From assembly GCA_020073165.1 (NCBI GenBank), contig JAIQFP010000009.1, positions 62,001-126,000 of the forward strand: DNA of 64,000 bases. Direction: 5' to 3'. Of the stretch, positions 1 to 64,000 are shown piece by piece; the first letter of the stretch is position 1, and each line of letters begins with the position of its first letter. This DNA is from Terriglobia bacterium (GTDB lineage Bacteria; Acidobacteriota; Terriglobia; Terriglobales; Acidobacteriaceae). The notes below the pieces were generated by a model. That model was not told the DNA's origin, made no database searches, and saw only the letters and a list, made by a program, of their open reading frames with translations. A program made the translations under genes and the position numbers.

Positions 1-88
1 CTCATGGCCACCTTCCCGTCCTGGTACGGAATTTTGACAACCGGAGATACCGCGGCCCATTCTACTAGATGGAGAGAGGGGGCTGACC

Positions 89-592
89 ATGGATTCGTAT
101 CTGCAACGGTTGCACGAAGCGATTACCTCGGCGACCCGCGGCATGACGATGGAAGAGCTCACGCGCCATCCGGAAGGGAAGTGGAGCGCGGCGGAGGTGC
201 TGGAGCATCTCTATCTCACCTACACCGGAACCGTGAAAGGGTTCGAGCGCTGCCTGCAAGAAGGGAAGCCGCTGGCCAGTGCGCCCACGATGAAGCAGCG
301 GTTCCAGATCGCAGTCGTGACCGGCGCGGGTTATTTTCCTGCCGGTCGGGAAGCGCCGAAGTTGTCTCGGCCCCGGGGCACGCCGGCAGACAAGGTGATA
401 GCTGACATCGGTCCACAGATCACTGCTATGGACGAAGTAATCTTAAAATGCGAAGCGCGCCACGGGAAGCGGACCCGGCTACTCGATCATCCGGTGCTCG
501 GCCCCCTCACAGCCAAGCAGTGGCGGAAGTTCCACTGGATCCACGGCTGGCACCACGTGAAGCAGATTCTGCAGCGGCGGAGGACGGGGTAA
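89..592 (+). CDS. DinB-like four-helix-bundle protein
   Basis: A 167-residue soluble protein of the DinB/DUF1569 type. These are four-helix bundles that often bind a metal through three histidines. Candidate ligands are H40 (in AEVLEH) and the HxxxH pair H152/H156 near the C-terminus, which fits the family pattern. The ATG follows a purine-rich ribosome site (gagagaggggg, about 8 nt upstream). A TTGACA hexamer at 34-39 may be a -35 box, but the matching -10 is weak. The substrate is unknown; relatives include thiol transferases and many uncharacterised proteins. The gene stands alone, 160 bp before the kinase. Confidence 0.75.
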   Translation: MDSYLQRLHEAITSATRGMTMEELTRHPEGKWSAAEVLEHLYLTYTGTVKGFERCLQEGKPLASAPTMKQRFQIAVVTGAGYFPAGREAPKLSRPRGTPADKVIADIGPQITAMDEVILKCEARHGKRTRLLDHPVLGPLTAKQWRKFHWIHGWHHVKQILQRRRTG

Positions 593-751
593 GAAGCGTT
601 CCAGGTTTCCGCACCGGCCTGCGTCGTGAATGACATTGACTTGCCTGGAGCCTGCTCCTAAGATTCTCGCGCCGGGAGTGGGAGCCCTGTTCGCCTGGTC
701 GGCCAGACCATCTCGCATTACCGCATCATCGAAAAGCTGGGGGGAGGCGGG

Positions 752-3112
752 ATGGGTGTGGTCTATAAGGCTGAGGACACGTCGCTCGGCCGCTTCGTCG
801 CCTTGAAGTTTCTTCCTGAGGATGTTGCCCAAGATCCACAGTCCCTAGAGCGTTTTCGCCGGGAGGCCCGCGCCGCCTCCTCGCTGAACCATCCCAACAT
901 CTGCACCATCTACGAAATCTCGGAGCACGAGGGCAAGCGCTTCATTGCCATGGAGTACCTGGACGGGGTCACCTTGAAGCACCGCATTGCCGGGAGTCCC
1001 GTGGAGTCAGAGACGCTCCTCAGCTTGGGCATTGAGATTGCCGACGCCCTTGATGCAGCCCACGCCGAAGGTATCGTCCATCGCGACATCAAGCCGGCAA
1101 ATGTCTTCGTCACCAAGCGCGGACACGCCAAGGTGCTGGACTTCGGCCTGGCCAAGGTCACGCCCCAGCTCGGGTCGGCCAGCCAGGTCGCCGCGGAGAA
1201 CACGCGCTCATTTTCCAAAGTCCCTGAAGAACATCTCACCAGCCCAGGCGCGGCCATGGGAACTGTGGCCTACATGTCGCCGGAGCAGGTGCTGGGCAAA
1301 CCGCTCGATGCGCGCACCGATCTGTTCTCCTTTGGGGTGCTGCTATATGAGATGGCTACGGGACATCTGCCCTTTCGGGGAGAGACCTCGGGAGCCATCT
1401 TCGACGCCATTCTGCATAGCCCTCCAACTTCAGCGGTACGCCTTAACCCGGGGATACCACTTGAACTGGAACACATTATCCACAAAGCTCTGGAGAAGGA
1501 TCGGGAGGTTCGATATCAGCATGCCTCCGAGATGAAGGCTGATCTCACTCGGGCAAAGCGGGACTCGGATTCCGCGCGCATTGCCGGGTTGGAGGTCCGA
1601 GGCTCCGAAATCGCTGCTAGTAAGGGGCACCGATTCTCAAGGAACGTGGTCTGGTTGGCAGTCATTCTTGGCGTGGTGGCGACGGCCGTTCTCCTCTGGC
1701 AGGGCAAGCGCCACGCCACATTCTCCCTTACCTCGGCAAATCCCACGAGCGTCGCGGTCTTGCCCTTTCAGAACGTCGGAGCCGACAAGGACTCCGACTT
1801 TCTGCGCCTCGCCTTGCCCGATGAAATCGCCACTACCTTGAGCTACGTGCGGTCGTTATCGATTCGCCCTTTCGCCACCACCAGCAAGTACGCCTCTGCC
1901 AATTTGGATTTGCAGCAAGCTGGCCGGGAAATGGGCGTGAACGATATCGTGACCGGCCATTACTTGAAAGAAGGCGATCAGTTGGAGATCACCGTAGAAG
2001 CTGTGGACCTGAAAAACAACCGCGTCCTTTGGCACGAGACGCTGAACGTTCCAGCGGCAGACCTAGTCTCCATGCGCGGACAGGTTACGTCCAAGGTCCG
2101 ACAGGGCCTAGTCCCGCTGCTGGGAGTGGCGACAAGCCCGGGAGACGACGGCACGCCCCCCAAGAGCGAAGAAGCGTACGATCTCTATCTGCGCAGCATC
2201 GCCGTCCCGCACGATGCCGTACCCAACAAAGAAGCTATTGCGATGCTAGAGCGGTCCGTGGGGCTGGACCCGAGCTACGCGCCGAGCTGGGCCGCTCTCG
2301 GGCTGCGGTACTACTACGAGTCTGTGCATTACGGCGGAGGCCAAGCACTGTTTCAGCGCTCCACCTCGGCGTACGAACGCGCCCTGGCTCTTGATCCCAA
2401 CTTGCTTCTTGCAAATACACAAATGATCATAAATCGGGTGGAGCAGGGCGATTTGGCTAGGGCCTACGCCGAGGCGCAGACGCTACTCAAACGACACCCG
2501 GAGAGTGGCCAAGCTCATTTTGCCTTGTCGTATGTTCAACGTTATGCCGGACTCCTCAATGATTCCATGCACGAATGCGAGACTGCATTGACCTTGAACC
2601 CCGGTGAATATAGCTATCGGTCCTGTGCCTGGGGATTCCTGCAACTCGGGAAAACCGACCGAGCCATGGATTTTGTCCGGCTCGATGCTGGATCGGAATG
2701 GGCGACCTTCATTACTCCGCAGATATTGTTAGCGGCGGGGAAGGTCACTGAAGCAAAAGACAGCATACGAGCGATGCCCGCCAGTCCTCAATATCACCGC
2801 GATGTCCTGGAAGCTTGCCTGCAGATCCGGCCTTCCTCGGAGCTAGATCGGATCGCCCACGAGGCCGAAACCAGTTTGCTCGAGGTTGCTGATCCCGAGC
2901 GACGCTTCAACCAGGCAGCCATTCTGGCCTACTGTGGTGAGAACGAGATTGCTTTCCGCCTACTGAAAACCGCTGTCGCACATAACTATTGTGCCTACTC
3001 TGCATTGCAATCGGACCCCTTGCTGGCGAAGCTTCGTGGAACCCCCGGGTTCGACCAGTTGCTATCGGAAGCCAAGGCCTGCCAGCAGAGATTTCTGGGC
3101 CAGCAGAATTGA
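752..3112 (+). CDS. Membrane Ser/Thr protein kinase with TolB-like and TPR domains
   Basis: A Hanks-type kinase. The HRDIKPAN catalytic loop is near residue 110, DFG near 130 and MSPEQ after about 175. A single membrane segment (about 298-316) is followed by an extracytoplasmic TolB/FlgO-like domain beginning [11 protein letters not shown], and then TPR-type helical repeats to the end. This kinase-sensor layout is abundant in Acidobacteriota. The first ATG lies inside the glycine-rich nucleotide loop. The frame is open from 662 and codes for the normal start of the domain ([19 protein letters not shown]), but contains no ATG, GTG or TTG. The true start is therefore probably upstream, perhaps CTG at 695 after GGGAG, or a frameshift is present. 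Coordinates use the conservative ATG. Confidence 0.85.
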
Positions 3113-3145
3113 AACGAAAAAGCCTCCGGCAGGCGCCGGAGGCTT
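3113..3145 (-). terminator. Intrinsic terminator of the 3168-3890 gene
   Basis: A perfect 11-bp stem (3120-3130 with 3135-3145) with a 4-nt loop, rich in GC. Read on the minus strand it is followed by TTTTTCGTTTC, a good U-tract. It lies 23 bp past the stop of the minus-strand gene. It also sits just after the convergent kinase gene and could stop both transcripts. Confidence 0.75.
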
Positions 3146-3167
3146 GGACTTCAAGGCGCGCTTTGCT

Positions 3168-3890
3168 CTACTCCCGCTTGCTCGACGGGACGCCTTCTTT
3201 GCGAGCCTGCTCCTGCAGGTCATCCAGTTGCTGCTTGGCGTCGTCTACCGCCTTTTGCTTGTCGGCAATCTGCTTCTTGTACTGGGCGTCTTCCTGATCC
3301 CAGGCGCCGGAGTTGCGCAGGCGGTTGCCGGCATCGGCGTAGAAGGCGGCGGCGCGCAGGCGGTATTCGCGCTGGGCGACGTCCAACTCGCGGTTCAGCA
3401 GGTCAATCTTGTCTTTCTGCGCGGAAATCTTTTTCTCCCAGTCGTCGTAGGCCTTCTGCCGATCTTCGGCAGACTGTTCAGGACTGGTTTCCTTTTCCTT
3501 CGCAGAGTCGTCGGACTGCTGCTCCGGCTGAGCAGCGGCCTGCGCCTGCTCACCGCTAGGCGGTGCGGCCTGGGCGTCGCCCTCACCGTCGGGGCTGCCA
3601 TCGGCACGTCCCGCGTTGCTGAGCTCAGGGTTGTCCTCGGTGCTGCTCGGTGTGTCGGCAGGTGTGTCCGCGGTCTTGGCCTCCGGCTCTGCGGGTGCGT
3701 TCTCCGAGACGTTGATTTTGCTTTGCTTTGGTAGATTGTCATTGTCGAACTGCTTGGCCGCCGGTTGCTTCTTCTCCTTGCGGACCGAGCGGGCATAATC
3801 GCCCAGCGAACCCGACTGGGCAACCGCCAGCGTGCCCAGCGCTGCCGCCAGAATAACCGCAGCCACCCAAACGTATGCGATGCGCTTCAT
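3168..3890 (-). CDS. Secreted acidic coiled-coil protein, function unknown
   Basis: 240 residues. An N-terminal signal peptide (MKRIAYVWVAAVILAAALG, cleavage likely after AVAQ) targets it to the periplasm. The middle (about 50-150) is low-complexity and rich in Pro, Ala, Glu and Ser. The C-terminal third is charged and strongly helical, with a heptad-like pattern (KKISAQKDKIDLLNRELDVA), so it is probably a coiled coil. I recognise no enzyme motif. Similar small signal-peptide coiled-coil proteins are common in Acidobacteriota. The gene is monocistronic with its own terminator. Confidence 0.7.
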   Translation of the reverse strand: MKRIAYVWVAAVILAAALGTLAVAQSGSLGDYARSVRKEKKQPAAKQFDNDNLPKQSKINVSENAPAEPEAKTADTPADTPSSTEDNPELSNAGRADGSPDGEGDAQAAPPSGEQAQAAAQPEQQSDDSAKEKETSPEQSAEDRQKAYDDWEKKISAQKDKIDLLNRELDVAQREYRLRAAAFYADAGNRLRNSGAWDQEDAQYKKQIADKQKAVDDAKQQLDDLQEQARKEGVPSSKRE

Positions 3891-3953
3891 AGTTGCTCCA
3901 TCCTTTGTGCCGTTAACGCCCGCGAACGCGGGGCGCAGCGGCCCTTAGTCAAA

Positions 3954-4814
3954 TCAAGCTTGCGACGCGGCCTTCGCGGCTCCTGCGCCGGCGAGAAAGC
4001 CACCAATCGTGCGACCTAAATGTGCCGATTCCGCGGCAATATCCGCCGCCAGTTGCCGCGCCAATTCCGGGTCGCGGTTGGCTGCCAGCTGCTGCGCATA
4101 GCCCGAGATCGTAGCCAGGGAATTACGCAGCTCCAGCGCCATCTCGGCCGACATTTCGCCACGCAATTCCTGCTGCCGGCGAATCTCCGCGATTTCCGTC
4201 TGATCATTGATCAGACAAGCGGCACCCAGAACGTCGCCGTTGGGTGCGTACACCGAGGTTACTGTGATGTCCAACATCCGTTCGCCGCCGGACGGGGTCA
4301 CATAGCGAGCTTCCAGACGTCGCGAGGGCGTTTGCTCCCGCAAGCTGGCCTGAACCGCTTCGGCCAGGCTCATCGGCGACCCCGATCCGGAGAGCAGCGA
4401 CGCGCTCCGAAAGATCTCCGCCGTGTTCATTCCGATGGGCGACGCAAATCCCAGAATCTGTTTGGCCGCGGCGTTGGCCTGGCGAATCAGTCCGTTCGGG
4501 GTGAAGAACATTACGCCGCTCGACAAATTCGAGAGCACGGCGGCGCTGATGTTTTCCGAGGTCTTGGCGCGGCGGCGCTCCATCTGCTGCTCACTCAGCA
4601 ACTCGTGCTTCTGCTGCTTGAGTTGCTGAATGACCGCGTGATAGGTGTGCAGGGGAAATTTTTCCGGCGAAGAAGAGTCCTCGGTCAGAGACGCTTCTTC
4701 AGTCAGAGAACGGCGCATGCGGCGCATCAGCAGAGTGCCCATGACAAAGGCGAAGGCTGCGGCCACAAACGCCAGCCCCATGCGCAGCAGGATGGGATTG
4801 CTCAGCAGCCTCAC
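3954..4814 (-). CDS. Membrane PAS-domain protein with degenerate HisKA helix
   Basis: 286 residues: one N-terminal membrane helix (about 11-30), a linker helix, a PAS domain (about 90-205, containing SGVMFFTPNGLIRQAN and a PAC-like end), then a HisKA-type dimerisation hairpin (about 215-275). In the H-box the usual H-E-L-R-N is replaced by A-L-E-L-R-N, with Leu227 where the phosphorylated His should be. No ATPase domain follows. It therefore cannot be a normal histidine kinase and may be a dimeric sensor or scaffold. Its start overlaps the stop of pilD by 4 nt (ATGA), so the two are translationally coupled, suggesting a role tied to type IV pili or secretion. Confidence 0.75.
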   Translation of the reverse strand: MRLLSNPILLRMGLAFVAAAFAFVMGTLLMRRMRRSLTEEASLTEDSSSPEKFPLHTYHAVIQQLKQQKHELLSEQQMERRRAKTSENISAAVLSNLSSGVMFFTPNGLIRQANAAAKQILGFASPIGMNTAEIFRSASLLSGSGSPMSLAEAVQASLREQTPSRRLEARYVTPSGGERMLDITVTSVYAPNGDVLGAACLINDQTEIAEIRRQQELRGEMSAEMALELRNSLATISGYAQQLAANRDPELARQLAADIAAESAHLGRTIGGFLAGAGAAKAASQA

Positions 4815-5734
4815 ATCAGCCCCCAGTACCAGCGCAGGAACTGGTTGCCAAAAAAGAAAGCGACCATCGCCATGCTGCCGAGGAAAACACCGAATGGCAT
4901 CTGGTGCCGGCGCAGCGCGATGGCAGCCGACCCCCAGGCGCGGTGGCGAGCTTCGCGAACGGTTTCATGGTGACGGGCCACGCGCCGGCGTGTACGTTTG
5001 ACCCAAATGATGAATACGGTCGACAGTCCCACGATCGATCCCGCAATGGAGGCGGCAAACAGGGTGAAGATCGTAAGCTTGAATCCCAGAAACGCCCCGA
5101 TCATCGCCATCAGCTTCACGTCGCCGAAGCCCATGCCTTCCACGCCGCGCGCCCGCAGATAAATCGCTCCGGCGCCGTAAACGAACGACGCCCCGGCCGC
5201 AGTCCCCAGCAGCGCATCCAGCAGCGACAGCAGGTGGGCGGAAACATCCGAGCTGACAGGCAGGGAAATCAGGCCGGGCAGCAACTGCGAAGCCAGATCG
5301 TTCACCGGCACCACCAGGCTGAACAGCAGCCCCAGCACCAGACCGGGAAGCGTCATTTTGTCCGGCAGAAGTTGGGTTTCGGCGTCAGTGAAGATCAAGC
5401 CCAACAGTAAGAATCCGAAGGTGCAGTATTTGAGGGTGGCCAGGGTGAGGCCGAAATGGGCGTAGCAGGCGAGAAACAGGGCGCCGGTCAGCAGTTCCAC
5501 CACCAGGTAGCGGGGCGTAATGCACGCCTTGCACCGGCGACAGCGGCCGCCCAGAATCAACCAGCTCAGCACGGGAATATTGTCGTAGAAGCGAATCGGT
5601 TGGTGGCATGCCGGGCACGCAGAACTCGGAAGCACCACCGAAAGATCGCGTGGCAGCCGGTAGATACACACGTTCAGGAAGCTGCCGAAGGCCAGCCCCA
5701 CCGCGAAAATCGCCAATGCCAAAGCAGGGTCCAC
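4811..5734 (-). CDS. pilD: Prepilin leader peptidase / N-methyltransferase
   Basis: An inner-membrane aspartyl protease that cleaves type IV prepilins and pseudopilins after Gly and methylates the new N-terminus. It has the N-terminal GSFLNVCIYRLP motif, two zinc-binding CxxC pairs (CPACH and CRRCKAC), and both catalytic Asp motifs (TDAETQLLPD and GFGDVKLM). About eight membrane helices are visible. The stretch between the two Asp motifs is longer than usual by a few dozen residues. Likely substrates are the two pseudopilins at 51.5-52.4 kb. It is cotranscribed with the PAS protein. Confidence 0.93.
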   Translation of the reverse strand: MDPALALAIFAVGLAFGSFLNVCIYRLPRDLSVVLPSSACPACHQPIRFYDNIPVLSWLILGGRCRRCKACITPRYLVVELLTGALFLACYAHFGLTLATLKYCTFGFLLLGLIFTDAETQLLPDKMTLPGLVLGLLFSLVVPVNDLASQLLPGLISLPVSSDVSAHLLSLLDALLGTAAGASFVYGAGAIYLRARGVEGMGFGDVKLMAMIGAFLGFKLTIFTLFAASIAGSIVGLSTVFIIWVKRTRRRVARHHETVREARHRAWGSAAIALRRHQMPFGVFLGSMAMVAFFFGNQFLRWYWGLM

Positions 5735-6033
5735 CGTGCCCTTTGCTCAAGAGTGCAGAATTTCTGCTGGTTTGGCCTCGATTATACGGTGAATACGCGG
5801 GCAGAACCCAAGGTACCAAAGGCATTGTACGGATGGGCACCGTGGGCTAAGGGGTTGCTGCGGCCGGACTTACTCCCGCACGGATGGTGACGGGTTTGGT
5901 GCGGTCCTCAACCACGCTGGCACGAATGGCTACGGCGAACTGACTTTTCTCGGGTCGTGGTCCCCCGACGTCGCAACCTGGCCCAGCCGTTTTGTTCCGG
6001 GCCAGGCTGCCGGCGCAAGGTGCCTGTCTTCGC
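5735..6033. other. Intergenic region upstream of pilD, no gene seen
   Basis: About 300 bp between pilD and the cytochrome gene, both on the minus strand. It should hold the pilD promoter and the end of the cytochrome transcript. I see no RNA gene, clear hairpin terminator or convincing reading frame. Confidence 0.5.
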
Positions 6034-6471
6034 TCACTTGGCTTGCAGAGACTCGATATAGCTGTTGAGGTTGGTAACCCGCTGCTGCACCTCCGCCTCG
6101 TGCCCGCCGCTCATGCTCCAGAACAGCTTGCCCCATACCGGCATGTCCTTGGAGCCGTGAGCCGGGAGATTGGCCTCACCGCGGAGGGTGGCGGCAACTT
6201 TCATACTTGGATAATGGCCCCCATTGTTCTTGCTGAGCATAGTCAGATCGGTTGGCGGAGTCTTCAGCGCTTCCGCTGCGGGGCCTCCGCCTTTGCCGTC
6301 CGTTCCGTGGCAGACCGCACAGTACGTCTTGTACATCTCCTGCCCGGAGGCCGCAGACGTGGCTTTGATGGGAACGTGCTTGATCGTTGTCTTCGGTTGC
6401 TCCTGCGCTCCCAGTGTGAGCGCAAACACAATCAGGGCCCCTACGATCCAAATGAGTTTCCGAGTGGACAT
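6034..6471 (-). CDS. Small secreted c-type cytochrome
   Basis: About 145 residues from the chosen ATG, with a signal peptide (MSTRKLIWIVGALIVFAL) and one haem-binding CAVCH motif near residue 52. A Met in the C-terminal half (e.g. in KDMPVWG) probably gives the second haem ligand. This is a class I, mono-haem periplasmic cytochrome of the cbb3/alcohol-dehydrogenase subunit type, expected to carry electrons. The ATG at 6471 is preceded by AAGGAGA at good spacing; the frame extends 17 codons further upstream without a ribosome site. No oxidase gene is adjacent. Confidence 0.88.
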   Translation of the reverse strand: MSTRKLIWIVGALIVFALTLGAQEQPKTTIKHVPIKATSAASGQEMYKTYCAVCHGTDGKGGGPAAEALKTPPTDLTMLSKNNGGHYPSMKVAATLRGEANLPAHGSKDMPVWGKLFWSMSGGHEAEVQQRVTNLNSYIESLQAK

Positions 6472-6626
6472 GTGTCTCTCCTTAGGACTGCGCGAAGAAC
6501 TGGACGCAATGACTGCTAACACTCCAGTCTAGGGGTGAATTGTACGCCCGACTGTGAGGTTGATCACAAGCAGATGTGCTAACCAGGCGGGAACCGGCAA
6601 GCGGAAGAAAATCAGGGACAAAGAAA

Positions 6627-6649
6627 GGGCGCAGCCCGGGGCTGCGCCC
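6627..6649 (-). terminator. Intrinsic terminator of the BON lipoprotein gene
   Basis: An 11-bp inverted repeat (6627-6637 with 6639-6649), nearly all G and C. On the minus strand it is followed by TTTCTTTG. It lies 19 bp past the stop of the minus-strand lipoprotein gene. Confidence 0.7.
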
Positions 6650-6667
6650 GCTTTCCCAGTATGTGAG

Positions 6668-7732
6668 CTACTGATTGACTTCCATCTTCTGACGTCCTTC
6701 GTTCGGGCCCTTGGCGGGAATGACCGTCAGAGGCGCCTGCAAGGTGAAGTTGAGCACGGTTTCCGAAGGCAGCTTGATCTGCTGGCCTTTGGTGGCTGCT
6801 TGCACGCCGCCACCCAATCCGCCTCCAGCAGCGGCGCCAATCGCCGCACCTTTGCCTCCACCGGCGATCGCGCCAATGATGGCTCCGATTCCAGCGCCGG
6901 CCCCCACCTTCTCAGCCGTGTTCGTGCCACGGGAAGCGCCTTCGCGCTTGTACTGGTCGGTCTGGAGGTTGTACGACTTGCCTCCGACCGAGATACGGTC
7001 CAGTTGCAGTGCCAGCACCGACTTCCCGGCAAACTTCCCGGCGCTCTTCACGTCGACGATATGGCCCTCGACGTCATAGCCCGCGGGGATGACCACGTCG
7101 CCCTCATAGGCCAGGGGAGAATCCAGGGTGGCGTGGAAGGTCTGGCCAGGCTGGCTGGTTTCAGTATTGATCGAGTCCACCAGGCGCACTGCCAGGGTTG
7201 TGCCGGAAGGAATGGTCACCTTCTGTGGCGGAGGTGGAGGTGGAGGCGTGGTCGGAGCCGGCGTCGATGCCGCGACCGGTGTGGTCGTTGCTGCCGGCGC
7301 GGCTACGGGCGCGGGGGCGTTGTCGCTGGCGGAAGTTGGCAGGGTGCGCGCCCGAGGCGTGCTGCGATGCCGCTTGGGAGCCGGGCTCGGCTTGGCCTGC
7401 TCTTCCGGGGCGGGCTGCTCCTGAGCCGTCTCGGCCGGCGCTGGGGCCACCTGCAGGTTGTTTATGACCTGCTTCACGCCCGGGACGGTTGCCGCGTAAC
7501 GTCCCGCCGCTGTACGCTGGTTCTCATTGTCCACGGTGCCGGAGAGGGTGACGGTTCCGTTCGCGGCTTGCACTCCCAGTTGCTTGCCCTGCAACCCGGA
7601 GTCCGCACTGAAACTGCTCTGCACGTCGCTGGTAATCTGTGCGTCATTCGGGGCCTTGGTACAGCCCACGGCTACTCCCAAGACCAATACCAGCGCAAGT
7701 ACGCTGAGGTAGGGGGAAACTCTCACCTTCAT
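6668..7732 (-). CDS. BON-domain lipoprotein with glycine-zipper segment
   Basis: 354 residues. The signal peptide ends in a lipobox (VAVGC, Cys at about 24), so the protein should be lipid-anchored. A BON domain (about 30-95), a fold that binds phospholipid surfaces in OsmY-like proteins, comes first. A long Pro/Ala-rich linker follows, then a beta-rich region (about 170-270) and a glycine-zipper stretch (about 275-312) that may insert in the membrane. Likely a cell-envelope protein of unknown exact role. Its own terminator follows. Confidence 0.75.
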   Translation of the reverse strand: MKVRVSPYLSVLALVLVLGVAVGCTKAPNDAQITSDVQSSFSADSGLQGKQLGVQAANGTVTLSGTVDNENQRTAAGRYAATVPGVKQVINNLQVAPAPAETAQEQPAPEEQAKPSPAPKRHRSTPRARTLPTSASDNAPAPVAAPAATTTPVAASTPAPTTPPPPPPPQKVTIPSGTTLAVRLVDSINTETSQPGQTFHATLDSPLAYEGDVVIPAGYDVEGHIVDVKSAGKFAGKSVLALQLDRISVGGKSYNLQTDQYKREGASRGTNTAEKVGAGAGIGAIIGAIAGGGKGAAIGAAAGGGLGGGVQAATKGQQIKLPSETVLNFTLQAPLTVIPAKGPNEGRQKMEVNQ

Positions 7733-7916
7733 AAGAACACTCCTAAATTGTCTAAACCCGATACTGCTAGTTTAGATGCGAAATCAGGTTTGTCCCCAGG
7801 CAAAATTGTGGACAGCAACGTCCCGTGCATCAGGTCTGTAAACGGTCTGGAACAAAGCGGTTACGTCCCGGTGGCGTGATTCCTTTTGGAACACCGGGGT
7901 TTACCCTTGCCCGCGC

Positions 7917-8453
7917 TCAGTTCTGATGGAGGAACTTGTAGTCGAGAATGGAAGCCGCCAGTCCCACCGATTCCGGCGTATTGTGGGCCTGCTTGGAGCG
8001 AATGATGCGCCCCTGGCATAGAACATTGCTGTTCTTTTGCCCGGAAATCTCTTCCGGCATTTCGAACACCATCTCCACCAGCGTGTTCTCGGGCAACTCT
8101 TGCGGCCCTTGAAAAAGCACCCCAGATTGGCTCAGGTTCTCGATCGTGCCTTCCAACCAACTGCCCAGGTTCTTGACGCGATAGCGCACCGGAACGTCCA
8201 GCTTGAGGCGGCGCGCCCGGGGAACCCAGGTTGGTTTCTTGTTGTGGCTGCGGCTACTGCGCCGCGTGGTCGTAGTCTCAGGCGCGCTGTGATCCACGCG
8301 TTCGATGCGCCGCATGGTCTTCCAGTCGTACTTGTACTGCGCCGCGCAAAGCAGGCAAACCTGGTAGTAGTGGCCATCGGCCGCGCGCCGCGGCCAGGAA
8401 AACTCGTGCGAGCAGCGCCCTAGCATGAGAACGTCCAGTAGCTTCTGAGCCAT
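7917..8453 (-). CDS. PilZ-domain protein, putative c-di-GMP receptor
   Basis: 178 residues. The C-terminal part (about 80-175) is a PilZ domain: an Arg-rich start (RARRLKLDVPVRYR) and the NLSQSGVLF motif, matching the RxxxR and (D/N)xSxxG signatures that bind cyclic di-GMP. The N-terminal part has CSH and CLLC about 18 residues apart, possibly a small metal site. Probably a cytoplasmic effector of c-di-GMP. The window also encodes an HD-GYP phosphodiesterase and YajQ. Alternative: a PilZ fold that no longer binds the nucleotide. Confidence 0.8.
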   Translation of the reverse strand: MAQKLLDVLMLGRCSHEFSWPRRAADGHYYQVCLLCAAQYKYDWKTMRRIERVDHSAPETTTTRRSSRSHNKKPTWVPRARRLKLDVPVRYRVKNLGSWLEGTIENLSQSGVLFQGPQELPENTLVEMVFEMPEEISGQKNSNVLCQGRIIRSKQAHNTPESVGLAASILDYKFLHQN

Positions 8454-8617
8454 GTTCGTGCTTTCCCGGTGCCAACACCGGAAGACCCATCATCTAACGG
8501 CGCGGCGAACTTGGGTAGGTTACTTTCGTGTGGTGGGGTTGCTAATCTGGGCGCAACCGGACCGCTGTCCGTCGTTTGTATCGGTTTCATGGTGATTTCT
8601 GAAGCCCGTCATCGGTC

Positions 8618-9235
8618 TTGTATCATCATCCGGTGGGCGATCTGACCGCTTTCATCCTTGCCGGCGGCAAGAGCACGCGCATGGGCACCGACAAGGCGTT
8701 TCTCCAACTGGAGGGCCATACTTTGCTGGAGCGTGCGACGGAGATGGCGCGCGCGGTAGCGGGGGAAGTGCGGGTCGTGGGAGACCCGGCCAAGTTCGCG
8801 AACTTCGGCCGAGCGGTCGAGGATGTGTACCCGGAACGCGGTCCCCTGGGCGGCATCCACGCCGCTCTTAGTACCACGAGCACGGAACTGAACCTGATGC
8901 TGGCGGTCGATCTCCCTTTCATGGAAGCCCGCTTCCTGGCGTATCTAGTCAGTCAGGCGCGGGCAACCGGAGCAGTGGTCACCGTGCCGCGCGCAGCCGG
9001 AGGATTCCAGCCGCTCTGTGCACTTTACCGCCGGGAGTTTGCCTCCCTGGCTGAGCAGTCGCTGCGCGCGGGAAGAAACAAGATTGATCCCCTCTTCACC
9101 CAGGTTGAGACGCGAGTTCTGGAGGAAGCGGAATTAGCGCGTCTGGGCTTCTCTGCCGAGATCTTTCGCAACCTGAATACGCCCGAGGACTTTGCGCAGG
9201 CGAATCAAAACACCCAGCGAACTCAGCCAAAGTAA
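8618..9235 (+). CDS. mobA: Molybdenum cofactor guanylyltransferase
   Basis: Transfers GMP from GTP to molybdopterin to give the MGD cofactor. It has the nucleotidyltransferase signature LAGGKSTRMGTDKA near the N-terminus, GPLGGIHAAL in the middle and the metal-binding region VDLPFM. The length (about 205) is normal. The frame can start at TTG 8618 or, five codons later, at GTG 8633; neither has a clear ribosome site and GTG fits the family start (GDLTAFILAGG) better. No other Mo-cofactor gene is in the window. Confidence 0.87.
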   Translation: MYHHPVGDLTAFILAGGKSTRMGTDKAFLQLEGHTLLERATEMARAVAGEVRVVGDPAKFANFGRAVEDVYPERGPLGGIHAALSTTSTELNLMLAVDLPFMEARFLAYLVSQARATGAVVTVPRAAGGFQPLCALYRREFASLAEQSLRAGRNKIDPLFTQVETRVLEEAELARLGFSAEIFRNLNTPEDFAQANQNTQRTQPK

Positions 9236-9326
9236 GCAAGCTGTTCGCGCCCGCCGAAAAGTTTATTATTAAGGTCAGCGATTGTTGGGGGACTGGGGAC
9301 CAGAGCGAACCATCGAGAGCCGAAGC

Positions 9327-10094
9327 ATGAGCAGCAATAGCAAGCCCGGGCCGTACATCGAGTTCAAGGATGTTTCCAAGTCGTTTGGCGACAACCACGT
9401 GCTCAAACATGCCAACTTCGACGTCGTGTCCGGGGAAACGGTGTGCATCCTGGGACGCAGTGGCGTCGGCAAGTCGGTCTCCCTGCATCTCCTCATGGGT
9501 TTCCTGAAGCCGGACTCCGGACGCGTCATCGTCGCTTGCGAGGACACCACCGACTATCCCGAGCAGGAGTTGGAGCGCATCCGCAAGAAAGTCACCATGG
9601 TGTTCCAGAACGGCGCCCTGTTCGACTCGCTCACCGTAGGCGAAAACGTTGCCTTTCCCCTGCGCGAGCGCCGCGATTTGTCGGAGGAGCAGATCTACCA
9701 GATCGTTGACGGTCTGCTCGAAATGGTCGGGGTGAGGGAAATGCGCGAGCAGTTGCCCTCGGACTTGTCCACCGGCATGAAGCGCTCAGTCGCCATTGCG
9801 CGGGCCTTGTCCGCCCAGCCGGAGTGCGTCCTGTATGACGAGCCGACGACGATGGTCGATCCGCTGATGGCCCAATTGTTAGGTGACTTGATCAAACGCC
9901 TGAAGATTCAGTTGCATCTCACCAGCGTGGTGGTGACCCATGACATGCGGTTGGCCAAGAAGCTCGCGGACCGGGTCGTGTTTTTGCACGAAGGCAAGGT
10001 GCTCTTCTTTGGCACCTATCCGGAAATGGAGAAGTGCGGGCAACCCATTGTCGAGGAATTCTTGGAATTGGATGAGCTGAAGCTGGAGGCCTAG
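9327..10094 (+). CDS. ABC transporter ATPase, Mla (phospholipid/organic solvent) type
   Basis: 255 residues. Walker A is GRSGVGKS, the Q-loop MVFQNGALFDSLTV, the signature LSTGM in place of LSGGQ, and Walker B VLYDEPTTMVDP followed by VVVTHD. GALFDSLTVGENVAFPL is typical of MlaF-type ATPases that power phospholipid exchange between the two membranes. ATG 9327 is chosen; a TTG-started extension (9282) adds 15 unconserved residues. The permease (MlaE) and the MCE protein are not next to it, so it must act with partners elsewhere. Confidence 0.85.
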   Translation: MSSNSKPGPYIEFKDVSKSFGDNHVLKHANFDVVSGETVCILGRSGVGKSVSLHLLMGFLKPDSGRVIVACEDTTDYPEQELERIRKKVTMVFQNGALFDSLTVGENVAFPLRERRDLSEEQIYQIVDGLLEMVGVREMREQLPSDLSTGMKRSVAIARALSAQPECVLYDEPTTMVDPLMAQLLGDLIKRLKIQLHLTSVVVTHDMRLAKKLADRVVFLHEGKVLFFGTYPEMEKCGQPIVEEFLELDELKLEA

Positions 10095-10210
10095 CGAACT
10101 GTGGGGTGGCATGCCGTGTCGACTTCTTGGGAATTTTGCGCCCGCTGTAACCCGTAAACCGGTAACCTGTTTCCAACGCCGGATCTACTGATCTTCTAGG
10201 GGAGTTCGCC

Positions 10211-12613
10211 ATGAGCAGCCTGCATTCGGATACTCTTTCCGGTATCTCAGCCCCTCATACGCCTTTGTCCAGCGAAGAGCTACGCAAGATCGACGCCTAC
10301 TGGCGTGCCGCTAACTACCTTTCGGTCGGGCAGATTTATCTCTACGCCAATCCGCTGCTGCGAGAGCCTCTGAAGCTGGAGCACATCAAGCCCCGGTTGT
10401 TGGGACATTGGGGCACCACGCCGGGCCTGAACTTCATTTATGTCCACTTCAACCGCATCATCAAACAGCATGATCTGAACGTGGTCTACATTGCGGGTCC
10501 CGGGCACGGCGGTCCGGGCCTGGTCGCCAACACCTACCTGGAAGGCACCTACAGCGAGTTCTATCCCAACATTGCCCAGAACGAAGAGGGCATGCAACGA
10601 CTGTTTAAGCAGTTCTCGTTTCCGGGAGGAATCCCCAGCCACGTGGCACCTGAAACTCCCGGCTCCATTCATGAAGGCGGAGAACTGGGCTACTCGCTTT
10701 CGCACGCGGGTGGCGCCGCTTTCGACAACCCCGACCTGCTGGTGTGCTGCGTGGTGGGAGACGGGGAAGCGGAGACTGGGCCGCTGGCCACCAGTTGGCA
10801 CATCAACAAATTCCTGAACCCGGCGCGCGACGGCGCGGTGCTGCCGATTCTTCACCTGAATGGCTACAAGATCGCCAATCCCACCGTCTTGGCTCGGATG
10901 AGCGACGAGGAACTCACCCAATTCTTTATCGGTTACGGATGGAAGCCGTACTTCGTTGAAGGCCACGAGCCCGAACTCATGCATCAGCTCATGGCCGCAA
11001 CCCTCGACACCATTGTTGGTGAAATTCGCTCCATTCAGAGTGAAGCTCGCAGCAACGGAAAAACCGGACGCCCAGCGTGGCCGATGATCGTCCTGCGCAG
11101 CCCCAAGGGCTGGACCGGGCCCAAGATGGTCGACGGCAAGCCCGTCGAGGGCACATGGCGCGCCCACCAGGTACCGGTGGCGGACCTTCAGTCGAAGCCG
11201 GAGCACGTGAAGATTCTCGAAGACTGGATGAAGAGTTATCGTCCCGAGGAACTCTTCGATCACAACGGGAAGCTGATCCCCGAGCTAGCCGACCTGGCCC
11301 CGAAAGGCAACCGCCGCATGGGCGCGAACCCGCACGCCAACGGCGGCGTTTTGCTGCGCGACCTGGTCATGCCAGATTTCCGGAACTACGCCGTTAGCGT
11401 GGCAAAACCAGGTGCGGAGATTGCCGAAGCCACTCGCGTTATGGGTAACTTCCTGCGCGATGTGATGAAGCTAAATCTGGAGTCGAGGAACTTCCGGGTC
11501 TTCGGCCCGGATGAAACCGCTTCGAACCGCCTGGAAGCGCTTTTCGAGGTCACGGGCAAAGAGTGGATGGAGCCGATTTTGCAGGTAGATGAGCACCTGG
11601 TGCGCGACGGCCGCGTGGTGGAAATGCTGAGCGAACACATGTGTCAGGGCTGGCTCGAGGGCTACCTGCTGACCGGTCGTCACGGATTCTTCTCCTGCTA
11701 CGAGGCTTTCATCCACATCATCGATTCCATGTTCAACCAGCACGCCAAGTGGCTCAAGGTCACACGTCATATCGAGTGGCGCCGTCCGATTGCGTCGCTC
11801 AATTATCTGCTGACCTCGCACGTGTGGCGGCAGGACCACAACGGCTTCAGCCATCAGGACCCAGGATTCATCGATCACGTGATCAACAAGAAAGCCGATG
11901 TGGTACGGGTATATCTGCCACCGGATGCGAACTGCCTGCTCTCGGTGGCCGATCATTGCCTGCGCAGCCGGCACTACGTCAACGTGATCGTCGCCGGCAA
12001 GCAACCTGCCTTGCAGTATCTGAACATGGAGGCCGCCATCGAGCACTGCACCAACGGGATCGGCATCTGGGACTGGGCCAGCAACGACAATCAGGGCGAA
12101 CCCGATGTCGTGATGGCCTGCGCTGGTGACGTCCCAACGCTGGAGACGCTGGCGGCAGTCGACTTGTTGAGGCAGAATTTCCCCGACATCAAGATCCGCG
12201 TGGTCAACGTCGTGGACCTGATGACCATCCAGCCCTCTTCGGAGCATCCGCACGGGCTCTCCGATCACGATTTCGACTCACTGTTCACCGTGGACAAGCC
12301 GATCATCTTCGCCTATCACGGGTATCCCTGGCTCATTCATCGCCTCACCTATCGCCGCCGCAATCACGACAACCTGCATGTACGCGGCTACAAGGAAGAA
12401 GGCACCACGACCACCCCGTTCGACATGACCGTGCTGAACGACCTGGACCGCTACCATCTCGCCGGAGATGTGGTGGACCGTGTCCCCCGGCTGCAGCGCA
12501 CGGGAGGCCACTTCAAACAATTTCTGCGCAATAAGCTGGTCGAGCACAAGCAGTACATCTCCGAGCACGGCGAGGACATGCCTGAGATCCAGAATTGGAA
12601 GTGGTCTCACTAG
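10211..12613 (+). CDS. xfp: Xylulose-5-phosphate/fructose-6-phosphate phosphoketolase
   Basis: A thiamine-diphosphate enzyme that splits xylulose 5-phosphate (and often fructose 6-phosphate) with phosphate to give acetyl phosphate plus glyceraldehyde 3-phosphate (or erythrose 4-phosphate). The 800-residue length is normal. [19 protein letters not shown] and the diphosphate-binding [15 protein letters not shown] block are clear, as is the conserved C-terminal region containing [14 protein letters not shown]-like sequence. AGGGGAG precedes the ATG by 7 nt. It is followed 3 bp later by ackA, so the acetyl phosphate is converted directly to acetate and ATP. Confidence 0.95.
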
Positions 12614-12616
12614 CGC

Positions 12617-13825
12617 ATGAAAGTTCTCGTGCTCAATTCCGGCTCGAGCAGCCAGAAGAGCTCCCTGCATGAACTGGGGGATTCGCTTCCGCAGGATCCC
12701 CCAGTTGCCGTGTGGGAAGCCAGGATTGAGTGGGACGGCGGCACGGCCGATCTTCAGGTCAGCAATTCGCACGGCGCCACGGTTCGGGAGCAGGTGCGAG
12801 TTGAAGACCGGCAAACCGCCATCGAGCGAATGCTGGACACGCTCTGGAGCGGCAGCACGCGGGTCATCGCCAGCGCGTCTGAGATCGATGTGGTAGGCCA
12901 CCGCGTGGTTCACGGCGGGCACAAACTGGAGGACGCCACGGTGGTCACGCCGGAAGTGAAGAGCATCATCGCCAGCGTGGCCGTGTTTGCGCCGCTGCAC
13001 AACCGCGCCGAACTCGAGGGGATCGAAATCGTTGAGAGGCTGGTGGGTGGCGTACGCCAGGTGGTTGTCTTCGATACCGGGTTCCATCGCACGCTGCCGC
13101 TGCCCGCGGCGGTTTACCCGGGTCCCTACGAGTGGCTCGAGCAGGGCATCCGGCGCTATGGCTTCCACGGCATCAACCACCAGTATTGCGCGCAACGCTC
13201 CGCCCACCTGCTGGGCCGCGATCCGGGTTCGCTCAAGCTGGTGAGCTGCCACCTGGGCAATGGCTGCTCGCTGGCGGCGATTCGCGGAGGAGTGAGCGTG
13301 GATACCACCATGGGCTTCACGCCGCTGGATGGCCTGATGATGGGCACCCGCTCCGGCGCGGTCGATCCCGGAATCCTCACCTATCTCATGCGCCAGAGCC
13401 CGGTCACCGGAGAGCAACTCGACGCGACCCTGAACCAGAAATCAGGCCTGCTGGGAATTTCAGGAGTTTCCGGCGACATGAGGCAGATTCTTGCTGCCAT
13501 CAAGAGCGGGAATCAACGCGCCCAGTTGGCCTTCGACATGTATGTGCGCCGTCTGCAAGCTGGCATCGGCGCGATGGCCACCGTGCTTGGGGGAATGGAC
13601 GCCCTGATCTTTACCGCCGGAGTAGGAGAGCACTCGCCCGAGGTTCGCGCGGCCACGTGTGAGAAGCTCGGGTTTCTTGGAGTGCAGCTGGACCGGGAGA
13701 AGAATTCGCAGTCACCCGCCGACCAGGAGATCTCAACTCCCGAATCAACTGTCCGCGTGCTCATCATTCGCGCCCAGGAAGACTGGGCCATCGCTAAAGC
13801 CTGCTGGACCATCGCTCCTAGGTAG
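12617..13825 (+). CDS. ackA: Acetate kinase
   Basis: Converts acetyl phosphate and ADP to acetate and ATP (reversible). ASKHA-fold motifs are present: LNSGSSSQKSSL at the N-terminus, FDTGFHRTLP, YGFHGINHQYC, SCHLGNGCSLAA, and TAGVGEHSPEVR near the C-terminus. The length of 402 is normal. FHGINH replaces the usual FHGTSH and GVGEHS replaces GIGENS, small departures from the common motif. It starts 3 bp after xfp in one operon. Its TAG stop lies inside a dispersed hairpin repeat. Confidence 0.93.
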   Translation: MKVLVLNSGSSSQKSSLHELGDSLPQDPPVAVWEARIEWDGGTADLQVSNSHGATVREQVRVEDRQTAIERMLDTLWSGSTRVIASASEIDVVGHRVVHGGHKLEDATVVTPEVKSIIASVAVFAPLHNRAELEGIEIVERLVGGVRQVVVFDTGFHRTLPLPAAVYPGPYEWLEQGIRRYGFHGINHQYCAQRSAHLLGRDPGSLKLVSCHLGNGCSLAAIRGGVSVDTTMGFTPLDGLMMGTRSGAVDPGILTYLMRQSPVTGEQLDATLNQKSGLLGISGVSGDMRQILAAIKSGNQRAQLAFDMYVRRLQAGIGAMATVLGGMDALIFTAGVGEHSPEVRAATCEKLGFLGVQLDREKNSQSPADQEISTPESTVRVLIIRAQEDWAIAKACWTIAPR

Positions 13826-13848
13826 CGCCGGCGTCCCGCCGGCCACCT
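13822..13848 (+). repeat. Dispersed hairpin repeat (GTAGCGCCGG family), copy 1
   Basis: GTAGCGCCGGCGTCCCGCCG followed by GCCACC. A 7-bp stem, GCCGGCG/CGCCGGC, closes a TCC loop. It holds the ackA stop codon (TAG 13823-13825) and separates the convergent ackA and ribE genes. Confidence 0.7.
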
Positions 13849-13896
13849 AACCGTGAGCGGGACACTGAGCTGCAGGAAGCGGTCCCGAACCTCTTT

Positions 13897-14541
13897 TCAG
13901 AACCCTTGCGCCACCAGCCTCTCCAGCGTCAGCGGGCTGTTCGCTGAGTCCCCATGCATCATCTTTTCCACATACTTCGCGATCATGTCCACTTCCAGGT
14001 TGACCGGATCGCCCGGCTTGAGCGATGCCAGATTCGTCATCGCTACCGTGTGAGGGATGATGGCTACGGTCACTTCAGTCCCTTCGATTTTGGCGACGGT
14101 CAGGCTGATGCCTTCAATCGAAAGCGATCCCTTGAAGATCACGTAACGCGCCAGTTCCGGAGGAATCTCGACGTGCAGCCAGTAGTCGTCCGCCCCGGGG
14201 ATCCGATCCAGAGCACGAAATGTGCCGGCGCCGTCCACGTGGCCCTGCACGATGTGTCCGCCAAAGCGCCCATCGGCACGCATGGGAAGTTCCAGGTTGA
14301 CCAGCGCGCCTTCCTTGATGCGCGAGAAAGACGTGCGGTGCCATGTCTCTTCCGCCAAGTCGGCAGCGAAGGATTTGGGCGTAATCTCCACTGCGGTCAG
14401 GCAAACACCACTGACTGCAATGCTGGCGCCCTTCTTGAGTTCCTGTGCGAGTTGCGAAGACGAAACAGTCAGGCGGCGGTTGCCGCCGTCCTGCTTGATG
14501 CCGACTACTTTTCCAACTTCTTCAATGATGCCGGTGAACAT
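13897..14541 (-). CDS. ribE: Riboflavin synthase, alpha chain
   Basis: Dismutates two molecules of 6,7-dimethyl-8-ribityllumazine to riboflavin. It begins with the diagnostic MFTGIIEEVG and has two tandem lumazine-binding barrels (about 1-97 and 98-195), with the repeat signatures GVCLTAVEI and GISLTVAKI. The length of 214 is normal. It lies 120 bp downstream of ribD on the same strand and is probably cotranscribed. No FMN riboswitch is visible upstream. Confidence 0.95.
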   Translation of the reverse strand: MFTGIIEEVGKVVGIKQDGGNRRLTVSSSQLAQELKKGASIAVSGVCLTAVEITPKSFAADLAEETWHRTSFSRIKEGALVNLELPMRADGRFGGHIVQGHVDGAGTFRALDRIPGADDYWLHVEIPPELARYVIFKGSLSIEGISLTVAKIEGTEVTVAIIPHTVAMTNLASLKPGDPVNLEVDMIAKYVEKMMHGDSANSPLTLERLVAQGF

Positions 14542-14595
14542 GAAAACCTCCCGGGAAACTCTTCATCATAGTCCACAAGGAAGGCTCCTTCGGCG

Positions 14596-14620
14596 GTAGC
14601 GCTGGGCGGGACGCCGCAGG
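14596..14620 (+). repeat. Dispersed hairpin repeat (GTAGCGCCGG family), diverged copy 2
   Basis: GTAGCGCTGGGCGGGACGCC in the gap between ribD and ribE. A degenerate member, recognised from the GTAGCGC start and the GGGACGCC core. Confidence 0.45.
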
Positions 14621-14661
14621 CCTCTTCTCTGTGTCTCTGTGTCTCGGTTGAACGGCCCTTC

Positions 14662-15828
14662 TCAGCCCTGATACGGATCCCGCAGATATCCCTCCACCGC
14701 GAAGTCTTCCCCGAAGCGGTGTAGCCGTAACGACTTCACGTGGGCAGCGTCGCGCATGTGGCGGAAGCCGGGGCCGGCGGCGAACGGCACGGACCCTGTA
14801 CCCGCGAGGATCTTGGGGGCGTAGTAGAGGAACACTTTGTCCACGATGCCGGACGCCAGCGCCGCCCAATTAACCATGGCTCCGCCTTCGATCAGCAGAC
14901 CAGTGATTTCCATCTCGCCCAGGGAGCGGGCCACGGCGGTCATGTCGGGGCGGCCGTCCGGAGTAGAGTAAGGCACCTGCACCACGCGAATGCCGTGGGC
15001 CTGCAACCGCTCTTTTTTCTTCTCCTCTGCCAGGGAGCAGAGCACCAGCACATCGTCCTTGGCGGTTTTGACCAGGCGTGACTCTAGGGGCAGCCGGAGC
15101 AGGGAATCGAGGATGACCCGCAGCAGCGGCCGCCGGCGTGGATGGCCGCTGCGGTCCGTGAGCAGCGGGTCGTCGGCAATCACCGTGCCCACGCCGACCA
15201 TGATCGCGTCATGCTGGTGGCGCAGTTCTTGTACGTGCGCCCGCGCAGGTTCGCTGGTGATGTATCCACCAGTCGCACCTCCAGCGCCGAGCGCGGTGGG
15301 ATTTTGCGACTCGCTGGGCGGCGGAGCGATTTTGCCGTCGAGCGTCATAGCGGCTTTGAGCGTGACCAACGGAGTGTGGTGGCGGATGTACTTCGCGAAT
15401 GACTCGTTCAGCGACTTCGCGTCCTCTTCGAGGATGCCGCTGGCGACCTCGATCCCTGCGTCGCGCAGCCGCGCGAAGCCACGTCCACTGACCAGCGGGT
15501 TGGGGTCGGCTATGCAAGCCACCACGCGCCGGATTCCAGCGGCAATTACGGCGTCCGCACAAGACCCGGTCCGGCCCTGGTGGGAGCAGGGCTCCAGATT
15601 GATGTAGAGGGTCGCCCCGCGTGCTTTGGATCCGGCCTGCTCTAGGGCGAGAACTTCGGCGTGCTTCACCCCGTCGTAGGTGTGAAAGCCATTGCCGACA
15701 ATGGTGCCGGCATCATCCGCGACAATCGCGCCCACACATGGGTTGGGCGAAGCCAGTCCCACCCCCTGCCGCGCCAGTTCCATTGCCCGGCGGAGGAAGC
15801 CTTCATCGGTTTGGCGCGATGCGTTCAC
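14662..15828 (-). CDS. ribD: Bifunctional riboflavin biosynthesis deaminase/reductase
   Basis: Carries out the second and third steps of riboflavin synthesis: deamination of the pyrimidine intermediate, then NADPH reduction of its ribosyl chain. The N-terminal deaminase (about 1-145) has the zinc ligands HAEVLAL and EPCSHQGRTGSC. The C-terminal reductase (about 150-388) has VTLKAAMTLDGKI and the GLLIEGGAMVN motif. The 388-residue length is slightly above the usual 360-380. Upstream of ribE. Confidence 0.94.
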   Translation of the reverse strand: MNASRQTDEGFLRRAMELARQGVGLASPNPCVGAIVADDAGTIVGNGFHTYDGVKHAEVLALEQAGSKARGATLYINLEPCSHQGRTGSCADAVIAAGIRRVVACIADPNPLVSGRGFARLRDAGIEVASGILEEDAKSLNESFAKYIRHHTPLVTLKAAMTLDGKIAPPPSESQNPTALGAGGATGGYITSEPARAHVQELRHQHDAIMVGVGTVIADDPLLTDRSGHPRRRPLLRVILDSLLRLPLESRLVKTAKDDVLVLCSLAEEKKKERLQAHGIRVVQVPYSTPDGRPDMTAVARSLGEMEITGLLIEGGAMVNWAALASGIVDKVFLYYAPKILAGTGSVPFAAGPGFRHMRDAAHVKSLRLHRFGEDFAVEGYLRDPYQG

Positions 15829-15942
15829 GGGAAGACATTATTTCACCACCGAGACACTGTGAAACGGAGAGCCGCAACTCCGAATCACGCAAAGCCCTTA
15901 AGAAGCGGCAACGCAGAATTCCCGCTACAAAATCGCTGAGAG

Positions 15943-15961
15943 CTTAAAGTTTAACTTTAAG
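15943..15961. promoter_or_regulatory. Palindrome between ftsY and ribD
   Basis: A perfect 9-bp inverted repeat, CTTAAAGTT-T-AACTTTAAG, markedly AT-rich compared with its surroundings. It lies 63 bp past the ftsY stop and 115 bp before the ribD start. It could be an operator for ribD or a weak hairpin ending ftsY transcription. Only the palindrome is observed; the role is inferred. Confidence 0.35.
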
Positions 15962-16006
15962 ACCTGCTTCTTCTCCGTATCTCTGTGCCTCCGTGGCGAA
16001 AAGGCG

Positions 16007-16963
16007 CTAAGAGAAGAGTGAATCCACAAACTCACGGGGATCGAACGGCAGCAGATCCCCAGCCTTCTCGCCCACACCCACATAGCGCACGGGCACGCCC
16101 AGTTCGCGGGAGATGGCTACCACCACTCCACCCTTGGCAGTGCCGTCTAGCTTGGTCAAAACAATTCCGGTCACTCCGGCCGACTCGGTGAACAGCCGGG
16201 CCTGCTGCAGCCCATTCTGCCCGGTAGTAGCGTCCATCACCAGCAAGGTCTCGTGGGGCGCGCCGGGGATGATGCGCTGCGCCGTGCGCCGCATCTTTTC
16301 CAGTTCCGCCATCAGGTTGGCCTTGGTGTGCAGACGCCCGGCCGTGTCCACGATGACGTAGTCCGTGTGGCGGGCCGACGCCGCCTGCAGAGCGTCGAAG
16401 AGCACCGCCGCCGGATCGCCTCCAGCCTTGGTTTTGATGACCTCCGTCCCGGTCCGTTGGCCCCAGATGTCCAATTGTTCAATGGCAGCGGCGCGGAAGG
16501 TATCGGCTGCGCATAGCAGGACAGTCTTGCCGCCGGAACGGAAAACCTGCGCCAGCTTGCCGATAGTAGTAGTTTTGCCGGTGCCGTTCACCCCGACCAC
16601 CAGGATGACTTCCGGCGTGCCATCGACCTTCTGCACCGGCTGGGTGTTGGCGGCGGTGAGGATCGCCAGCAATTCTTCTTTCAGCAGGCGCTTGAGTTCT
16701 CCCACGTCCTTGATCTGCTTGCGGTCGGCCTTCTCGCGCAGCTTGTTCAGCACCTCATGGGTGGTGGTGGTACCGAGGTCAGCGCCAATGAGCGTAGCTT
16801 CGAGGTCGTCCAAGGTGGCGCGATCGATTTCCTTGCTGAAGGAGACCACTTCCTCGATGCGTTCGCTCAGGTTCTCGCGTGTGCGCGTGACCGCCTCTTT
16901 CATGCGCTCGAGAAAACTGGGCCTCTGCTCTTCGTCCAGGCTGCCAAACAGAGTTTGAATCAT
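16007..16963 (-). CDS. ftsY: Signal recognition particle receptor FtsY
   Basis: An SRP-type GTPase at the inner membrane that receives ribosomes bound to SRP. The 318 residues comprise an N domain (about 20-110) and a G domain with P-loop GVNGTGKT (about 124-131), DTAGR and [10 protein letters not shown]. The acidic A domain of E. coli FtsY is absent, as in many bacteria; the short N-terminal helix may suffice for membrane binding. The SRP RNA gene of the same pathway is at 29465. Confidence 0.95.
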
Positions 16964-17046
16964 AGGAATGCCAGTTCTGATTATAGCGGTCGGGATTGCG
17001 GTTCTTCGTCCGCCAAGGAAGAGTTTCTTGCGGAAGGGCCAGCGAT

Positions 17047-18888
17047 TTAGAAGGGGCCGGGCTCCCCCGCAGCGGCGCTGGCAGCACGTTCGACGACGGC
17101 CGGTTTTGCCACGACCGGTGCGGGAGCAGCGGCGGGCGGCGTCGGTGCGACTCCCATGCCGGGACGCTGAATCCGGATATCGCCCCGCTGGTACACGGCG
17201 TTCAAAGCAAACACCGGGACGGGATCCAGACGCTTTCCGGAGAGCGAGTGAATGATGCGCAGGGCTTCGTGCACATCGTGCGCTTGCTGATACGGCCGGT
17301 TGGTGGTGAGGGCGTCAAACGTATCAGCCACCGCAATGATGCGGGGCAACAAGGGGATCTGGTCCTCTTTGAGGCCGTGCGGATAGCCGCGTCCATCGAG
17401 CGACTCGTGGTGCAGCTCGATCCCCGGGATCATCTCCTTCAACTGCGGCACGGGGCGCAGAATGTTCGCCCCCTTGGTGGTATGGGTCTTCATGATTTCG
17501 AACTCTTCCGGCGTAAGCGCCCCAGGTTTCTTGAGGATTCGATCTTCAATACCAATCTTGCCTACGTCATGCAGCTGGGCGGAGATGCGGACAATTTCGA
17601 TAAAGTCGTCCTTCAGGCCTATTTCGCGCGCGATCAATACGGAATAGCGCGTCACGCGGTCGGAGTGGCCTCGGGTGTAGGGGTCCTTTTCGTCGACCGC
17701 GCCGGCCAGCATCTGAATGGAGGCCATGAACAGATCGCGGTTCTCCTTGGCAGCCCGTTTCAGGTCAAGGACGAACTGTTCGAGCTCCTCCGACATGGTG
17801 TTAAACGTGACTGCCAGTTCCCCGATTTCGGTGCGGCTCTTGAGTTTCACCCGTTGCGAGAAGTCTCCGCGGGCAATGGCGCGGCTGGACTCGGTCAGGA
17901 CTTCCAGTGGATTTGTGATCCGGCGAGTGGCGTAGAAACTGATACCGATGCTGACCAGGACCGCCATCACTGCCAGGATGCGAGCGCTGCTCTGCATTTC
18001 GTAGACCGCACGGTAGGCCTCATCGCGCGGCTTCTGTACCACCACTGCCCAGTCCAGGTTCAGCACGGGGCTGTACGTGCCCAGCATCTTGGTGCTGCTC
18101 TTGCCGTTCCCGATGGTGAATTCCCGGGTGGCGGCGAGTTGCGCTTTGGCGCCTTCCTCGACGAAGTTGCGCACGATCTCGAGGTTGGTCATGTCCTGAC
18201 CGGTAGCGTAGTCGGGGGTCGCTCCGGCGACCAGACGGCCCTCGCTGTCCACCACGTAGGGAGTGAGACCGCCGCGGTTCACCTCTTGCAGCCGGCGAAT
18301 CAGAAACTGCAGGTCCACCACCGAGCCGATCATGCCCAGGAAGCGTCCGCCGTACATCACAGGCGCGCTGACCAGCATCACGGTGCGGGCCGATTTCCCA
18401 CTGCCCACCACTAGTGCCTGGCCGTTGTAGGCCCGGCCTTCGCGGGCGGCTGCGTAGGCACGCTCCAGCTCACGCTGCAAGAAAGCGTCGGGGGCGATGC
18501 GGCCCGCCGAGATTCCCTTGGCTTCCGAGTTCAGCAGCGTGGCATAGGCCAGGTCGTCGGAGGACGAAACAAAGTTCTCCAGCAGGGCACGCAACTCCGG
18601 CGCCTCGACGTGCTCGGAGGTGATGTCTCCGCCGCTGGCTACCTGCAGTGCCGACGACAAGTTGGTCAGCATCATGCGCAGGGTTGCCTGGTGCTGCGAT
18701 AAGTCATCGGCCAGCGAGCGGGTGACTGTGTTCTGCAGCAGCCTTTCATTGGTGATCAGCCGGTCGCGGTTGATGGCTTGCACTTGTGCCGAGTAGAAAT
18801 ACATCGGCACCACGCTGATGAGTACCAGCACACTGAGGATGACGTACAGAATCGGAATGCGCGATGGGATAGGCAGTTTCAGCGACAA
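17047..18888 (-). CDS. Membrane HD-GYP cyclic-di-GMP phosphodiesterase with Cache and HAMP domains
   Basis: 613 residues. A membrane helix (about 10-35) is followed by a periplasmic double-Cache sensor (about 40-295), a second helix, a HAMP domain (about 315-370) and an HD-GYP domain (about 382-555). The catalytic HD is H440-D441 (in [13 protein letters not shown]), and [11 protein letters not shown] carries the GYP motif. Such proteins hydrolyse c-di-GMP in response to a periplasmic ligand. A Pro/Ala-rich tail of about 55 residues follows the catalytic domain. No diguanylate cyclase is nearby. Confidence 0.9.
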
Positions 18889-19070
18889 ATTGGCCCCAAC
18901 GCCGCCCTCACCGGCGGCCCGGCTATCCTTAAAATTCTACTTTGAATGTTAGCAGAAGGAAGCTGAGATCGCAGGCTGAGGTCGTTACGAAAGTACCCCA
19001 CGATGTGTGCCTTTGGGATCGGTTTGGCGACAAGAATTAAGGGTTCGGCTGGGCAGGCGACTTGCCGGAG

Positions 19071-20096
19071 CTAAGAGCTGAGAGATGTTTCGCTCTTGGC
19101 AGTGCGGGTCATCAGGTCGTGGATTGCGTCGCGAGGAGACTTGCCATCATGCAGGATAGCGTGCATCTGTTCGCTGATGGGCATCTCGACGCCGCGGGCA
19201 TGAGCGAGACCGACCGCCGCATGGGTGGTGAACACTCCTTCGGCCACCATGCCGTGCATGTCTGCAATGATGTCCGGGAGCTTGCGGCCGCGCCCCAGTT
19301 CTACGCCGACGCTACGGTTGCGCGACAGTCCGCCGGTACAAGTCAGGACAAGGTCCCCCAGTCCGGCCAGTCCGGCCATGGTCTCCTGGCGTCCGCCACA
19401 CGCCACCACCAGGCGGGTGATCTCCGCCAAGCCCCGCGTGATCAGCGCCGCCACGGAATTGTGGCCCAGGCCAAGCCCGTCGCAGACCCCGGCGGCAATG
19501 GCGACTACATTTTTCAGCGCGCCCCCCAACTCCACTCCGGCAACATCGTCGTTGGTGTACACCCGGAAGCGTGGATCGCTGAACTCGCGCTGCACGCTCT
19601 CTGCTAACTCGGCATCCTCCGATGCGATCGTGATCGCGGTCGGATCACCACGCGCGACTTCCTTCGCGAACGACGGCCCGCTGAGTGCGCCGATGCGCGG
19701 CACAAAGCCGCTGCCGGAACTGACCACTGCGGCAATCACCTCGCTCATCCGCAAGAGTGTCGTTTCTTCCAGACCCTTGGTGGCGCTGACGAACTGCATA
19801 CTCCGCTTCAGATACGTGCGCATCGCCTCGAAGAGATGGCGACAGTGTTGCGAAGGCATGACGCTTACGACAATCTCGGCGCCCTGAAGCGCTTCCTCCA
19901 GACTGCCGGTTGGGGACACGCTCTCCGGAATGGGTTGGCCGGGGAGAAAGAGCTCGTTGACATGGCGGGCGGCGATCGACTCACGCACTTCTTTTTCGTG
20001 GGCCCACAAACGGACGTGATGGGTTCCCTTGCGTCCGAGAACGATGGAGAGTCCCGTCCCCCATGCGCCCGCGCCGATGACCGCGATCTCGCTCAT
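19071..20096 (-). CDS. gpsA: Glycerol-3-phosphate dehydrogenase [NAD(P)+]
   Basis: Reduces dihydroxyacetone phosphate to sn-glycerol 3-phosphate, the backbone for phospholipids. It begins SEIAVIGAGAWGTGLS (Rossmann GxGxxG) and contains GALKNVVAIAAGVCDGLGLGHNS with the catalytic Lys. The length of 341 is normal. ATG 20096 is chosen because the motif starts there and it overlaps the plsY stop by 4 nt; the frame runs 104 codons further upstream, but that part is antisense to nothing conserved and lies in plsY in another frame. Coupled to plsY, which uses its product. Confidence 0.95.
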   Translation of the reverse strand: MSEIAVIGAGAWGTGLSIVLGRKGTHHVRLWAHEKEVRESIAARHVNELFLPGQPIPESVSPTGSLEEALQGAEIVVSVMPSQHCRHLFEAMRTYLKRSMQFVSATKGLEETTLLRMSEVIAAVVSSGSGFVPRIGALSGPSFAKEVARGDPTAITIASEDAELAESVQREFSDPRFRVYTNDDVAGVELGGALKNVVAIAAGVCDGLGLGHNSVAALITRGLAEITRLVVACGGRQETMAGLAGLGDLVLTCTGGLSRNRSVGVELGRGRKLPDIIADMHGMVAEGVFTTHAAVGLAHARGVEMPISEQMHAILHDGKSPRDAIHDLMTRTAKSETSLSS

Positions 20097-20746
20097 CCCC
20101 GTCTCCACCGCCAGCGGTTTTCCGTGCCGGCCAGAAGCCGACGGATGTTTCCATGGTGCTTGGCGATGATCAGAAGCGAAGCGGACGCCATGAATCCCAG
20201 CATTAGAGGCGTGTGGAGATAGTCGTTGAGTGCCCAGGCCAGCAGCGGGAAAAGCGCCACCGCCACTATCGATGCCAGCGAGATATAGCGGAAGGCCAGA
20301 ACCGCCAGAACAAAGATGGCGACCATCACCATGACAGTCTTGGGTGCGATCACCACGAAGGCCCCTAATCCAGTCGCCACCCCCTTGCCGCCGCGGAACT
20401 TCAACCACACCGGAAACATGTGACCAACAATGGCAAAGAAAGCCGCTGTCGACATCAGGGAGTAAAGATGGGGTTCGTAGTATCCCAGCGACGTACGCCT
20501 GGCGATTTGCGTGGCGACGTACACGGCCAGCAGTCCCTTGGCGGCGTCCAGAAGGAGTGTGAGCACGCCCAGCGCAGGCGAAGAGCGAGCCACGTTGGTG
20601 GCGCCGATGTTGCCGCTTCCCGTCTGCCGCACATCTTGTCCGCGAAACAGGCGCACCAGGATGTAGCCAAAGGGAATCGATCCCAGTGAGTAACTACACC
20701 CGGCAATGAGGATCCAAACAATCACAGGTTTTCGTAGCGCCGGCAT
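20093..20746 (-). CDS. plsY: Acyl-phosphate:glycerol-3-phosphate acyltransferase
   Basis: An inner-membrane enzyme that makes lysophosphatidic acid from acyl phosphate and glycerol 3-phosphate. The conserved loops are SLGSIPFGYILVRL, the GSGNIGATNVAR block, and KFRGGKGVATGLG. About five to six membrane helices; length 217. It overlaps gpsA by 4 nt. The first residues are adjacent to a dispersed hairpin repeat upstream. Confidence 0.95.
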   Translation of the reverse strand: MPALRKPVIVWILIAGCSYSLGSIPFGYILVRLFRGQDVRQTGSGNIGATNVARSSPALGVLTLLLDAAKGLLAVYVATQIARRTSLGYYEPHLYSLMSTAAFFAIVGHMFPVWLKFRGGKGVATGLGAFVVIAPKTVMVMVAIFVLAVLAFRYISLASIVAVALFPLLAWALNDYLHTPLMLGFMASASLLIIAKHHGNIRRLLAGTENRWRWRRG

Positions 20747-20756
20747 CCCTGCCGGC
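20734..20756 (+). repeat. Dispersed hairpin repeat (GTAGCGCCGG family), copy 3
   Basis: GTAGCGCCGGCATCCCTGCC followed by GGC. The stem GCCGGCA/TGCCGGC keeps its pairing although the third-position base pair differs from copy 1, a compensatory change. It overlaps the first codons of plsY. Confidence 0.65.
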
Positions 20757-20806
20757 TGTTTCTGGGGTGTCCCGCCCCCCTCCCGGTACCAGCACGATCA
20801 CTCGTA

Positions 20807-21394
20807 CTACGTGAGCGCAAACGGCGCAATTTTGGTGTATCGCGAGCCCACGCGTCCCAATTGACTCTCGTACAAAAAGAACTCGCCGGCGGTCATGGTA
20901 CCAAACTCAGGCGCGCGCAAGGCGGCCAATTTCTCCTGCAAGTGTTGGAAGTTCTTGTTCGGCCCGTCGCCTTTCTGCCAACGGGGAGCGCCGGAGCGTC
21001 CACCGCCACGGGCCAGCGTCAGATGCGCGCTGAAGGGCCGGTCCTCTTTAGGGATCCCCAGCGTAGCCGTGGCCTCATCCACTGCATGAGCAAGGCTGGC
21101 CAGCGGCGTCCCCGCCTCAATGCCAACCCAGAAAACGCGCGCAGCCTTCAGCGTAGGAAAGAAACCATACCCGCGAAAACTCATCGTGATGACTTCACCA
21201 TGAACAGCGGAGAGCGCTTGTTTGATCCGTTCCACTGACTCGACTGGTTTCTCCCCGATGAATTTCAAAGTGACATGAAGCGATTCCGCCCGCACCCAGC
21301 GCGCATCCGGCGCGAACCCGCGCACCCCATCCATAAAACGCTGGATACGATCGCGGATGGCATCGTCAATGTCGAGGGCAACAAAAACTCTCAT
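20807..21394 (-). CDS. thpR: RNA 2',3'-cyclic phosphodiesterase (LigT/ThpR)
   Basis: A 2H phosphoesterase that opens 2',3'-cyclic phosphates on RNA ends. The two catalytic motifs are HVTLKFIGE (about 41) and HLTLARG (about 128). The length of 195 is normal. It is part of the minus-strand run between cinA and plsY. Confidence 0.92.
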   Translation of the reverse strand: MRVFVALDIDDAIRDRIQRFMDGVRGFAPDARWVRAESLHVTLKFIGEKPVESVERIKQALSAVHGEVITMSFRGYGFFPTLKAARVFWVGIEAGTPLASLAHAVDEATATLGIPKEDRPFSAHLTLARGGGRSGAPRWQKGDGPNKNFQHLQEKLAALRAPEFGTMTAGEFFLYESQLGRVGSRYTKIAPFALT

Positions 21395-21395
21395 A

Positions 21396-21475
21396 AAGTA
21401 CGGAGTACCCAGTACTGTGTACCGAGCAAAGACCCTCTAGCAAGGGGTGGAACTCGGCATTCGCAACTCGGTACT
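21396..21475. repeat. Intergenic repeat with nested GTAC palindromes
   Basis: The gap between cinA and thpR contains AAGTACGGAGTACCCAGTAC, then TGTACCGAG and later CTCGGTACTC. A related string (GAGTACCGAGTACCTTGTAC) follows the second pseudopilin at 52388. This looks like a second family of dispersed intergenic repeats. Confidence 0.4.
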
Positions 21476-22720
21476 CTAAAGCAGTTTCCTCCTCACCATG
21501 TCCAGCGCCTGCTGACTTGCGAACCAGCGCACGCGCTTGCGGTCGCCGGGAAAACTGCGTTCCACGACTTCGGTTCCGCGCTCACTGGCCAGACCGTGAA
21601 AAACCAGTCCCACCGGTTTTTCCGGCGTGCCACCGGTCGGTCCCGCGACCCCTGTGACTCCTAGACCAAAGGTTGCCCCACAGCGTTTGCGGATACCCTC
21701 AGCCAGGGCAGCGGCCACCTCCCGGCTCACCGCGCCGTGCTTGGCGATAAGATCAGTGGGTACATCCGCAAAGGCAGTCTTCAATTCGTTCGAGTAGGCT
21801 ACGGCGCCCCCGACAAAGTAGCGCGAGCTGCCGCTGACCGAAGTGATGCGCTCTGCCAGCAATCCCCCGGTGCAGGACTCCGCCACCGCCAACGTGGCAT
21901 TGCGCATCTGCAGGTAGTAGCCGACGATCTGCTCCATGGAATCGCCGTTGTCGGAGAAGACAGCATCGCCCAGTTCTTCTTCCAGCTTTTCCGCCAGTTC
22001 GTCGATCCGCTGCTGCGCGGCTTCCAGGGAGGCAGCGCGGGCCTTGAGATGGAGCTGTACTTCTCCCGCACCCGCCAGAATGGTGGTCTGTACGTCTTGG
22101 TAGCGCTTGTAAATCGGTGCCACGCGCGCATCGCACGCCGATTCTCCCATCATGGCAACCTTCAGTTCGCGGGTTGCAATGAATTGCTGCGGGAGTTTGG
22201 CTCGGAGCCGCTCCATGCACTGCTGGTCGAAAAGCGCTTTCAGTTCATGCGGAGGCCCGGGCAGCAGCAGAATGATCTTTTCGCGGCCATCGTATTTCCC
22301 ACTAATCCACTGCCCGGGTGCTGTGCCATGGGCGTTGGGCAGGACAACGGCGCCTGCGATCACGTCCGCCTGCTGGGCGTTGTTCGGAGTCATTTTCAGG
22401 TTGCGTGACGCGAATCGCCGCTCGATGCTCGCAATGATTTCGGGATCGCGACGGAGTTCGAGGCCCAACGCATCGGCCACGGCCTCGCGGGTGAGGTCGT
22501 CCTCGGTGGGTCCCAGGCCGCCCATGAAGATGACAAGATCAGCGCGGGACAAAGCCTGGTTGGCAGCCGCCGTCAGGTGCTCGCGGTTGTCGCCTACGAT
22601 CGTCTTGAAGATCACCTCTACGCCAAGCTGGTTCAGCCTTTCGGTCAGGTAGAGAGAATTGGTGTCCTGGCGATAGGGGGTCAGGAGTTCCGAGCCGATG
22701 GCGATGATCTCGGCATTCAC
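21476..22720 (-). CDS. cinA: CinA-family nicotinamide-nucleotide amidohydrolase
   Basis: A two-domain protein. The N-terminal MoCF-like domain (about 1-170) carries IAIGSELL and FMGGLGPTEDDLTREA. The C-terminal CinA domain (about 250-410) has VAESCTGGLLAERITSVSGS and GVTGVAGPTGGT, the NMN deamidase site that recycles nicotinamide mononucleotide from DNA ligase. The length of 414 is normal. No recA follows, unlike in some Gram-positives. Confidence 0.94.
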   Translation of the reverse strand: MNAEIIAIGSELLTPYRQDTNSLYLTERLNQLGVEVIFKTIVGDNREHLTAAANQALSRADLVIFMGGLGPTEDDLTREAVADALGLELRRDPEIIASIERRFASRNLKMTPNNAQQADVIAGAVVLPNAHGTAPGQWISGKYDGREKIILLLPGPPHELKALFDQQCMERLRAKLPQQFIATRELKVAMMGESACDARVAPIYKRYQDVQTTILAGAGEVQLHLKARAASLEAAQQRIDELAEKLEEELGDAVFSDNGDSMEQIVGYYLQMRNATLAVAESCTGGLLAERITSVSGSSRYFVGGAVAYSNELKTAFADVPTDLIAKHGAVSREVAAALAEGIRKRCGATFGLGVTGVAGPTGGTPEKPVGLVFHGLASERGTEVVERSFPGDRKRVRWFASQQALDMVRRKLL

Positions 22721-22781
22721 GCGTAGCAGTGTAAATCAAAACCGCAGGGGACAAGAGAGGATGCCAGGTTGATGTGTGGAC

Positions 22782-23840
22782 TCACTCAGCCAACATCGAC
22801 AGGCCCTGGATGTTCCAGGAAAGACGATGCACGCCGCTGGTCGTCGCCAGGACAGCAGAGCGACCCGGCGCAAACGCCAGGCCGACCAGGCTCGGACCCG
22901 CGACTTCCAGCGATGCCTGCCCTTCGGGACTGATTTTCACAATGCCGCGCTTGCCGGAGAGCGACGCCGCCACGTAGAGGTTGCCGGTCGTGTCGAACGC
23001 GAAACCTTGCGGACGTCCCAGGCCGCGGTAGAAGGTCGAAACCGTGCCGTGTGGGTCAATCTTGTAAACACAATCGAAGCTGGAGGTCGTCGGTCCAGTC
23101 ACGAACAGGTCCCCGTGCGGGCCGAAGGCTACGTGATAGGCGGAGACGCTGGCCTCGAGCGTGGCGAAGACAAAAATCTGGCGGTCACGGGCAATCTTGA
23201 AGATGGTGCCACTACGGTCACCCACGTAGAGGTTCTCTTCCCGGTCAAAAGCAATTCCGGTAGCAATGCCCATGCCCTCGGCATATGACGACATGGTCCC
23301 ATTGGGCGCGACACGGTACACCGTGCCGTCATAGCGCGAGGAAACGTACATCTGCCCGGCACGGTCGAAGACAATCGCCGTGGGGTTCATCATGTCCGAG
23401 AGAAATGGTTTGACGTTGTAGTTGGTGTCGATCTTATAAATCGCTACCGGGACCTTTTGTCCGCGCGATCCGGAAAAGGTTACGTAGATGTTTCCTTCGG
23501 CGTCGAGCGCGGGATTGGTGACGGGATGCAGGTTTTCCGCGATGGGCACCGCGACGTTCATCTGGTGCGGATTGCTGGCGTGACCGTTGGTGGAGACCAC
23601 GACCGGTCCCGAGGAAGCACCCGGCGGAACCCGGGCGACCAGAAAGTCGTCGGAGCTGATGACCACCGCCCCATCCACTTCACCAAAACGCACACGTGGG
23701 GGACGGAGATCGATGGGACGCAGGCCGCTACCGACGATCCGTACCTCGCCGCCGGGCAGGGCTGCACTGGGATGCACGGCTTCAATGTGCGGCTTGCCGT
23801 TCACGTTCTTTTTACCCAGCAGGCGGTCAGAAATTCCCAT
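22782..23840 (-). CDS. IPT/TIG plus NHL/SMP-30-type beta-propeller protein
   Basis: 352 residues without a signal peptide. An N-terminal IPT/TIG immunoglobulin-like domain (about 18-105, PHIEAVHPSAALPGGEVRIVG) precedes a six-bladed propeller (about 110-350) with repeated units such as DAEGNIYVTF, DRAGQMYVSSR, DREENLYVGD and DTTGNLYVAA. The fold binds ligands or proteins; no catalytic residues identify an enzyme. It sits 23 bp downstream of pgpA in the minus-strand run, so it is probably cotranscribed. Function unknown. Confidence 0.78.
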   Translation of the reverse strand: MGISDRLLGKKNVNGKPHIEAVHPSAALPGGEVRIVGSGLRPIDLRPPRVRFGEVDGAVVISSDDFLVARVPPGASSGPVVVSTNGHASNPHQMNVAVPIAENLHPVTNPALDAEGNIYVTFSGSRGQKVPVAIYKIDTNYNVKPFLSDMMNPTAIVFDRAGQMYVSSRYDGTVYRVAPNGTMSSYAEGMGIATGIAFDREENLYVGDRSGTIFKIARDRQIFVFATLEASVSAYHVAFGPHGDLFVTGPTTSSFDCVYKIDPHGTVSTFYRGLGRPQGFAFDTTGNLYVAASLSGKRGIVKISPEGQASLEVAGPSLVGLAFAPGRSAVLATTSGVHRLSWNIQGLSMLAE

Positions 23841-23863
23841 GCACTACTTCCTTGCGCATCCCG

Positions 23864-24379
23864 CTATCGTGGCAAAACGCCGAAATACAACAGAACCTGC
23901 ATTACGGCGAGGGCATAAAATCCGGCTGCCACATCGTCGATCACAATGCCAAAGCCTTCGGGCAGGCGTTCCAACTTGCGTATGGGCGGCGGCTTCACCA
24001 TGTCGAAGCCACGAAAAAGTATAAAGCCCGCCAACAGAGATTTCCACGATACCGGCACGGCAATCAGGGTGATGAGCTGGCCGGCGACTTCGTCGATGAC
24101 CACGAACTGGGGGTCCTTCAGACCCGCAGCGCGGGCCACCCGTGTGGCCGCGGGAATTCCCACAACCACGGCCAGCAAAGCCAGTGAAATCGCGGCCATT
24201 GGCTGCCAGACAGGCACAACCCAGCGGCTGAGCAGCCACCAAATCAGGGCCGTCGCAAGCGAGCCCCAGCTCCCGGGACCCGGCCGCAACCGCCCCACAC
24301 CAAAGAAAGTGGCGACTACGGTAGCCCAGAGGGGAGCCCTCCCGGTTGCAACGTCCGAGGTGTTGTTGGTGGCGGTCAT
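23864..24379 (-). CDS. pgpA: Phosphatidylglycerophosphatase A
   Basis: Dephosphorylates phosphatidylglycerophosphate to phosphatidylglycerol in the inner membrane. Family motifs are FFGVGRLRPGPGSWGS, VIDEVAGQLI and FRGFDMVKPPPIRKLE, with four membrane helices. The frame also allows a start at 24415. However, codons 24380-24415 coincide with a dispersed hairpin repeat, so the start at 24379 (MTATNN) is preferred. Together with gpsA and plsY it makes this run a phospholipid-synthesis cluster. Confidence 0.88.
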   Translation of the reverse strand: MTATNNTSDVATGRAPLWATVVATFFGVGRLRPGPGSWGSLATALIWWLLSRWVVPVWQPMAAISLALLAVVVGIPAATRVARAAGLKDPQFVVIDEVAGQLITLIAVPVSWKSLLAGFILFRGFDMVKPPPIRKLERLPEGFGIVIDDVAAGFYALAVMQVLLYFGVLPR

Positions 24380-24390
24380 TTTGACTCTTG

Positions 24391-24407
24391 CAGCGCCGGC
24401 GGGACGC
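24391..24407 (-). repeat. Dispersed hairpin repeat (GTAGCGCCGG family), copy 4
   Basis: CAGCGCCGGCGGGACGC on the + strand, i.e. GCGTCCCGCCGGCGCTG read on the minus strand, the family core. It lies in the short space between yacG and pgpA. Confidence 0.5.
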
Positions 24408-24423
24408 TCTTTCATCTAACACC

Positions 24424-24630
24424 CTACTTCTTATTTAAGTCGCCGGGGCCGCTGTCTTCGATGGCGTCGCTGGTATCGGTGACAGGTGACGAGATGACAT
24501 AGGCCCCGCTGGCCCACTTGCCCAGATCGATCAACCGGCAACGCTCGCTGCAGAAAGGAAACTCGGGATCGCGATGCTTAACCGGCTTCTTGCAGATGGG
24601 GCAACGCAGGCTGCGGATGCGCTTGGCCAT
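24424..24630 (-). CDS. yacG: DNA gyrase inhibitor YacG (zinc-ribbon protein)
   Basis: 68 residues. Four cysteines in CPIC and CSERC form the single zinc site, followed by the family motif [15 protein letters not shown]. In E. coli YacG binds GyrB and inhibits gyrase. It starts 6 bp after the stop of rimO, so it is cotranscribed. The C-terminal tail is acidic and not conserved. Confidence 0.93.
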
Positions 24631-24636
24631 GGGTCC

Positions 24637-26121
24637 CTACACGATCTGCCCGACCAGATCGTAATCGTGAGCCTCGGTGATGCGGCAGCGGTAGAATTCG
24701 CCTGGTTGCGGATCGAGCCCCTCAGGCATGTCATTCACATAGACTTTGCCATCGATTTCGGGTGCGTGCATGGGCGTGCGTCCTTCGAGCAGGAGTTCAC
24801 TGTCTTCCGAGGCTCCATGCAGCAGCAGATCGCATTCCTTTCCGATCAGGGCCTTCTTCCTGCGCTTGCTGATTCCGCGCTGGATTTGCATCAGGTGCTT
24901 GCGCCGGCGCTCAATTTCCCGGGCAGGCAGCTTCTCTTCCATCGAGAACGCCCCCGCTCCTTCCTGGTCCGAGTAGCCGAACGCACCCATCCAGTCGAAT
25001 TGGGCCTCGCGGACAAAGGCACACAACTCTTCAAACTCCCGCTCCGTTTCTCCCGGGAAGCCAACGATAAACGAGGTGCGCAGGGTCACTCCAGGGATGG
25101 TACGACGCATCTTTTCAATCGAGCGAAGAAAGACATCGGCACCCCCACCGCGCTTCATGCGCTTCAGAGTGGCCGCAGACGCGTGCTGCAGCGGTACATC
25201 AATGTACGAACAAATCTTCTCGTGTGCCGCGATGGTCTCCAGCAGCCGTCCTGTGATCTTGTTGGGATATGCGTAAAGAAACCGGATCCACCGCAACTCC
25301 TCAATCTCCGCCAGCTTCTCCAGCAGCAGCGCGAGCCCATCTTTGAGGTCAAAATCCTCACCGTAACAGGTCGTGTCCTGACCGATCAGCGTGATCTCGC
25401 GCACACCGGACCGTGCCAGACGTTCCGCTTCGGCAATCACCGACTCGAAGCGGCGCGAGCGAAACTTCCCCCGCAACTGCGGAATGATGCAGAAGCTGCA
25501 GGGATGGTCACAGCCCTCAGCAATCTTGATGTAGGCGGTGTAATGCGGTGTCGCCAGGACCCTCGGTGTCGCCTCGTCATACAGATAGTTGGGCAGGTCC
25601 GCCATCGCGCCATCCCAGGATTCCCGCGAGAAGCGGCCCTGAGCCGCCCGGACCTCGCTTTCAGGACGCGATTGCAGTATTCGAAAGGGTGAATTCGCTG
25701 GCGCTGGCGCCACTCCCGCCGCCGCCAGAATGTTCTCCAGTTCACCGGTGCCCACCACCGCGTCCACCTCAGGAATGCTCGTGCGAATCTCGTCGCGAAA
25801 CCGCTCCACCAAGCAACCGGCAACTACCAGCTTGCGCGCGCGCCCGGCAGTCTTGAGCCGGGCCATCTCCAGAATGGTGTTCACCGACTCCTGCTGGGCC
25901 GTGGCGATGAAGGAGCAAGTGTTCACCACGATGACGTCGGCGTCCTCGGCCCGCGCCGTCAGCTCCGCCCCTGCCTGCGCCAGCATCCCCATCATGACTT
26001 CGCTGTCTACCAGGTTCTTGGGGCACCCCAGGCTCACGAAGCCCACCTTGGTTGACGAACTGGATATCTGCCGGGTGGTTTCGGCGTCCGGGAGCGGCAC
26101 AGTGAGGGTCTTCTCAGGCAT
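24637..26121 (-). CDS. rimO: Ribosomal protein S12 methylthiotransferase
   Basis: A radical-SAM enzyme that adds a methylthio group to an Asp of ribosomal protein S12. An N-terminal UPF0004 domain with three cysteines (GCPKNLVDSE, NTCSFI, AGCLVERF) binds one Fe-S cluster. The radical-SAM motif CDHPCSFC (Cx3Cx2C) binds the other. A TRAM domain lies at the C-terminus. The 494-residue length is slightly long because of an N-terminal extension and a variable insert at about 150-180. The SLGCPKNL sequence distinguishes RimO from MiaB. Confidence 0.95.
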   Translation of the reverse strand: MPEKTLTVPLPDAETTRQISSSSTKVGFVSLGCPKNLVDSEVMMGMLAQAGAELTARAEDADVIVVNTCSFIATAQQESVNTILEMARLKTAGRARKLVVAGCLVERFRDEIRTSIPEVDAVVGTGELENILAAAGVAPAPANSPFRILQSRPESEVRAAQGRFSRESWDGAMADLPNYLYDEATPRVLATPHYTAYIKIAEGCDHPCSFCIIPQLRGKFRSRRFESVIAEAERLARSGVREITLIGQDTTCYGEDFDLKDGLALLLEKLAEIEELRWIRFLYAYPNKITGRLLETIAAHEKICSYIDVPLQHASAATLKRMKRGGGADVFLRSIEKMRRTIPGVTLRTSFIVGFPGETEREFEELCAFVREAQFDWMGAFGYSDQEGAGAFSMEEKLPAREIERRRKHLMQIQRGISKRRKKALIGKECDLLLHGASEDSELLLEGRTPMHAPEIDGKVYVNDMPEGLDPQPGEFYRCRITEAHDYDLVGQIV

Positions 26122-26349
26122 GCAATCTCATAATTTTATCATTCATCGCGGATCGCTCGCGGGTGGCTTGGCGCGGCTCCTCCGGTAGAGGGCGGCAGCT
26201 GAATGTCACGCGGGTCGTTGAGAGCATCAGGTTGTTACTGAAGGTCACCAGCGGAGGGCATCAAGTCAGGCATCATCGCCGGTAAATTATCCGATAAACA
26301 CCATGCTAACCTACCCCTACTCGGTCATGCTGTATCGGGGGGAGAAGAG

Positions 26350-26988
26350 ATGGCGATACAACGCTTGGTGAGCGCGGTTCTGCTGGCCGCCACAGTCCTG
26401 GTAGGTAGTGCTGCCGCCCAGGATAAGAATAATGAGGTGGCAGGTTTGATCGGCCGCACGTTCATCAGTAACCAGGGAGTTCCCGCTGCAACCTCGGCGA
26501 ACAAGGAGATTCACTTTGGCAATGGACTGAGTTTCGAGGCAGTCTACGGCCGGAGGATCCTGGGTACCCAGGACAGTCTCGTGACCCTGACGTTCGAGGT
26601 GCCCTTCGTGGTGAATCCCGACGAAGATCTAAACTTTGCTGAGAATGTCATCCCCGAAAGCTACTCCTCTTTCTTCATCACCCCTGCTGCGCGCGCGAAC
26701 CTTTTTGCCAGCACCCACGTCTCGCCCTGGGTGAGCTTCGGCGGCGGATTCGGGCACTTCCACGAGAGCTCCAACCTGGTTTTCTTCGGCTCCAACACCG
26801 GGGCGATCGGCACCACTACCGGCGTCTTCGAGTTAGGTGCTGGCCTTGATGTCAAAGTCTCTGACAAGTTCAGCTTGCGTGGGGAAGTGCGCGATTTTGA
26901 CTCGGGAGTTCCGCAGCTCAATGTGGACACCGGCAAGAGCCGCCAGCATAACCTCTTTGTTGGTGGAGGCGTGGTCTGGCACTTCTAG
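26350..26988 (+). CDS. Outer-membrane beta-barrel protein, function unknown
   Basis: 212 residues. A signal peptide (cleavage after GSAAA, about 24) is followed by alternating hydrophobic beta-strands (e.g. LVTLTFEVPFVVN, HNLFVGGGVVWHF). The last residue is Phe, the usual barrel-assembly signal. Glycine-rich turns (SFGGGFGHF) suggest an eight-stranded OmpX/OmpW-like barrel. GGGGAGAAG lies directly upstream of the ATG. No recognised ligand; a monocistronic gene. Confidence 0.72.
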   Translation: MAIQRLVSAVLLAATVLVGSAAAQDKNNEVAGLIGRTFISNQGVPAATSANKEIHFGNGLSFEAVYGRRILGTQDSLVTLTFEVPFVVNPDEDLNFAENVIPESYSSFFITPAARANLFASTHVSPWVSFGGGFGHFHESSNLVFFGSNTGAIGTTTGVFELGAGLDVKVSDKFSLRGEVRDFDSGVPQLNVDTGKSRQHNLFVGGGVVWHF

Positions 26989-27020
26989 AGCCAACCTGGA
27001 AATCGATGGCGTTGGGATGG

Positions 27021-27040
27021 CGCAGCGCTTCAGCGCTGCG
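27021..27040. repeat. Hairpin CGCAGCGC-TTCA-GCGCTGCG
   Basis: A perfect 8-bp stem with a TTCA loop between two convergent genes (the barrel protein and the transglutaminase gene). It lacks a clear U-tract, so it is more likely a REP-type element or a weak bidirectional terminator. Confidence 0.5.
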
Positions 27041-27125
27041 ATTCCTGCTTAGAATCAGATAGGGCTTCAGCCGTTGAGGTATCTCTCCGGCTCGGAACTC
27101 CCCGGAAAGAGGTTGAGTAACAGCC

Positions 27126-29321
27126 TCACTTCCGGCCCACGCTCGCAATCTCCTCGAACAATTCCGGCAGGCGAGACGCGTCTTCGGCGGAGTCCCCGAA
27201 ACGCGCGTGTTCGTAATGGCGGGTAAACTGCGCCACCCGATCACGCATCAGGTCGTCTTCAATGCAGGTGACGAACTCCGCCGGGGTCTGCGCGGGTGAC
27301 TTGCGCCAGCCCAGCCGGGCTACCCTGCGGGTCATCCGTTCATACCAGATGGTTGCGGCCAAGCGCGGAGCTTTCTCTGGACGCGCCGCCAGCCGCCGCC
27401 GGCGCAGCGCGTTCCACAACCGGCGCGCGTTCGCCAGCAGCAGAAGCAGGCCCGTGGCCAGGAGTGCGCTGACGCTCCAGCGCGTGGGAGACTTGCTCAT
27501 GGTGTCTTGCGCTTGCCGGGCGGAGTCCAGGAGGGCTTCGTAGTGGCGGCGGAACCAGGTTCGCAGCTCGTAAACGATCATGCGGCCGCTGCGCGTCACG
27601 CCCTCGCCCAGAATGCGCTGGTGGCCGGGGTCGTAGTTCACCACCCACTCGCGCCAGAACGAAGCCATGGCGTCCAGGTACAAGATGGCGCGGCTCCAGC
27701 CGGTGCGGGCCGGCTCCAGGCCGGCGGGAGTCGGATCGAAGCTCACCCATCCGTAGCCCGGGAAGTACGCTTCCACCCAGGAGTGCGCGTTGCTGGCGCG
27801 AACCACGTACTGCGAAGTCAGGTCATTGAACTCGCCGGTCCGGAATCCATTGACCACCCGCGAGGGAATTCCCAGAGTGCGGAGCATCACCGCCATCGAG
27901 GATGCAAAGTATTCGCAGTGTCCCTGCCGCCGCTCAAAGAGGAAGTTAGCCAGCGGATCGTGGGGGACCGTCCGCGGAAGCTGCAGCGTGTACCCGAACT
28001 TCGTACGCAGGTAGCTCTCGATCGTCACTGCTTTGTCGTAGTTATTGTCCGCGGACGCTGTGAGCTGTTCCGCCAGGCTTGCGATGCGCGGGTCGAGCCC
28101 CGGAAGTTGAAGATAGTTCGACACGATCTCCCGCGGATAGGCTCCGGCCGCGGCGCGCAGGTCACTGGCCTTAGGCTGAGGAATGAGGGAGGAGGCCTCA
28201 TAGCGACTGACGGGGCGCTCGGGATCGAGGTCGAAGACGCCGTCGCCCCCATCGATCGCGATCAGACGATAATTTCCTTGTAATAGGCGGGGGGTGGCGG
28301 CCAGGAAGAACACGCTCGCACCCACCGGTTCCATGAGCACACGGTAGTGGATGGGCCGGACGCTCCGCCCTGCCTGGCTCGGCAGTGGCGCTGCCTCCGG
28401 CTGTGATAGAGCAAAGCTCCCATCTGCCCGAGGACGGAGAGGAAATTTTGTTCGGGGATTGGACCAGGTCCGGCCGTCAAACGCGCTGAGGGTCACACCC
28501 CGCCACTTCAGGTCGAAATTTCCGCTCTGATCGCCATCAATCTGGATGTGCATCACCACTGATCGGGACTGCTGAATCTGCCCGATACTTCCCAGTTGCA
28601 CCCGGTCGCTGAAACCGGTTGCCAGTTCGCCGCTCGGGGCATAAGCACTGAAATAACCGGCCGAGATACGTGGCAGGATGAAGAAGATGGCGGTTGCTCC
28701 CAGCAGGATGAGCGCCATCAGCAGGGGTGCCGCGCCGACCAGCGAAAATGCCATGCGCCGGTGCGCAAGCGTGTCGCTCGATTCCCGCGAATGCACCGTC
28801 GCTTTGGCCGAGGCGCGCCGCATCTCCATCAGGATGAACGTGCCCACTGCCATGAGCATGAACCCGGCAAACGCCAGCAGGAAGACGCTGTCCACGGTCA
28901 GGATGGCTGCTGCGAGCACCATCGCAAACGAGATGACCGCCAGGAAGTAGAAGTCACGGTCGCGCCGCGCCGAGAACAGGCGCACCACCAGGACAAACAG
29001 CACCAGGTGGACGGTACTGCTGAGGAAAGCTCCCGATATCAGAAAGTAATCCGCCAGGTAGAAAGCGACGTAACCCAGCGTGAGGCCATTGGTCCAGCGC
29101 TCGGGGATGATGAAAGACCGGCGTGTGGCCAAAAGGTATCCGCGCACCAGGAGCGCCGCCCCCACCACCACGACCGTAACCATGTCCAGCCCGCCGGTGG
29201 ATGCCAGTGTGCCAAACCCGGTCAGGACCAGGAGATAAAGCGCGACCTCAAAGTAGCGCTGAATGGCAACGCTGATTGAAGGAGTCGCGAGAGATGATTG
29301 ACTCGCAGCCATCGCAGGCAT
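27126..29321 (-). CDS. TgpA-type membrane transglutaminase-like protein
   Basis: 731 residues. Six to seven N-terminal membrane helices (about 20-225, DUF3488), a periplasmic transglutaminase-core domain (about 420-560), one more helix (about 625) and a DUF4129-like cytoplasmic tail. The catalytic triad is visible: Cys in GHCEYFASSMAVMLR, His in NAHSWVEAYF, and Asp in WVSFDPTPAG. In Pseudomonas TgpA is essential, but its substrate is still unclear. The usual partners (MoxR ATPase, DUF58 protein) are not in the window next to it. Confidence 0.9.
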   Translation of the reverse strand: MPAMAASQSSLATPSISVAIQRYFEVALYLLVLTGFGTLASTGGLDMVTVVVVGAALLVRGYLLATRRSFIIPERWTNGLTLGYVAFYLADYFLISGAFLSSTVHLVLFVLVVRLFSARRDRDFYFLAVISFAMVLAAAILTVDSVFLLAFAGFMLMAVGTFILMEMRRASAKATVHSRESSDTLAHRRMAFSLVGAAPLLMALILLGATAIFFILPRISAGYFSAYAPSGELATGFSDRVQLGSIGQIQQSRSVVMHIQIDGDQSGNFDLKWRGVTLSAFDGRTWSNPRTKFPLRPRADGSFALSQPEAAPLPSQAGRSVRPIHYRVLMEPVGASVFFLAATPRLLQGNYRLIAIDGGDGVFDLDPERPVSRYEASSLIPQPKASDLRAAAGAYPREIVSNYLQLPGLDPRIASLAEQLTASADNNYDKAVTIESYLRTKFGYTLQLPRTVPHDPLANFLFERRQGHCEYFASSMAVMLRTLGIPSRVVNGFRTGEFNDLTSQYVVRASNAHSWVEAYFPGYGWVSFDPTPAGLEPARTGWSRAILYLDAMASFWREWVVNYDPGHQRILGEGVTRSGRMIVYELRTWFRRHYEALLDSARQAQDTMSKSPTRWSVSALLATGLLLLLANARRLWNALRRRRLAARPEKAPRLAATIWYERMTRRVARLGWRKSPAQTPAEFVTCIEDDLMRDRVAQFTRHYEHARFGDSAEDASRLPELFEEIASVGRK

Positions 29322-29372
29322 CTATTGTTCGCGATTCCACCGCAGAAGGGAAGACATCATCGCGGTACCACC

Positions 29373-29410
29373 GTAGCGCGAAGTACCGCAGCGGGAGCGT
29401 CCCGCCCTGA
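29373..29410 (+). repeat. Dispersed hairpin repeat (GTAGCGCCGG family), diverged copy 5
   Basis: GTAGCGCGAAGTACCGCAGC followed by GGGAGCGTCCCGCCC, upstream of the SRP RNA gene. The GTAGCGC start and GCGTCCCGCC core are retained, but the middle is replaced. Confidence 0.4.
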
Positions 29411-29450
29411 TACCTGACACCCGACACGAGTCACCTAACCTCTTCCCGAA

Positions 29451-29459
29451 TGCTAAAAT
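29451..29459 (+). promoter_or_regulatory. Extended -10 promoter of the SRP RNA gene
   Basis: TGCTAAAAT: an extended -10 (TGn plus TAAAAT, 29454-29459) placed 6 nt before the predicted 5' end of the RNA. No strong -35 is visible 17 bp upstream. Confidence 0.55.
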
Positions 29460-29464
29460 CACCT

Positions 29465-29574
29465 GTCAGGCATCGGTCCCGCGCGACGTCTTCCCGCCAA
29501 CCCCGCCAGGTCCGGAAGGAAGCAACGGTAACGGGCTCTTGCGTGTGCAGTGGGTCGCCGGTGCCTGGCTTTTT
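29465..29574 (+). ncRNA. ffs: Signal recognition particle 4.5S RNA
   Basis: The short bacterial SRP RNA: one long hairpin whose ends pair (GTCAGGCATCGG with CCGGTGCCTGGC). Its tip holds the diagnostic SRP motif CAGGTCCGGAAGGAAGCAAC (domain IV, the Ffh-binding site, with the GGAA tetraloop). A run of five T follows the closing stem, so the RNA ends at its own intrinsic terminator. About 110 nt, the normal size. It acts with Ffh and with FtsY (16007-16963). Confidence 0.95.
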
Positions 29575-29724
29575 GGAACGTCAGTCGTTGCTAACTTCCA
29601 GGGCGTCATCCCGAGCGCGGCGTCAGCCGAACGAGGGACCGTGCGCGTAGCGGCACGACCGCCCGTTCCGTTAGACATTCTCCTTCCAATCCTGCAAAAT
29701 ACTGAGTTCATCCAGGAGACATCC

Positions 29725-30723
29725 TTGAGCAAGCCTATGCGCGTGAAGATCAGCGCTTTGGGTACCTATGTTCCGCCGCATCTGTTGACCAACGCCGACC
29801 TGGAAAAGATGGTCGAGACCACCGACCAGTGGATCCAGGAACGCACCGGCATCCGCGAACGCCACATCGTGGACAAGGGCATGGCCACCAGCGATCTCGC
29901 CACCGAAGCTGCCAGGAAAGCGCTGGCACAACGAGGCCTGGTTCCCAGCGACGTCGAGGCGATCATTGTGGCCACAGTCACCCCCGACATGTTCTTTCCT
30001 TCCACCGCCTGCCTAGTGCAGCACAAACTGGGCGCGAAAAATGTCTGGGGATTCGATCTCTCCGCTGCCTGTTCGGCCTTCGTCTACGCGTTGCAGACCG
30101 GAGCGCAGTTCGTCGCGACCGGCGCTCACAAGAAAGTTATGGTGATTGGCGCTGACGTGATGTCGTCCATCATTGACTACACCGACCGCGCCACCTGCGT
30201 GATCTTTGGCGACGGCGCGGGCGCCGTCATCCTGGAGCCCGCGGAAGATGATTCAGTTGGAATGATCGACTACCTCCACGAAGTAGACGGCTCCGGCGGT
30301 TGCGCACTCTATATGCCGGGCGGAGGCAGCCTGAATCCTTCCACCCATGACACCGTCGAAAAGAAAATGCACTACGTCCACCAGGATGGTCAGGCCGTCT
30401 TCAAGTTTGCCGTCCGCAAGCAGACTGACTTGTGCGAGAAGTTGCTGCAGCGCAATGGGCTGAAGGGCAGCGACATTCGCGCATTCATTCCGCATCAGGC
30501 CAACAAGCGCATCATCACCGCGACCGCAGACCGGCTGGGTTTGAACCGGGAAAGCGTGATCATCAACATTGATCGCTACGGCAACACCACCGCCGCGACC
30601 ATCCCCCTCGCCATGCAGACCGCCTGGGAAGAAGGCAAGCTGAAGAAAGGTGACCTGGTGATGCTGGCTTCCGTAGGCGCAGGATTCACCGTGGCTGCAG
30701 CGCTCTTGCGCTGGGCCTACTGA
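29725..30723 (+). CDS. fabH: 3-oxoacyl-[ACP] synthase III
   Basis: Condenses acetyl-CoA with malonyl-ACP to start fatty-acid synthesis. The catalytic triad is seen as Cys in DLSAACSAF, His in [10 protein letters not shown] and Asn in [11 protein letters not shown]. The family N-terminus [12 protein letters not shown] is present. TTG 29725 is taken as start because AGGAG (29714-29718) is 6 nt upstream; the next ATG (29737) is too far from it. The frame stays open back into the SRP RNA, but that part is not protein-like. Length 332, normal. The thioesterase follows. Confidence 0.94.
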
Positions 30724-30743
30724 ACCGGTCAGAGTCGAATCGC

Positions 30744-31184
30744 ATGGATGCCTTTCGGGAAAGCCGTGTCCGCCAGATTTTCGACAACGCCAACTTTGTC
30801 CGCGATCTGGGCATGCAGTTGACCCTGGTCGAAGAGGGCGCCTGTGAGATCACCCTTGTCCCCGCCGCGCGTCACCAGCAACAGCACGGACTGATCCATG
30901 CTGGTGTTTTGGCCACCATGGCGGACCACAGCGCAGGATGCGCCGCCCGCAGCGTAGTTGGACTGGACGAAGACGTCCTGACCGTGGAGTTCAAGATCAA
31001 CTTCCTCCGCCCCGCCCTCGCGGAGCGCTTGCGCTGCCGCGCCAGGGTCCTGCGCGGCGGCAAGACACTGGTCGTCGTCGAGTCCGAGGTATTTGCCGAA
31101 AAGGACTCAGCGGAGCAGTTGGTGTGCAAGGCCACGGTGACGCTGGCGGTCAAAGAGAGCCAGGACATGGGTCGGCCAAGTTGA
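30744..31184 (+). CDS. PaaI-type hotdog thioesterase
   Basis: 146 residues of a single hotdog fold. The family signature HGLIHAGVLATMADHSAGCAA carries the catalytic acidic residue region, followed by LTVEFKINFLRPA. These enzymes hydrolyse aryl- or acyl-CoA thioesters. It starts 20 bp after fabH, so it may remove acyl groups in the same lipid context or act on aromatic CoA esters; the substrate cannot be read from the sequence. Confidence 0.85.
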   Translation: MDAFRESRVRQIFDNANFVRDLGMQLTLVEEGACEITLVPAARHQQQHGLIHAGVLATMADHSAGCAARSVVGLDEDVLTVEFKINFLRPALAERLRCRARVLRGGKTLVVVESEVFAEKDSAEQLVCKATVTLAVKESQDMGRPS

Positions 31185-31245
31185 CGTGGCGGTTGCTCAG
31201 AGGGCGTCCTCCGACTTCGCGGGACGAACGGCACGCGGGGAATGG

Positions 31246-31264
31246 GGCGGGACGCCGGCGCTGC
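31246..31264 (-). repeat. Dispersed hairpin repeat (GTAGCGCCGG family), copy 6
   Basis: On the minus strand GCAGCGCCGGCGTCCCGCC, matching copy 1 over the whole hairpin. It lies between the convergent thioesterase and M1-like genes. Confidence 0.65.
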
Positions 31265-31297
31265 TCTTTCGGCGTGAATCCAAAACCCGGAGCCTAG

Positions 31298-33319
31298 CTA
31301 CTGGCCGCTGTTCTTCGCCTGCTCAAACGGTTTCTGCATGTACTTGCGGGCTTCATCCAGCGCGCCCTGGGTGTTGTCGTTAGTCTGCAGCGCCTGCCGG
31401 TACTCGTTAGTGGCGCGCTCCCGCTGTCCGGTGATGTCGAAAATCTTGCCCAGCTGGATGTGGCACCAGACTTCGGTCCAGCGCGGGTCGCCGTCGCCAT
31501 TGAGCGAGGCCCGGTAAGCGTTCGCGGCGGCCTGGTAGTTGCGTTGCAGGAAGAACACCTCGGCGACACGATAGTGAGCGAGCGAGCTGTTCTTGTTGAC
31601 GTCAAGCGCCTTGTTGAATTCACTGAGCGCGCCGGCGAGGTCGCCCTGCTGCACCAAGGCTTGCCCGCGCATGATGGAGGCGCGCAGCCTGATTTCGGTC
31701 GAGTTCCTCAGCACCCGGTTGTCGGGATCGATGACAATGCGCCGCGGCCGGCCGAAGGTCTCCACCGAGAACGCTGAGTTCGTCCCCACCACGTCGATGC
31801 GTTTTGTTTCGGTCTTGCCGTCGGTATCGATTTTCAGTTCCACCGGCATGCGGAAAAGGTCGAGATCCTGCGCGATCTGGCCCACCACGCGGAACCCCTT
31901 CCCGCTGCCCAGGCGATAGACCGTGTACTTGGTCTTGAACTCCGGCGCTCCCGTGGAATCGAGCCACTGCGAGAAGAACCAAGTCAGCTTGTCGCCGTAA
32001 GCCTGCTCGGCAAGGTCGCGAAACTCATCCAGCGAAGCCGGCTTACCCGCGTACTTGGCGGCGAAACTCCGCATCATCGCATTGAACTTCGAATCGCCCA
32101 TCACCCAGCGCAGCATGTGCAGGATCATGGCCCCCTTGTCGGTCACCAGCGACTGGAATTCGGGGGAGAAAAGATCCAGCTTGGCCGCGCTGGACAGGGG
32201 CACGGTGTCATAGGCCAGCGCGCCTACCGACATGTCTTTGACCGTCTCTTCCAGTCCGGCCTCCCCGGCGGCGTTCTCGACATAGAGTGCCTCCGAGTAG
32301 CGGGCGAATCCATCTTCCAGCCACCAGTCGTCGCGGGAACTTGGGCTTACCGAGACGCCCCACCACTGGTGGGCAATGGCGTTTGCCAGCAGGCGATAAT
32401 TGATCTTGGTCGTAATGCCGCGACTGGCCAGCACCGCCATCTCCGGCGCCCAGGCGGTGGGTACGGTGTCATCGGGGATTTCGATAACCTTCAGCGTGGT
32501 GGACGGTGCCGGCCCGTACAGGGTCACGTAGTAGGTGAACTCCTTGACCGTGCTGTCCGCGTATACCGCCCCCTGGTCCTGGTGGACCGGCTTGAAAAAG
32601 ACATGCAAGTCGAGGCCGGCTTCGTCACTCTTGAATTCCTGAAACTGGCCGGCCACGATCGTGCCCGGGAAGCTGGGCTTGTCCCACACAAAGCTGAAGG
32701 TCTTCAGCGGCAGTCCCCCGGCCGTGCCTTTCTTCGGTGGAACATCGGATACGGTCTGTTTCCCACTGCCGATGGCCACCATGTGCGCGGGCACGGTTAC
32801 ATTGATCGTGGCGGTAAAGCGGTTCAGCCCATAGCCGTTGACCGGAAACCATCGGCTGGCATACAGCAGATAGCTGGTGTCGTCGTTGATCGATGCCAGC
32901 TTGAGCCCCTGCACCGGGCTGTCGTCGGCGGAGTCGAGCACGCCTTCGTAGTCGAAAGTCAGAGTGGTCGAACTGTCCTTGGGCAACCCATTAGGAAGTT
33001 GCACGCGTACGGTGAAGTCCTGGGTCACGCGCTCGGCACTGAGCGGCTTGCCCATGGCGTCGAGCACCTTGTTCACCCGCAGGGCGTTGTTCAACTCGAA
33101 GCTGGCGACGTTCAAGTCTTCCAACGCAGTGAATTTCACCTTGGCCCGCGCTGCGATCCGGTGAGTATGCGGGGTAAGTTCTGCGTCGATCTGGTAATCA
33201 TCCACCCGCAGGCGCGGCTTTTCCGCTGCCTGGCTGGGTGGCGTGACGAACAGAAGGATTAATAAGAGGGCAGACGAGATGGAAAGGGCCCAACACGGGC
33301 GCCGAGGTTGAAAAGCCAT
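31298..33319 (-). CDS. M1-peptidase-like protein without active-site residues, fused to TPRs
   Basis: 673 residues: a signal peptide (about 1-31), an M1-type N-terminal beta domain, a gluzincin-like domain (about 300-470) and C-terminal TPR units (about 560-660). The fold is recognisable from AIAHQWWG...WLEDGFARYSEALY. The zinc motif HExxH is replaced by N-A-I-A-H, losing the first His ligand and the catalytic Glu. The third ligand Glu, in WLNEGFA, is Asp here. The GAMEN exopeptidase motif is also absent. The codons were read directly (aac gcc att gcc cac). It is therefore probably a non-catalytic periplasmic binding or scaffold protein. Confidence 0.85.
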   Translation of the reverse strand: MAFQPRRPCWALSISSALLLILLFVTPPSQAAEKPRLRVDDYQIDAELTPHTHRIAARAKVKFTALEDLNVASFELNNALRVNKVLDAMGKPLSAERVTQDFTVRVQLPNGLPKDSSTTLTFDYEGVLDSADDSPVQGLKLASINDDTSYLLYASRWFPVNGYGLNRFTATINVTVPAHMVAIGSGKQTVSDVPPKKGTAGGLPLKTFSFVWDKPSFPGTIVAGQFQEFKSDEAGLDLHVFFKPVHQDQGAVYADSTVKEFTYYVTLYGPAPSTTLKVIEIPDDTVPTAWAPEMAVLASRGITTKINYRLLANAIAHQWWGVSVSPSSRDDWWLEDGFARYSEALYVENAAGEAGLEETVKDMSVGALAYDTVPLSSAAKLDLFSPEFQSLVTDKGAMILHMLRWVMGDSKFNAMMRSFAAKYAGKPASLDEFRDLAEQAYGDKLTWFFSQWLDSTGAPEFKTKYTVYRLGSGKGFRVVGQIAQDLDLFRMPVELKIDTDGKTETKRIDVVGTNSAFSVETFGRPRRIVIDPDNRVLRNSTEIRLRASIMRGQALVQQGDLAGALSEFNKALDVNKNSSLAHYRVAEVFFLQRNYQAAANAYRASLNGDGDPRWTEVWCHIQLGKIFDITGQRERATNEYRQALQTNDNTQGALDEARKYMQKPFEQAKNSGQ

Positions 33320-33489
33320 TAAGCAGAGTCTCCTGGGAAATGCCGCTGTTCTCTAAGATGAAGATTGTCACCTAAAAGATGCTGGGACTACAAGGGTTAG
33401 ACCCTTTTTGTCGACCGGGCCAAGGGAGACGGGCAAGACGGACTGCTGCGGTTGCTGGCGACCAAGCAGACGGTGAGCACCGCCCCGAC

Positions 33490-35079
33490 TCAGTTCCAGT
33501 GTTTCTGGTCCTCCCAGATTTCTGCCAGCGGCTTCTTCAAGCCACGGCACAGGTAGATGTCGTGGTTTTCTTCGGCCATTCCCCAGGGATGATAGTGCGC
33601 GCCGACTTTCTCCACGGAGTTGCAGATCTCCCCGAGATAATGGGGGCCATACTGGATGGTGAGGAAGTTGTGGCCGGTGAACCCCATCATTCCCCAGTAA
33701 TAGTGGGTCTGATGCCCGCTCAGGGCGGTGGGGAGGCCGTACTTGGGGCCGAACAGGTCGATTGCGCCCGCCTCCCCGTAGTTCCCCGCCAGAATCGCAG
33801 TTTGCGCCCGCTCCCCGGGAGGAAGCGAATTGTAGATAGCCGCGACCTGGGCTACCAGTTCCGGCCATCCGAACTGGTCTCCCAGGAATTGCGGAAGCGG
33901 GCCATCGTGGTGTACCTCGGTCTTACTCGGCTTGACATGCAGCTTCCCCTCATAGGCAACGTAGTCCTCAGGGGACAACAGGGGGAGCGCCAGAGGAGCG
34001 ATGACGGCCCCCAAAGCGGCAATCACCGTGACGATGGCGGCTTTCGGCCAGACTTTCCCGCGCGTGACGTGCCCGCGATTTAGCCACGTCTCAATGGCCA
34101 CCGCTCCACCCGCCAGCAGCATGGGATAAGCCCCCGACAGGTAATAATCTTTTCCATGCAGCACAATGAAGATCACCAGCAGGGCAAGATAGATCCAACC
34201 TAATACCCGGTACTTTGTCCCTTTTCCCGCCAGGAAGAACCACAGTCCAATCATCCAGACCGGGAACAGAATCGGGTGCATCATGAGAATCTGCTCCCGG
34301 ATGAAGGCCAACGGGCCAAGCACTACGTTCTTCCCGCTGGCCTCAACGTTGCGCAGGTCTTCCAGGGTGGGGAAGTGATGTTGGACTTGCCAGATCATGT
34401 TGGGCAGAAAGATCGCAAGCGCGAGGAGTCCGGCCAGCCAGAGCCAGGGTTTCGCAAACTCCTTTCTCTGCTCGGTCAGGACCAGTCCGGCCACCACGGC
34501 AGCGCCAAAGAACAACGTGGAGTGCTTGTTCATCAGGCCGAGACCGGAAACCACTCCGAACCAGATCCACAGCCGGGAGTCTCCCGTCTGGATGATGCGG
34601 ATCAGTATGTAAGCGCAGGCCATCCAGAATGCCTTCTCGAAGACGTTCATGGTAAGCAGGCTGGCAGTCCCCAGGTACTCGGGCACGATCAGAGCGCAAA
34701 GTCCAGCGAGGCCCTGAGCAAAACGGTCTCCCCCCAGACGCCACGTGATCAGCATAGTGACCGCGACGATACCCGCGCCGCCGATGCCGGCAATGGCGCG
34801 GAGCACATGCAGCGAGCCACCCAACGCCAGCGCCAGCCGGCTGATGAAGGCAATCATCGGAGCCATATCCACATAGCCCCACGCCAAATGGCGGGCGCAG
34901 TCCAGGAAGTAGAGTTCGTCGCGGAAGTAGCCGTAACGCCCGCTCAGCAGCACGTGGATTAGAAGCACGACGCCGCTCATGCCATACAGCAGGTCTTTGG
35001 CGAGCTTTGGCTCGACAGAAGAAGCCTGGAGTCGCATAGTCGTCCAGGAAGGGGAAGCAGTTTCGTTCATCGTGGTCAC
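33490..35079 (-). CDS. GT39-type (PMT/ArnT-like) membrane glycosyltransferase
   Basis: 529 residues with about ten to twelve membrane helices. The first periplasmic loop has RYGYFRDELYFLDCARHLAWGYVDMAP: the acidic D-E pair and the following Tyr/Asp are the catalytic loop of GT39/GT83 enzymes, which move a sugar from a polyprenyl-phosphate donor to a protein or lipid. A soluble C-terminal domain (about 370-529) follows. Its start codon directly abuts the stop of the CYTH gene, so the two are cotranscribed. Acceptor unknown. Confidence 0.83.
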   Translation of the reverse strand: MTTMNETASPSWTTMRLQASSVEPKLAKDLLYGMSGVVLLIHVLLSGRYGYFRDELYFLDCARHLAWGYVDMAPMIAFISRLALALGGSLHVLRAIAGIGGAGIVAVTMLITWRLGGDRFAQGLAGLCALIVPEYLGTASLLTMNVFEKAFWMACAYILIRIIQTGDSRLWIWFGVVSGLGLMNKHSTLFFGAAVVAGLVLTEQRKEFAKPWLWLAGLLALAIFLPNMIWQVQHHFPTLEDLRNVEASGKNVVLGPLAFIREQILMMHPILFPVWMIGLWFFLAGKGTKYRVLGWIYLALLVIFIVLHGKDYYLSGAYPMLLAGGAVAIETWLNRGHVTRGKVWPKAAIVTVIAALGAVIAPLALPLLSPEDYVAYEGKLHVKPSKTEVHHDGPLPQFLGDQFGWPELVAQVAAIYNSLPPGERAQTAILAGNYGEAGAIDLFGPKYGLPTALSGHQTHYYWGMMGFTGHNFLTIQYGPHYLGEICNSVEKVGAHYHPWGMAEENHDIYLCRGLKKPLAEIWEDQKHWN

Positions 35080-35676
35080 TCAGCGCTCTGTGCGGCTTAA
35101 GGTTTTCGCTCGTGTCTGCCCAATTTCAGCGAACGTCATGTCCTTGGCCGGGCTTCGGGTGCGGCGTTTCCACGCGAAGAATAGCCCGGCATAGGTGTCG
35201 GTGATGTACTGGCTGGGAAGGATTCCCAGTCGCTTCGCGGTCTGATCGATCCAGCGCGCTGGGCCTTCGATCTCGCCGAAGTTGCCGATTGGTGTCTCGT
35301 CCATCACGACCTGGCCTTGGCTGTCAGCCCACTCAGCGCGAAACTTCTCGTACCGGAAGGTGGGGGAGAAACCCAGGGCGCGCAGAATGGCGTCCATCTT
35401 CGGACCGTCGCCGACTTGGGTCTGGGTTTCCACGCGGGTCTTGTGGCGTCCTGTTCTCCCCTTGGCTTTGTGGGTGAGCAACCATTCCGATCCGTACTTG
35501 CGCAGGCGGAGCAGATCGCCGCGTTTGCGGAGAGGCTGGCCGGGAAGATCGTAAAGCGTGTTCATTTCGTGGGTGCGCCGCGTGATCTGCCGAAAGTGCG
35601 CGGAGCGCAGCTTGCGGGCGAGGCCGCGCAGGTCATCCACGCGGAATTTGATCTCGACTTCCTTTTTCGAGGACAT
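35080..35676 (-). CDS. CYTH-domain protein (class IV adenylate cyclase/triphosphatase type)
   Basis: 198 residues from ATG 35676. The N-terminal EVEIKFRV is the ExExK signature of the CYTH triphosphate tunnel; further basic and acidic residues (LRLRKYG, LTHKAKG, ETQTQVGDG, DETPIGNFGEIEG) alternate on the strands as expected. Members include class IV adenylate cyclase, thiamine triphosphatase and inorganic triphosphatase; the sequence alone does not say which. The frame runs 30 codons further upstream but lacks conservation there. Confidence 0.85.
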   Translation of the reverse strand: MSSKKEVEIKFRVDDLRGLARKLRSAHFRQITRRTHEMNTLYDLPGQPLRKRGDLLRLRKYGSEWLLTHKAKGRTGRHKTRVETQTQVGDGPKMDAILRALGFSPTFRYEKFRAEWADSQGQVVMDETPIGNFGEIEGPARWIDQTAKRLGILPSQYITDTYAGLFFAWKRRTRSPAKDMTFAEIGQTRAKTLSRTER

Positions 35677-35694
35677 GTGTCGCCCGTATGAAAA

Positions 35695-35769
35695 TCCCGA
35701 ACCGCAAAGATCGCAAAGAAATGCCGCAAAGGACGCCAAGCAGACCAGATTCCTGAGACCTGACACCTG
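35695..35769. repeat. Intergenic repeat containing CGCAAAGAAATGCCGCAAAG
   Basis: The gap between the CYTH gene and the DedA-rhodanese gene contains ACCGCAAAGATCGCAAAGAA and GCAAAGGACGCC. The complementary string GCGTCCTTTGCGGTTT occurs between yajQ and the prenyl synthase gene (about 38788-38803). Looks like a third dispersed repeat family. Confidence 0.4.
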
Positions 35770-36738
35770 CTAGCTGAACGTCGGCAGTTTGACTAGGTCT
35801 TCGCGGGGCACCGACTCCAGCGGTTCGCCGGCTTTCTTCCACGCGGCCAGGCCGCCGACGATCACGAACGCGTTGAATCCCTTTTCCCGCAGCAGGTGCG
35901 CCACCCGGGCGCTGGTCGCTTCCCGCGCTCAAGTACAGTACAGGTAAATGTCTTTGTCCTTGGGCAGAGTCTTCAGTTCCTCGGCCAGATTGTTCGGCTC
36001 GATGCGGATGGAGCCTTTGATGCGAGCCGATCCGGCGTCGTAGTAGCCGTGGCTGCGGACATCCACGAGGAGCATCTTGCCACGCCCTTCCGATGCCAGC
36101 TTGTGCGCCAGTTCCTCCACCTGTACCCGCGGCACCACGCGATAGATCGCGTGTTTACGATAGAGCCAGACTCGATACACGATGTAGGCGATGAGCACCA
36201 CCAGCAGCACTTCCTCGAAGACCCGCCCTGCGGTCTGGAAGCCGCGCGTGATGGCAGCCAGAAAATCGCGGAACACATAACCAAGGCCGAAGTAGGCCGA
36301 GGTGTAGAGAGTTGCCCCAGCCAGATCGAGGCGCAGGAACTGCTGCGGACGCATCTTCATGCTCCCGGCCAGCGGCGGTGCCATGGTATTGACGCCGGGG
36401 ATGAACTTGGCGAGCACCAGAGTAATCTTGCCGCGTTTGTAGAAAGATTCCGCTGAGCGCAGGATGCAGGTCTCGGGATTCGCCGAGACCTTGCAAAGAA
36501 GGCCGAGCAGCGCCCATCCCATGGAGCGTCCCAGCAAGTACAACACCGAGTCGCCCAGCAGCATGGCGCACAGGGCGAGAAGCCACACCACCGGGCTCAG
36601 GATTCCGGACGCTACGGCTGCGCCACCGGCTACTAGCGCTAACGCCGCCGGGCAGGGGAGTCCCACGGCCTCGGCGAAGACAATCCCGGTGACCAGGAGG
36701 TATCCGTGGCGGGCGATCAGAGCCAAAAGGTAATTCAT
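35770..36738 (-). CDS. DedA-family membrane protein fused to rhodanese, probable selenoprotein (TGA = Sec270)
   Basis: 322 residues if the in-frame TGA (35929-35931) is read as selenocysteine. Residues about 1-195 are a DedA/SNARE-associated membrane domain with several helices and the family motif FIPGVNTMAPPLAG. Residues about 205-318 are a rhodanese domain (LLVDVRSHGYYDAGSARIKG). Its active-site loop reads Y-L-Y-C268-T-U270-A-R-E-A-T-S-A-R-V. After the TGA the frame stays open for 52 codons with the normal end of the fold (FVIVGGLAAWKKAGEPL) before TAG at 35770. A GC-rich hairpin with a CGGGU loop begins 16 nt after the TGA. The alternative is a nonsense mutation giving a 269-residue protein cut in the active site. 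Confidence 0.7.
35898..35931 (-). promoter_or_regulatory. Candidate bacterial SECIS element following the in-frame TGA
   Basis: On the minus strand the TGA (35931-35929) is followed by 16 nt and then the hairpin GCGCC-CGGGU-GGCGC (35912-35898). Its distance and its small G-rich apical loop resemble the fdhF SECIS of E. coli, where a short stem with a loop containing GGU binds SelB. The stem is GC-rich like its surroundings, so by itself it is weak evidence. Confidence 0.5.
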
Positions 36739-36776
36739 GGGCTGAAGCGAGCCAGACGCGAAGCGTCAGTATAAAC

Positions 36777-36801
36777 AAAAGGGGCGGCACAGGGCCGCCC
36801 C
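36777..36801 (-). terminator. Intrinsic terminator of the 36825-37166 gene
   Basis: An 8-bp stem GGGGCGGC/GCCGCCCC (36781-36788 with 36794-36801) around a 5-nt loop. On the minus strand it is followed by TTTTGTTTA. It lies 23 bp past the stop of the minus-strand gene and 39 bp before the start of the DedA gene. Confidence 0.75.
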
Positions 36802-36824
36802 GGATCCAGAGAACAATGGACCAC

Positions 36825-37166
36825 CTACTTCTTCATAGTATCGTCCTTGGCCATTTTCTCCTTCATCATGCTGACCTTCATCACGTGGATCGCGTTCTTG
36901 TCGGCGTACACATGAGCGCTCAGCGACACGTGGTGGTTTTCATGGCCCTTCACAGCCTCGGGGTTCATGATGTCCCAGGACTTCTGGTCCTTGTCGTTCA
37001 CGAAGGTGTACTTGTCACCGTCGGCTTTGATGGTTCCCTTGAGCGTCTTCAATGGGGCGGCTGCGGCTTTATCCTTCTTTTCCATTCCCCCCATTTGGTC
37101 CTGCGCGACCACAGCCACGCTGAGGAGAACCGAGATCGCCAGTAAACATACCAATAGCTTCTTCAT
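36825..37166 (-). CDS. Small secreted protein, DUF5818-like
   Basis: 113 residues from ATG 37166, which begins a signal peptide (MKKLLVCLLAISVLL, cleavage after VAQ). The mature part is a small beta-rich domain (LKTLKGTIKADGDKYTFVND...WDIMNPEAVKGHENHHVSLSA in pieces) resembling DUF5818, common in Acidobacteriota and possibly OB-like. The tail is rich in Met and Lys. Function unknown. It has its own terminator, so it is monocistronic. Confidence 0.7.
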   Translation of the reverse strand: MKKLLVCLLAISVLLSVAVVAQDQMGGMEKKDKAAAAPLKTLKGTIKADGDKYTFVNDKDQKSWDIMNPEAVKGHENHHVSLSAHVYADKNAIHVMKVSMMKEKMAKDDTMKK

Positions 37167-37304
37167 TGATGGAGACTCCATTCTGGGATTGAAACTGCCG
37201 AACTTGGATTAAACTGCCGACTAGAGTACGACACCTTGGGCACTTTGGATTGGTCGGCTGGTTTTAACCCGTGACGCATTGTAATACAGGAGAGCGAAAG
37301 CACA

Positions 37305-37694
37305 ATGTCATTTGCAAGCGAACGCCGCTACATCAATCTGCCCACGCGTCAAGCACCACTACCATTTAGCGACGCTGTCCTGGTGGGCGAGACCCTGTAC
37401 CTGGCAGGGCGAATCGGTCTCGATCCCGCAACCGGCCTGGTTCCCGCCGACATGCAAGAAGAACTGAATCTGCTATTTGGCGGCCTCAAGGCCGTGCTGG
37501 CGCAGGCCGACATGACCATGGATGACTTGGTCTGGGTGCAGGTGTTTTCGTCTGATATGACTTTGTGGGAGCGATTTAACGTGGAATACCTCAAGCATTT
37601 CTCGAGGGATTTGCCGGCAAGAGCTTTTCTGGGCTCGGGTCCACTGTTCAAGGGGGCGCGCTTTGAGATAAATGGGATTGCAGTAAGGGGGTAG
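37305..37694 (+). CDS. RidA-family imine deaminase
   Basis: 129 residues of the YjgF/YER057c/UK114 fold, which hydrolyses reactive enamine/imine intermediates released by PLP enzymes. Family landmarks are LYLAGRIGLDPATG, the dimer region DLVWVQVFSSDM, and PARAFLGSGPLFKGARFEING with the substrate-binding Arg in PAR and the terminal E-I-x-x-I-A. It stands alone, divergent from the secreted protein gene. Confidence 0.9.
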   Translation: MSFASERRYINLPTRQAPLPFSDAVLVGETLYLAGRIGLDPATGLVPADMQEELNLLFGGLKAVLAQADMTMDDLVWVQVFSSDMTLWERFNVEYLKHFSRDLPARAFLGSGPLFKGARFEINGIAVRG

Positions 37695-37757
37695 CAGGCG
37701 CCGTTCAAGGTGCACGGCGTCGGCGCCGTTCTCAGTACTCCCAGCGGCTCAAGATTC

Positions 37758-38747
37758 TTATTTCTCCCGTGCCACCACAAACTCCGGCGCCCACAACAGA
37801 GCGCGCTTGATTTCACTGGGAGGGAAGCTGCAGATAGCGTTGCGGGCCAGTTCGGCGTACTGCATGGCGCGGGCGTTGGCGGCCTCCAGCGAACCGTAGC
37901 GGTTGAGGACTTCGAGGATCTCCGCGTGGGTGACGCCATCGAAAGCCCGCTCTCGCAACACCGCCTCAATCAATCTCTTTTCCTGTGACGTGCAACGCTC
38001 CAGCGCGTGGATGACCGCCATGGTGACTTTGCCTTCGCGCAGATCGCTGGCTACCGGCTTGCCCAGCACGCTCTCGGAAGCGGTCAGATCGAGCACATCG
38101 TCCACAATCTGGAAGGCCATGCCCAGGTCGCGTCCGTACTGCGCCAGGCTCTCCTCTTGCTCCGGCGTTGCGCCGCCTAGGATTCCACCCATGCGCATGC
38201 ACACCGAGAAGAGGCAAGCCGTCTTGCGGAAGATCAGGTCGAAGTACTCGTCGAGCGAGATGAGCCTGCCCAGCTTTTCCATCTGCAGCAGTTCGCCTTC
38301 GACCATCTGTTGGGTGAGCTCGATTAGCGTATCGAGAATGCGGAAATTGCGCTCCTGCACTGCCACCTTGAAGGCCTGCATGTACAGCCAGTCGCCGGCC
38401 AGCACACAGCGGGAGTTGCCCCATTGCGTGTTGGCCGCGGGTCGCCCCCGCCGGGTTTGGGCCTCATCAATAATGTCGTCGTGCACCAGCGTGGCGGTGT
38501 GAATGATCTCGACCACCGCGCCTAGTTTGATGGCTCCGCGTCCCTCGTAATTCAACAGCTTTGCCGAAAGCAACAGCAGCGCCGGACGAATGCGCTTGCC
38601 GCCGCCGCCACGGAGATATTCGCCAATCTCGGTAATGGCTTCGACGTTTGAGACGGTGTCACGCCCGAACTCGCGTTCGATGGCTGACAGGTCTTCGCGT
38701 AACAGTTCGAAGACTTCCTTGCCGTTGATGGTGGCTGGGCTGCTCAA
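37758..38747 (-). CDS. Trans-polyprenyl diphosphate synthase (IspB-like)
   Basis: 329 residues of an all-helical prenyltransferase. The first Asp-rich motif DDIIDEAQTRRG and the second DDVLDLT bind the Mg-diphosphate substrates. KRIRPALLLLSAKL matches the family. It probably makes a C40-C50 chain for menaquinone or ubiquinone. It is the last gene of the minus-strand run metG-tatD-yajQ. Confidence 0.92.
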   Translation of the reverse strand: MSSPATINGKEVFELLREDLSAIEREFGRDTVSNVEAITEIGEYLRGGGGKRIRPALLLLSAKLLNYEGRGAIKLGAVVEIIHTATLVHDDIIDEAQTRRGRPAANTQWGNSRCVLAGDWLYMQAFKVAVQERNFRILDTLIELTQQMVEGELLQMEKLGRLISLDEYFDLIFRKTACLFSVCMRMGGILGGATPEQEESLAQYGRDLGMAFQIVDDVLDLTASESVLGKPVASDLREGKVTMAVIHALERCTSQEKRLIEAVLRERAFDGVTHAEILEVLNRYGSLEAANARAMQYAELARNAICSFPPSEIKRALLWAPEFVVAREK

Positions 38748-38816
38748 GCTTCTCCGAATGCCTTTCTCTGCGACCTTCGCGCTGCCTCTGCGTCCTTTGC
38801 GGTTTGAGGGGTGTCT

Positions 38817-39314
38817 TTAGTTTGTCCGGTAATTCGTAAACTGCATGTCAATCCCAAAGTCCTGCTGCCGGAGCAAGGCGATGATTTCCTGCAGGGCGTC
38901 GCGGTCTTTGCCGCTCACCCGCACCAGGTCGCCCTGGATCGAGGCTTGCACCTTCTTCTTCGAATTCTTGATGAGCTTGACGATTTCGCGCGCCTTTTCG
39001 ATGGGGATCCCCTGCTGCATGGTGATGCGTTGCTTGGCCGCCCCGCCCAGCGATGACTCGATCACTCCGTAGGTCAAGCCTTTCAGGGGGACTCCGCGCT
39101 TCGCTAGCTTTTGCTGGAAGACGTCGTTTACCGCTTTAAGCTTGAACTCGTCGATCGAGTGCAGCACGATGGCATCCTTGCCCTCGAGTTCAATGTTTGA
39201 CTTCGAGTCTTTCAAGTCGAAGCGGGTATGGATTTCCTTCAACGCCTGCTGGATGGCGTTGGAGACCTCTTGCAAGTCGATCCTGCTCACAATGTCAAAA
39301 GTATTCTCAGGCAT
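38817..39314 (-). CDS. yajQ: YajQ-family nucleotide-binding protein
   Basis: 165 residues with two ferredoxin-like domains. The family signatures are FDIVSRIDLQEVSNAIQQAL, TRFDLKDSKS and the end GIDMQFTNYR. YajQ relatives bind cyclic di-GMP, tRNA or GTP, and in Xanthomonas one acts as a c-di-GMP-responsive co-regulator. It lies between tatD and the prenyl synthase gene. Confidence 0.95.
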   Translation of the reverse strand: MPENTFDIVSRIDLQEVSNAIQQALKEIHTRFDLKDSKSNIELEGKDAIVLHSIDEFKLKAVNDVFQQKLAKRGVPLKGLTYGVIESSLGGAAKQRITMQQGIPIEKAREIVKLIKNSKKKVQASIQGDLVRVSGKDRDALQEIIALLRQQDFGIDMQFTNYRTN

Positions 39315-39367
39315 GTTCAGTCAATTGAATAGATTAGCGCGCCCCGGCGGAAGATGCACCTAACAAG

Positions 39368-40180
39368 CTAAATGGAGTTGGCCTTTTCGTGAAGTGAAAA
39401 GAAACGATAGAAGTTCCGCGTAGTTCGAATACCGACCTCCTCGGCGGAAAGCCCGCGAACTTCCCCCAATTGCCGCGCGACTTCTTTGACGAAGGCGGGT
39501 TCGTTGCGCTTGCCACGGTTGGGGACGGGAGCGAGAAACGGCGAATCAGTCTCGATCAGCATGCGGTCAAGTGGCACTTCCTTCGCGGCGTCCCGAATCA
39601 GCTGGGCCTTGGGAAAAGTCACGTTCCCGGCGAAAGAAATCATGAACCCCATGTCGAGCGCTCGCTTGGCATGAGCCCAGGTGCCGGTGAAGCAATGCAA
39701 AATGCCGCCCAGGCCATGCGGTGACCACTGTTCCTGGAGCAATTTGAGGCAATCCTCCCAGGCATTGTCGCTGCCCTCGGAAGGACGGCAGTGGATTACG
39801 ACCGGCAACTTGGCGGCAGCTGCCATCTGCAGTTGACGCAGAAACACCTGCCACTGTACGTCGCGCGGGGAGTGGTCGTAAAAATAATCCAGGCCAATCT
39901 CGCCCCATGCGATCACCTTGGGCCGCTTTGAGAGTTGCGCGAGCTCGTCGAAGTCCGCATCATTTGCCAGCTTGGCTTCGTGGGGATGAATGCCGATGGT
40001 GGCATAAATGAAGCTGTGTTTTTCCGCGAGCCGAATCCCGCAATCGAGCGACCCCGGCCCGGTGCCACTGCCGATGGCGACGATGGTCCGTACACCCGCG
40101 TTTTGGGCCCGCTCCAATACCGCAGCCCGATCGGCGTCGAACTGCTCCATCTCGAGATGGGCGTGGGAATCTACAAACAT
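39368..40180 (-). CDS. tatD: TatD-family metal-dependent deoxyribonuclease
   Basis: 270 residues of the amidohydrolase TIM barrel. The metal ligands appear as VDSHAHLE at the N-terminus, GEIGLDYFYD, VIHCRPSEGSD, HCFTGTW and LIETDSPFLAP. TatD enzymes degrade DNA 3' to 5' and are tied to repair or quality control. It follows metG by about 95 bp, a common bacterial arrangement. Confidence 0.94.
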   Translation of the reverse strand: MFVDSHAHLEMEQFDADRAAVLERAQNAGVRTIVAIGSGTGPGSLDCGIRLAEKHSFIYATIGIHPHEAKLANDADFDELAQLSKRPKVIAWGEIGLDYFYDHSPRDVQWQVFLRQLQMAAAAKLPVVIHCRPSEGSDNAWEDCLKLLQEQWSPHGLGGILHCFTGTWAHAKRALDMGFMISFAGNVTFPKAQLIRDAAKEVPLDRMLIETDSPFLAPVPNRGKRNEPAFVKEVARQLGEVRGLSAEEVGIRTTRNFYRFFSLHEKANSI

Positions 40181-40181
40181 A

Positions 40182-40271
40182 GTCGTTGGTCGCTAGTCGT
40201 TGGTCGTAGGTTAAAGCCTAGTGTAGCCGCCTGTGTTGTTTGCCATCGACCAGCGACTAGCGACCAACGAC
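40182..40271. repeat. Long inverted repeat between metG and tatD
   Basis: Left arm 40182-40206 and right arm 40247-40271 are complementary over 24 of 25 bases. Each arm is itself built from the repeated words GTCGTTGGTCG and GCTAGTCG. The RNA would fold into a long hairpin with a 40-nt loop between two genes of one operon. Confidence 0.75.
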
Positions 40272-40275
40272 CGAT

Positions 40276-42273
40276 TCACTTCAATCTCGTCCCCACCGGA
40301 ACATCCTCCAGAAATCCGCACAGCACCGGCTTGCCGCCCTCGGCGGAGGCGGCCACGATCATTCCGTTCGACTCCAGCCCGCGCAGCTTGCGGGGGGCGA
40401 GATTGACCACGATCACTACTTTGCGCCCGATGAGCGTCTCTGGGGCATAGGCCTCGGCGATCCCGGCGACGACCTGCCGCACCTCTGTGCCCAAGTCAAC
40501 TTCCAGCCGCAAGAGCTTGTCCGCGCCTTTTACTTTTTCAGCGACTTTGACCTGGCCAACACGCAGTTCGACCTTGGCGAAGTCTTCGATGCTGATTTTG
40601 CCGTCGGGCAGGGAAGCGGCCGAGGTTGGTGGCGGCACGCTGGCGACGGGGGTTGGCGCAACCGGCTTGGCTTCCGCCGTGGCGGGAGCGCTACGTTGCT
40701 GCTCTTCCATCTTCTGCATCCTTTCGATGGTGCTCTTGTCGGCACGCGGGAATACCGCCTCCACCGTGCCCAGCTTCGTGCCGAGATGAAGCTGTCCCCA
40801 CTTCAGGTCCGACAACGAGAACTTCTTGATATCGCCCAGCCCCATTTGCGCCCAGATCTTCGCGGTCGCCTCCGGGATGACGGGATGGGCCAGGGCAGTG
40901 ACAATACGCAAGGCCTCCGCGCTGGTGTAGAGAACCGTAGCCAGCCGCGCCCGGCTCTCTTCATCCTGCTTGTCGCCGAGTGACCAGGGCTCATTCTCGA
41001 CAATGTATTTGTCGACCGCGGCGACCAAGCCCCAGGCCAGTTCCAGCGCGCGCGAGAACTGGTACTGATCGAACAGCGCGTTGTACTCTGCGATCGCCCG
41101 GCGGGCGGTTTCCGCAATCGCATCGTCCGCCGGGGTATGCGCCGCGGTGTGCGACGGATAAGGTACTTCACCGTGGAAATAGCGGGTGATCATGGCCAGC
41201 GTTCGGCTGGCGAGATTACCCAGTCCGTTAGCGAGGTCGGCGTTGTAGCGCTGCACCAGCGCGTCGAAGGAAAACGATCCGTCCTGTCCGAAGACAATTT
41301 CCCGCAGCAGGAAATAACGCAGCGCATCCGCCCCCAGCACGTCGAGAATCGTCTCGGCGCGCACGATGTTGCCGCGCGACTTGGACATCTTGTTTTCTTC
41401 GAACAGTAGCCAGCCGTGCGCCATGATCCCCTTGGGCAAAGGAACTCCGGCCGCCATCAGGAACGCCGGCCAGTACACGCAATGGAAGCGCACGATTTCC
41501 TTGCCGATCATCTGCACGTCGGCCGGCCAGAACTTGTCATAAAGCTTGGTATCGGATGAGCCGTAGCCGAGTGCGGTGATGTAGTTTGATAAGGCATCCA
41601 GCCAGACGTAGATCACGTGCTTGGGATCATCCGGCACCGGAATGCCCCATGAAAAAGTGCTGCGGCTCACCGACAGGTCGCGCAGTCCCGAGCGCACGAA
41701 CGACGTTACTTCATTGCGCCGGGTTTCGGGCCGGATGAAGTCTGGCTGCTCGCTGTAAAGCCGCAGCAACTTGTCTTCAAAGGCCGAGAGCTTGAAGAAG
41801 TAGTTCTCTTCCTGCACGGTTTCCGTGGGACGGCTGCATTCGGGGCAAGGCGCGCCGGGGCCCACCGCATCCACGTAGAGTTCGTCGAACACGCAGTATT
41901 GGCCAGTGTAGTGGCCTTTGTAGATGTAACCGTTGTCGCGGATACGGCGCCACAGTGCCTGCACTCCGTACTTGTGGCGGTCGGAGGTGGTGCGGATGTA
42001 GTCGTCGTAGGCCAGGCCCATCCGGTCCCACAGCGCGCGGAACTGGGCCGATACTTCGTCGGTGAGTTGCTGCGGAGTCTTGCCTGCGGCCTGCGCGGCA
42101 CGCTCGATTTTCTGGCCGTGTTCGTCGGTGCCGGTCAGGAAATAGGTCTCTGCCCCCAGCATGCGCTGCCGGCGCGCGATAGCGTCGCACGCAATGGTGG
42201 TGTAGGCGTGCCCGATGTGGGGGCGCGCGTTGACGTAATAAATCGGGGTCGTGATGTAGAACTTCCGGCTCAT
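40276..42273 (-). CDS. metG: Methionyl-tRNA synthetase
   Basis: Class I synthetase charging tRNA-Met. 665 residues: HIGH-type motif PHIGHAYTT at the start, a connective insert with a zinc site (CPEC; only one Cys pair is obvious), the KMSKS loop ENKMSKSRGN near 297, a helical anticodon domain, then a Pro/Ala-rich linker (about 530-560) and a C-terminal EMAP/Trbp111 tRNA-binding domain (about 562-665). The C-terminal domain dimerises the enzyme. Confidence 0.96.
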   Translation of the reverse strand: MSRKFYITTPIYYVNARPHIGHAYTTIACDAIARRQRMLGAETYFLTGTDEHGQKIERAAQAAGKTPQQLTDEVSAQFRALWDRMGLAYDDYIRTTSDRHKYGVQALWRRIRDNGYIYKGHYTGQYCVFDELYVDAVGPGAPCPECSRPTETVQEENYFFKLSAFEDKLLRLYSEQPDFIRPETRRNEVTSFVRSGLRDLSVSRSTFSWGIPVPDDPKHVIYVWLDALSNYITALGYGSSDTKLYDKFWPADVQMIGKEIVRFHCVYWPAFLMAAGVPLPKGIMAHGWLLFEENKMSKSRGNIVRAETILDVLGADALRYFLLREIVFGQDGSFSFDALVQRYNADLANGLGNLASRTLAMITRYFHGEVPYPSHTAAHTPADDAIAETARRAIAEYNALFDQYQFSRALELAWGLVAAVDKYIVENEPWSLGDKQDEESRARLATVLYTSAEALRIVTALAHPVIPEATAKIWAQMGLGDIKKFSLSDLKWGQLHLGTKLGTVEAVFPRADKSTIERMQKMEEQQRSAPATAEAKPVAPTPVASVPPPTSAASLPDGKISIEDFAKVELRVGQVKVAEKVKGADKLLRLEVDLGTEVRQVVAGIAEAYAPETLIGRKVVIVVNLAPRKLRGLESNGMIVAASAEGGKPVLCGFLEDVPVGTRLK

Positions 42274-42300
42274 TTGAGTGTGCGCGTTCTGCTAACAGCA

Positions 42301-42367
42301 GACGCAGCAAGCTGCGTCTCTACTGCCGACAGACATTCTTTGTAGAGACGTTGCTTGCAACGTCTCT
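42301..42367. repeat. Pair of palindromes of the GAGACG repeat family
   Basis: Two near-perfect palindromes in the gap between larC and metG: GACGCAGC-AA-GCTGCGTC (42301-42318) and AGAGACGTTGC-TT-GCAACGTCTCT (42344-42367). They share the flanking word GTCTCTAC/GTAGAGAC. A related palindrome occurs inside argS at 45580-45598. Confidence 0.65.
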
Positions 42368-42379
42368 GCTCCTGTCAGC

Positions 42380-43750
42380 TCAGACCTTCCGGTCCTGTAA
42401 GTACGCCTGAAGCGCCTCCTGCATCACGCTTTTCAGCGGGACATGATGTTCCGCCGCGATCCGCCGGCAATCTTCATATTCCGGCGCATAGTTCGTAATC
42501 GTGCCGTTCATGCTCGCCACCTTCAAGCGCACATCGCCCCAGCGCGTGGCCACGCTCACCCAATTCCGAGCCAGGGCTTGCCGCCGCTCCTCGCGCCGCC
42601 GCACGCCCAGCGTGGTTGTCTCGGTAAACATCAGTTGCGTGAGCTCCGCCGCGTCCTCGGGCCGGCACAGTACTGTCAGCAGCATTCCAGGACGGTTCTT
42701 CTTCATCTGCACCGGCACGCCGAAAGCATCGAGGGCGCCTTCTTCCAGCAGACGGTCCATCACGTAGCCGAAAACCTGGGGGTTGAGATCGTCGAGATTT
42801 GCTTCGAGCACTGTGATGGCTTCTTGCGAAGTGTTGGCCGCCAGCTCAGGCCGTGCCTCGCCGATGGTCAGCCGGACCACATTGGCATGTCCCGCAAAAT
42901 CGCGCGTGCCTGCGCCGTATCCAATCTTCTCGATCTTCATCTCTGGAAATGGCGAGAAGCGCTTCGCGAGCGTTCTGACAATAGCTGCACCGGTCGGAGT
43001 GACCAGCTCCGCCTGAATGCCGGAGGAATAGACCGGCGCATGCTTCAGCAGTTCCAGCGTGGCGGGCGCCGGGACGGGAAGCGTTCCGTGCGCACACTTC
43101 ACCGTGCCGCCCCCGATATTGAGCGAGGAACACACAATCTCATCAACGCCCAGGGCTTCGGCGCCGACTGCGGCGCAGACGATGTCGACCATGGCGTCCA
43201 CGGCGCCAACCTCATGGAAATGGATTTTCTCGATGTCACTGTTGTGAATCTGCGCTTCCGCCGAACCCAGCGCTTCGAAGGCGACGATCGCTGTCTTCTT
43301 CGCCGTTTCGCTGATCGGGGCCTTGCCGATGATTCCGCGAATCTCTTTCAGCCCGCGGCCATGCCCATGCTCGTGTGCAGCGGACACTCCTGCCCACGAA
43401 GGTTCCTGCGTGAAGTTGTGCTCGCGCAGTTCCACAGCTTCGTGCTCGTGTCCATGGTCATGCTCGTAATGGTGATGCCCAGGTTCGCGATCGTGCTGAT
43501 GCTGGTGTGCCTGCCCGTGCTGTTCCCAATACACCTCACGGGGAAGGTCCTTTTCCCCGTGCGAGTACACATCCACCTTAGTCGCGCTGATGCCGCTGCG
43601 GTTAACCCGCGAGATCTCCAAGCGTGCCCCGATGTCGAGCGCCGCAACGGTCGCCTCAAGAACCCGCGGCGGGACTCCGGCATCCACGAGCGCGCCCAGG
43701 AACATGTCGCCGCTCATGCCGGAAAAACAATCGAGGTAGGCAATGCGCAT
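42380..43750 (-). CDS. larC: Nickel-pincer cofactor biosynthesis protein LarC
   Basis: 456 residues. LarC is a CTP-dependent cyclometallase that inserts nickel into the pincer cofactor of lactate racemase and related enzymes. Family landmarks are MRIAYLDCFSGMSGDM, HFHEVGAVDAMVDIVCA, GTLPVPAPATLELLK and LEANLDDLNPQ. A His-rich insert of about 25 residues (about 80-135) may store or shuttle nickel. ATG 43750 is chosen as the conserved start. larA, larB and larE are not in the window. Confidence 0.92.
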   Translation of the reverse strand: MRIAYLDCFSGMSGDMFLGALVDAGVPPRVLEATVAALDIGARLEISRVNRSGISATKVDVYSHGEKDLPREVYWEQHGQAHQHQHDREPGHHHYEHDHGHEHEAVELREHNFTQEPSWAGVSAAHEHGHGRGLKEIRGIIGKAPISETAKKTAIVAFEALGSAEAQIHNSDIEKIHFHEVGAVDAMVDIVCAAVGAEALGVDEIVCSSLNIGGGTVKCAHGTLPVPAPATLELLKHAPVYSSGIQAELVTPTGAAIVRTLAKRFSPFPEMKIEKIGYGAGTRDFAGHANVVRLTIGEARPELAANTSQEAITVLEANLDDLNPQVFGYVMDRLLEEGALDAFGVPVQMKKNRPGMLLTVLCRPEDAAELTQLMFTETTTLGVRRREERRQALARNWVSVATRWGDVRLKVASMNGTITNYAPEYEDCRRIAAEHHVPLKSVMQEALQAYLQDRKV

Positions 43751-43937
43751 AAGTTCAATACCAGGTGTCATCCCGAACCGGCGTCCGGCCCGGATAGGGG
43801 CTTCCGCGTACTCACTGCTGCGTGCGAAGCCGCAGGGATAGTCTTTCATCATAGGGAACGCTGTACCCTCCGTCAAACTACGCTCCGCCGCGCAGTTTGC
43901 TACAATCACTATTTTCCTCAACAGCTTAGAGGGACTC

Positions 43938-45902
43938 TTGTATCGCCATCTGGAACGTCGGCTCGCCCAGCACGTGCGCGACTTTCTGCGTCGAACGTAC
44001 GACCTCGACCTGCCCAGGATCGTCATCGAGCAGCCGCCCACGGTCGAACTCGGGGAGTACGCCCTGCCCCTGGCCTTTGAACTGGCCAAGAAGCTGCGCA
44101 AGGCCCCGCGCAAGATTGCGGAGGAAATCGTCGCGGGAATCGGACCGATCGAGGGCTTCGAGAAGTTGGAACTGGCGGGCGCCGGATATATCAACGCACG
44201 TGTGAAGCGTGCCGATCTCGCCGCCGCACTGGCTGAGGATGCAAAGCCTCCCGTCCAGCTTCCGGAAGGCAAGGTCCTGGTCGAGCACTCCAGCATCAAT
44301 CCCAACAAGGCGGCGCACATCGGACATCTCCGCAATGCCATCCTGGGCGACACGTTCGTGCGGCTATTGCAATTCGCGGGCAGGGAAGTCGACGTTCAGA
44401 ACTACATCGACAACACCGGTGTACAGGTGGCGGATGTGATCGTCGGCTTTCTGCACCTGGAGAAAAAATCGCGGGCGGAGATCGAAGAGCTCGTGCGAGC
44501 CCCGCGCTTTGACTACTACTGCTGGGACCTCTATGCGCGGGTTTCGCAATGGTATGAGCAGGACAAACAGAACTTGCAGGCGCGGACCGAGACTCTGCAC
44601 GCCGTCGAAGCAGGCGGCAACGAAACCGCATCCGTGGCCGACCTGGTCTCGACGGCGGTGCTCCGGCGTCACCTCGAAACCATGGATCGGCTTGACATCG
44701 AGTACGACTTCCTGCCTCGGGAGAGCGAGATTCTGCACCTGCACTTTTGGGACGCAGCGTTCACCAAGCTGAAAGCAGGCGGTGTGCTCTTTCTCGAAAC
44801 TAAGGGCAAGAACAAAGGCTGCTGGGTCATGCGGCGTGCGGGCGCAGTGTCCACCGCCGACACCGCTGAACTCGCCGAGGAAGACCAGAAGGTCATCGTC
44901 CGCTCCAACGGCACAGTGGGCTATGTCGGCAAAGACATCGCCTACCACATGTGGAAGTTCGGGCTGCTGGGCAGGGATTTCGGATACCGCAAGTTCTATC
45001 GCTATCCCAATGGACACGATTGTTGGGTTTCGACCGGCACCGGCGCATTAGACCATCCCCACTTCGGCGATGTGAGTGAGATCTACAACGTGATCGACGC
45101 GCGCCAGGCGGAAGCGCAGAACACGGTGATCGAAGCCCTGCGCGGCCTCGGCTACAACGAAGCTGCCGACCACTACACCCATTTTTCCTACGAGATGGTC
45201 GCGCTCACCCCGCGCTGCGCCGCGGAACTGGGTTACGAACTTTCGGACGACGACAAGGCCCGGGCCTGGATTGAGGTTTCCGGCCGCAAAGGCTTCGGCG
45301 TGAAAGCCGACGACCTGATCGACACGCTAATTGCCTCCGCGAAAAAAGAGGTCGATGCACGGCATGCCCAATTAAGCGACGCGGAGCGTCTTCAGATTTC
45401 CACCCAAATCGCCGTTGGCGCGCTGCGCTACTTCATGCTCAAGTTCACCAAGTCTTCGGTGATTGCCTTCGATTTCAAAGAGGCGTTGAGCTTCGAAGGC
45501 GAAACTGGGCCCTACGCGCAGTACGCGGTCGTGCGCGCCACGAATATCTTCCGCAAGGGCGGATTGGATCCTGGGGGTGGAGACGCAGCGAGCGTCTCTA
45601 CAGCGGAGTTCGAGCGATATTTTTCGGGAGAAACCGGCAACGAAATTTGGGAGCTATGGCTTACAGCCTCGAAGACCTCGTACATAATTGACCAGTGCAT
45701 CGCCACCGCTGAGCCCGCATATCTCGCCAAGCATGCATTCCAGCTGGCGCAACTGTTCAATACCTTCTATCACCGCTATCCCATCCTGGCCGAGGCGGAC
45801 GAGGGCCGAAAGAAGTTCCTGCTGGCAACGGTAGCGGTGGTCCGCCGCGAACTGGTTCGCGCTCTCGCCGTGATGGGAATCAGGATCCCGCCGGTGATGT
45901 AA
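43938..45902 (+). CDS. argS: Arginyl-tRNA synthetase
   Basis: Class I synthetase charging tRNA-Arg. 654 residues: an N-terminal additional domain, the HIGH motif NPNKAAHIGHLRN (about 118), the KMSKS-equivalent VSGRKGFGVKADDL, and a DALR anticodon-binding domain to the end (VRRELVRALAVMGI). The start is TTG with AGAGGGA upstream. Residues about 545-555 (GGGDAASVST) are encoded by a hairpin repeat of the kind found beside metG, apparently an in-frame insertion. The TAA stop is followed at once by another repeat. Confidence 0.95.
   Translation: MYRHLERRLAQHVRDFLRRTYDLDLPRIVIEQPPTVELGEYALPLAFELAKKLRKAPRKIAEEIVAGIGPIEGFEKLELAGAGYINARVKRADLAAALAEDAKPPVQLPEGKVLVEHSSINPNKAAHIGHLRNAILGDTFVRLLQFAGREVDVQNYIDNTGVQVADVIVGFLHLEKKSRAEIEELVRAPRFDYYCWDLYARVSQWYEQDKQNLQARTETLHAVEAGGNETASVADLVSTAVLRRHLETMDRLDIEYDFLPRESEILHLHFWDAAFTKLKAGGVLFLETKGKNKGCWVMRRAGAVSTADTAELAEEDQKVIVRSNGTVGYVGKDIAYHMWKFGLLGRDFGYRKFYRYPNGHDCWVSTGTGALDHPHFGDVSEIYNVIDARQAEAQNTVIEALRGLGYNEAADHYTHFSYEMVALTPRCAAELGYELSDDDKARAWIEVSGRKGFGVKADDLIDTLIASAKKEVDARHAQLSDAERLQISTQIAVGALRYFMLKFTKSSVIAFDFKEALSFEGETGPYAQYAVVRATNIFRKGGLDPGGGDAASVSTAEFERYFSGETGNEIWELWLTASKTSYIIDQCIATAEPAYLAKHAFQLAQLFNTFYHRYPILAEADEGRKKFLLATVAVVRRELVRALAVMGIRIPPVM
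45580..45598. repeat. Palindromic repeat inside argS
   Basis: GAGACGC-AGCGA-GCGTCTC followed by TAC, matching the palindromes near metG. It is translated in frame as part of ArgS without disrupting the gene. Confidence 0.6.
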
Positions 45903-45906
45903 TCCC

Positions 45907-45926
45907 ACAGCGCCGACGTCCCGCCC
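45907..45926 (+). repeat. Dispersed hairpin repeat (GTAGCGCCGG family), diverged copy 7
   Basis: CAGCGCCGACGTCCCGCC 5 bp after the argS stop. It lacks the left stem identity of copy 1 but keeps AGCGCCG and CGTCCCGCC. Confidence 0.45.
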
Positions 45927-46074
45927 CGACTGCCGGGACCAAAGCGGCATTCAGGCAGCGCAATTTTCTGATTTCATTTTGGAACTTCAGATCCAAAGGC
46001 GACGCCATCTCGCACATCCAAAGCCGGCCACTTCACATCTAAGGAAGCGGAAGGGAAAGTCTGGGAGGTTTTTT

Positions 46075-46506
46075 GTGAAGAAAACTTTGGGTGTCATCTG
46101 CCTGCTGCTATTGGTTTCAGTGGTGGCGCTGGCCGCGCCTCAGGTCCAGACGACCAACGTGCAGCCTTTTCCGGGGACTTTGATTAATGCCCGATATGTC
46201 TACGTCACCAGTTATGACGGCGACCAGTTTGATCCTCGACTGCTTCCGGAAGATCGCCAGGCGATTTCTTCCGTGCAGAGCGCGCTCCAGCAGTGGGGAC
46301 GCTACATCGTAGTCTACCGGGCGAAGGATGCCGACATGATTCTGGTCGTGCAGTCGCGTCCGTCAGAAGATGTGCTGGCCGTCTACGACGGGCGCCGGCC
46401 AAATGACGCTTTTCTGTGGCGCGCGATGGGACACCAAGGGCTACAGAAGGGCGAAACGCCGCTGGTCACGCAGTTGCGGCAGGCGGTCGAACAGGCGAGC
46501 AAGTAG
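46075..46506 (+). CDS. Small secreted protein, function unknown
   Basis: 143 residues from GTG 46075, which has GGGAGG 6 nt upstream; the frame stays open 32 codons further but without a ribosome site. The signal peptide (VKKTLGVICLLLLVSVVALAA) is followed by a small mixed domain with ARYVYVTSYDG and KDADMILVVQSRPSEDVLAVYDGR. This resembles proteins that sense or bind something at the cell surface, but I recognise no named family. Signal and start are clear; function unknown. Confidence 0.75.
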   Translation: MKKTLGVICLLLLVSVVALAAPQVQTTNVQPFPGTLINARYVYVTSYDGDQFDPRLLPEDRQAISSVQSALQQWGRYIVVYRAKDADMILVVQSRPSEDVLAVYDGRRPNDAFLWRAMGHQGLQKGETPLVTQLRQAVEQASK

Positions 46507-46528
46507 GCAACTTCAACCCGCCACAAGA

Positions 46529-46599
46529 TTGACACGGATTCTTCGGGATCAATTTCTTTATTTTTTCTTTATCTTCGGATCCGTGATGATCCGTGTCAA
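46529..46599. repeat. Inverted repeat TTGACACGGAT / ATCCGTGTCAA
   Basis: Perfect 11-bp arms (46529-46539 and 46589-46599) flank a T-rich centre (TTTCTTTATTTTTTCTTTA, about 46554-46572). It lies between the convergent small secreted protein gene and pepA and may end transcription from either side. Confidence 0.55.
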
Positions 46600-46618
46600 C
46601 CCGTGGCGTTAGTTTTCG

Positions 46619-48106
46619 CTACCCTGCGAAATCCTTCGCAAACTCCACCAGACTCCGCACCGCAATCCCCGACGGCCCTTTTGCGATCCAGGGTTTGGCA
46701 TCCTCCATCCAGGCCGTCCCGGCGATGTCGAGGTGCAGCCAGGGCGTATCTTCGGCAAATTCCTTCAGAAACATGGCAGCGGTTACTGAGCCGCCCCAGC
46801 GGCCGCCGGAGTTAACGATATCGGCGATATTGGACTTGATGACTTCTTTGTATTCCTCGTCGAGCGGCAGGCGCCACATCTTCTCGCCGGCTTTGTCCAG
46901 GGCGCGCGCGAAGCGCTGGTACATCTGGTCGTCGTTGGCGAAAATTCCTGCATTGACATAACCCAGTGCCACCACCACCGCGCCGGTCAGGGTTGCAGCG
47001 TCGATCAGGTGAGTGCACCCGAGCTGGCGGGCGTAGTAGAGGCCGTCGGCCAGCACCAGGCGGCCTTCGGCGTCGGTATTGATGATCTCGATGGATTTAC
47101 CCGACATGGCAATCTGTACGTCACCGGGTTTCTGCGCCTTGCCTGAAGGCATGTTCTCCGTGGCGCAGACAATCGCCGTCACTTTGACCCTCGGCTTGAG
47201 CAGCGCAATGGCACGCATGGCGCCGATCATAGCCGCGCCGCCAGCCATGTCGTATTTCATTTTCTCCATGCCGTCGGCCGGTTTGATGGAAATCCCTCCG
47301 GTGTCGAAGGTGATGCCCTTGCCCACCAACCCCAGCACGGGCTTTTCCGGAGCGCCAGCGGGCTCATAGCGCATCACGATCAGAGCCGGCGGTTCGTCCG
47401 AGCCCTGGGCCACGCTCCAGAATGCCCCCATCTTCAGTTCCTTGATCCTGTCCGCACCGTGCACTTCACATTTCAGGCCGACTTCCTGCGACATCTTCCG
47501 CGCCCGCTCGGCGAGAATGGTCGGCGTCATGCGATTGGAAGGCTCGTTCACCAGGTCGCGGGTGAAGTTCTGCGATTCACCGACGATGAGGCCTTCAGCC
47601 AAAGCCGCCGCGAGCCGTGCCTGGTCACCGCGGGCGACGAGGGTCAGCGCATCGATCTTCTGGTCTTTGCGGTCGCTCTTGTAGTAGTCGGGCTCGAAGT
47701 TGCCGACGAACGCGCCTTCGACGATGGCCCTGACCGCATCCTCCGCGCCGATTCCCTGGGGTGCCAGAAAGGCAAAGCTGCGCACGCCGCGCGTTTTCAG
47801 AGCGCGCACAGCGGCACCGGCGAGCCGGCGCAGTTCGAACGCGGAAAAGGTCTTCGCCTTTCCTCCACCCAACAGCAGCAGGCGCTTGGCCTTTAGCCTG
47901 GCGGGACGATGCACGAGTGTGCACTCAAACATCTTGCCAGTAACTTCGCCGCTGGCGATCACTTCCGCCGCGGCGTCGCGCACCGCGTTGTCGCCGGTCT
48001 CGACGGTGACTTCGGTCTTGTCTTTCTCGCCGCGGTCGAGCACCACCACAGTGAGACACTCGGTTTCAACTTCTGCAGGATTAGCAAGAGATAGATTGGT
48101 CTTCAT
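46619..48106 (-). CDS. pepA: Leucyl aminopeptidase (M17)
   Basis: 495 residues. The di-metal catalytic domain has VGKGITFDTGGISIKPADGM split around its Lys/Asp ligands, and NTDAEGRLVLADGLYYA with the Asp/Glu ligands and catalytic Arg. An N-terminal alpha/beta domain precedes it. Removes N-terminal residues from peptides in the cytoplasm; some homologues also bind DNA. Downstream of smpB on the same strand. Confidence 0.95.
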   Translation of the reverse strand: MKTNLSLANPAEVETECLTVVVLDRGEKDKTEVTVETGDNAVRDAAAEVIASGEVTGKMFECTLVHRPARLKAKRLLLLGGGKAKTFSAFELRRLAGAAVRALKTRGVRSFAFLAPQGIGAEDAVRAIVEGAFVGNFEPDYYKSDRKDQKIDALTLVARGDQARLAAALAEGLIVGESQNFTRDLVNEPSNRMTPTILAERARKMSQEVGLKCEVHGADRIKELKMGAFWSVAQGSDEPPALIVMRYEPAGAPEKPVLGLVGKGITFDTGGISIKPADGMEKMKYDMAGGAAMIGAMRAIALLKPRVKVTAIVCATENMPSGKAQKPGDVQIAMSGKSIEIINTDAEGRLVLADGLYYARQLGCTHLIDAATLTGAVVVALGYVNAGIFANDDQMYQRFARALDKAGEKMWRLPLDEEYKEVIKSNIADIVNSGGRWGGSVTAAMFLKEFAEDTPWLHLDIAGTAWMEDAKPWIAKGPSGIAVRSLVEFAKDFAG

Positions 48107-48275
48107 AGCATTGGTATTCCAGTATCGTCGGCGGACGGGGAATTGCGCAACTGGGCCCAGCGTGGAAAAGGGAAAATCTGGAATCGCTCGCGGTCCCCCA
48201 GGCGGCCCCTAGCCTGAAGGGGGGCGCAGAAGCCGGAGAAATTCGAGCAGCCCGGAGCAAACAGGGCACGATTTC

Positions 48276-48806
48276 CTATCTTTCCTTGCGGCCTCTGGTG
48301 ATGGCCTCGCGCGCTTCGCGATCGGCGGTGCGCCGGCGCTCGGTCTCGCGCTTGTCCCAAAGCTGCTTGCCCTTGGCCAGGGCAAGTTCAACCTTCACCT
48401 TCCCGTTCTTGAAGTACATACGGGTGGGGATCAGAGTCAGGCCGCGCTGCTGGGTCTTGCCGACAAGCTTGCGGATTTCCTCTTTGTGCACCAGCAACTT
48501 GCGGGTTCGCAGCGGAGCATGGTTGAAGATGTTGCCGTGCTCGTAGGGGCCGATATGGCAGTTCAGCAGCCACAACTCCCCATCTTTGATCAGGCCGTAC
48601 GCATCTTTCAGATTGGTGCGCCCCGCCCGGACCGACTTGACCTCAGTTCCGGTCAGGGCAACCCCCGCCTCAAATTTTTCCAGCAAGAAATAGTTGTGCG
48701 CGGCGATCCTGTTGACAGCGGCATCTCTTTGCCCGGCGGCGGTGGGATCGCGGCGGGGATTCTTCTCCGGGTTTGACCGAGTTGGATGCGCGGGCTGGCG
48801 GGCCAT
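48276..48806 (-). CDS. smpB: SsrA-binding protein SmpB
   Basis: Partner of tmRNA in ribosome rescue. 176 residues with an OB-like core: NRIAAHNYFLLEKFEAGVALTGTEVKS, HIGPYEHGNIFNHAPLRTRKLL, and the basic C-terminal tail KGKQLWDKRETERRRTADRE, which enters the mRNA channel. The N-terminal 30 residues (rich in Pro, Arg, Asn) are extra compared with the 150-160 residue norm. tmRNA itself was not found in the window. Confidence 0.95.
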   Translation of the reverse strand: MARQPAHPTRSNPEKNPRRDPTAAGQRDAAVNRIAAHNYFLLEKFEAGVALTGTEVKSVRAGRTNLKDAYGLIKDGELWLLNCHIGPYEHGNIFNHAPLRTRKLLVHKEEIRKLVGKTQQRGLTLIPTRMYFKNGKVKVELALAKGKQLWDKRETERRRTADREAREAITRGRKER

Positions 48807-49142
48807 GGTGGTGGATAAGTTATCTCACACGCGGGAACGGGCGTCGAGAAGGCTGGGGAATCGGGTCTTCGGCCGCAGAGTTCGCGGGACGGCCGCAGAG
48901 AGTTCAACAACGGAACGACTGGAAGCAGGGACCCTGGAGCTAGGGGACTTTGACAGAATGGGGACCTGCAACCCTACCGGGATTAGCACTTCTGAGTTTA
49001 ACTGCTACCACAGCAGTAACTTCGGTACCCTACGAAGCGATGCTATAATCGCGCCGCATACATCTTCTTCGGCTGGAATTGAAAGCCCACTCCCCGGGCC
49101 TTGGCCGACCCGCAGCCGGAGACTGTCTGCGAGGGACCATTG
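48807..49142. promoter_or_regulatory. Divergent promoter region of smpB and the secretin gene
   Basis: 336 bp without a gene. A TATAAT (49044-49049) lies 94 bp before the secretin ATG and is the likely -10. The -35 position (TTCGGT) is a poor match, so activation by a regulator is possible. TTGACA at about 48949 is not spaced to any good -10. No RNA gene is recognised. Confidence 0.4.
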
Positions 49143-51449
49143 ATGAAAAGTCTGATTCGCCCGGCGGGTCTCCTATTTCTGGTCTTAGCCATAACCCTGC
49201 CTGCCGCCGCCGATAAGGCCAAGTCCTTATATGAGAAGGGGAAAGACGCCGAGGCGCGGCAGGACTACGAGCAAGCTTTCGAGTACTACAAGCAGGCCTT
49301 TGACCTGAAGCCGCAGGACCTGAAATACCGGACTCCGTTCGAGCGCACGCGGTTTCTGGCGGGGGCCTCAGCCGTCCATCGCGGCGAGTTGCTGCTGGAG
49401 TCGGGCAAATTGGAAGAAGCGCTGGCCGCGTTTCAGAAAGCGGCGAGCATCGATCCCTCCAGCCCGATAGCCCAACAGGAGATCAAACGCACCCGGCAGA
49501 TGATCGAAGCTGCCAAGGCTCCGCCTCAAGCCGCCGCGCCGCCTTCTGATAGCGGCCTGCAAAAGCGCTTGGCCGAGGCCGGGGGCCCGGTCGATCTGGC
49601 TCCCATCTCCAATGTTCCCATCACCCTCAAACTCACCGAAGACACCAAGATGATCTACGAAACGGTGGGTAAGCTGGCCGGAATCAATACGCTGTTCGAT
49701 CCCGACTACACTTCGCGCCGCATCAAGATCGAGTTGAACGGGGTAACGCTGCAAGAGGCGCTGGAAATCATCGCGCTGGAGTCGAAAACCTTTTGGCGGC
49801 CGGTGACTCCCAACACCATATTTGTGGCCAGCGACACCCCCGCCAAACGCAAAGACCTGGAGCAAAGCGTCATCAAGACGTTCTACCTGGCCAATCTCTC
49901 TCAGCCCACGGAACTGCAGGATGTGGTCAACGCGATGCGCCAGATTCTGGAAATCTCCCGCATTCAGCCCTTGACCTCGCAGGGCGCGCTGGTGGTACGT
50001 GGCACCCCCGACCAGATTGCCCTGGCGCAAAAGCTGGTGAATGACCTGGACCGTGCGAAGCCGGAAGTGATCGTCGAAGTGGCGGTCATGCAAGTGAGCA
50101 AGGACAAGCTGCACACCTACGGCCTCAATCCGCCCACCAGCGCCACCGTGGCTCTGCAGGACAATTTCACCAGCACCACTGGCACGACCACGGGGAGCAC
50201 AACCACCACCACAGGCGGCACCTCGGGTACGCCCAATCAGATCAATCTGAACCGGCTGGGGAACCTGAACGCCACCGACTTTACGGTTACCATCCCTCCC
50301 GCCACCTTGACCGCGATGATGAGTGACAGCAGCGTGAAGATCATCCAGAATCCGCAAATTCGGGCGCTGGACGGGCAGAAGGCCACCCTGAAAATCGGCG
50401 ATCGCGTGCCGGTAGCCACGGGATCATTCCAGCCCGGTATCGGCGGCGTGGGCATTAACCCGCTGGTGAATACGCAGTTCCAGTATCTCGACGTGGGCGT
50501 GAACATCGACATCACGCCCAAGGTGCACGCCGGGCGTGAAGTGACCCTGAAGGTCTCGCTCGACGTTTCCGCTGTCACCTCCACCACGAACATCGGTGGC
50601 ATCAACCAGCCAGTGATCGGGCAGAGAAAGATTGAGCACGAAATTCGCCTGAAAGAAGGCGAGGTCAACCTGCTGGGCGGCATCCTGGAGGACACCACCA
50701 CCAAGGCATTGAGCGGGATTCCCGGGCTAGCCTCGGTCCCGATTTTGAAGTACCTGTTCTCGCAGACCAACACTGAACACAAGGAAAACGAAATCGTCTT
50801 TGCGCTGATTCCGCACATTGTGCGTGCACCCGATATCACCGCCTTTAACCAGGAGGCGCTGGATGTAGGCACGGCCAGCGCGATCGATTTGCGCCGCGTG
50901 AGCCGGCCGGCGGCACCGGCGGTGGCGCCCCAAGGACAAACTCCAGGAGCCACCCCGCCTATGGCAGCTCCTCCGGCGCAAGCTCCGGCGCCACCTAACG
51001 CGCAGGCAGCGCCGCCACAGGCAAACCCAGCGGGCCCGGCCAGTTTCATCTTCGATCCGCCCAACGTGAAACAGACGCCAGGATCGACCTTCGCGGTGAA
51101 TGTCCTGCTCTCCGGCGCGCAAAACGTGTACTCCGTGCCGCTGCAGGTGAGCTACGACCCCAAGGTGCTGCAGGTCGTGAACGTCTCCAACGGCGGCTTC
51201 CTGTCGCAGGATGGCCAGGCGGTGGCCTTGGTGCACCGCGACGACGATCAGACTGGAACGCTGCAAATCACGGCCACGCGGCCACCGGGCGCAGGCGGAG
51301 TCTCCGGGCAAGGCGCCGTGGTGACTTTGACCTTCCTGGCCAAGGGCAGCGGGCAATCCTCGCTGACCATCTCCAAGGGAGGTGCGCGCGACCCGGGTAT
51401 GCAGGCGCTGCCGGTTGCGGGGACGGTGTCGACTGTCGTGATTCAGTAG
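49143..51449 (+). CDS. Type II/IV secretin with N-terminal TPR and C-terminal cohesin domain
   Basis: 768 residues. Signal peptide (about 1-22), two TPR units (about 23-110), STN/N-domains (about 150-330, including the IKIELNGVTLQEALEIIAL type), the secretin beta-barrel domain (about 400-580, with RKIEHEIRLKEGEVNLLGGI), a Pro/Ala-rich linker (about 600-645) and a cohesin-like domain (about 650-768). The outer-membrane channel is of the GspD/PilQ class. ATG 49143 has GAGGG upstream. The two pseudopilins follow at once. Cohesins bind dockerins in cellulosomes; here it may capture surface or secreted partners. Confidence 0.9.
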   Translation: MKSLIRPAGLLFLVLAITLPAAADKAKSLYEKGKDAEARQDYEQAFEYYKQAFDLKPQDLKYRTPFERTRFLAGASAVHRGELLLESGKLEEALAAFQKAASIDPSSPIAQQEIKRTRQMIEAAKAPPQAAAPPSDSGLQKRLAEAGGPVDLAPISNVPITLKLTEDTKMIYETVGKLAGINTLFDPDYTSRRIKIELNGVTLQEALEIIALESKTFWRPVTPNTIFVASDTPAKRKDLEQSVIKTFYLANLSQPTELQDVVNAMRQILEISRIQPLTSQGALVVRGTPDQIALAQKLVNDLDRAKPEVIVEVAVMQVSKDKLHTYGLNPPTSATVALQDNFTSTTGTTTGSTTTTTGGTSGTPNQINLNRLGNLNATDFTVTIPPATLTAMMSDSSVKIIQNPQIRALDGQKATLKIGDRVPVATGSFQPGIGGVGINPLVNTQFQYLDVGVNIDITPKVHAGREVTLKVSLDVSAVTSTTNIGGINQPVIGQRKIEHEIRLKEGEVNLLGGILEDTTTKALSGIPGLASVPILKYLFSQTNTEHKENEIVFALIPHIVRAPDITAFNQEALDVGTASAIDLRRVSRPAAPAVAPQGQTPGATPPMAAPPAQAPAPPNAQAAPPQANPAGPASFIFDPPNVKQTPGSTFAVNVLLSGAQNVYSVPLQVSYDPKVLQVVNVSNGGFLSQDGQAVALVHRDDDQTGTLQITATRPPGAGGVSGQGAVVTLTFLAKGSGQSSLTISKGGARDPGMQALPVAGTVSTVVIQ

Positions 51450-51500
51450 AGCAGTCTTTCGCCGCCGGCGCAATTCTCCGGATCGAGTTTGGAAGCCCCT

Positions 51501-51986
51501 ATGCAGTCCGAAATCGGTATTGAGAAAACGCGCGTGCGGCGCCCCATGATGCGCGGATTCACGCTCATCGAGTTGATCGTCGCCACCACCATCCTGGTGA
51601 TCCTGACCGGATTGGCCATACCCATGGCGCGGGTCGCCATCAAGCGCGAAAGGGAACACGAGTTGCGGCACGACCTATGGGAGATGCGAGACGCCATCGA
51701 TCGCTACAAGGATGCCGCTGACCGCGGCGCCTTTCAGATCAAGGTGGGAACGGAGGGTTATCCCCCCGATCTCGACACCCTGGTGAAAGGTGTGGATGTG
51801 AGCGGAAAGAAGTTGCGCTTCCTGCGCAAGATTCCGACGGATCCGATGACCGGCAACACTGACTGGGGATTGCGTTCCATGCAAGACGATCCTGATTCGG
51901 ATTCCTGGGGCGGACAGAACGTTTTCGACGTGTTTACGAAATCGCAAGGTGAGGCGCTCGACGGCACCAAGTATAAGGACTGGTAA
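51501..51986 (+). CDS. GspG-type pseudopilin (first)
   Basis: 161 residues. The prepilin signal is RRPMMRG followed by the cleavage site G/FTLIEL and a hydrophobic helix (about 23-45). A GspG-like globular part with PTDPMTGNTDWGLR, the region that binds calcium in GspG, follows. ATG 51501 is chosen over TTG 51489 because of a GGAAG at good spacing. It would be processed by the prepilin peptidase at 4811-5734. Stop codon and the next ATG are directly adjacent. Confidence 0.86.
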   Translation: MQSEIGIEKTRVRRPMMRGFTLIELIVATTILVILTGLAIPMARVAIKREREHELRHDLWEMRDAIDRYKDAADRGAFQIKVGTEGYPPDLDTLVKGVDVSGKKLRFLRKIPTDPMTGNTDWGLRSMQDDPDSDSWGGQNVFDVFTKSQGEALDGTKYKDW

Positions 51987-52388
51987 ATGGCAAGACTCCG
52001 CAGCAGGCAGAGCCGTGGCTTCACCCTGATTGAGCTGATGATCGTCATCAGCATGATTTTGATTCTGGTCTCAATCGCGATCCCCGCTTACCGCCAGTCC
52101 ATCCTGCATGCGAAAGAGGGAGTGCTGCGGCAGAACCTGTTCACCCTACGGTCGCTGATCTCGCAATACACCCTGGACAAGCAGAAAGCACCGCAGTCCC
52201 TCGATGACCTTGTTTCCGCGGGATACATCAAGCAGATCCCCAACGACCCCATGACTGGCAAGCCCGACTGGGAAGCGGTGCAGGAGGACACCATCTCCTC
52301 GCCCGATCAGCAGGAGACTGGTATCTGGGACGTGAAGAGTTCGTCCAGTGGGGTTTCCAGTGACGGAACGGCATACAACACGTGGTAA
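51987..52388 (+). CDS. GspG-type pseudopilin (second)
   Basis: 133 residues with the prepilin motif SRG/FTLIELMIVISMILIL, the conserved Glu at +5, and a GspG-like DPMTGKPDW segment near 85. The start abuts the stop of the first pseudopilin, so they are translated together. The two genes look like a tandem duplication that has diverged outside the N-terminal helix and the DPMTG motif. Confidence 0.88.
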   Translation: MARLRSRQSRGFTLIELMIVISMILILVSIAIPAYRQSILHAKEGVLRQNLFTLRSLISQYTLDKQKAPQSLDDLVSAGYIKQIPNDPMTGKPDWEAVQEDTISSPDQQETGIWDVKSSSSGVSSDGTAYNTW

Positions 52389-52415
52389 GAGTACCGAGTA
52401 CCTTGTACCGAGAAA
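52386..52415. repeat. Repeat GAGTACCGAGTACC after the pseudopilins
   Basis: GTAAGAGTACCGAGTACCTT then GTACCGAGAA overlaps the stop of the second pseudopilin. It is related to the GTAC repeat between cinA and thpR. Confidence 0.4.
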
Positions 52416-52491
52416 TTTTTCCCTTTATTTGCCACGGCCCTGAGATTCTCTGGAATTTGAACACTTGCCCGCGAAGCACTACCATTGATTC

Positions 52492-54174
52492 ATGCCGGTT
52501 GAAACGGACATTACACCCTCAACCTACACTCCCATCCGCGCGCCGAGAGGCACCGCCATTTCCTGCAAAGGCTGGCAGCAGGAAGCCGCCATGCGCATGC
52601 TCATGAACAACCTCGATGAAGAGGTGGGGGAGCGGCCGAAGGATTTGGTCGTCTATGGTGGAACCGGCCGCGCCGCGCGCAGTTGGGAGGCCTATCACGC
52701 CATTGTCGCGTCGCTGAAGAGCCTCGAAAACGACGAGACTCTGCTGGTGCAATCCGGCAAGCCGGTGGGCATTTTCAAGACCCACGATTATGCCCCGCGG
52801 GTGCTGATCGCGAATTCCAATCTGGTCGGGCACTGGTCCAACTGGGAGAAGTTCAACGAACTGGAACGCGCCGGGCTGATGATGTACGGCCAAATGACCG
52901 CGGGTTCGTGGATCTACATCGGCTCGCAGGGAATCGTGCAGGGCACATTCGAGACGTTTTCTGCCGCGGGCGAGAAGCATTTTGCCGGCGATCTGGCGGG
53001 CAAGCTGATCGTGAGCGGCGGCATGGGTGGCATGGGTGGCGCCCAGCCTTTAGCGGCGACCATGGCCGGCGCGGCCTTCTTGGGCATTGATGTTGATCCC
53101 GAGCGCATCAAGAAGCGCCTGAAGACCGGCTACTGCGACTTCATGGTTACGACGCTGGACGAGGCGCTGCGGATCCTGAAGAACGCCGTGCGCAAGAAAG
53201 AAAATGTTTCCGTCGGGCTGGTGGGGAACTGTGCCGACATCATTCCCGAGCTGGCCGAACGCGGTGTCGTGCCCGACATTCTGACCGATCAGACCTCGGC
53301 CCACGATCCACTCAACGGCTATGTCCCCAACGGCATCACGTTCGAGGAGGCCCTTGAACTACGCAAGCGCGATCCGCACGCCTACCAGGAGCGCTCGCTG
53401 GACGCCATGGCCCGCCATGTCGAAGGCATGTTGCGCCTCCAGAAGATGGGCTCGGTGACGTTTGATTACGGCAACAACATTCGCACCTTCGCCTTCCAGC
53501 GCGGCGTGAAGAGCGCCTACGACTTCCCGGGATTCGTGCCGGCATACATCCGCCCGCTGTTTTGCGAGGGCCGAGGCCCGTTCCGCTGGGTGGCGCTCTC
53601 AGGCGAGCCGTCGGACATTCACGTTACTGACGATCTGGTGCTGGAGTTGTTCCCGGACAACCGCATTCTCCGCCGCTGGATTGACCTTGCCCGCAAGCGC
53701 ATCAAGTTTCAGGGCCTGCCGGCACGCATCTGCTGGCTGGGATACGGGGAGCGAGCCCAGTTCGGCCTCGCTATGAACGACTTGGTAAAGAAGGGCAAGA
53801 TCAAAGCGCCGATTGTGATTGGACGCGATCATCTCGATTGCGGCTCGGTGGCGTCCCCGTTCCGCGAGACAGAAAGCATGAAAGACGGCAGCGATGCGGT
53901 CGCCGACTGGCCGATTCTGAACGCGCTGATCAACACCGCGGCCGGTGCCTCGTGGGTGTCGGTCCACAACGGCGGAGGCGTTGGTATCGGCTACTCGCTG
54001 CACGCCGGGCAAGTCACAGTCGCCGACGGCACCGAGATGATGGCCAAGCGCATCGAGCGCGTGCTGACCACCGATCCGGGGATGGGCGTGATTCGGCATG
54101 TGGATGCAGGGTATCCGGAGGCAGTGGAATTCGCCGACAAGACCGGTGTGACGGTCCCGATGAGAAAACAATGA
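52492..54174 (+). CDS. hutU: Urocanate hydratase
   Basis: Second step of histidine degradation, urocanate to imidazolonepropionate, with bound NAD+. 560 residues; the NAD-binding [31 protein letters not shown] and [16 protein letters not shown] motifs are present. It starts 100 bp after the second pseudopilin and is followed by hutI. hutH is not in the window. Confidence 0.96.
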
Positions 54175-54240
54175 ACGTCCGCGACCAAACTCTTCATGCC
54201 TCTGTCTCTCCGTGGTGGATGTTCTGCACCCGTGGCAACC

Positions 54241-55533
54241 ATGCGTGAATCATCAGCACTGCTTCTGGTCAACATCGGACAGCTTCTCACCCTGCGCTCC
54301 AGTCGCGCCGGCCCGCGCCGCGGACTCGACCTTGGCGACCTCGCAATCATCGAAGACGCCGCGGTCCTCTGCCTGGGCGGCAAGATCGTCTCAGTGGGCA
54401 AAGCGAAAGACGCCCTGCGTGATCCCTGGCTGAGGAAGAACCGCAAGAAAGTCATCGAGATCGACTGCGAAAGACAGGTGGTTCTGCCCGGGTTTGTTGA
54501 TTCCCACACGCATCCTGCGTTCATCTCACCCCGGTTGGTGGACTTCGAGAAGCGCATCTCGGGTGCAACTTACGAAGAAATTGCCGAGGCCGGTGGCGGC
54601 ATCCGCTCCAGCGTCGAAGGCGTGCGCAAGGCGGGGAAGAACCAGCTGGCGGAGAAAGTCCTGGACGCCCTGCACGAGATGGCTGAACAAGGCACGACCA
54701 CGGTGGAGGCCAAGTCCGGTTACGGACTCAACGTCGAGTCCGAGTTGAAGTCCCTCGAAGCGATTCGCGACGCGGCTGCCCGCTGGCCCGGAACCGTCGT
54801 GAGCACGCTGCTCGGCGCCCATGTTGTGCCCCGAGAATTCCAGGGCAAGTCCGATAAGTACGTAAACGAAATCTGCGCGAAGATGATTCCGCAGGCCGCC
54901 AAACGCAAGCTGGCCCAGTTTGTGGACGTGTTCACCGACCGGGGAGCGTTTTCCGCCGAAGACACGGAGAAGATTTTTGAGTGCGCCGCGAAACACGACT
55001 TGGGCGTGCGCGCCCACGTTTGTCAATTAAACGAGACTGTGCTCTGGCCACTGTTACGTTTTCACCCGGCATCGTTTGACCACATGGACCACGTCAACGA
55101 AGACGACATCCCGCAACTGGCGAAGCGCGACACGATCGCCACGCTGGTGCCCGGAGCGAACTACTTTCTTGGGCTGGACAGATTTCCGCCGGCGCGAAAA
55201 TTGATTGACGCCGGCGTGCCGGTCGCGTTGGCCACCGATTACAACCCAGGAAGTTCACCCACCTCCAGCATGCCCTTTGTACTTTCCCTGGCGTGCACCC
55301 ACATGAAAATGTCGCCGGCCGAGGCGATTGCCGCGGCCACCCTCAACGGCGCCTGGGCACTGCGCCTGCAAGCGAGGAAGGGCTCGATCGAGCCGGGGAA
55401 GGATGCGGATCTGGCGGTGTTTGAGACCAGGGACTATCGCGAGATTGCCTACTGGTTCGCCTCGAACCGGTGTGCGTTTACGGTTCTGAATGGGACGACG
55501 GTTGCGTCCGGTGGCTCGGGCGAAGTGGAGTAA
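54241..55533 (+). CDS. hutI: Imidazolonepropionase
   Basis: Third step of histidine degradation: hydrolyses imidazolonepropionate to formiminoglutamate. An amidohydrolase with the zinc motif FVDSHTHPAF, GYGLNVESEL, GAHVVPREF, the LNE/HMDHVNE region and ATDYNPGSSPTSSM. About 430 residues from ATG 54241. The longer frame (ATG 54196) is disfavoured because its first codons come from a dispersed repeat (CCTCTGTCTCTCCGTGGT). It directly follows hutU. Confidence 0.93.
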   Translation: MRESSALLLVNIGQLLTLRSSRAGPRRGLDLGDLAIIEDAAVLCLGGKIVSVGKAKDALRDPWLRKNRKKVIEIDCERQVVLPGFVDSHTHPAFISPRLVDFEKRISGATYEEIAEAGGGIRSSVEGVRKAGKNQLAEKVLDALHEMAEQGTTTVEAKSGYGLNVESELKSLEAIRDAAARWPGTVVSTLLGAHVVPREFQGKSDKYVNEICAKMIPQAAKRKLAQFVDVFTDRGAFSAEDTEKIFECAAKHDLGVRAHVCQLNETVLWPLLRFHPASFDHMDHVNEDDIPQLAKRDTIATLVPGANYFLGLDRFPPARKLIDAGVPVALATDYNPGSSPTSSMPFVLSLACTHMKMSPAEAIAAATLNGAWALRLQARKGSIEPGKDADLAVFETRDYREIAYWFASNRCAFTVLNGTTVASGGSGEVE

Positions 55534-55608
55534 GTCAAGACTGGCGCAGTGCAACCTGACTCCTGGCCAGTGCGGTGCTGGTCCATCCACGGCTCTACTC
55601 CGCAATCG

Positions 55609-55638
55609 TTGAGGGAATCCTGCCAGGGTTGCTATAAT
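55609..55638 (+). promoter_or_regulatory. Promoter upstream of tRNA-Phe
   Basis: TTGAGG (55609-55614), an 18-bp spacer and TATAAT (55633-55638). It would give a leader of about 110 nt before the tRNA. Confidence 0.55.
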
Positions 55639-55755
55639 CGGGTCTGCTCCATACGCTCCCAGCGTTGCTGATTGTCTGTCGGCAATCCCGCCACAGTCCC
55701 AGCGTGTCGCAGACGACTCGCGCGGTGTCGGCGGCCGAGCTGTGGGCTCGAACGT

Positions 55756-55831
55756 GGCCAGGTAGCTCAGGTGGTAGAGCGCAGCCCTGAAAAGGCTGGC
55801 GTCGGCGGTTCAACTCCGTCCCTGGCCACCA
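55756..55831 (+). tRNA. tRNA-Phe (GAA)
   Basis: A 76-nt cloverleaf: acceptor GGCCAGG/CCTGGCC, D-stem GCTC/GAGC, anticodon stem CAGCC/GGCTG around CTGAAAA (anticodon GAA), five-base variable loop, T-stem GGCGG/CCGTC. The CCA end is encoded. Confidence 0.97.
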
Positions 55832-56206
55832 TGTCTTTCAGCGACCTGCTCATCCCCGTCTCCCTCGTTTTGCGTCCAATTCAGCAGCCATCCTCACCGT
55901 ATTGCATGGGCCTGACGGCAAAACCTTTGCCGTCCTTTACGTCGATCCCGGGAAGCAGGAAGTGTTCATGTTTCGGGGACACGCTTCTGGGTTCCACTGC
56001 CTGGAACGGGTGTGCTCAATGTGGGCCTATCTGTTCGTGCCCCTTTGAAACTTCACTGTGACAGACTTTCTATCCACAGCAGAAGGTGGCCCTATATCCG
56101 CTTTCCCGGCCTATGCTGATGTCACTACCAGCGATCGTCATCACAACTGAAATAAATGTATCGGGAGTGGTGTACATAACATCTTGTCTGGGAAAGGAGG
56201 GAGGTC
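55832..56206. other. Gap after tRNA-Phe with an open but startless frame
   Basis: 375 bp without a supported gene. One frame (to the TGA at 56046-56048) is open across about 70 codons and reads like protein (LHGPDGKTFAVLYVDPGKQE), but it has only a TTG start (55902) without a ribosome site and no family resemblance I can name. It may be a remnant at the edge of the accessory patch. Confidence 0.3.
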
Positions 56207-56293
56207 ATGATTCTCGGATTGACAACCTCGGCATTCACCTTTGTGCATGTGTTGCTGAGCCTGGTGGGAATCGGCTCAGGGTTCGTGGTCTAA
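56207..56293 (+). pseudogene. N-terminal remnant of a small membrane protein gene
   Basis: AAAGGAGGGAGGTC directly precedes an ATG that codes for 28 residues, MILGLTTSAFTFVHVLLSLV plus GIGSGFVV, and then TAA. The sequence matches from memory the first helix of a common four-helix membrane protein family of about 150 residues that is unnamed. The ribosome site is very strong for so short a product. The rest of the gene is missing here and parts reappear after dps. Confidence 0.55.
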
Positions 56294-56340
56294 CCGCTCG
56301 CCATACACCAACAATCTACTGAACAGGAAGGAGAAGTCCA

Positions 56341-56958
56341 ATGGCAAGAAAGCAGATTAATTCGAAGACCCCGAGCATCAACGCACAGCCCCGCCTTCAT
56401 CAACGTGCGGGTGAAATTCAGTCCTACGGCACCGTGAATCACCTGCTGCCTCTTGAACTCGAGGAGCCCGTACGCTTGGAGATGACTGAACAATTGAACC
56501 AATTGCTTGCCGATACGATGACGCTTCGCGACTTGTACAAGAAGTCCCACTGGCAGGTTGCGGGCCCGACCTTTTATCAGCTCCATCTGCTCTACGACAA
56601 GCACTATGACGAGCAGGTCGAGTTGGTCGACGGGATTGCCGAACGGATCCAGCTACTGGGGGGCGTCAGCATAGCCATGGCAGCGGATGTGGCGGAGACC
56701 ACCCAGATCGAGCGCCCGCCTCGCGGCCGCGAAGAGGTCCCCGTGCAACTGTCACGATTGCTGGATGCTCACCAGGTAGTCATTCGCGAAGCTCGTACGC
56801 TGGCACGTCGTGCTTCCCAGCTTGGCGATGATGGCACAAACGACCTTGTGGTCAGCGAAGTGCTGCGTACCAATGAACTGCAAGTCTGGTTCTTGAGCGA
56901 GCATCTGGTCAACATGCCGTTGATCGAGGCCAAAGAGCCGTCAGTGACTGCAGCGTAG
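56341..56958 (+). CDS. Dps/ferritin-like DNA-protection protein
   Basis: 205 residues with a long N-terminal extension (about 45) before the four-helix ferritin fold. The ferroxidase motif KSHWQVAGPTFYQLHLLYDKHYDE gives the H...D...E ligands of Dps. Dps proteins form 12-mers that oxidise Fe(II) with H2O2 and can coat DNA. AGGAAGGAG sits 5 nt before the ATG. It lies between the two pieces of a disrupted membrane-protein gene and near an alpha/beta hydrolase. Confidence 0.9.
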   Translation: MARKQINSKTPSINAQPRLHQRAGEIQSYGTVNHLLPLELEEPVRLEMTEQLNQLLADTMTLRDLYKKSHWQVAGPTFYQLHLLYDKHYDEQVELVDGIAERIQLLGGVSIAMAADVAETTQIERPPRGREEVPVQLSRLLDAHQVVIREARTLARRASQLGDDGTNDLVVSEVLRTNELQVWFLSEHLVNMPLIEAKEPSVTAA

Positions 56959-56978
56959 CAAAGCGTCTCTCAGCTTTG

Positions 56979-57100
56979 GATAGAACCGTCTTCGTCTTGG
57001 CGGTGCAGGCCTTTCTGAAGGTACCGGCCCTCACCTGGCCACACAACTCGTCATTCTGGGGATCTTTTTCGGGCCCACAGTTCTCGCAGTGAACAGGGTT
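56979..57100 (+). pseudogene. C-terminal remnant of a small membrane protein gene
   Basis: Starting 21 bp after dps, one frame reads DRTVFVLAVQAFLKVPAL (to 57032); a second frame beginning at 57032 reads HLATQLVILGIFFGPTVLAV and a few more residues (to 57100). Both match from memory the end of the same membrane protein family whose first helix is at 56207, but about a dozen residues are missing at the junction with a shift of frame. A broken copy, not translated as a whole. Confidence 0.5.
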
Positions 57101-57190
57101 CCATGTCCGGGCCAGCGCGTGCGGGTTGGTTAATGCATGGTCAGTCTGGCCCCTGGCAGCAAAGAAAAATCACAATAAGGAGATTACTCT

Positions 57191-58030
57191 ATGCCCACGA
57201 TCACGACAAAAGATGGCACCCAGATTTACTACAAGGACTGGGGAACGGGACAGCCAATCGTTTTCAGTCATGGCTGGCCACTCAGCGCGGACGATTGGGA
57301 TGCACAGATGCTGTTCTTCGGCCAGCACGGCTATCGAGTCATCGCGCATGACCGACGAGGGCACGGCCGTTCCACCCAGACGTGGGATGGCAACGAGATG
57401 AACATCTACGCCGACGATCTCGCGACACTCACGGAAAAGCTGGATCTGAAGAACGCAATCCATGTGGGCCACTCCACCGGCGGCGGAGAAGTTGCCCGCT
57501 ACATCGGGCGGCATGGCACAAAACGCGTCGGCATGGCGGTGCTCATCAGTGCGGTGCCACCGCTCATGTTGAAGACGGAAAAGAACCCTGGTGGCCTGCC
57601 CATCTCGGTTTTTGACGGCCTCCGAGCCGCGCTTACAGAAAATCGGGCGCAGTTTTACAAGGACCTTACGCTCCCGTTCTACGGCTACAACCGGCCCGGT
57701 GCCAAGATTTCGGAAGGCATCCGGGAACACTGGTGGCTGCAGGGCATGATGGGAGGAATGAAGCCGCAGTACGACTGCATCAAGGCTTTCTCGGAGACGG
57801 ATTTTACGGAGGACCTCAAGAAGTTCGATGTGCCAACCCTGATTCTTCATGGCGATGATGATCAGATCGTGCCAATCGGCGCAGCCGGTTTGATGTCTGC
57901 CAAGATCGTGAAGAATGCCACGCTGAAGGTATACCCAGGTTTTCCGCACGGGATGTTCAAGACCCATGCGGACCAGATCAATGCCGACTTGCTCGCGTTC
58001 GTCAAACAAAGCAAGGAGGCGGCGGCCTAA
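57191..58030 (+). CDS. Alpha/beta hydrolase (non-haem chloroperoxidase/esterase type)
   Basis: 279 residues. The nucleophile elbow is GHSTGG (Ser95), the acid Asp is in [10 protein letters not shown] and the His in the PHGMFKTH region. The oxyanion region is [13 protein letters not shown]. Members hydrolyse small esters and, through a peracid, can brominate or chlorinate. TAAGGAG lies 7-12 nt before the ATG. It is part of the stress-related patch after dps. True substrate unknown. Confidence 0.88.
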
Positions 58031-58069
58031 GCCCATTCGTCAAGGAATGAGGAGGGGTTGGGAATAACT

Positions 58070-58486
58070 ATGTCTTCTTGGCCTGTACCTAGCGCACTCG
58101 ACGCCAGCACCCAAGCCTTTCCAGTGTTGACAGCGGCGCAGATCAGCCGTGTCCGCTCCGGCAGCAAGTTGCGAAGAGTAGAACCGGGTGAGATCCTTTT
58201 TGAGCCGGGTGATACGCAGGTCCCTTTCTTCGTCCTGCTGTCGGGAAGCCTAGACGTCGTCCAGTCCGATCTGTCGGGTGAGCGCCTGCTGGTGACGCAC
58301 CTCCCAGGTGGGTTCACTGGCGAGATCAACATGATCTCCGGCCAGCGATGCATTGCCCGCGGTCGCGTGACCCAAGCCGGCGAGTTTCTCGAGCTCAGTG
58401 CGGAAGGTCTGTCCTCCCGTGGGCCGAGGTTCTCACGTGGCCCCTTCCGACTGCCTCCTGAGAGATATTCATTTACACTCTGTTAA
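58070..58486 (+). CDS. Truncated cyclic-nucleotide-binding-domain protein
   Basis: 138 residues from ATG 58070. A cNMP-binding beta-roll begins at about 18 (FPVLTAAQISRVRSGSKLRRVE) and continues to LPGGFTGEINMISGQ and GEFLELSAEGL. It then turns into an unconserved Arg/Ser/Pro-rich tail (SSRGPRFSRGPFRLPPERYS) with a premature stop. In relatives the domain continues for the C-helix and usually for a thioredoxin-reductase-like FAD domain. This copy therefore looks frameshifted and cut. It follows the hydrolase by 40 bp. Confidence 0.6.
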   Translation: MSSWPVPSALDASTQAFPVLTAAQISRVRSGSKLRRVEPGEILFEPGDTQVPFFVLLSGSLDVVQSDLSGERLLVTHLPGGFTGEINMISGQRCIARGRVTQAGEFLELSAEGLSSRGPRFSRGPFRLPPERYSFTLC

Positions 58487-58536
58487 CCATCGAGGGCTAA
58501 AATAATGCAGAGACGCTTGGGAAGAGGAGGTGTCGG

Positions 58537-58713
58537 ATGGAGGGGGGAACTTCCTTCGAGAAAGTGGTAAAGGAGCTGCGACTGTCGCCCGAACAGTACG
58601 AGCAGTCGATTCCTCTCAAAGAGTGGGTTCGTCTAAACAAAGATGAGAAGTACGTGCCATCGGACTTGCTGAAAGCCTGGGGCTTTGCGGAAGACGACAC
58701 GCTTCCCAGCTGA
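58537..58713 (+). CDS. Small protein of 58 residues, function unknown
   Basis: A gene too short for most gene finders. AAGAGGAGG lies 7 nt before the ATG. The product begins MEGGTSFEKVVKELRLSPEQ and is charged, without a signal peptide or membrane helix; the amphipathic start and the PSDLLKAWGFAEDD end suggest two short helices. A TAAAAT (58498-58503) with TTTACA 20 bp before it may be its promoter. Stop TGA. No family recognised. Confidence 0.6.
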   Translation: MEGGTSFEKVVKELRLSPEQYEQSIPLKEWVRLNKDEKYVPSDLLKAWGFAEDDTLPS

Positions 58714-58757
58714 CCACGCCAAGAGTAGCTATAATTCTGTCTGCTCTCGCAAGAGAA

Positions 58758-59450
58758 TCATTCCTTCGGCCGTCGCCGCTTGGTCTCATGACGCAAGCTG
58801 CGGCCCTCCACCAGGTGAAAGACCTCTTCGGCCAGGTTCTTGGCGTGATCTCCCGCCCGTTCGAATGCCTGGGCCACAAGTAACAGGTTGGTGCTGTATT
58901 CATGCCCGCGCCGGTCAGTGTTCTGCAGGTGCCGCTGAAATACGGCATGGCAGGTTTGGTTGATGCGCGCATCCGTCTGTAGTACCCAACCGGCCGCGTC
59001 AACGTCGTGCCCGACAAATCCCTGGTGAATGTGGTCCAGCATCTCCTCCAGGGTTTCTGCCATTTGGATCAAGTCGCGGCTGTCCTCACGTTGCAAGGCA
59101 TGGGTCGCGCCCTGGAGCCGCTTGGTGGCAGTCCATGCCAGGTCGCCGATGCGCTCCAAATCAGTGCTGAACTTCAGGCAGGCGAGTAACTCACGGGCTT
59201 CGGCCTCGGTCACCTCGGTGATAGCGCTGCTGATCTGGTCGTCCACCCGGCGCTCGATGCGGTCCAGTTCTTTCTCGCAATCCTTGACCGCCAGGAAGGC
59301 CATTTTCGAGGAGTGTGCGACAAACTCCTTCACGTTGGAGGCGGCATCCTTGGCGACCAGGCAAGCTTGCCGGATCAGGGCGGTCAGCTCCTTGGTGGAC
59401 TCAGGCTCGCGTGAAACGGCTCGTTTCATACCAGTTCTGGAGGCGCACAT
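58758..59450 (-). CDS. phoU: Phosphate transport regulator PhoU
   Basis: 230 residues forming two three-helix bundles, with the metal-binding D/E-rich signatures DLERIGDLAWTAT and AFERAGDHAKNLAEE. PhoU links the Pst transporter to the PhoR sensor kinase and represses the Pho regulon when phosphate is plentiful. The first codons may be upstream extension (ATG at 59429 is an alternative). No pst or phoBR genes adjoin it. Confidence 0.92.
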   Translation of the reverse strand: MCASRTGMKRAVSREPESTKELTALIRQACLVAKDAASNVKEFVAHSSKMAFLAVKDCEKELDRIERRVDDQISSAITEVTEAEARELLACLKFSTDLERIGDLAWTATKRLQGATHALQREDSRDLIQMAETLEEMLDHIHQGFVGHDVDAAGWVLQTDARINQTCHAVFQRHLQNTDRRGHEYSTNLLLVAQAFERAGDHAKNLAEEVFHLVEGRSLRHETKRRRPKE

Positions 59451-59671
59451 CTACCGCTGAGAATTCCGGGGTCAGGTATAACACGGAGGACGTCCCGGCG
59501 CACTAGCGAGAGGAACCACGGCAAAAACTTCAGTCTACCACCGCCACATTTCGGCCAGGTTTCAGCAATGTGAATATTCCGTGAATGGCCACTGTTACCA
59601 AGGTGTGTTCCGCGAAGAGAATTTCGCAAGCGATTCATCAAGCTTTAACACCCATGCACTAGAAATGGTGC

Positions 59672-60481
59672 ATGACTACGCCGTGTTTCGACACGGTGAT
59701 CCTTTCCGACCTGCACCTGGGGTCGGAGGTTAGCCGTGCCAAAGCTGCGTTGCAGATGCTGAAGAGGACGTCCTTTCAGCGTCTGATCCTGTTGGGCGAC
59801 ATCTTCTGCGACTTGAACTTCCGCCGCCTCAAGAAAGAACACTGGCAGTTCCTCAGCCACATTCGCAAGCTATCCAATCCCAAGCGCAAGATTGAGGTGG
59901 TGTGGGTGGAAGGCAACCATGACCAGGGGCTTTCAGAAGTCATGTCGCACCTGGTTGGGATCGAAGTGTACCAGGAGTATGTCTGGGAGTATCGAGGCAT
60001 CCGCCACCTGGCAATTCACGGGCACCAGTTCGACGGTTTCGTGCTGGGAAATTTACCGTTGAGCAAGTTCTTGACAGTGCTCTACCTGCAGTTCCAAAAG
60101 TTGGATTTTGGGCAGAAGCGGCTGGCGCGCTGTTTCGACCGGCTCGATACGGCCTGGCTTCGGCTCTCGAGCAAGGTTGCGCGAGGCGCGCTCAACCACG
60201 CCCAGGCAAAGAACGCCCAGCGTGTCTTCTGTGGGCACACCCACGAAGCCATGCGTACGGAACGCAACCAGATTGAATACTTCAACACCGGCAGCTGGAC
60301 CCAGTCCGCCGCCACGTATGTCACTATTAGCGAGGAAGGGGTGAAGATCCATGAATACCACGAGCGAGCTGACGATCGTGATCCCTGCGAAGAACGAGGC
60401 GAAACTCATTCCGAAATTGCTGTGTTCGCTGGCTCGACAGGATTACCCGCTGATGTCGAGTACGAAGGTTTACCTGTGTGA
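59672..60481 (+). CDS. Calcineurin-like phosphoesterase (LpxH-like)
   Basis: 269 residues. The dimetal motifs are in order: ILSDLHLGSE, LLGDIFCDLN, WVEGNHDQG, AIHGHQFDG and FCGHTHEAM. This arrangement is that of UDP-2,3-diacylglucosamine hydrolase and relatives acting in lipid A synthesis. The last 35 residues (after VKIHEYHERADD) are encoded in the region that also encodes the start of the next gene in another frame, an overlap of 131 nt. Confidence 0.88.
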   Translation: MTTPCFDTVILSDLHLGSEVSRAKAALQMLKRTSFQRLILLGDIFCDLNFRRLKKEHWQFLSHIRKLSNPKRKIEVVWVEGNHDQGLSEVMSHLVGIEVYQEYVWEYRGIRHLAIHGHQFDGFVLGNLPLSKFLTVLYLQFQKLDFGQKRLARCFDRLDTAWLRLSSKVARGALNHAQAKNAQRVFCGHTHEAMRTERNQIEYFNTGSWTQSAATYVTISEEGVKIHEYHERADDRDPCEERGETHSEIAVFAGSTGLPADVEYEGLPV

Positions 60482-61076
60482 CGCCAATTCTACCGACGGC
60501 ACAGCGGAGATCGCCCGCAGCTACGAGGGGCAGCTTAACCTGGAAGTGATTCCGGGCGGCATTCCGTCGGTCGGACGCAACCTTGGAGCTCGGCAGGGGC
60601 GCACGCCCTACGTGTTGTTCATTGACGCGGACATGGAACTGGCGGATTCAACGCTGGTCCGCCGTGCGGTCGAGTTGATGAAGCGGAAGAAGCTCCATTG
60701 CCTGACGACGAACATTTCCTGTCCGGAAGGTTCTATGTGGGACCGCGCGCTATACGTCGGTAACAACCTGATGCAGCACCTCTCACGGCTTGCCAAGCCG
60801 TTCAGCACCGGGATGTTCATGCTGTTCGACAGGGCACAGTTCGATCGCTTGGGAGGCTTCCACGAACAAGTGCTGTTCGCCGAAGATTATCTGCTGAGCC
60901 AGAAAGTGGCGCGCAGCCGGTTCAGGGTCTTGAGGGGCAAAGTGCTGACCACCAATCGCCGCTTCAAAAAGATGGGTCACTTCAAGCTGATCCGCCTGTT
61001 CCTCAACACCGCACTGCACAGCTTGAGCGAGAGCTACTACCTTCGCGACCACGGATACTGGCGGTCGGAGGCGTAG
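60351..61076 (+). CDS. Family 2 glycosyltransferase
   Basis: 241 residues of the GT-A fold: VIPAKNEAKLIPKLLCSL at the start, the nucleotide-binding DANSTDGT, metal-binding D-x-D as DADM (about 97) and the acceptor-side GGFHEQVLFAEDYLLSQK. Transfers a sugar to an envelope component; the acceptor is unknown. It overlaps the preceding phosphoesterase gene by 131 nt. Its TAG stop lies in a hairpin repeat. Confidence 0.88.
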   Translation: MNTTSELTIVIPAKNEAKLIPKLLCSLARQDYPLMSSTKVYLCDANSTDGTAEIARSYEGQLNLEVIPGGIPSVGRNLGARQGRTPYVLFIDADMELADSTLVRRAVELMKRKKLHCLTTNISCPEGSMWDRALYVGNNLMQHLSRLAKPFSTGMFMLFDRAQFDRLGGFHEQVLFAEDYLLSQKVARSRFRVLRGKVLTTNRRFKKMGHFKLIRLFLNTALHSLSESYYLRDHGYWRSEA

Positions 61077-61095
61077 CGCCGGTGCCCGACGGCTA
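61073..61095 (+). repeat. Dispersed hairpin repeat (GTAGCGCCGG family), copy 8
   Basis: GTAGCGCCGGTGCCCGACGG followed by CTA. The stop codon of the GT2 gene (TAG 61074-61076) is part of the repeat, as with ackA. It lies between the convergent GT2 and GH1 genes. Confidence 0.6.
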
Positions 61096-61158
61096 AGCTT
61101 GCCCGGAGCGGAGTCGAAGGTTGGGGGTGCCCCGCCCGCACCCGGGTGTAGGGTACCT

Positions 61159-62577
61159 TTAGTCCGGCGTCAGTTCGATCCCAGCAGGGAAGTACTGGTT
61201 GACCATCTCTGGCGAGATGCAGTTGCCGCGCGCGATGGCTCCATACAGCCGCCCACTGTTGCGCACGGTCCGCTGCTGCGTCTTCGGGTCCAAAGCGACC
61301 AGTCCAAAGCGGAGTTTCCAGCCCTCGCTCCACTCGAAGTTGTCGGTCAGGGTCCAGTGGAAGTATCCGCGAATATCCTGCCCTGCCTGGATGAGCCGGT
61401 CCAACTCCTGCACTACGTTCACGATGAGCCAAGGCCGAATGCGGTCGTCTGCGTCCGGAACCCCATTCTCCAGAACGTAGATTGGCTTACCGATGCGTGC
61501 CACGCGCTCGACTGCCACGCGAATGGCTGCCGGATAAGCCTCCCCATAGGGTTGCTCGACTCCGTGGTCACCCTGCGGGACATGGGGCGGCACGAAGACC
61601 CGTGCAAACATCTGCGAGGCAATCCTGGCGTCGAAGGCTACGTGAAACCGGCTGTAGACATTCAAGCCGACAAAATCACATGCCCCTTTCACCTCGGTAA
61701 GATCTCCGCTCGCCAGGCTGAGCGGGAATACCAGCTTTCCCAGCTCGATCAGTCGAAGAAAACTCTCGTTGAAAAGCTCGTTGACTAGCCCTGTCACCCA
61801 GCGATCGCGCCGCGCCCCTGGCCGGGCAGGCTGGAAAACCACGAAGTTGTGCGCCCAACCCACTTGGGCTTGCGGCTGAAGCTCGTGAATGGCGCGATAT
61901 GCCTGAGTGTGGGCCCGAGCCAGCGCGTTGACCAAGGCAACGGCAGTGAGGATCTGTCCCCGCCGGCCGGGAGGAAATTCGCCCAGAACGTAGCCCAGGG
62001 TCGCATACACATTGGGCTCGTTGAACGTCACCCAGTGCTGGCACAGATCTCCCAGAGCGGAAACAACGTGGCGAACAAAGCGTCCAAACAGGTCCGCAGC
62101 TCCGCCCCCGAGAAATGCGCCTCTCTGCTCGAACCACAGCGGATGCGTGAAGTGATGCAGACAGACCATTGGCTGGATGCCACGCTGGTGCAGGGCCTCG
62201 AGCATCTGGCGATAGCGGCGCACAGCAAGCGCATCGTAACGCCCTTCCCGGGGCTCGATTCGGCTCCACTCCACCGAGAGGCGCAGCGCGTTGATGCCCA
62301 TTTCCTGCGCCAGATCAAAATCGCGTTCCGCATTGTTCCACCAGTCACAAGCCTTGCCGGAACGGTCGCCCGACTTGATCCGGCCTGCCTGTTCCCACGC
62401 CGCCCACTGGTTGTTGTCGTTGCCGCCCTCCACCTGGTGGGCCGCAGTGGAGACGCCCCACAGGAATCCCTCCGGAAATCGGGAACCCGCGGTCACCCGC
62501 GGTGCGACATCGGTTAGATTGCGGCTGTTTTGTTTCACCTTCACGTTTCCGCATTCTAGGTCATGGGCCTCGTCCAC
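61159..62577 (-). CDS. Family 1 glycoside hydrolase (beta-glucosidase type)
   Basis: 472 residues of a (beta/alpha)8 barrel. The acid/base Glu is in WVTFNEPNV, the nucleophile Glu in IYVLENGV. The substrate-binding FPEGFLWGVSTAAHQVEGG and the end GYFHWTLTDNFEWSEGW are typical. No signal peptide, so the enzyme is likely cytoplasmic and acts on imported disaccharides or glucosides. The nucleophile context VLENG differs from the usual TENG. Confidence 0.92.
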   Translation of the reverse strand: MDEAHDLECGNVKVKQNSRNLTDVAPRVTAGSRFPEGFLWGVSTAAHQVEGGNDNNQWAAWEQAGRIKSGDRSGKACDWWNNAERDFDLAQEMGINALRLSVEWSRIEPREGRYDALAVRRYRQMLEALHQRGIQPMVCLHHFTHPLWFEQRGAFLGGGAADLFGRFVRHVVSALGDLCQHWVTFNEPNVYATLGYVLGEFPPGRRGQILTAVALVNALARAHTQAYRAIHELQPQAQVGWAHNFVVFQPARPGARRDRWVTGLVNELFNESFLRLIELGKLVFPLSLASGDLTEVKGACDFVGLNVYSRFHVAFDARIASQMFARVFVPPHVPQGDHGVEQPYGEAYPAAIRVAVERVARIGKPIYVLENGVPDADDRIRPWLIVNVVQELDRLIQAGQDIRGYFHWTLTDNFEWSEGWKLRFGLVALDPKTQQRTVRNSGRLYGAIARGNCISPEMVNQYFPAGIELTPD

Positions 62578-62687
62578 GCATCCCCCTCAGGGTTACCAGT
62601 GATGTGCATCGAGCCGGCGGGTCCGGACAAAAGGGCTGTGTCCAATCTGGAATCCACGACCGCAGTGTCCCTCTGGTGCTATAGTAA

Positions 62688-62699
62688 GTAAGCACTTAC
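62688..62699. promoter_or_regulatory. Operator-like palindrome at the TetR start codon
   Basis: GTAAG-CA-CTTAC, a perfect palindrome ending one base before the ATG of the TetR gene. A TATAGT (62680-62685) just upstream is a plausible -10, so the transcript would be almost leaderless and the palindrome would cover the start point. Confidence 0.5.
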
Positions 62700-63440
62700 A
62701 TGCGTCTAGCCGCCCAGCATCGTCGCCAGCAGTTGATCGACGCAGCCATGCGCTTGTTCTCGGTGCAGGGTTTTGACGGCACCACCACCCGCGAAATCGC
62801 GGCGGCGGCCGGGGTCAACGAAGCCATCATTTTCCGCCACTTTACCAGTAAGGAGGACCTCTACTGGGCCGTGGTTTCCAGCCGGATCCAGGCCTCGGGC
62901 CGCAAGCAAAAGCTGCGGGAACTGATCGCTTGCGGCGGAGAGGAGCGCAAGGTGCTGGCGGCGATCGCGGAGATCTGGCTGCGCAGGACCAGAAAAGATG
63001 CGGCGCTTAGCCGCCTGCTATTTTTCAGTGCCTTGCGCAACCGCAAGCTCACAGATGAGTTCTTTCGCAATTACATCATGGAATCTTTTGATCTGCTGGC
63101 CGACTATTTCCGCAAGGCCGCTAACCGCGGGCGATTTCGGAACGTCGATTCGGTAGTGGCAGCGCGCGGTTTCTTGGGCATGATTGCCTACCACAACCTG
63201 GTGCAGGAGCTCTTTGGCGGTGATCGTTACCAGCAGTTCGACCCGCACACTTTGGGAGTGCAGTTGGCCGACGTCTGGCTTGACGGCATTTCCGCCAGGA
63301 CCAACCACGCCACAGGCCGAGATGGTGCGAATGGGAGGAAGGCGCCGGTGGCTGACCCGCAGGAACCTCGAAAGAACCAAGGCAAAGCAGCAAGGAGGAC
63401 TCGTTTCCGAAGCGTCACAAAGAGTAATTCGACTTCATAG
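62700..63440 (+). CDS. TetR-family transcriptional regulator
   Basis: 246 residues. An N-terminal helix-turn-helix of the TetR type (about 10-60: RRQQLIDAAMRLFSVQGFDG and TTREIAAAAGVNEAIIFRHF) and an all-helical ligand domain. The last 45 residues are basic and unconserved. There is no clear ribosome site. The palindrome overlapping its start suggests autorepression. It is followed 28 bp later by an efflux adaptor gene, the usual regulator-pump order. Confidence 0.9.
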   Translation: MRLAAQHRRQQLIDAAMRLFSVQGFDGTTTREIAAAAGVNEAIIFRHFTSKEDLYWAVVSSRIQASGRKQKLRELIACGGEERKVLAAIAEIWLRRTRKDAALSRLLFFSALRNRKLTDEFFRNYIMESFDLLADYFRKAANRGRFRNVDSVVAARGFLGMIAYHNLVQELFGGDRYQQFDPHTLGVQLADVWLDGISARTNHATGRDGANGRKAPVADPQEPRKNQGKAARRTRFRSVTKSNSTS

Positions 63441-63468
63441 GAAGCAGGAACGTGTGGAGCACAAAACG

Positions 63469-64000
63469 ATGAAGTGGAACGCCATATTACGACCCCGCTA
63501 TTTCCTCTTAATTTCTACGCTGGGACTCGGCGCGTTTTTTGCGGCTGGTTGCAGCAGCAAAGAAGCGGTACAGGCAGCCAGCGTTGGCCGCCCCCCTGCG
63601 CCGGTGGTGGTAGCCAGCGTTGAACAGCGTGATGTTCCGGTGCAGATCAGCGCTATTGGCAACGTCGAAGCGTATCAGACAGTGCAGATTCGGTCGCAAG
63701 TGAATGGCCAGATTGAGCACATTTTCTTCAAAGAGGGCCAGGACGTTAACCAAGGTCAGTTGTTATTCCAACTGGACAAGCGTCCGTTCCAGGCCGACCT
63801 GGAGAAGGCCATTGGCAACTTGCGGCACGACGAGGCCACCGCAGAAAACTCGCGGTTGCAGGCCGAACGCTATACCGCGCTGGAGAAGCAAGGCGTCATC
63901 TCCCGCGAGCAGGCTGATCTGCAGCGTTCCCAGGCTAAGGCCGATGCTTCTGCGGTGCAGGCCGACCAGGCTGCTGTGGATGCTGCGCGCGTGCAGTTAC
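63469..64000 (+). CDS. RND efflux membrane-fusion lipoprotein (partial, cut by window end)
   Basis: The gene continues beyond 64000; 177 codons are visible. The signal peptide ends with a lipobox (AAGC, Cys28). Then come VPVQISAIGNVEAYQTVQIR, QVNGQIEHIFFKEGQDVNQG (biotinyl/lipoyl-like domain) and FQLDKRPFQADLEKA, followed by the coiled-coil hairpin. This is the MdtA/AcrA periplasmic adaptor of an RND pump. It is likely controlled by the TetR protein just upstream; the pump gene should follow. Confidence 0.9.
   Translation, partial: MKWNAILRPRYFLLISTLGLGAFFAAGCSSKEAVQAASVGRPPAPVVVASVEQRDVPVQISAIGNVEAYQTVQIRSQVNGQIEHIFFKEGQDVNQGQLLFQLDKRPFQADLEKAIGNLRHDEATAENSRLQAERYTALEKQGVISREQADLQRSQAKADASAVQADQAAVDAARVQL

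Follow-up and report, generated by a model that had tools for sequence, protein, structure and literature searches.

The fusion gene and its in-frame TGA

How should one read a gene whose frame is interrupted by a TGA in the active-site loop of an enzyme domain and then runs on until that domain is complete? The question is raised by a gene on the reverse strand of the window (the whole 64 000-nucleotide stretch of Terriglobia DNA that was analysed), whose product joins a DedA (VTT) membrane domain to a C-terminal rhodanese domain. The features concerned are the following, where 'rows' are aligned homologous loci with TGA or a Cys codon at column 270.

35770..36738, reverse strand: DedA(VTT)–rhodanese fusion gene, 322 residues including the putative Sec270, with its TAG at 35772–35770
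36277..36642, reverse strand: VTT/DedA membrane domain, residues 33–154 (Pfam PF09335, 41.9 bits; gathering cut-off 33.9)
35830..36087, reverse strand: rhodanese domain, residues 218–303, with the TGA inside it (Pfam PF00581, 48.9 bits; cut-off 22.2; fit to 3gk5)
35935..35937, reverse strand: codon of Cys268, which starts the rhodanese active-site loop C-T-U (Cys in 95/95 TGA rows and in 77/79 Cys rows, the other two being gaps)
35929..35931, reverse strand: in-frame TGA, read here as selenocysteine 270 (TGA or Cys in 102/107 and 80/80 homologous loci)

The frame opens with the ATG at 36738, runs for 269 codons to the TGA at 35931–35929 and continues for 52 sense codons to the TAG. The earlier note had described a single in-frame TGA directly after Y-L-Y-C-T, with U270 two residues past Cys268 and 52 open codons beyond it; frame and translation bear this out, and the Pfam Rhodanese match crosses the TGA. 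The surrounding motif, YLYC-T-U-AREATSARVA, places a C-x-U (C268 and U270) in the active-site loop of the rhodanese (YLYCTU). The first cysteine of this loop is the catalytic residue of rhodaneses, and ordinary rhodaneses have a single catalytic cysteine.

We modelled the extended protein with AlphaFold2 from a 40-row alignment, 39 rows of which were chosen from the best 80 of 550 loci. The model has a mean pLDDT of 83.2 and a pTM of 0.60, and because of the latter the placing of the DedA domain relative to the rhodanese domain is uncertain. The modelled rhodanese part (residues 202–310) superposes on 3gk5 with a Z-score of 15.1 and an r.m.s.d. of 1.7 over 99 residues (VIA-align). C268 lies directly after the strand formed by residues 263–267, which we take to be the catalytic place of rhodaneses. 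All of the PDB matches listed fall on the rhodanese half (VIA-align, residues 200–313; Foldseek, 50 of 562 rows), with no DedA structure among them, and are uninformative for the DedA half. Against viral structures, Foldseek had no hit with E ≤ 0.001; the best-ranked entries, with E-values of 0.014–0.047, were rhodanese proteins and SNARE-associated Golgi (VTT-type) proteins.

One rival reading is that the TGA is a true stop, as the standard code would have it, so that the protein ends after 269 residues and the remainder of the rhodanese is decaying; a truncated membrane domain might still work. Such a stop would delete a helix, a strand and a second helix (residues 274–302) from the modelled rhodanese domain. 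Taken by itself, the fact that 52 codons stay open says little for read-through, and it is because of the comparison with relatives that this stretch and the hairpin described below rise above chance. Beyond the TGA, the protein shares 50 of its 52 residues with that of a same-genus genome, at a dN of 0.018 against a dS of 0.36, and dN is well below dS in 11/11 comparisons (Nei–Gojobori). The 52 codons past the TGA thus appear, from these substitution patterns, to evolve under protein constraint. Together with the recurrence of the same TGA in relatives, given in the next section, this makes a true stop very improbable.

The TGA column in related genomes

Homologous loci were gathered in two overlapping sets. 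The first combined 41 genomes (our own and its relatives) with 396 genomes of the phylum, the phylum search being run at E ≤ 1e-25 with at most five scored candidates per genome, and yielded 107 fusion loci (the fusions of G364 and G257 are split or partial). Column 270 of this set holds TGA in 44 loci, Cys in 58, Ser in four and Arg in one. TGA is kept in fusions down to about 31% identity, and the five Ser/Arg loci show both low identity and a low profile score. The second set was drawn from named genome records, mostly Terriglobia metagenome assemblies; its best 80 of 550 relatives have TGA in 56 cases and Cys in 24, with no other residue. Since the loci of this set were selected for similarity to the window protein, and since one of the two peptide patterns behind it has Cys at the Sec column, its TGA:Cys ratio is no census; records very near our own genome may also be missing from it. 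The records labelled Gammaproteobacteria or Steroidobacteraceae in this set (L226, L228, L232, L237 and L241) all have Cys, and close Cys orthologues reach 69% (L175) and 66% (L176) identity to the window protein.

The alignment at this column had been proposed as a check, with the expectation that related proteins often carry a second cysteine there. This expectation held: Cys is found in 58/107 and 24/80 loci, and TGA or Cys in 102/107 and 80/80. For the tree and for the cysteine counts we used 179 rows (95 TGA, 79 Cys, four Ser and one Arg), seven duplicates and L235 having been dropped. A quick tree of these rows, built without column 270, implies at least nine switches between Sec and Cys, in a direction that it does not let us read.

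A sequencing or assembly error that turned a Cys codon into TGA would need one TGC-to-TGA change only, and Cys is what many relatives have. The earlier note had named a resequenced base change that removes the TGA as an outcome that would refute its claim. Many separate assemblies share the TGA, at the 44/107 and 56/80 loci given above, which speaks against a base error, as does the contrast between TGA and Cys rows at the hairpin loop (see below). We regard the probability of this explanation as negligible.

A hairpin downstream of the TGA

The hairpin with a CGGGU loop that had been reported to begin 16 nt past the TGA is present in the sequence.

35898..35912, reverse strand: SECIS-like hairpin GCGCC-CGGGU-GGCGC, assigned from its sequence, codon choice and pair conservation

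A 16-nt spacer (35928–35913) is followed by GCGCC (35912–35908), the loop CGGGT (35907–35903) and GGCGC (35902–35898), which gives a 5-bp stem with its apical loop 21 nt from the UGA. The bacterial SECIS model set out in section 5 of PMC13188914 has a loop of 3–9 nt, a stem of 4–16 bp, a distance of 16–37 nt from the UGA, a G within the first two positions of the loop and an energy of at most −7.5. At 21 nt and 5 bp, with G in the first two positions of CGGGU followed by a further G, the hairpin lies inside the constraints stated in that section, its energy alone (−7.6 kcal/mol) being barely within the limit. Neither an Rfam search of the whole window nor one of 35840–35990 with E up to 10 matched a SECIS family; the latter gave one unrelated chance match.

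Folding energy does not single out this hairpin. The 15 nt alone have a z-score of −1.45 against shuffles, of which 22/200 are as good, and the 48 nt from the UGA prefer a competing fold (−20.0, against a dinucleotide-shuffle mean of −20.2; z-score 0.08); several other rows also favour competing pairings. We therefore base the case on the choice of codons and on how TGA rows differ from Cys rows. We counted codons and pairs over distinct 48-nt stretches (90 TGA and 78 Cys rows, after exclusion of duplicates, of rows with Ser or Arg and of a single truncated locus); these rows are related, and their counts should not be taken as independent observations. The five core pairs are all formed in 80 of the 90 TGA rows and in seven of the 78 Cys rows, and the loop-start G followed by G or U in 88/90 and 9/78, respectively. 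The last figures are those that bear on the base error discussed above.

The same preference is seen in synonymous codons for identical residues. Ala277 is encoded by GCC in 87/87 TGA rows against 32/52 Cys rows, and Val279 by GTG in 82/82 against 25/46. Arg278 is encoded by CGG or CGT in 85/88 TGA rows, codons that put G-G or G-U at loop positions 2 and 3, whereas CGC, the commonest Arg codon of these genes (0.51), is used in 21/33 Cys rows. Synonymous resampling of a 24-nt stretch gave a mean z-score of −1.94 for the TGA rows and −0.38 for the Cys rows. There is little covariation within the stem (all pairs are formed in 80 rows, where 1000 shuffles give a mean of 75.8 and a maximum of 79), since its sequence is almost invariant; in L108 and L248, a C-G pair is replaced by U-A, with both sides of the stem altered. 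From these codon contrasts, the conservation of the hairpin does not seem to be explained by the protein sequence.

Two TGA rows, L233 and L234, have CGC and lack the usual hairpin; both could form a longer stem there, and the fold obtained for L233 has GUG as its loop.

Selenocysteine machinery and its co-occurrence with the TGA form

Misreading of UGA as Trp or Cys is possible in general, whether the code has changed or an ordinary suppressor acts, and would likewise yield a full-length protein, free of selenium. We rejected a changed genetic code as the adjacent MetG, CYTH and PMT_2 genes all end in an ordinary TGA stop. Moreover, the non-TGA loci have Cys 82 times, Ser four times, Arg once and Trp not at all.

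The genome itself (4.6 Mb in 35 contigs, completeness rated 100%) carries all four genes of the selenocysteine pathway that the earlier note had proposed to look for, a lack of selA, selB and selC having been named there as grounds against Sec. The tRNA-Sec scores 70.3 bits and is called tRNA-SeC with anticodon tca by ARAGORN, SelB scores 370.7 bits (cut-off 242), SelA 535.3 bits split over two pieces, and SelD 341.5 bits in two pieces. The last of these has a TGA of its own, in GUASK (L050), and a formate dehydrogenase-like frame has one in CNRTUHAP (L278; 653 bits, slightly below the cut-off of 666). The genome is therefore likely to have at least three Sec genes.

We then compared the presence of SelB with that of the TGA form in 86 genomes with a scored fusion, using a SelB list compiled by hand from profile searches. 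SelB was found in 41 of the 42 genomes with the TGA form and in four of the 44 without it. Fisher's exact p-value of 9.5e-19 would be valid only for independent genomes, and these are related. The phylogenetically independent pairs number only two when supported branches are required, or five when all branches are used; this does not suffice for a test, and the p-value should therefore not be relied upon. The sole TGA-form genome without a SelB match (G093) has a tRNA-Sec, and SelB is present without the TGA form in G020, G081, G106 and G257. Judging from these searches, lineages without the Sec machinery seem mostly to have Cys at position 270, with the hairpin no longer kept.

With SelA, SelB, SelC and SelD present and SelB accompanying the TGA form, a reading as Trp or Cys is highly unlikely. 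We conclude that UGA 270 is very probably read as selenocysteine, and the sequence comparisons strongly support a predicted 322-residue inner-membrane selenoprotein as the product of the gene.

Relation to known selenoproteins and DedA proteins

Among the 119 selenoprotein families of Table 1 in PMC13188914 (2026) are five rhodanese forms, including a CxU form 3 (NF041203) and a rhodanese/DsbD fusion-like protein. The DedA fusion is absent from that catalogue, and the term DedA occurs 0 times in the available text of the paper. This agrees with the earlier note, which knew of rhodanese-like selenoproteins and of no DedA fusion among them. Full-text literature searches, with most subscription papers and all preprints outside their scope, found no DedA–rhodanese selenoprotein. 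The architecture, very probably that of a selenoprotein, has no entry in the catalogue and is built from a known CxU rhodanese and a known membrane family.

The nearest curated relative is NF041203 (rhodanese_LYCAU, 'Rhodanese-like domain-containing protein form 3'), which shares the Cys-x-Sec rhodanese as listed in PMC13188914. It is the NCBIfam model that the window protein matches best (85.8 bits over residues 193–308; 81.5 in the genome search), but its 126 positions cover one rhodanese domain, to which the window protein adds the DedA membrane domain. The window protein lies below the cut-off of 115 bits, and no match in the 41 genomes exceeds it; because even this best curated model stays below threshold, automatic annotation is likely to truncate the fusion at the UGA. 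TsoB (NF045694), the rhodanese/DsbD fusion-like selenoprotein, resembles the fusion, by its name in the PMC13188914 table, in joining a rhodanese to a further part; its entry differs in the motif UxxxxU, with two Sec residues, and names no DedA.

Fusions of the same domain order are known outside the Acidobacteriota. Proteobacterial DedA/thiosulfate sulfurtransferase GlpE fusions (for example, Xanthomonas sacchari WP_043095768.1) share the DedA domain and the C-terminal rhodanese, and the five that we compared have Cys rather than Sec (CxC) and are 29–35% identical to the window protein. Pseudomonas aeruginosa PA1209 is described in the available text of PMC12893004 as DedA plus rhodanese, and by that description resembles the window protein in domain architecture. 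The DedA proteins of COG0586 are putative undecaprenyl-phosphate flippases, and the available text of PMC10127716 mentions rhodanese fusions in the group, with an unclear connection. These proteins share the VTT domain with the fusion, whose nearest NCBIfam DedA matches are UptA and PRK10847 DedA; they differ in being mostly single-domain, and stand-alone DedA proteins of related genomes lack the CX8C motif discussed below in 18/19 scorable cases. The two NCBIfam models of UptA, the undecaprenyl-phosphate flippase, score 44.8 and 21.1 bits, far below their cut-offs of 300 and 250, so that it is the family relationship that suggests a putative flippase role for the fusion.

The putative Sec-rhodanese module also occurs in other settings. 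In G016, L074 (1–1845) joins a Na+/H+ exchanger domain (PF00999, 127 bits) to a C-terminal rhodanese with FCAU at the TGA; its hairpin, GCGCC-CGGGT-GGCGC, is identical to that of the window, and SelB of this genome is above the cut-off. Known from this one genome, L074 is likely to be a second membrane transporter with a Sec-rhodanese. Stand-alone rhodaneses of three relatives, G005, G028 and G029 (L055, L069 and L075), likewise combine YCTU at the TGA with a similar hairpin, and all score below the NF041203 cut-off.

A cysteine pair in the DedA half

The membrane domain has two cysteines of its own, in a CX8C motif.

36493..36495, reverse strand: codon of Cys82, first Cys of CX8C in the DedA half, conserved in the alignment
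36466..36468, reverse strand: codon of Cys91, second Cys of CX8C in the DedA half, conserved in the alignment

A further alternative accepts selenocysteine at position 270, and takes the protein to be a membrane-anchored sulfurtransferase or thiol oxidoreductase in which DedA is a mere anchor and transport is uncoupled. The stand-alone YCTU rhodaneses described above (L055, L069 and L075) indicate that the module works without DedA, and in L074 of G016 it is joined to the unrelated exchanger domain. Against this, the CX8C pair goes with the fusion: C82 and C91 occur together in 95/95 TGA rows, in 77/79 Cys rows (the exceptions being one gap and one Ala) and, with a CxC in the rhodanese loop, in 5/5 proteobacterial fusions fetched from plasmid records (of 23 listed hits spanning both halves), whereas a stand-alone DedA of the related genomes has it in one of 19 scorable loci (L275; 28 tried, nine unscorable). 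Four of the five Ser/Arg-270 paralogues have lost Cys91, the fifth having both cysteines. In addition, D63, K111 and G115 of the DedA domain are nearly invariant in the fusion rows. We consider an anchor-only role to be somewhat doubtful, and a functional coupling of the two halves to have about an even chance. The fact that the CX8C pair accompanies the fusion is a correlation; it suggests that the two pairs may work together, perhaps as a four-chalcogen relay.

Two of the closest stand-alone DedA proteins, L256 and L274, have His at both CX8C positions, where a metal site could take the place of a disulfide.

Proposed mechanism and significance

With selenocysteine as our preferred reading, the fusion would work as follows. 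In the mRNA, the UGA would be followed 21 nt on by the apical loop of the SECIS hairpin. SelB carrying Sec-tRNA(UCA) would bind this hairpin, and Sec would be inserted at position 270 in place of termination. The product would combine a DedA/VTT membrane domain with a C-terminal rhodanese in which C268-x-U270 replaces the single catalytic Cys. Most likely, C268 and U270 would form a fast selenol–thiol couple, active either in persulfide uptake and release or in the opening and closing of a selenenyl-sulfide bond, and could exchange the persulfide or the bond state with C82 and C91 of the membrane domain. In this way, the cell's thiol, persulfide or selenium status would be linked to membrane transport, with a phosphorylated polyprenyl lipid as a possible substrate. 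We hold a lipid carrier as the substrate to be less probable than the coupling itself.

The gene neighbourhood is of some interest for this last point.

37758..38747, reverse strand: polyprenyl diphosphate synthase, upstream neighbour (Pfam PF00348)
35080..35766, reverse strand: CYTH-domain protein, downstream neighbour with an ordinary TGA stop (Pfam PF01928)

On one strand, the genes run in the order MetG, TatD, DUF520, polyprenyl synthase, fusion, CYTH and PMT_2; a 118-residue gene on the same strand and a RidA-like gene on the opposite strand are also found in this neighbourhood. Among the best 80 of 550 loci, 46 have a polyprenyl synthase close to the fusion and on its strand, and 34 have a CYTH gene (within flanks of at most 4 kb, some of them cut by contig ends). 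The proximity of the synthase fits a lipid-carrier role, and may also reflect inherited gene order alone. Elsewhere, the window holds an ordinary small SRP RNA gene (29470–29567, forward strand) and an ordinary tRNA-Phe gene (55756–55831, forward strand).

A broader proposal, which we put forward as speculative and rather unlikely, makes the DedA–rhodanese fusions a separate class of membrane machine: their CX8C and CxC or CxU pairs would form a single relay, through which the transport of polyprenyl phosphate is coupled to persulfide or selenol chemistry. Sec would be the final relay residue in many Acidobacteriota, supplied by a portable rhodanese module (CxU plus SECIS) that is also found on its own and joined to an unrelated Na+/H+ exchanger.

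The selenoprotein proposed here would add a membrane architecture to the bacterial selenoproteome. It would also offer a handle on the role of the rhodanese domains in DedA proteins, which are thought to be undecaprenyl phosphate flippases in the available text of PMC10127716: Sec at the second active-site position, together with the linked cysteine pair of the DedA half, points to a redox or persulfide coupling.
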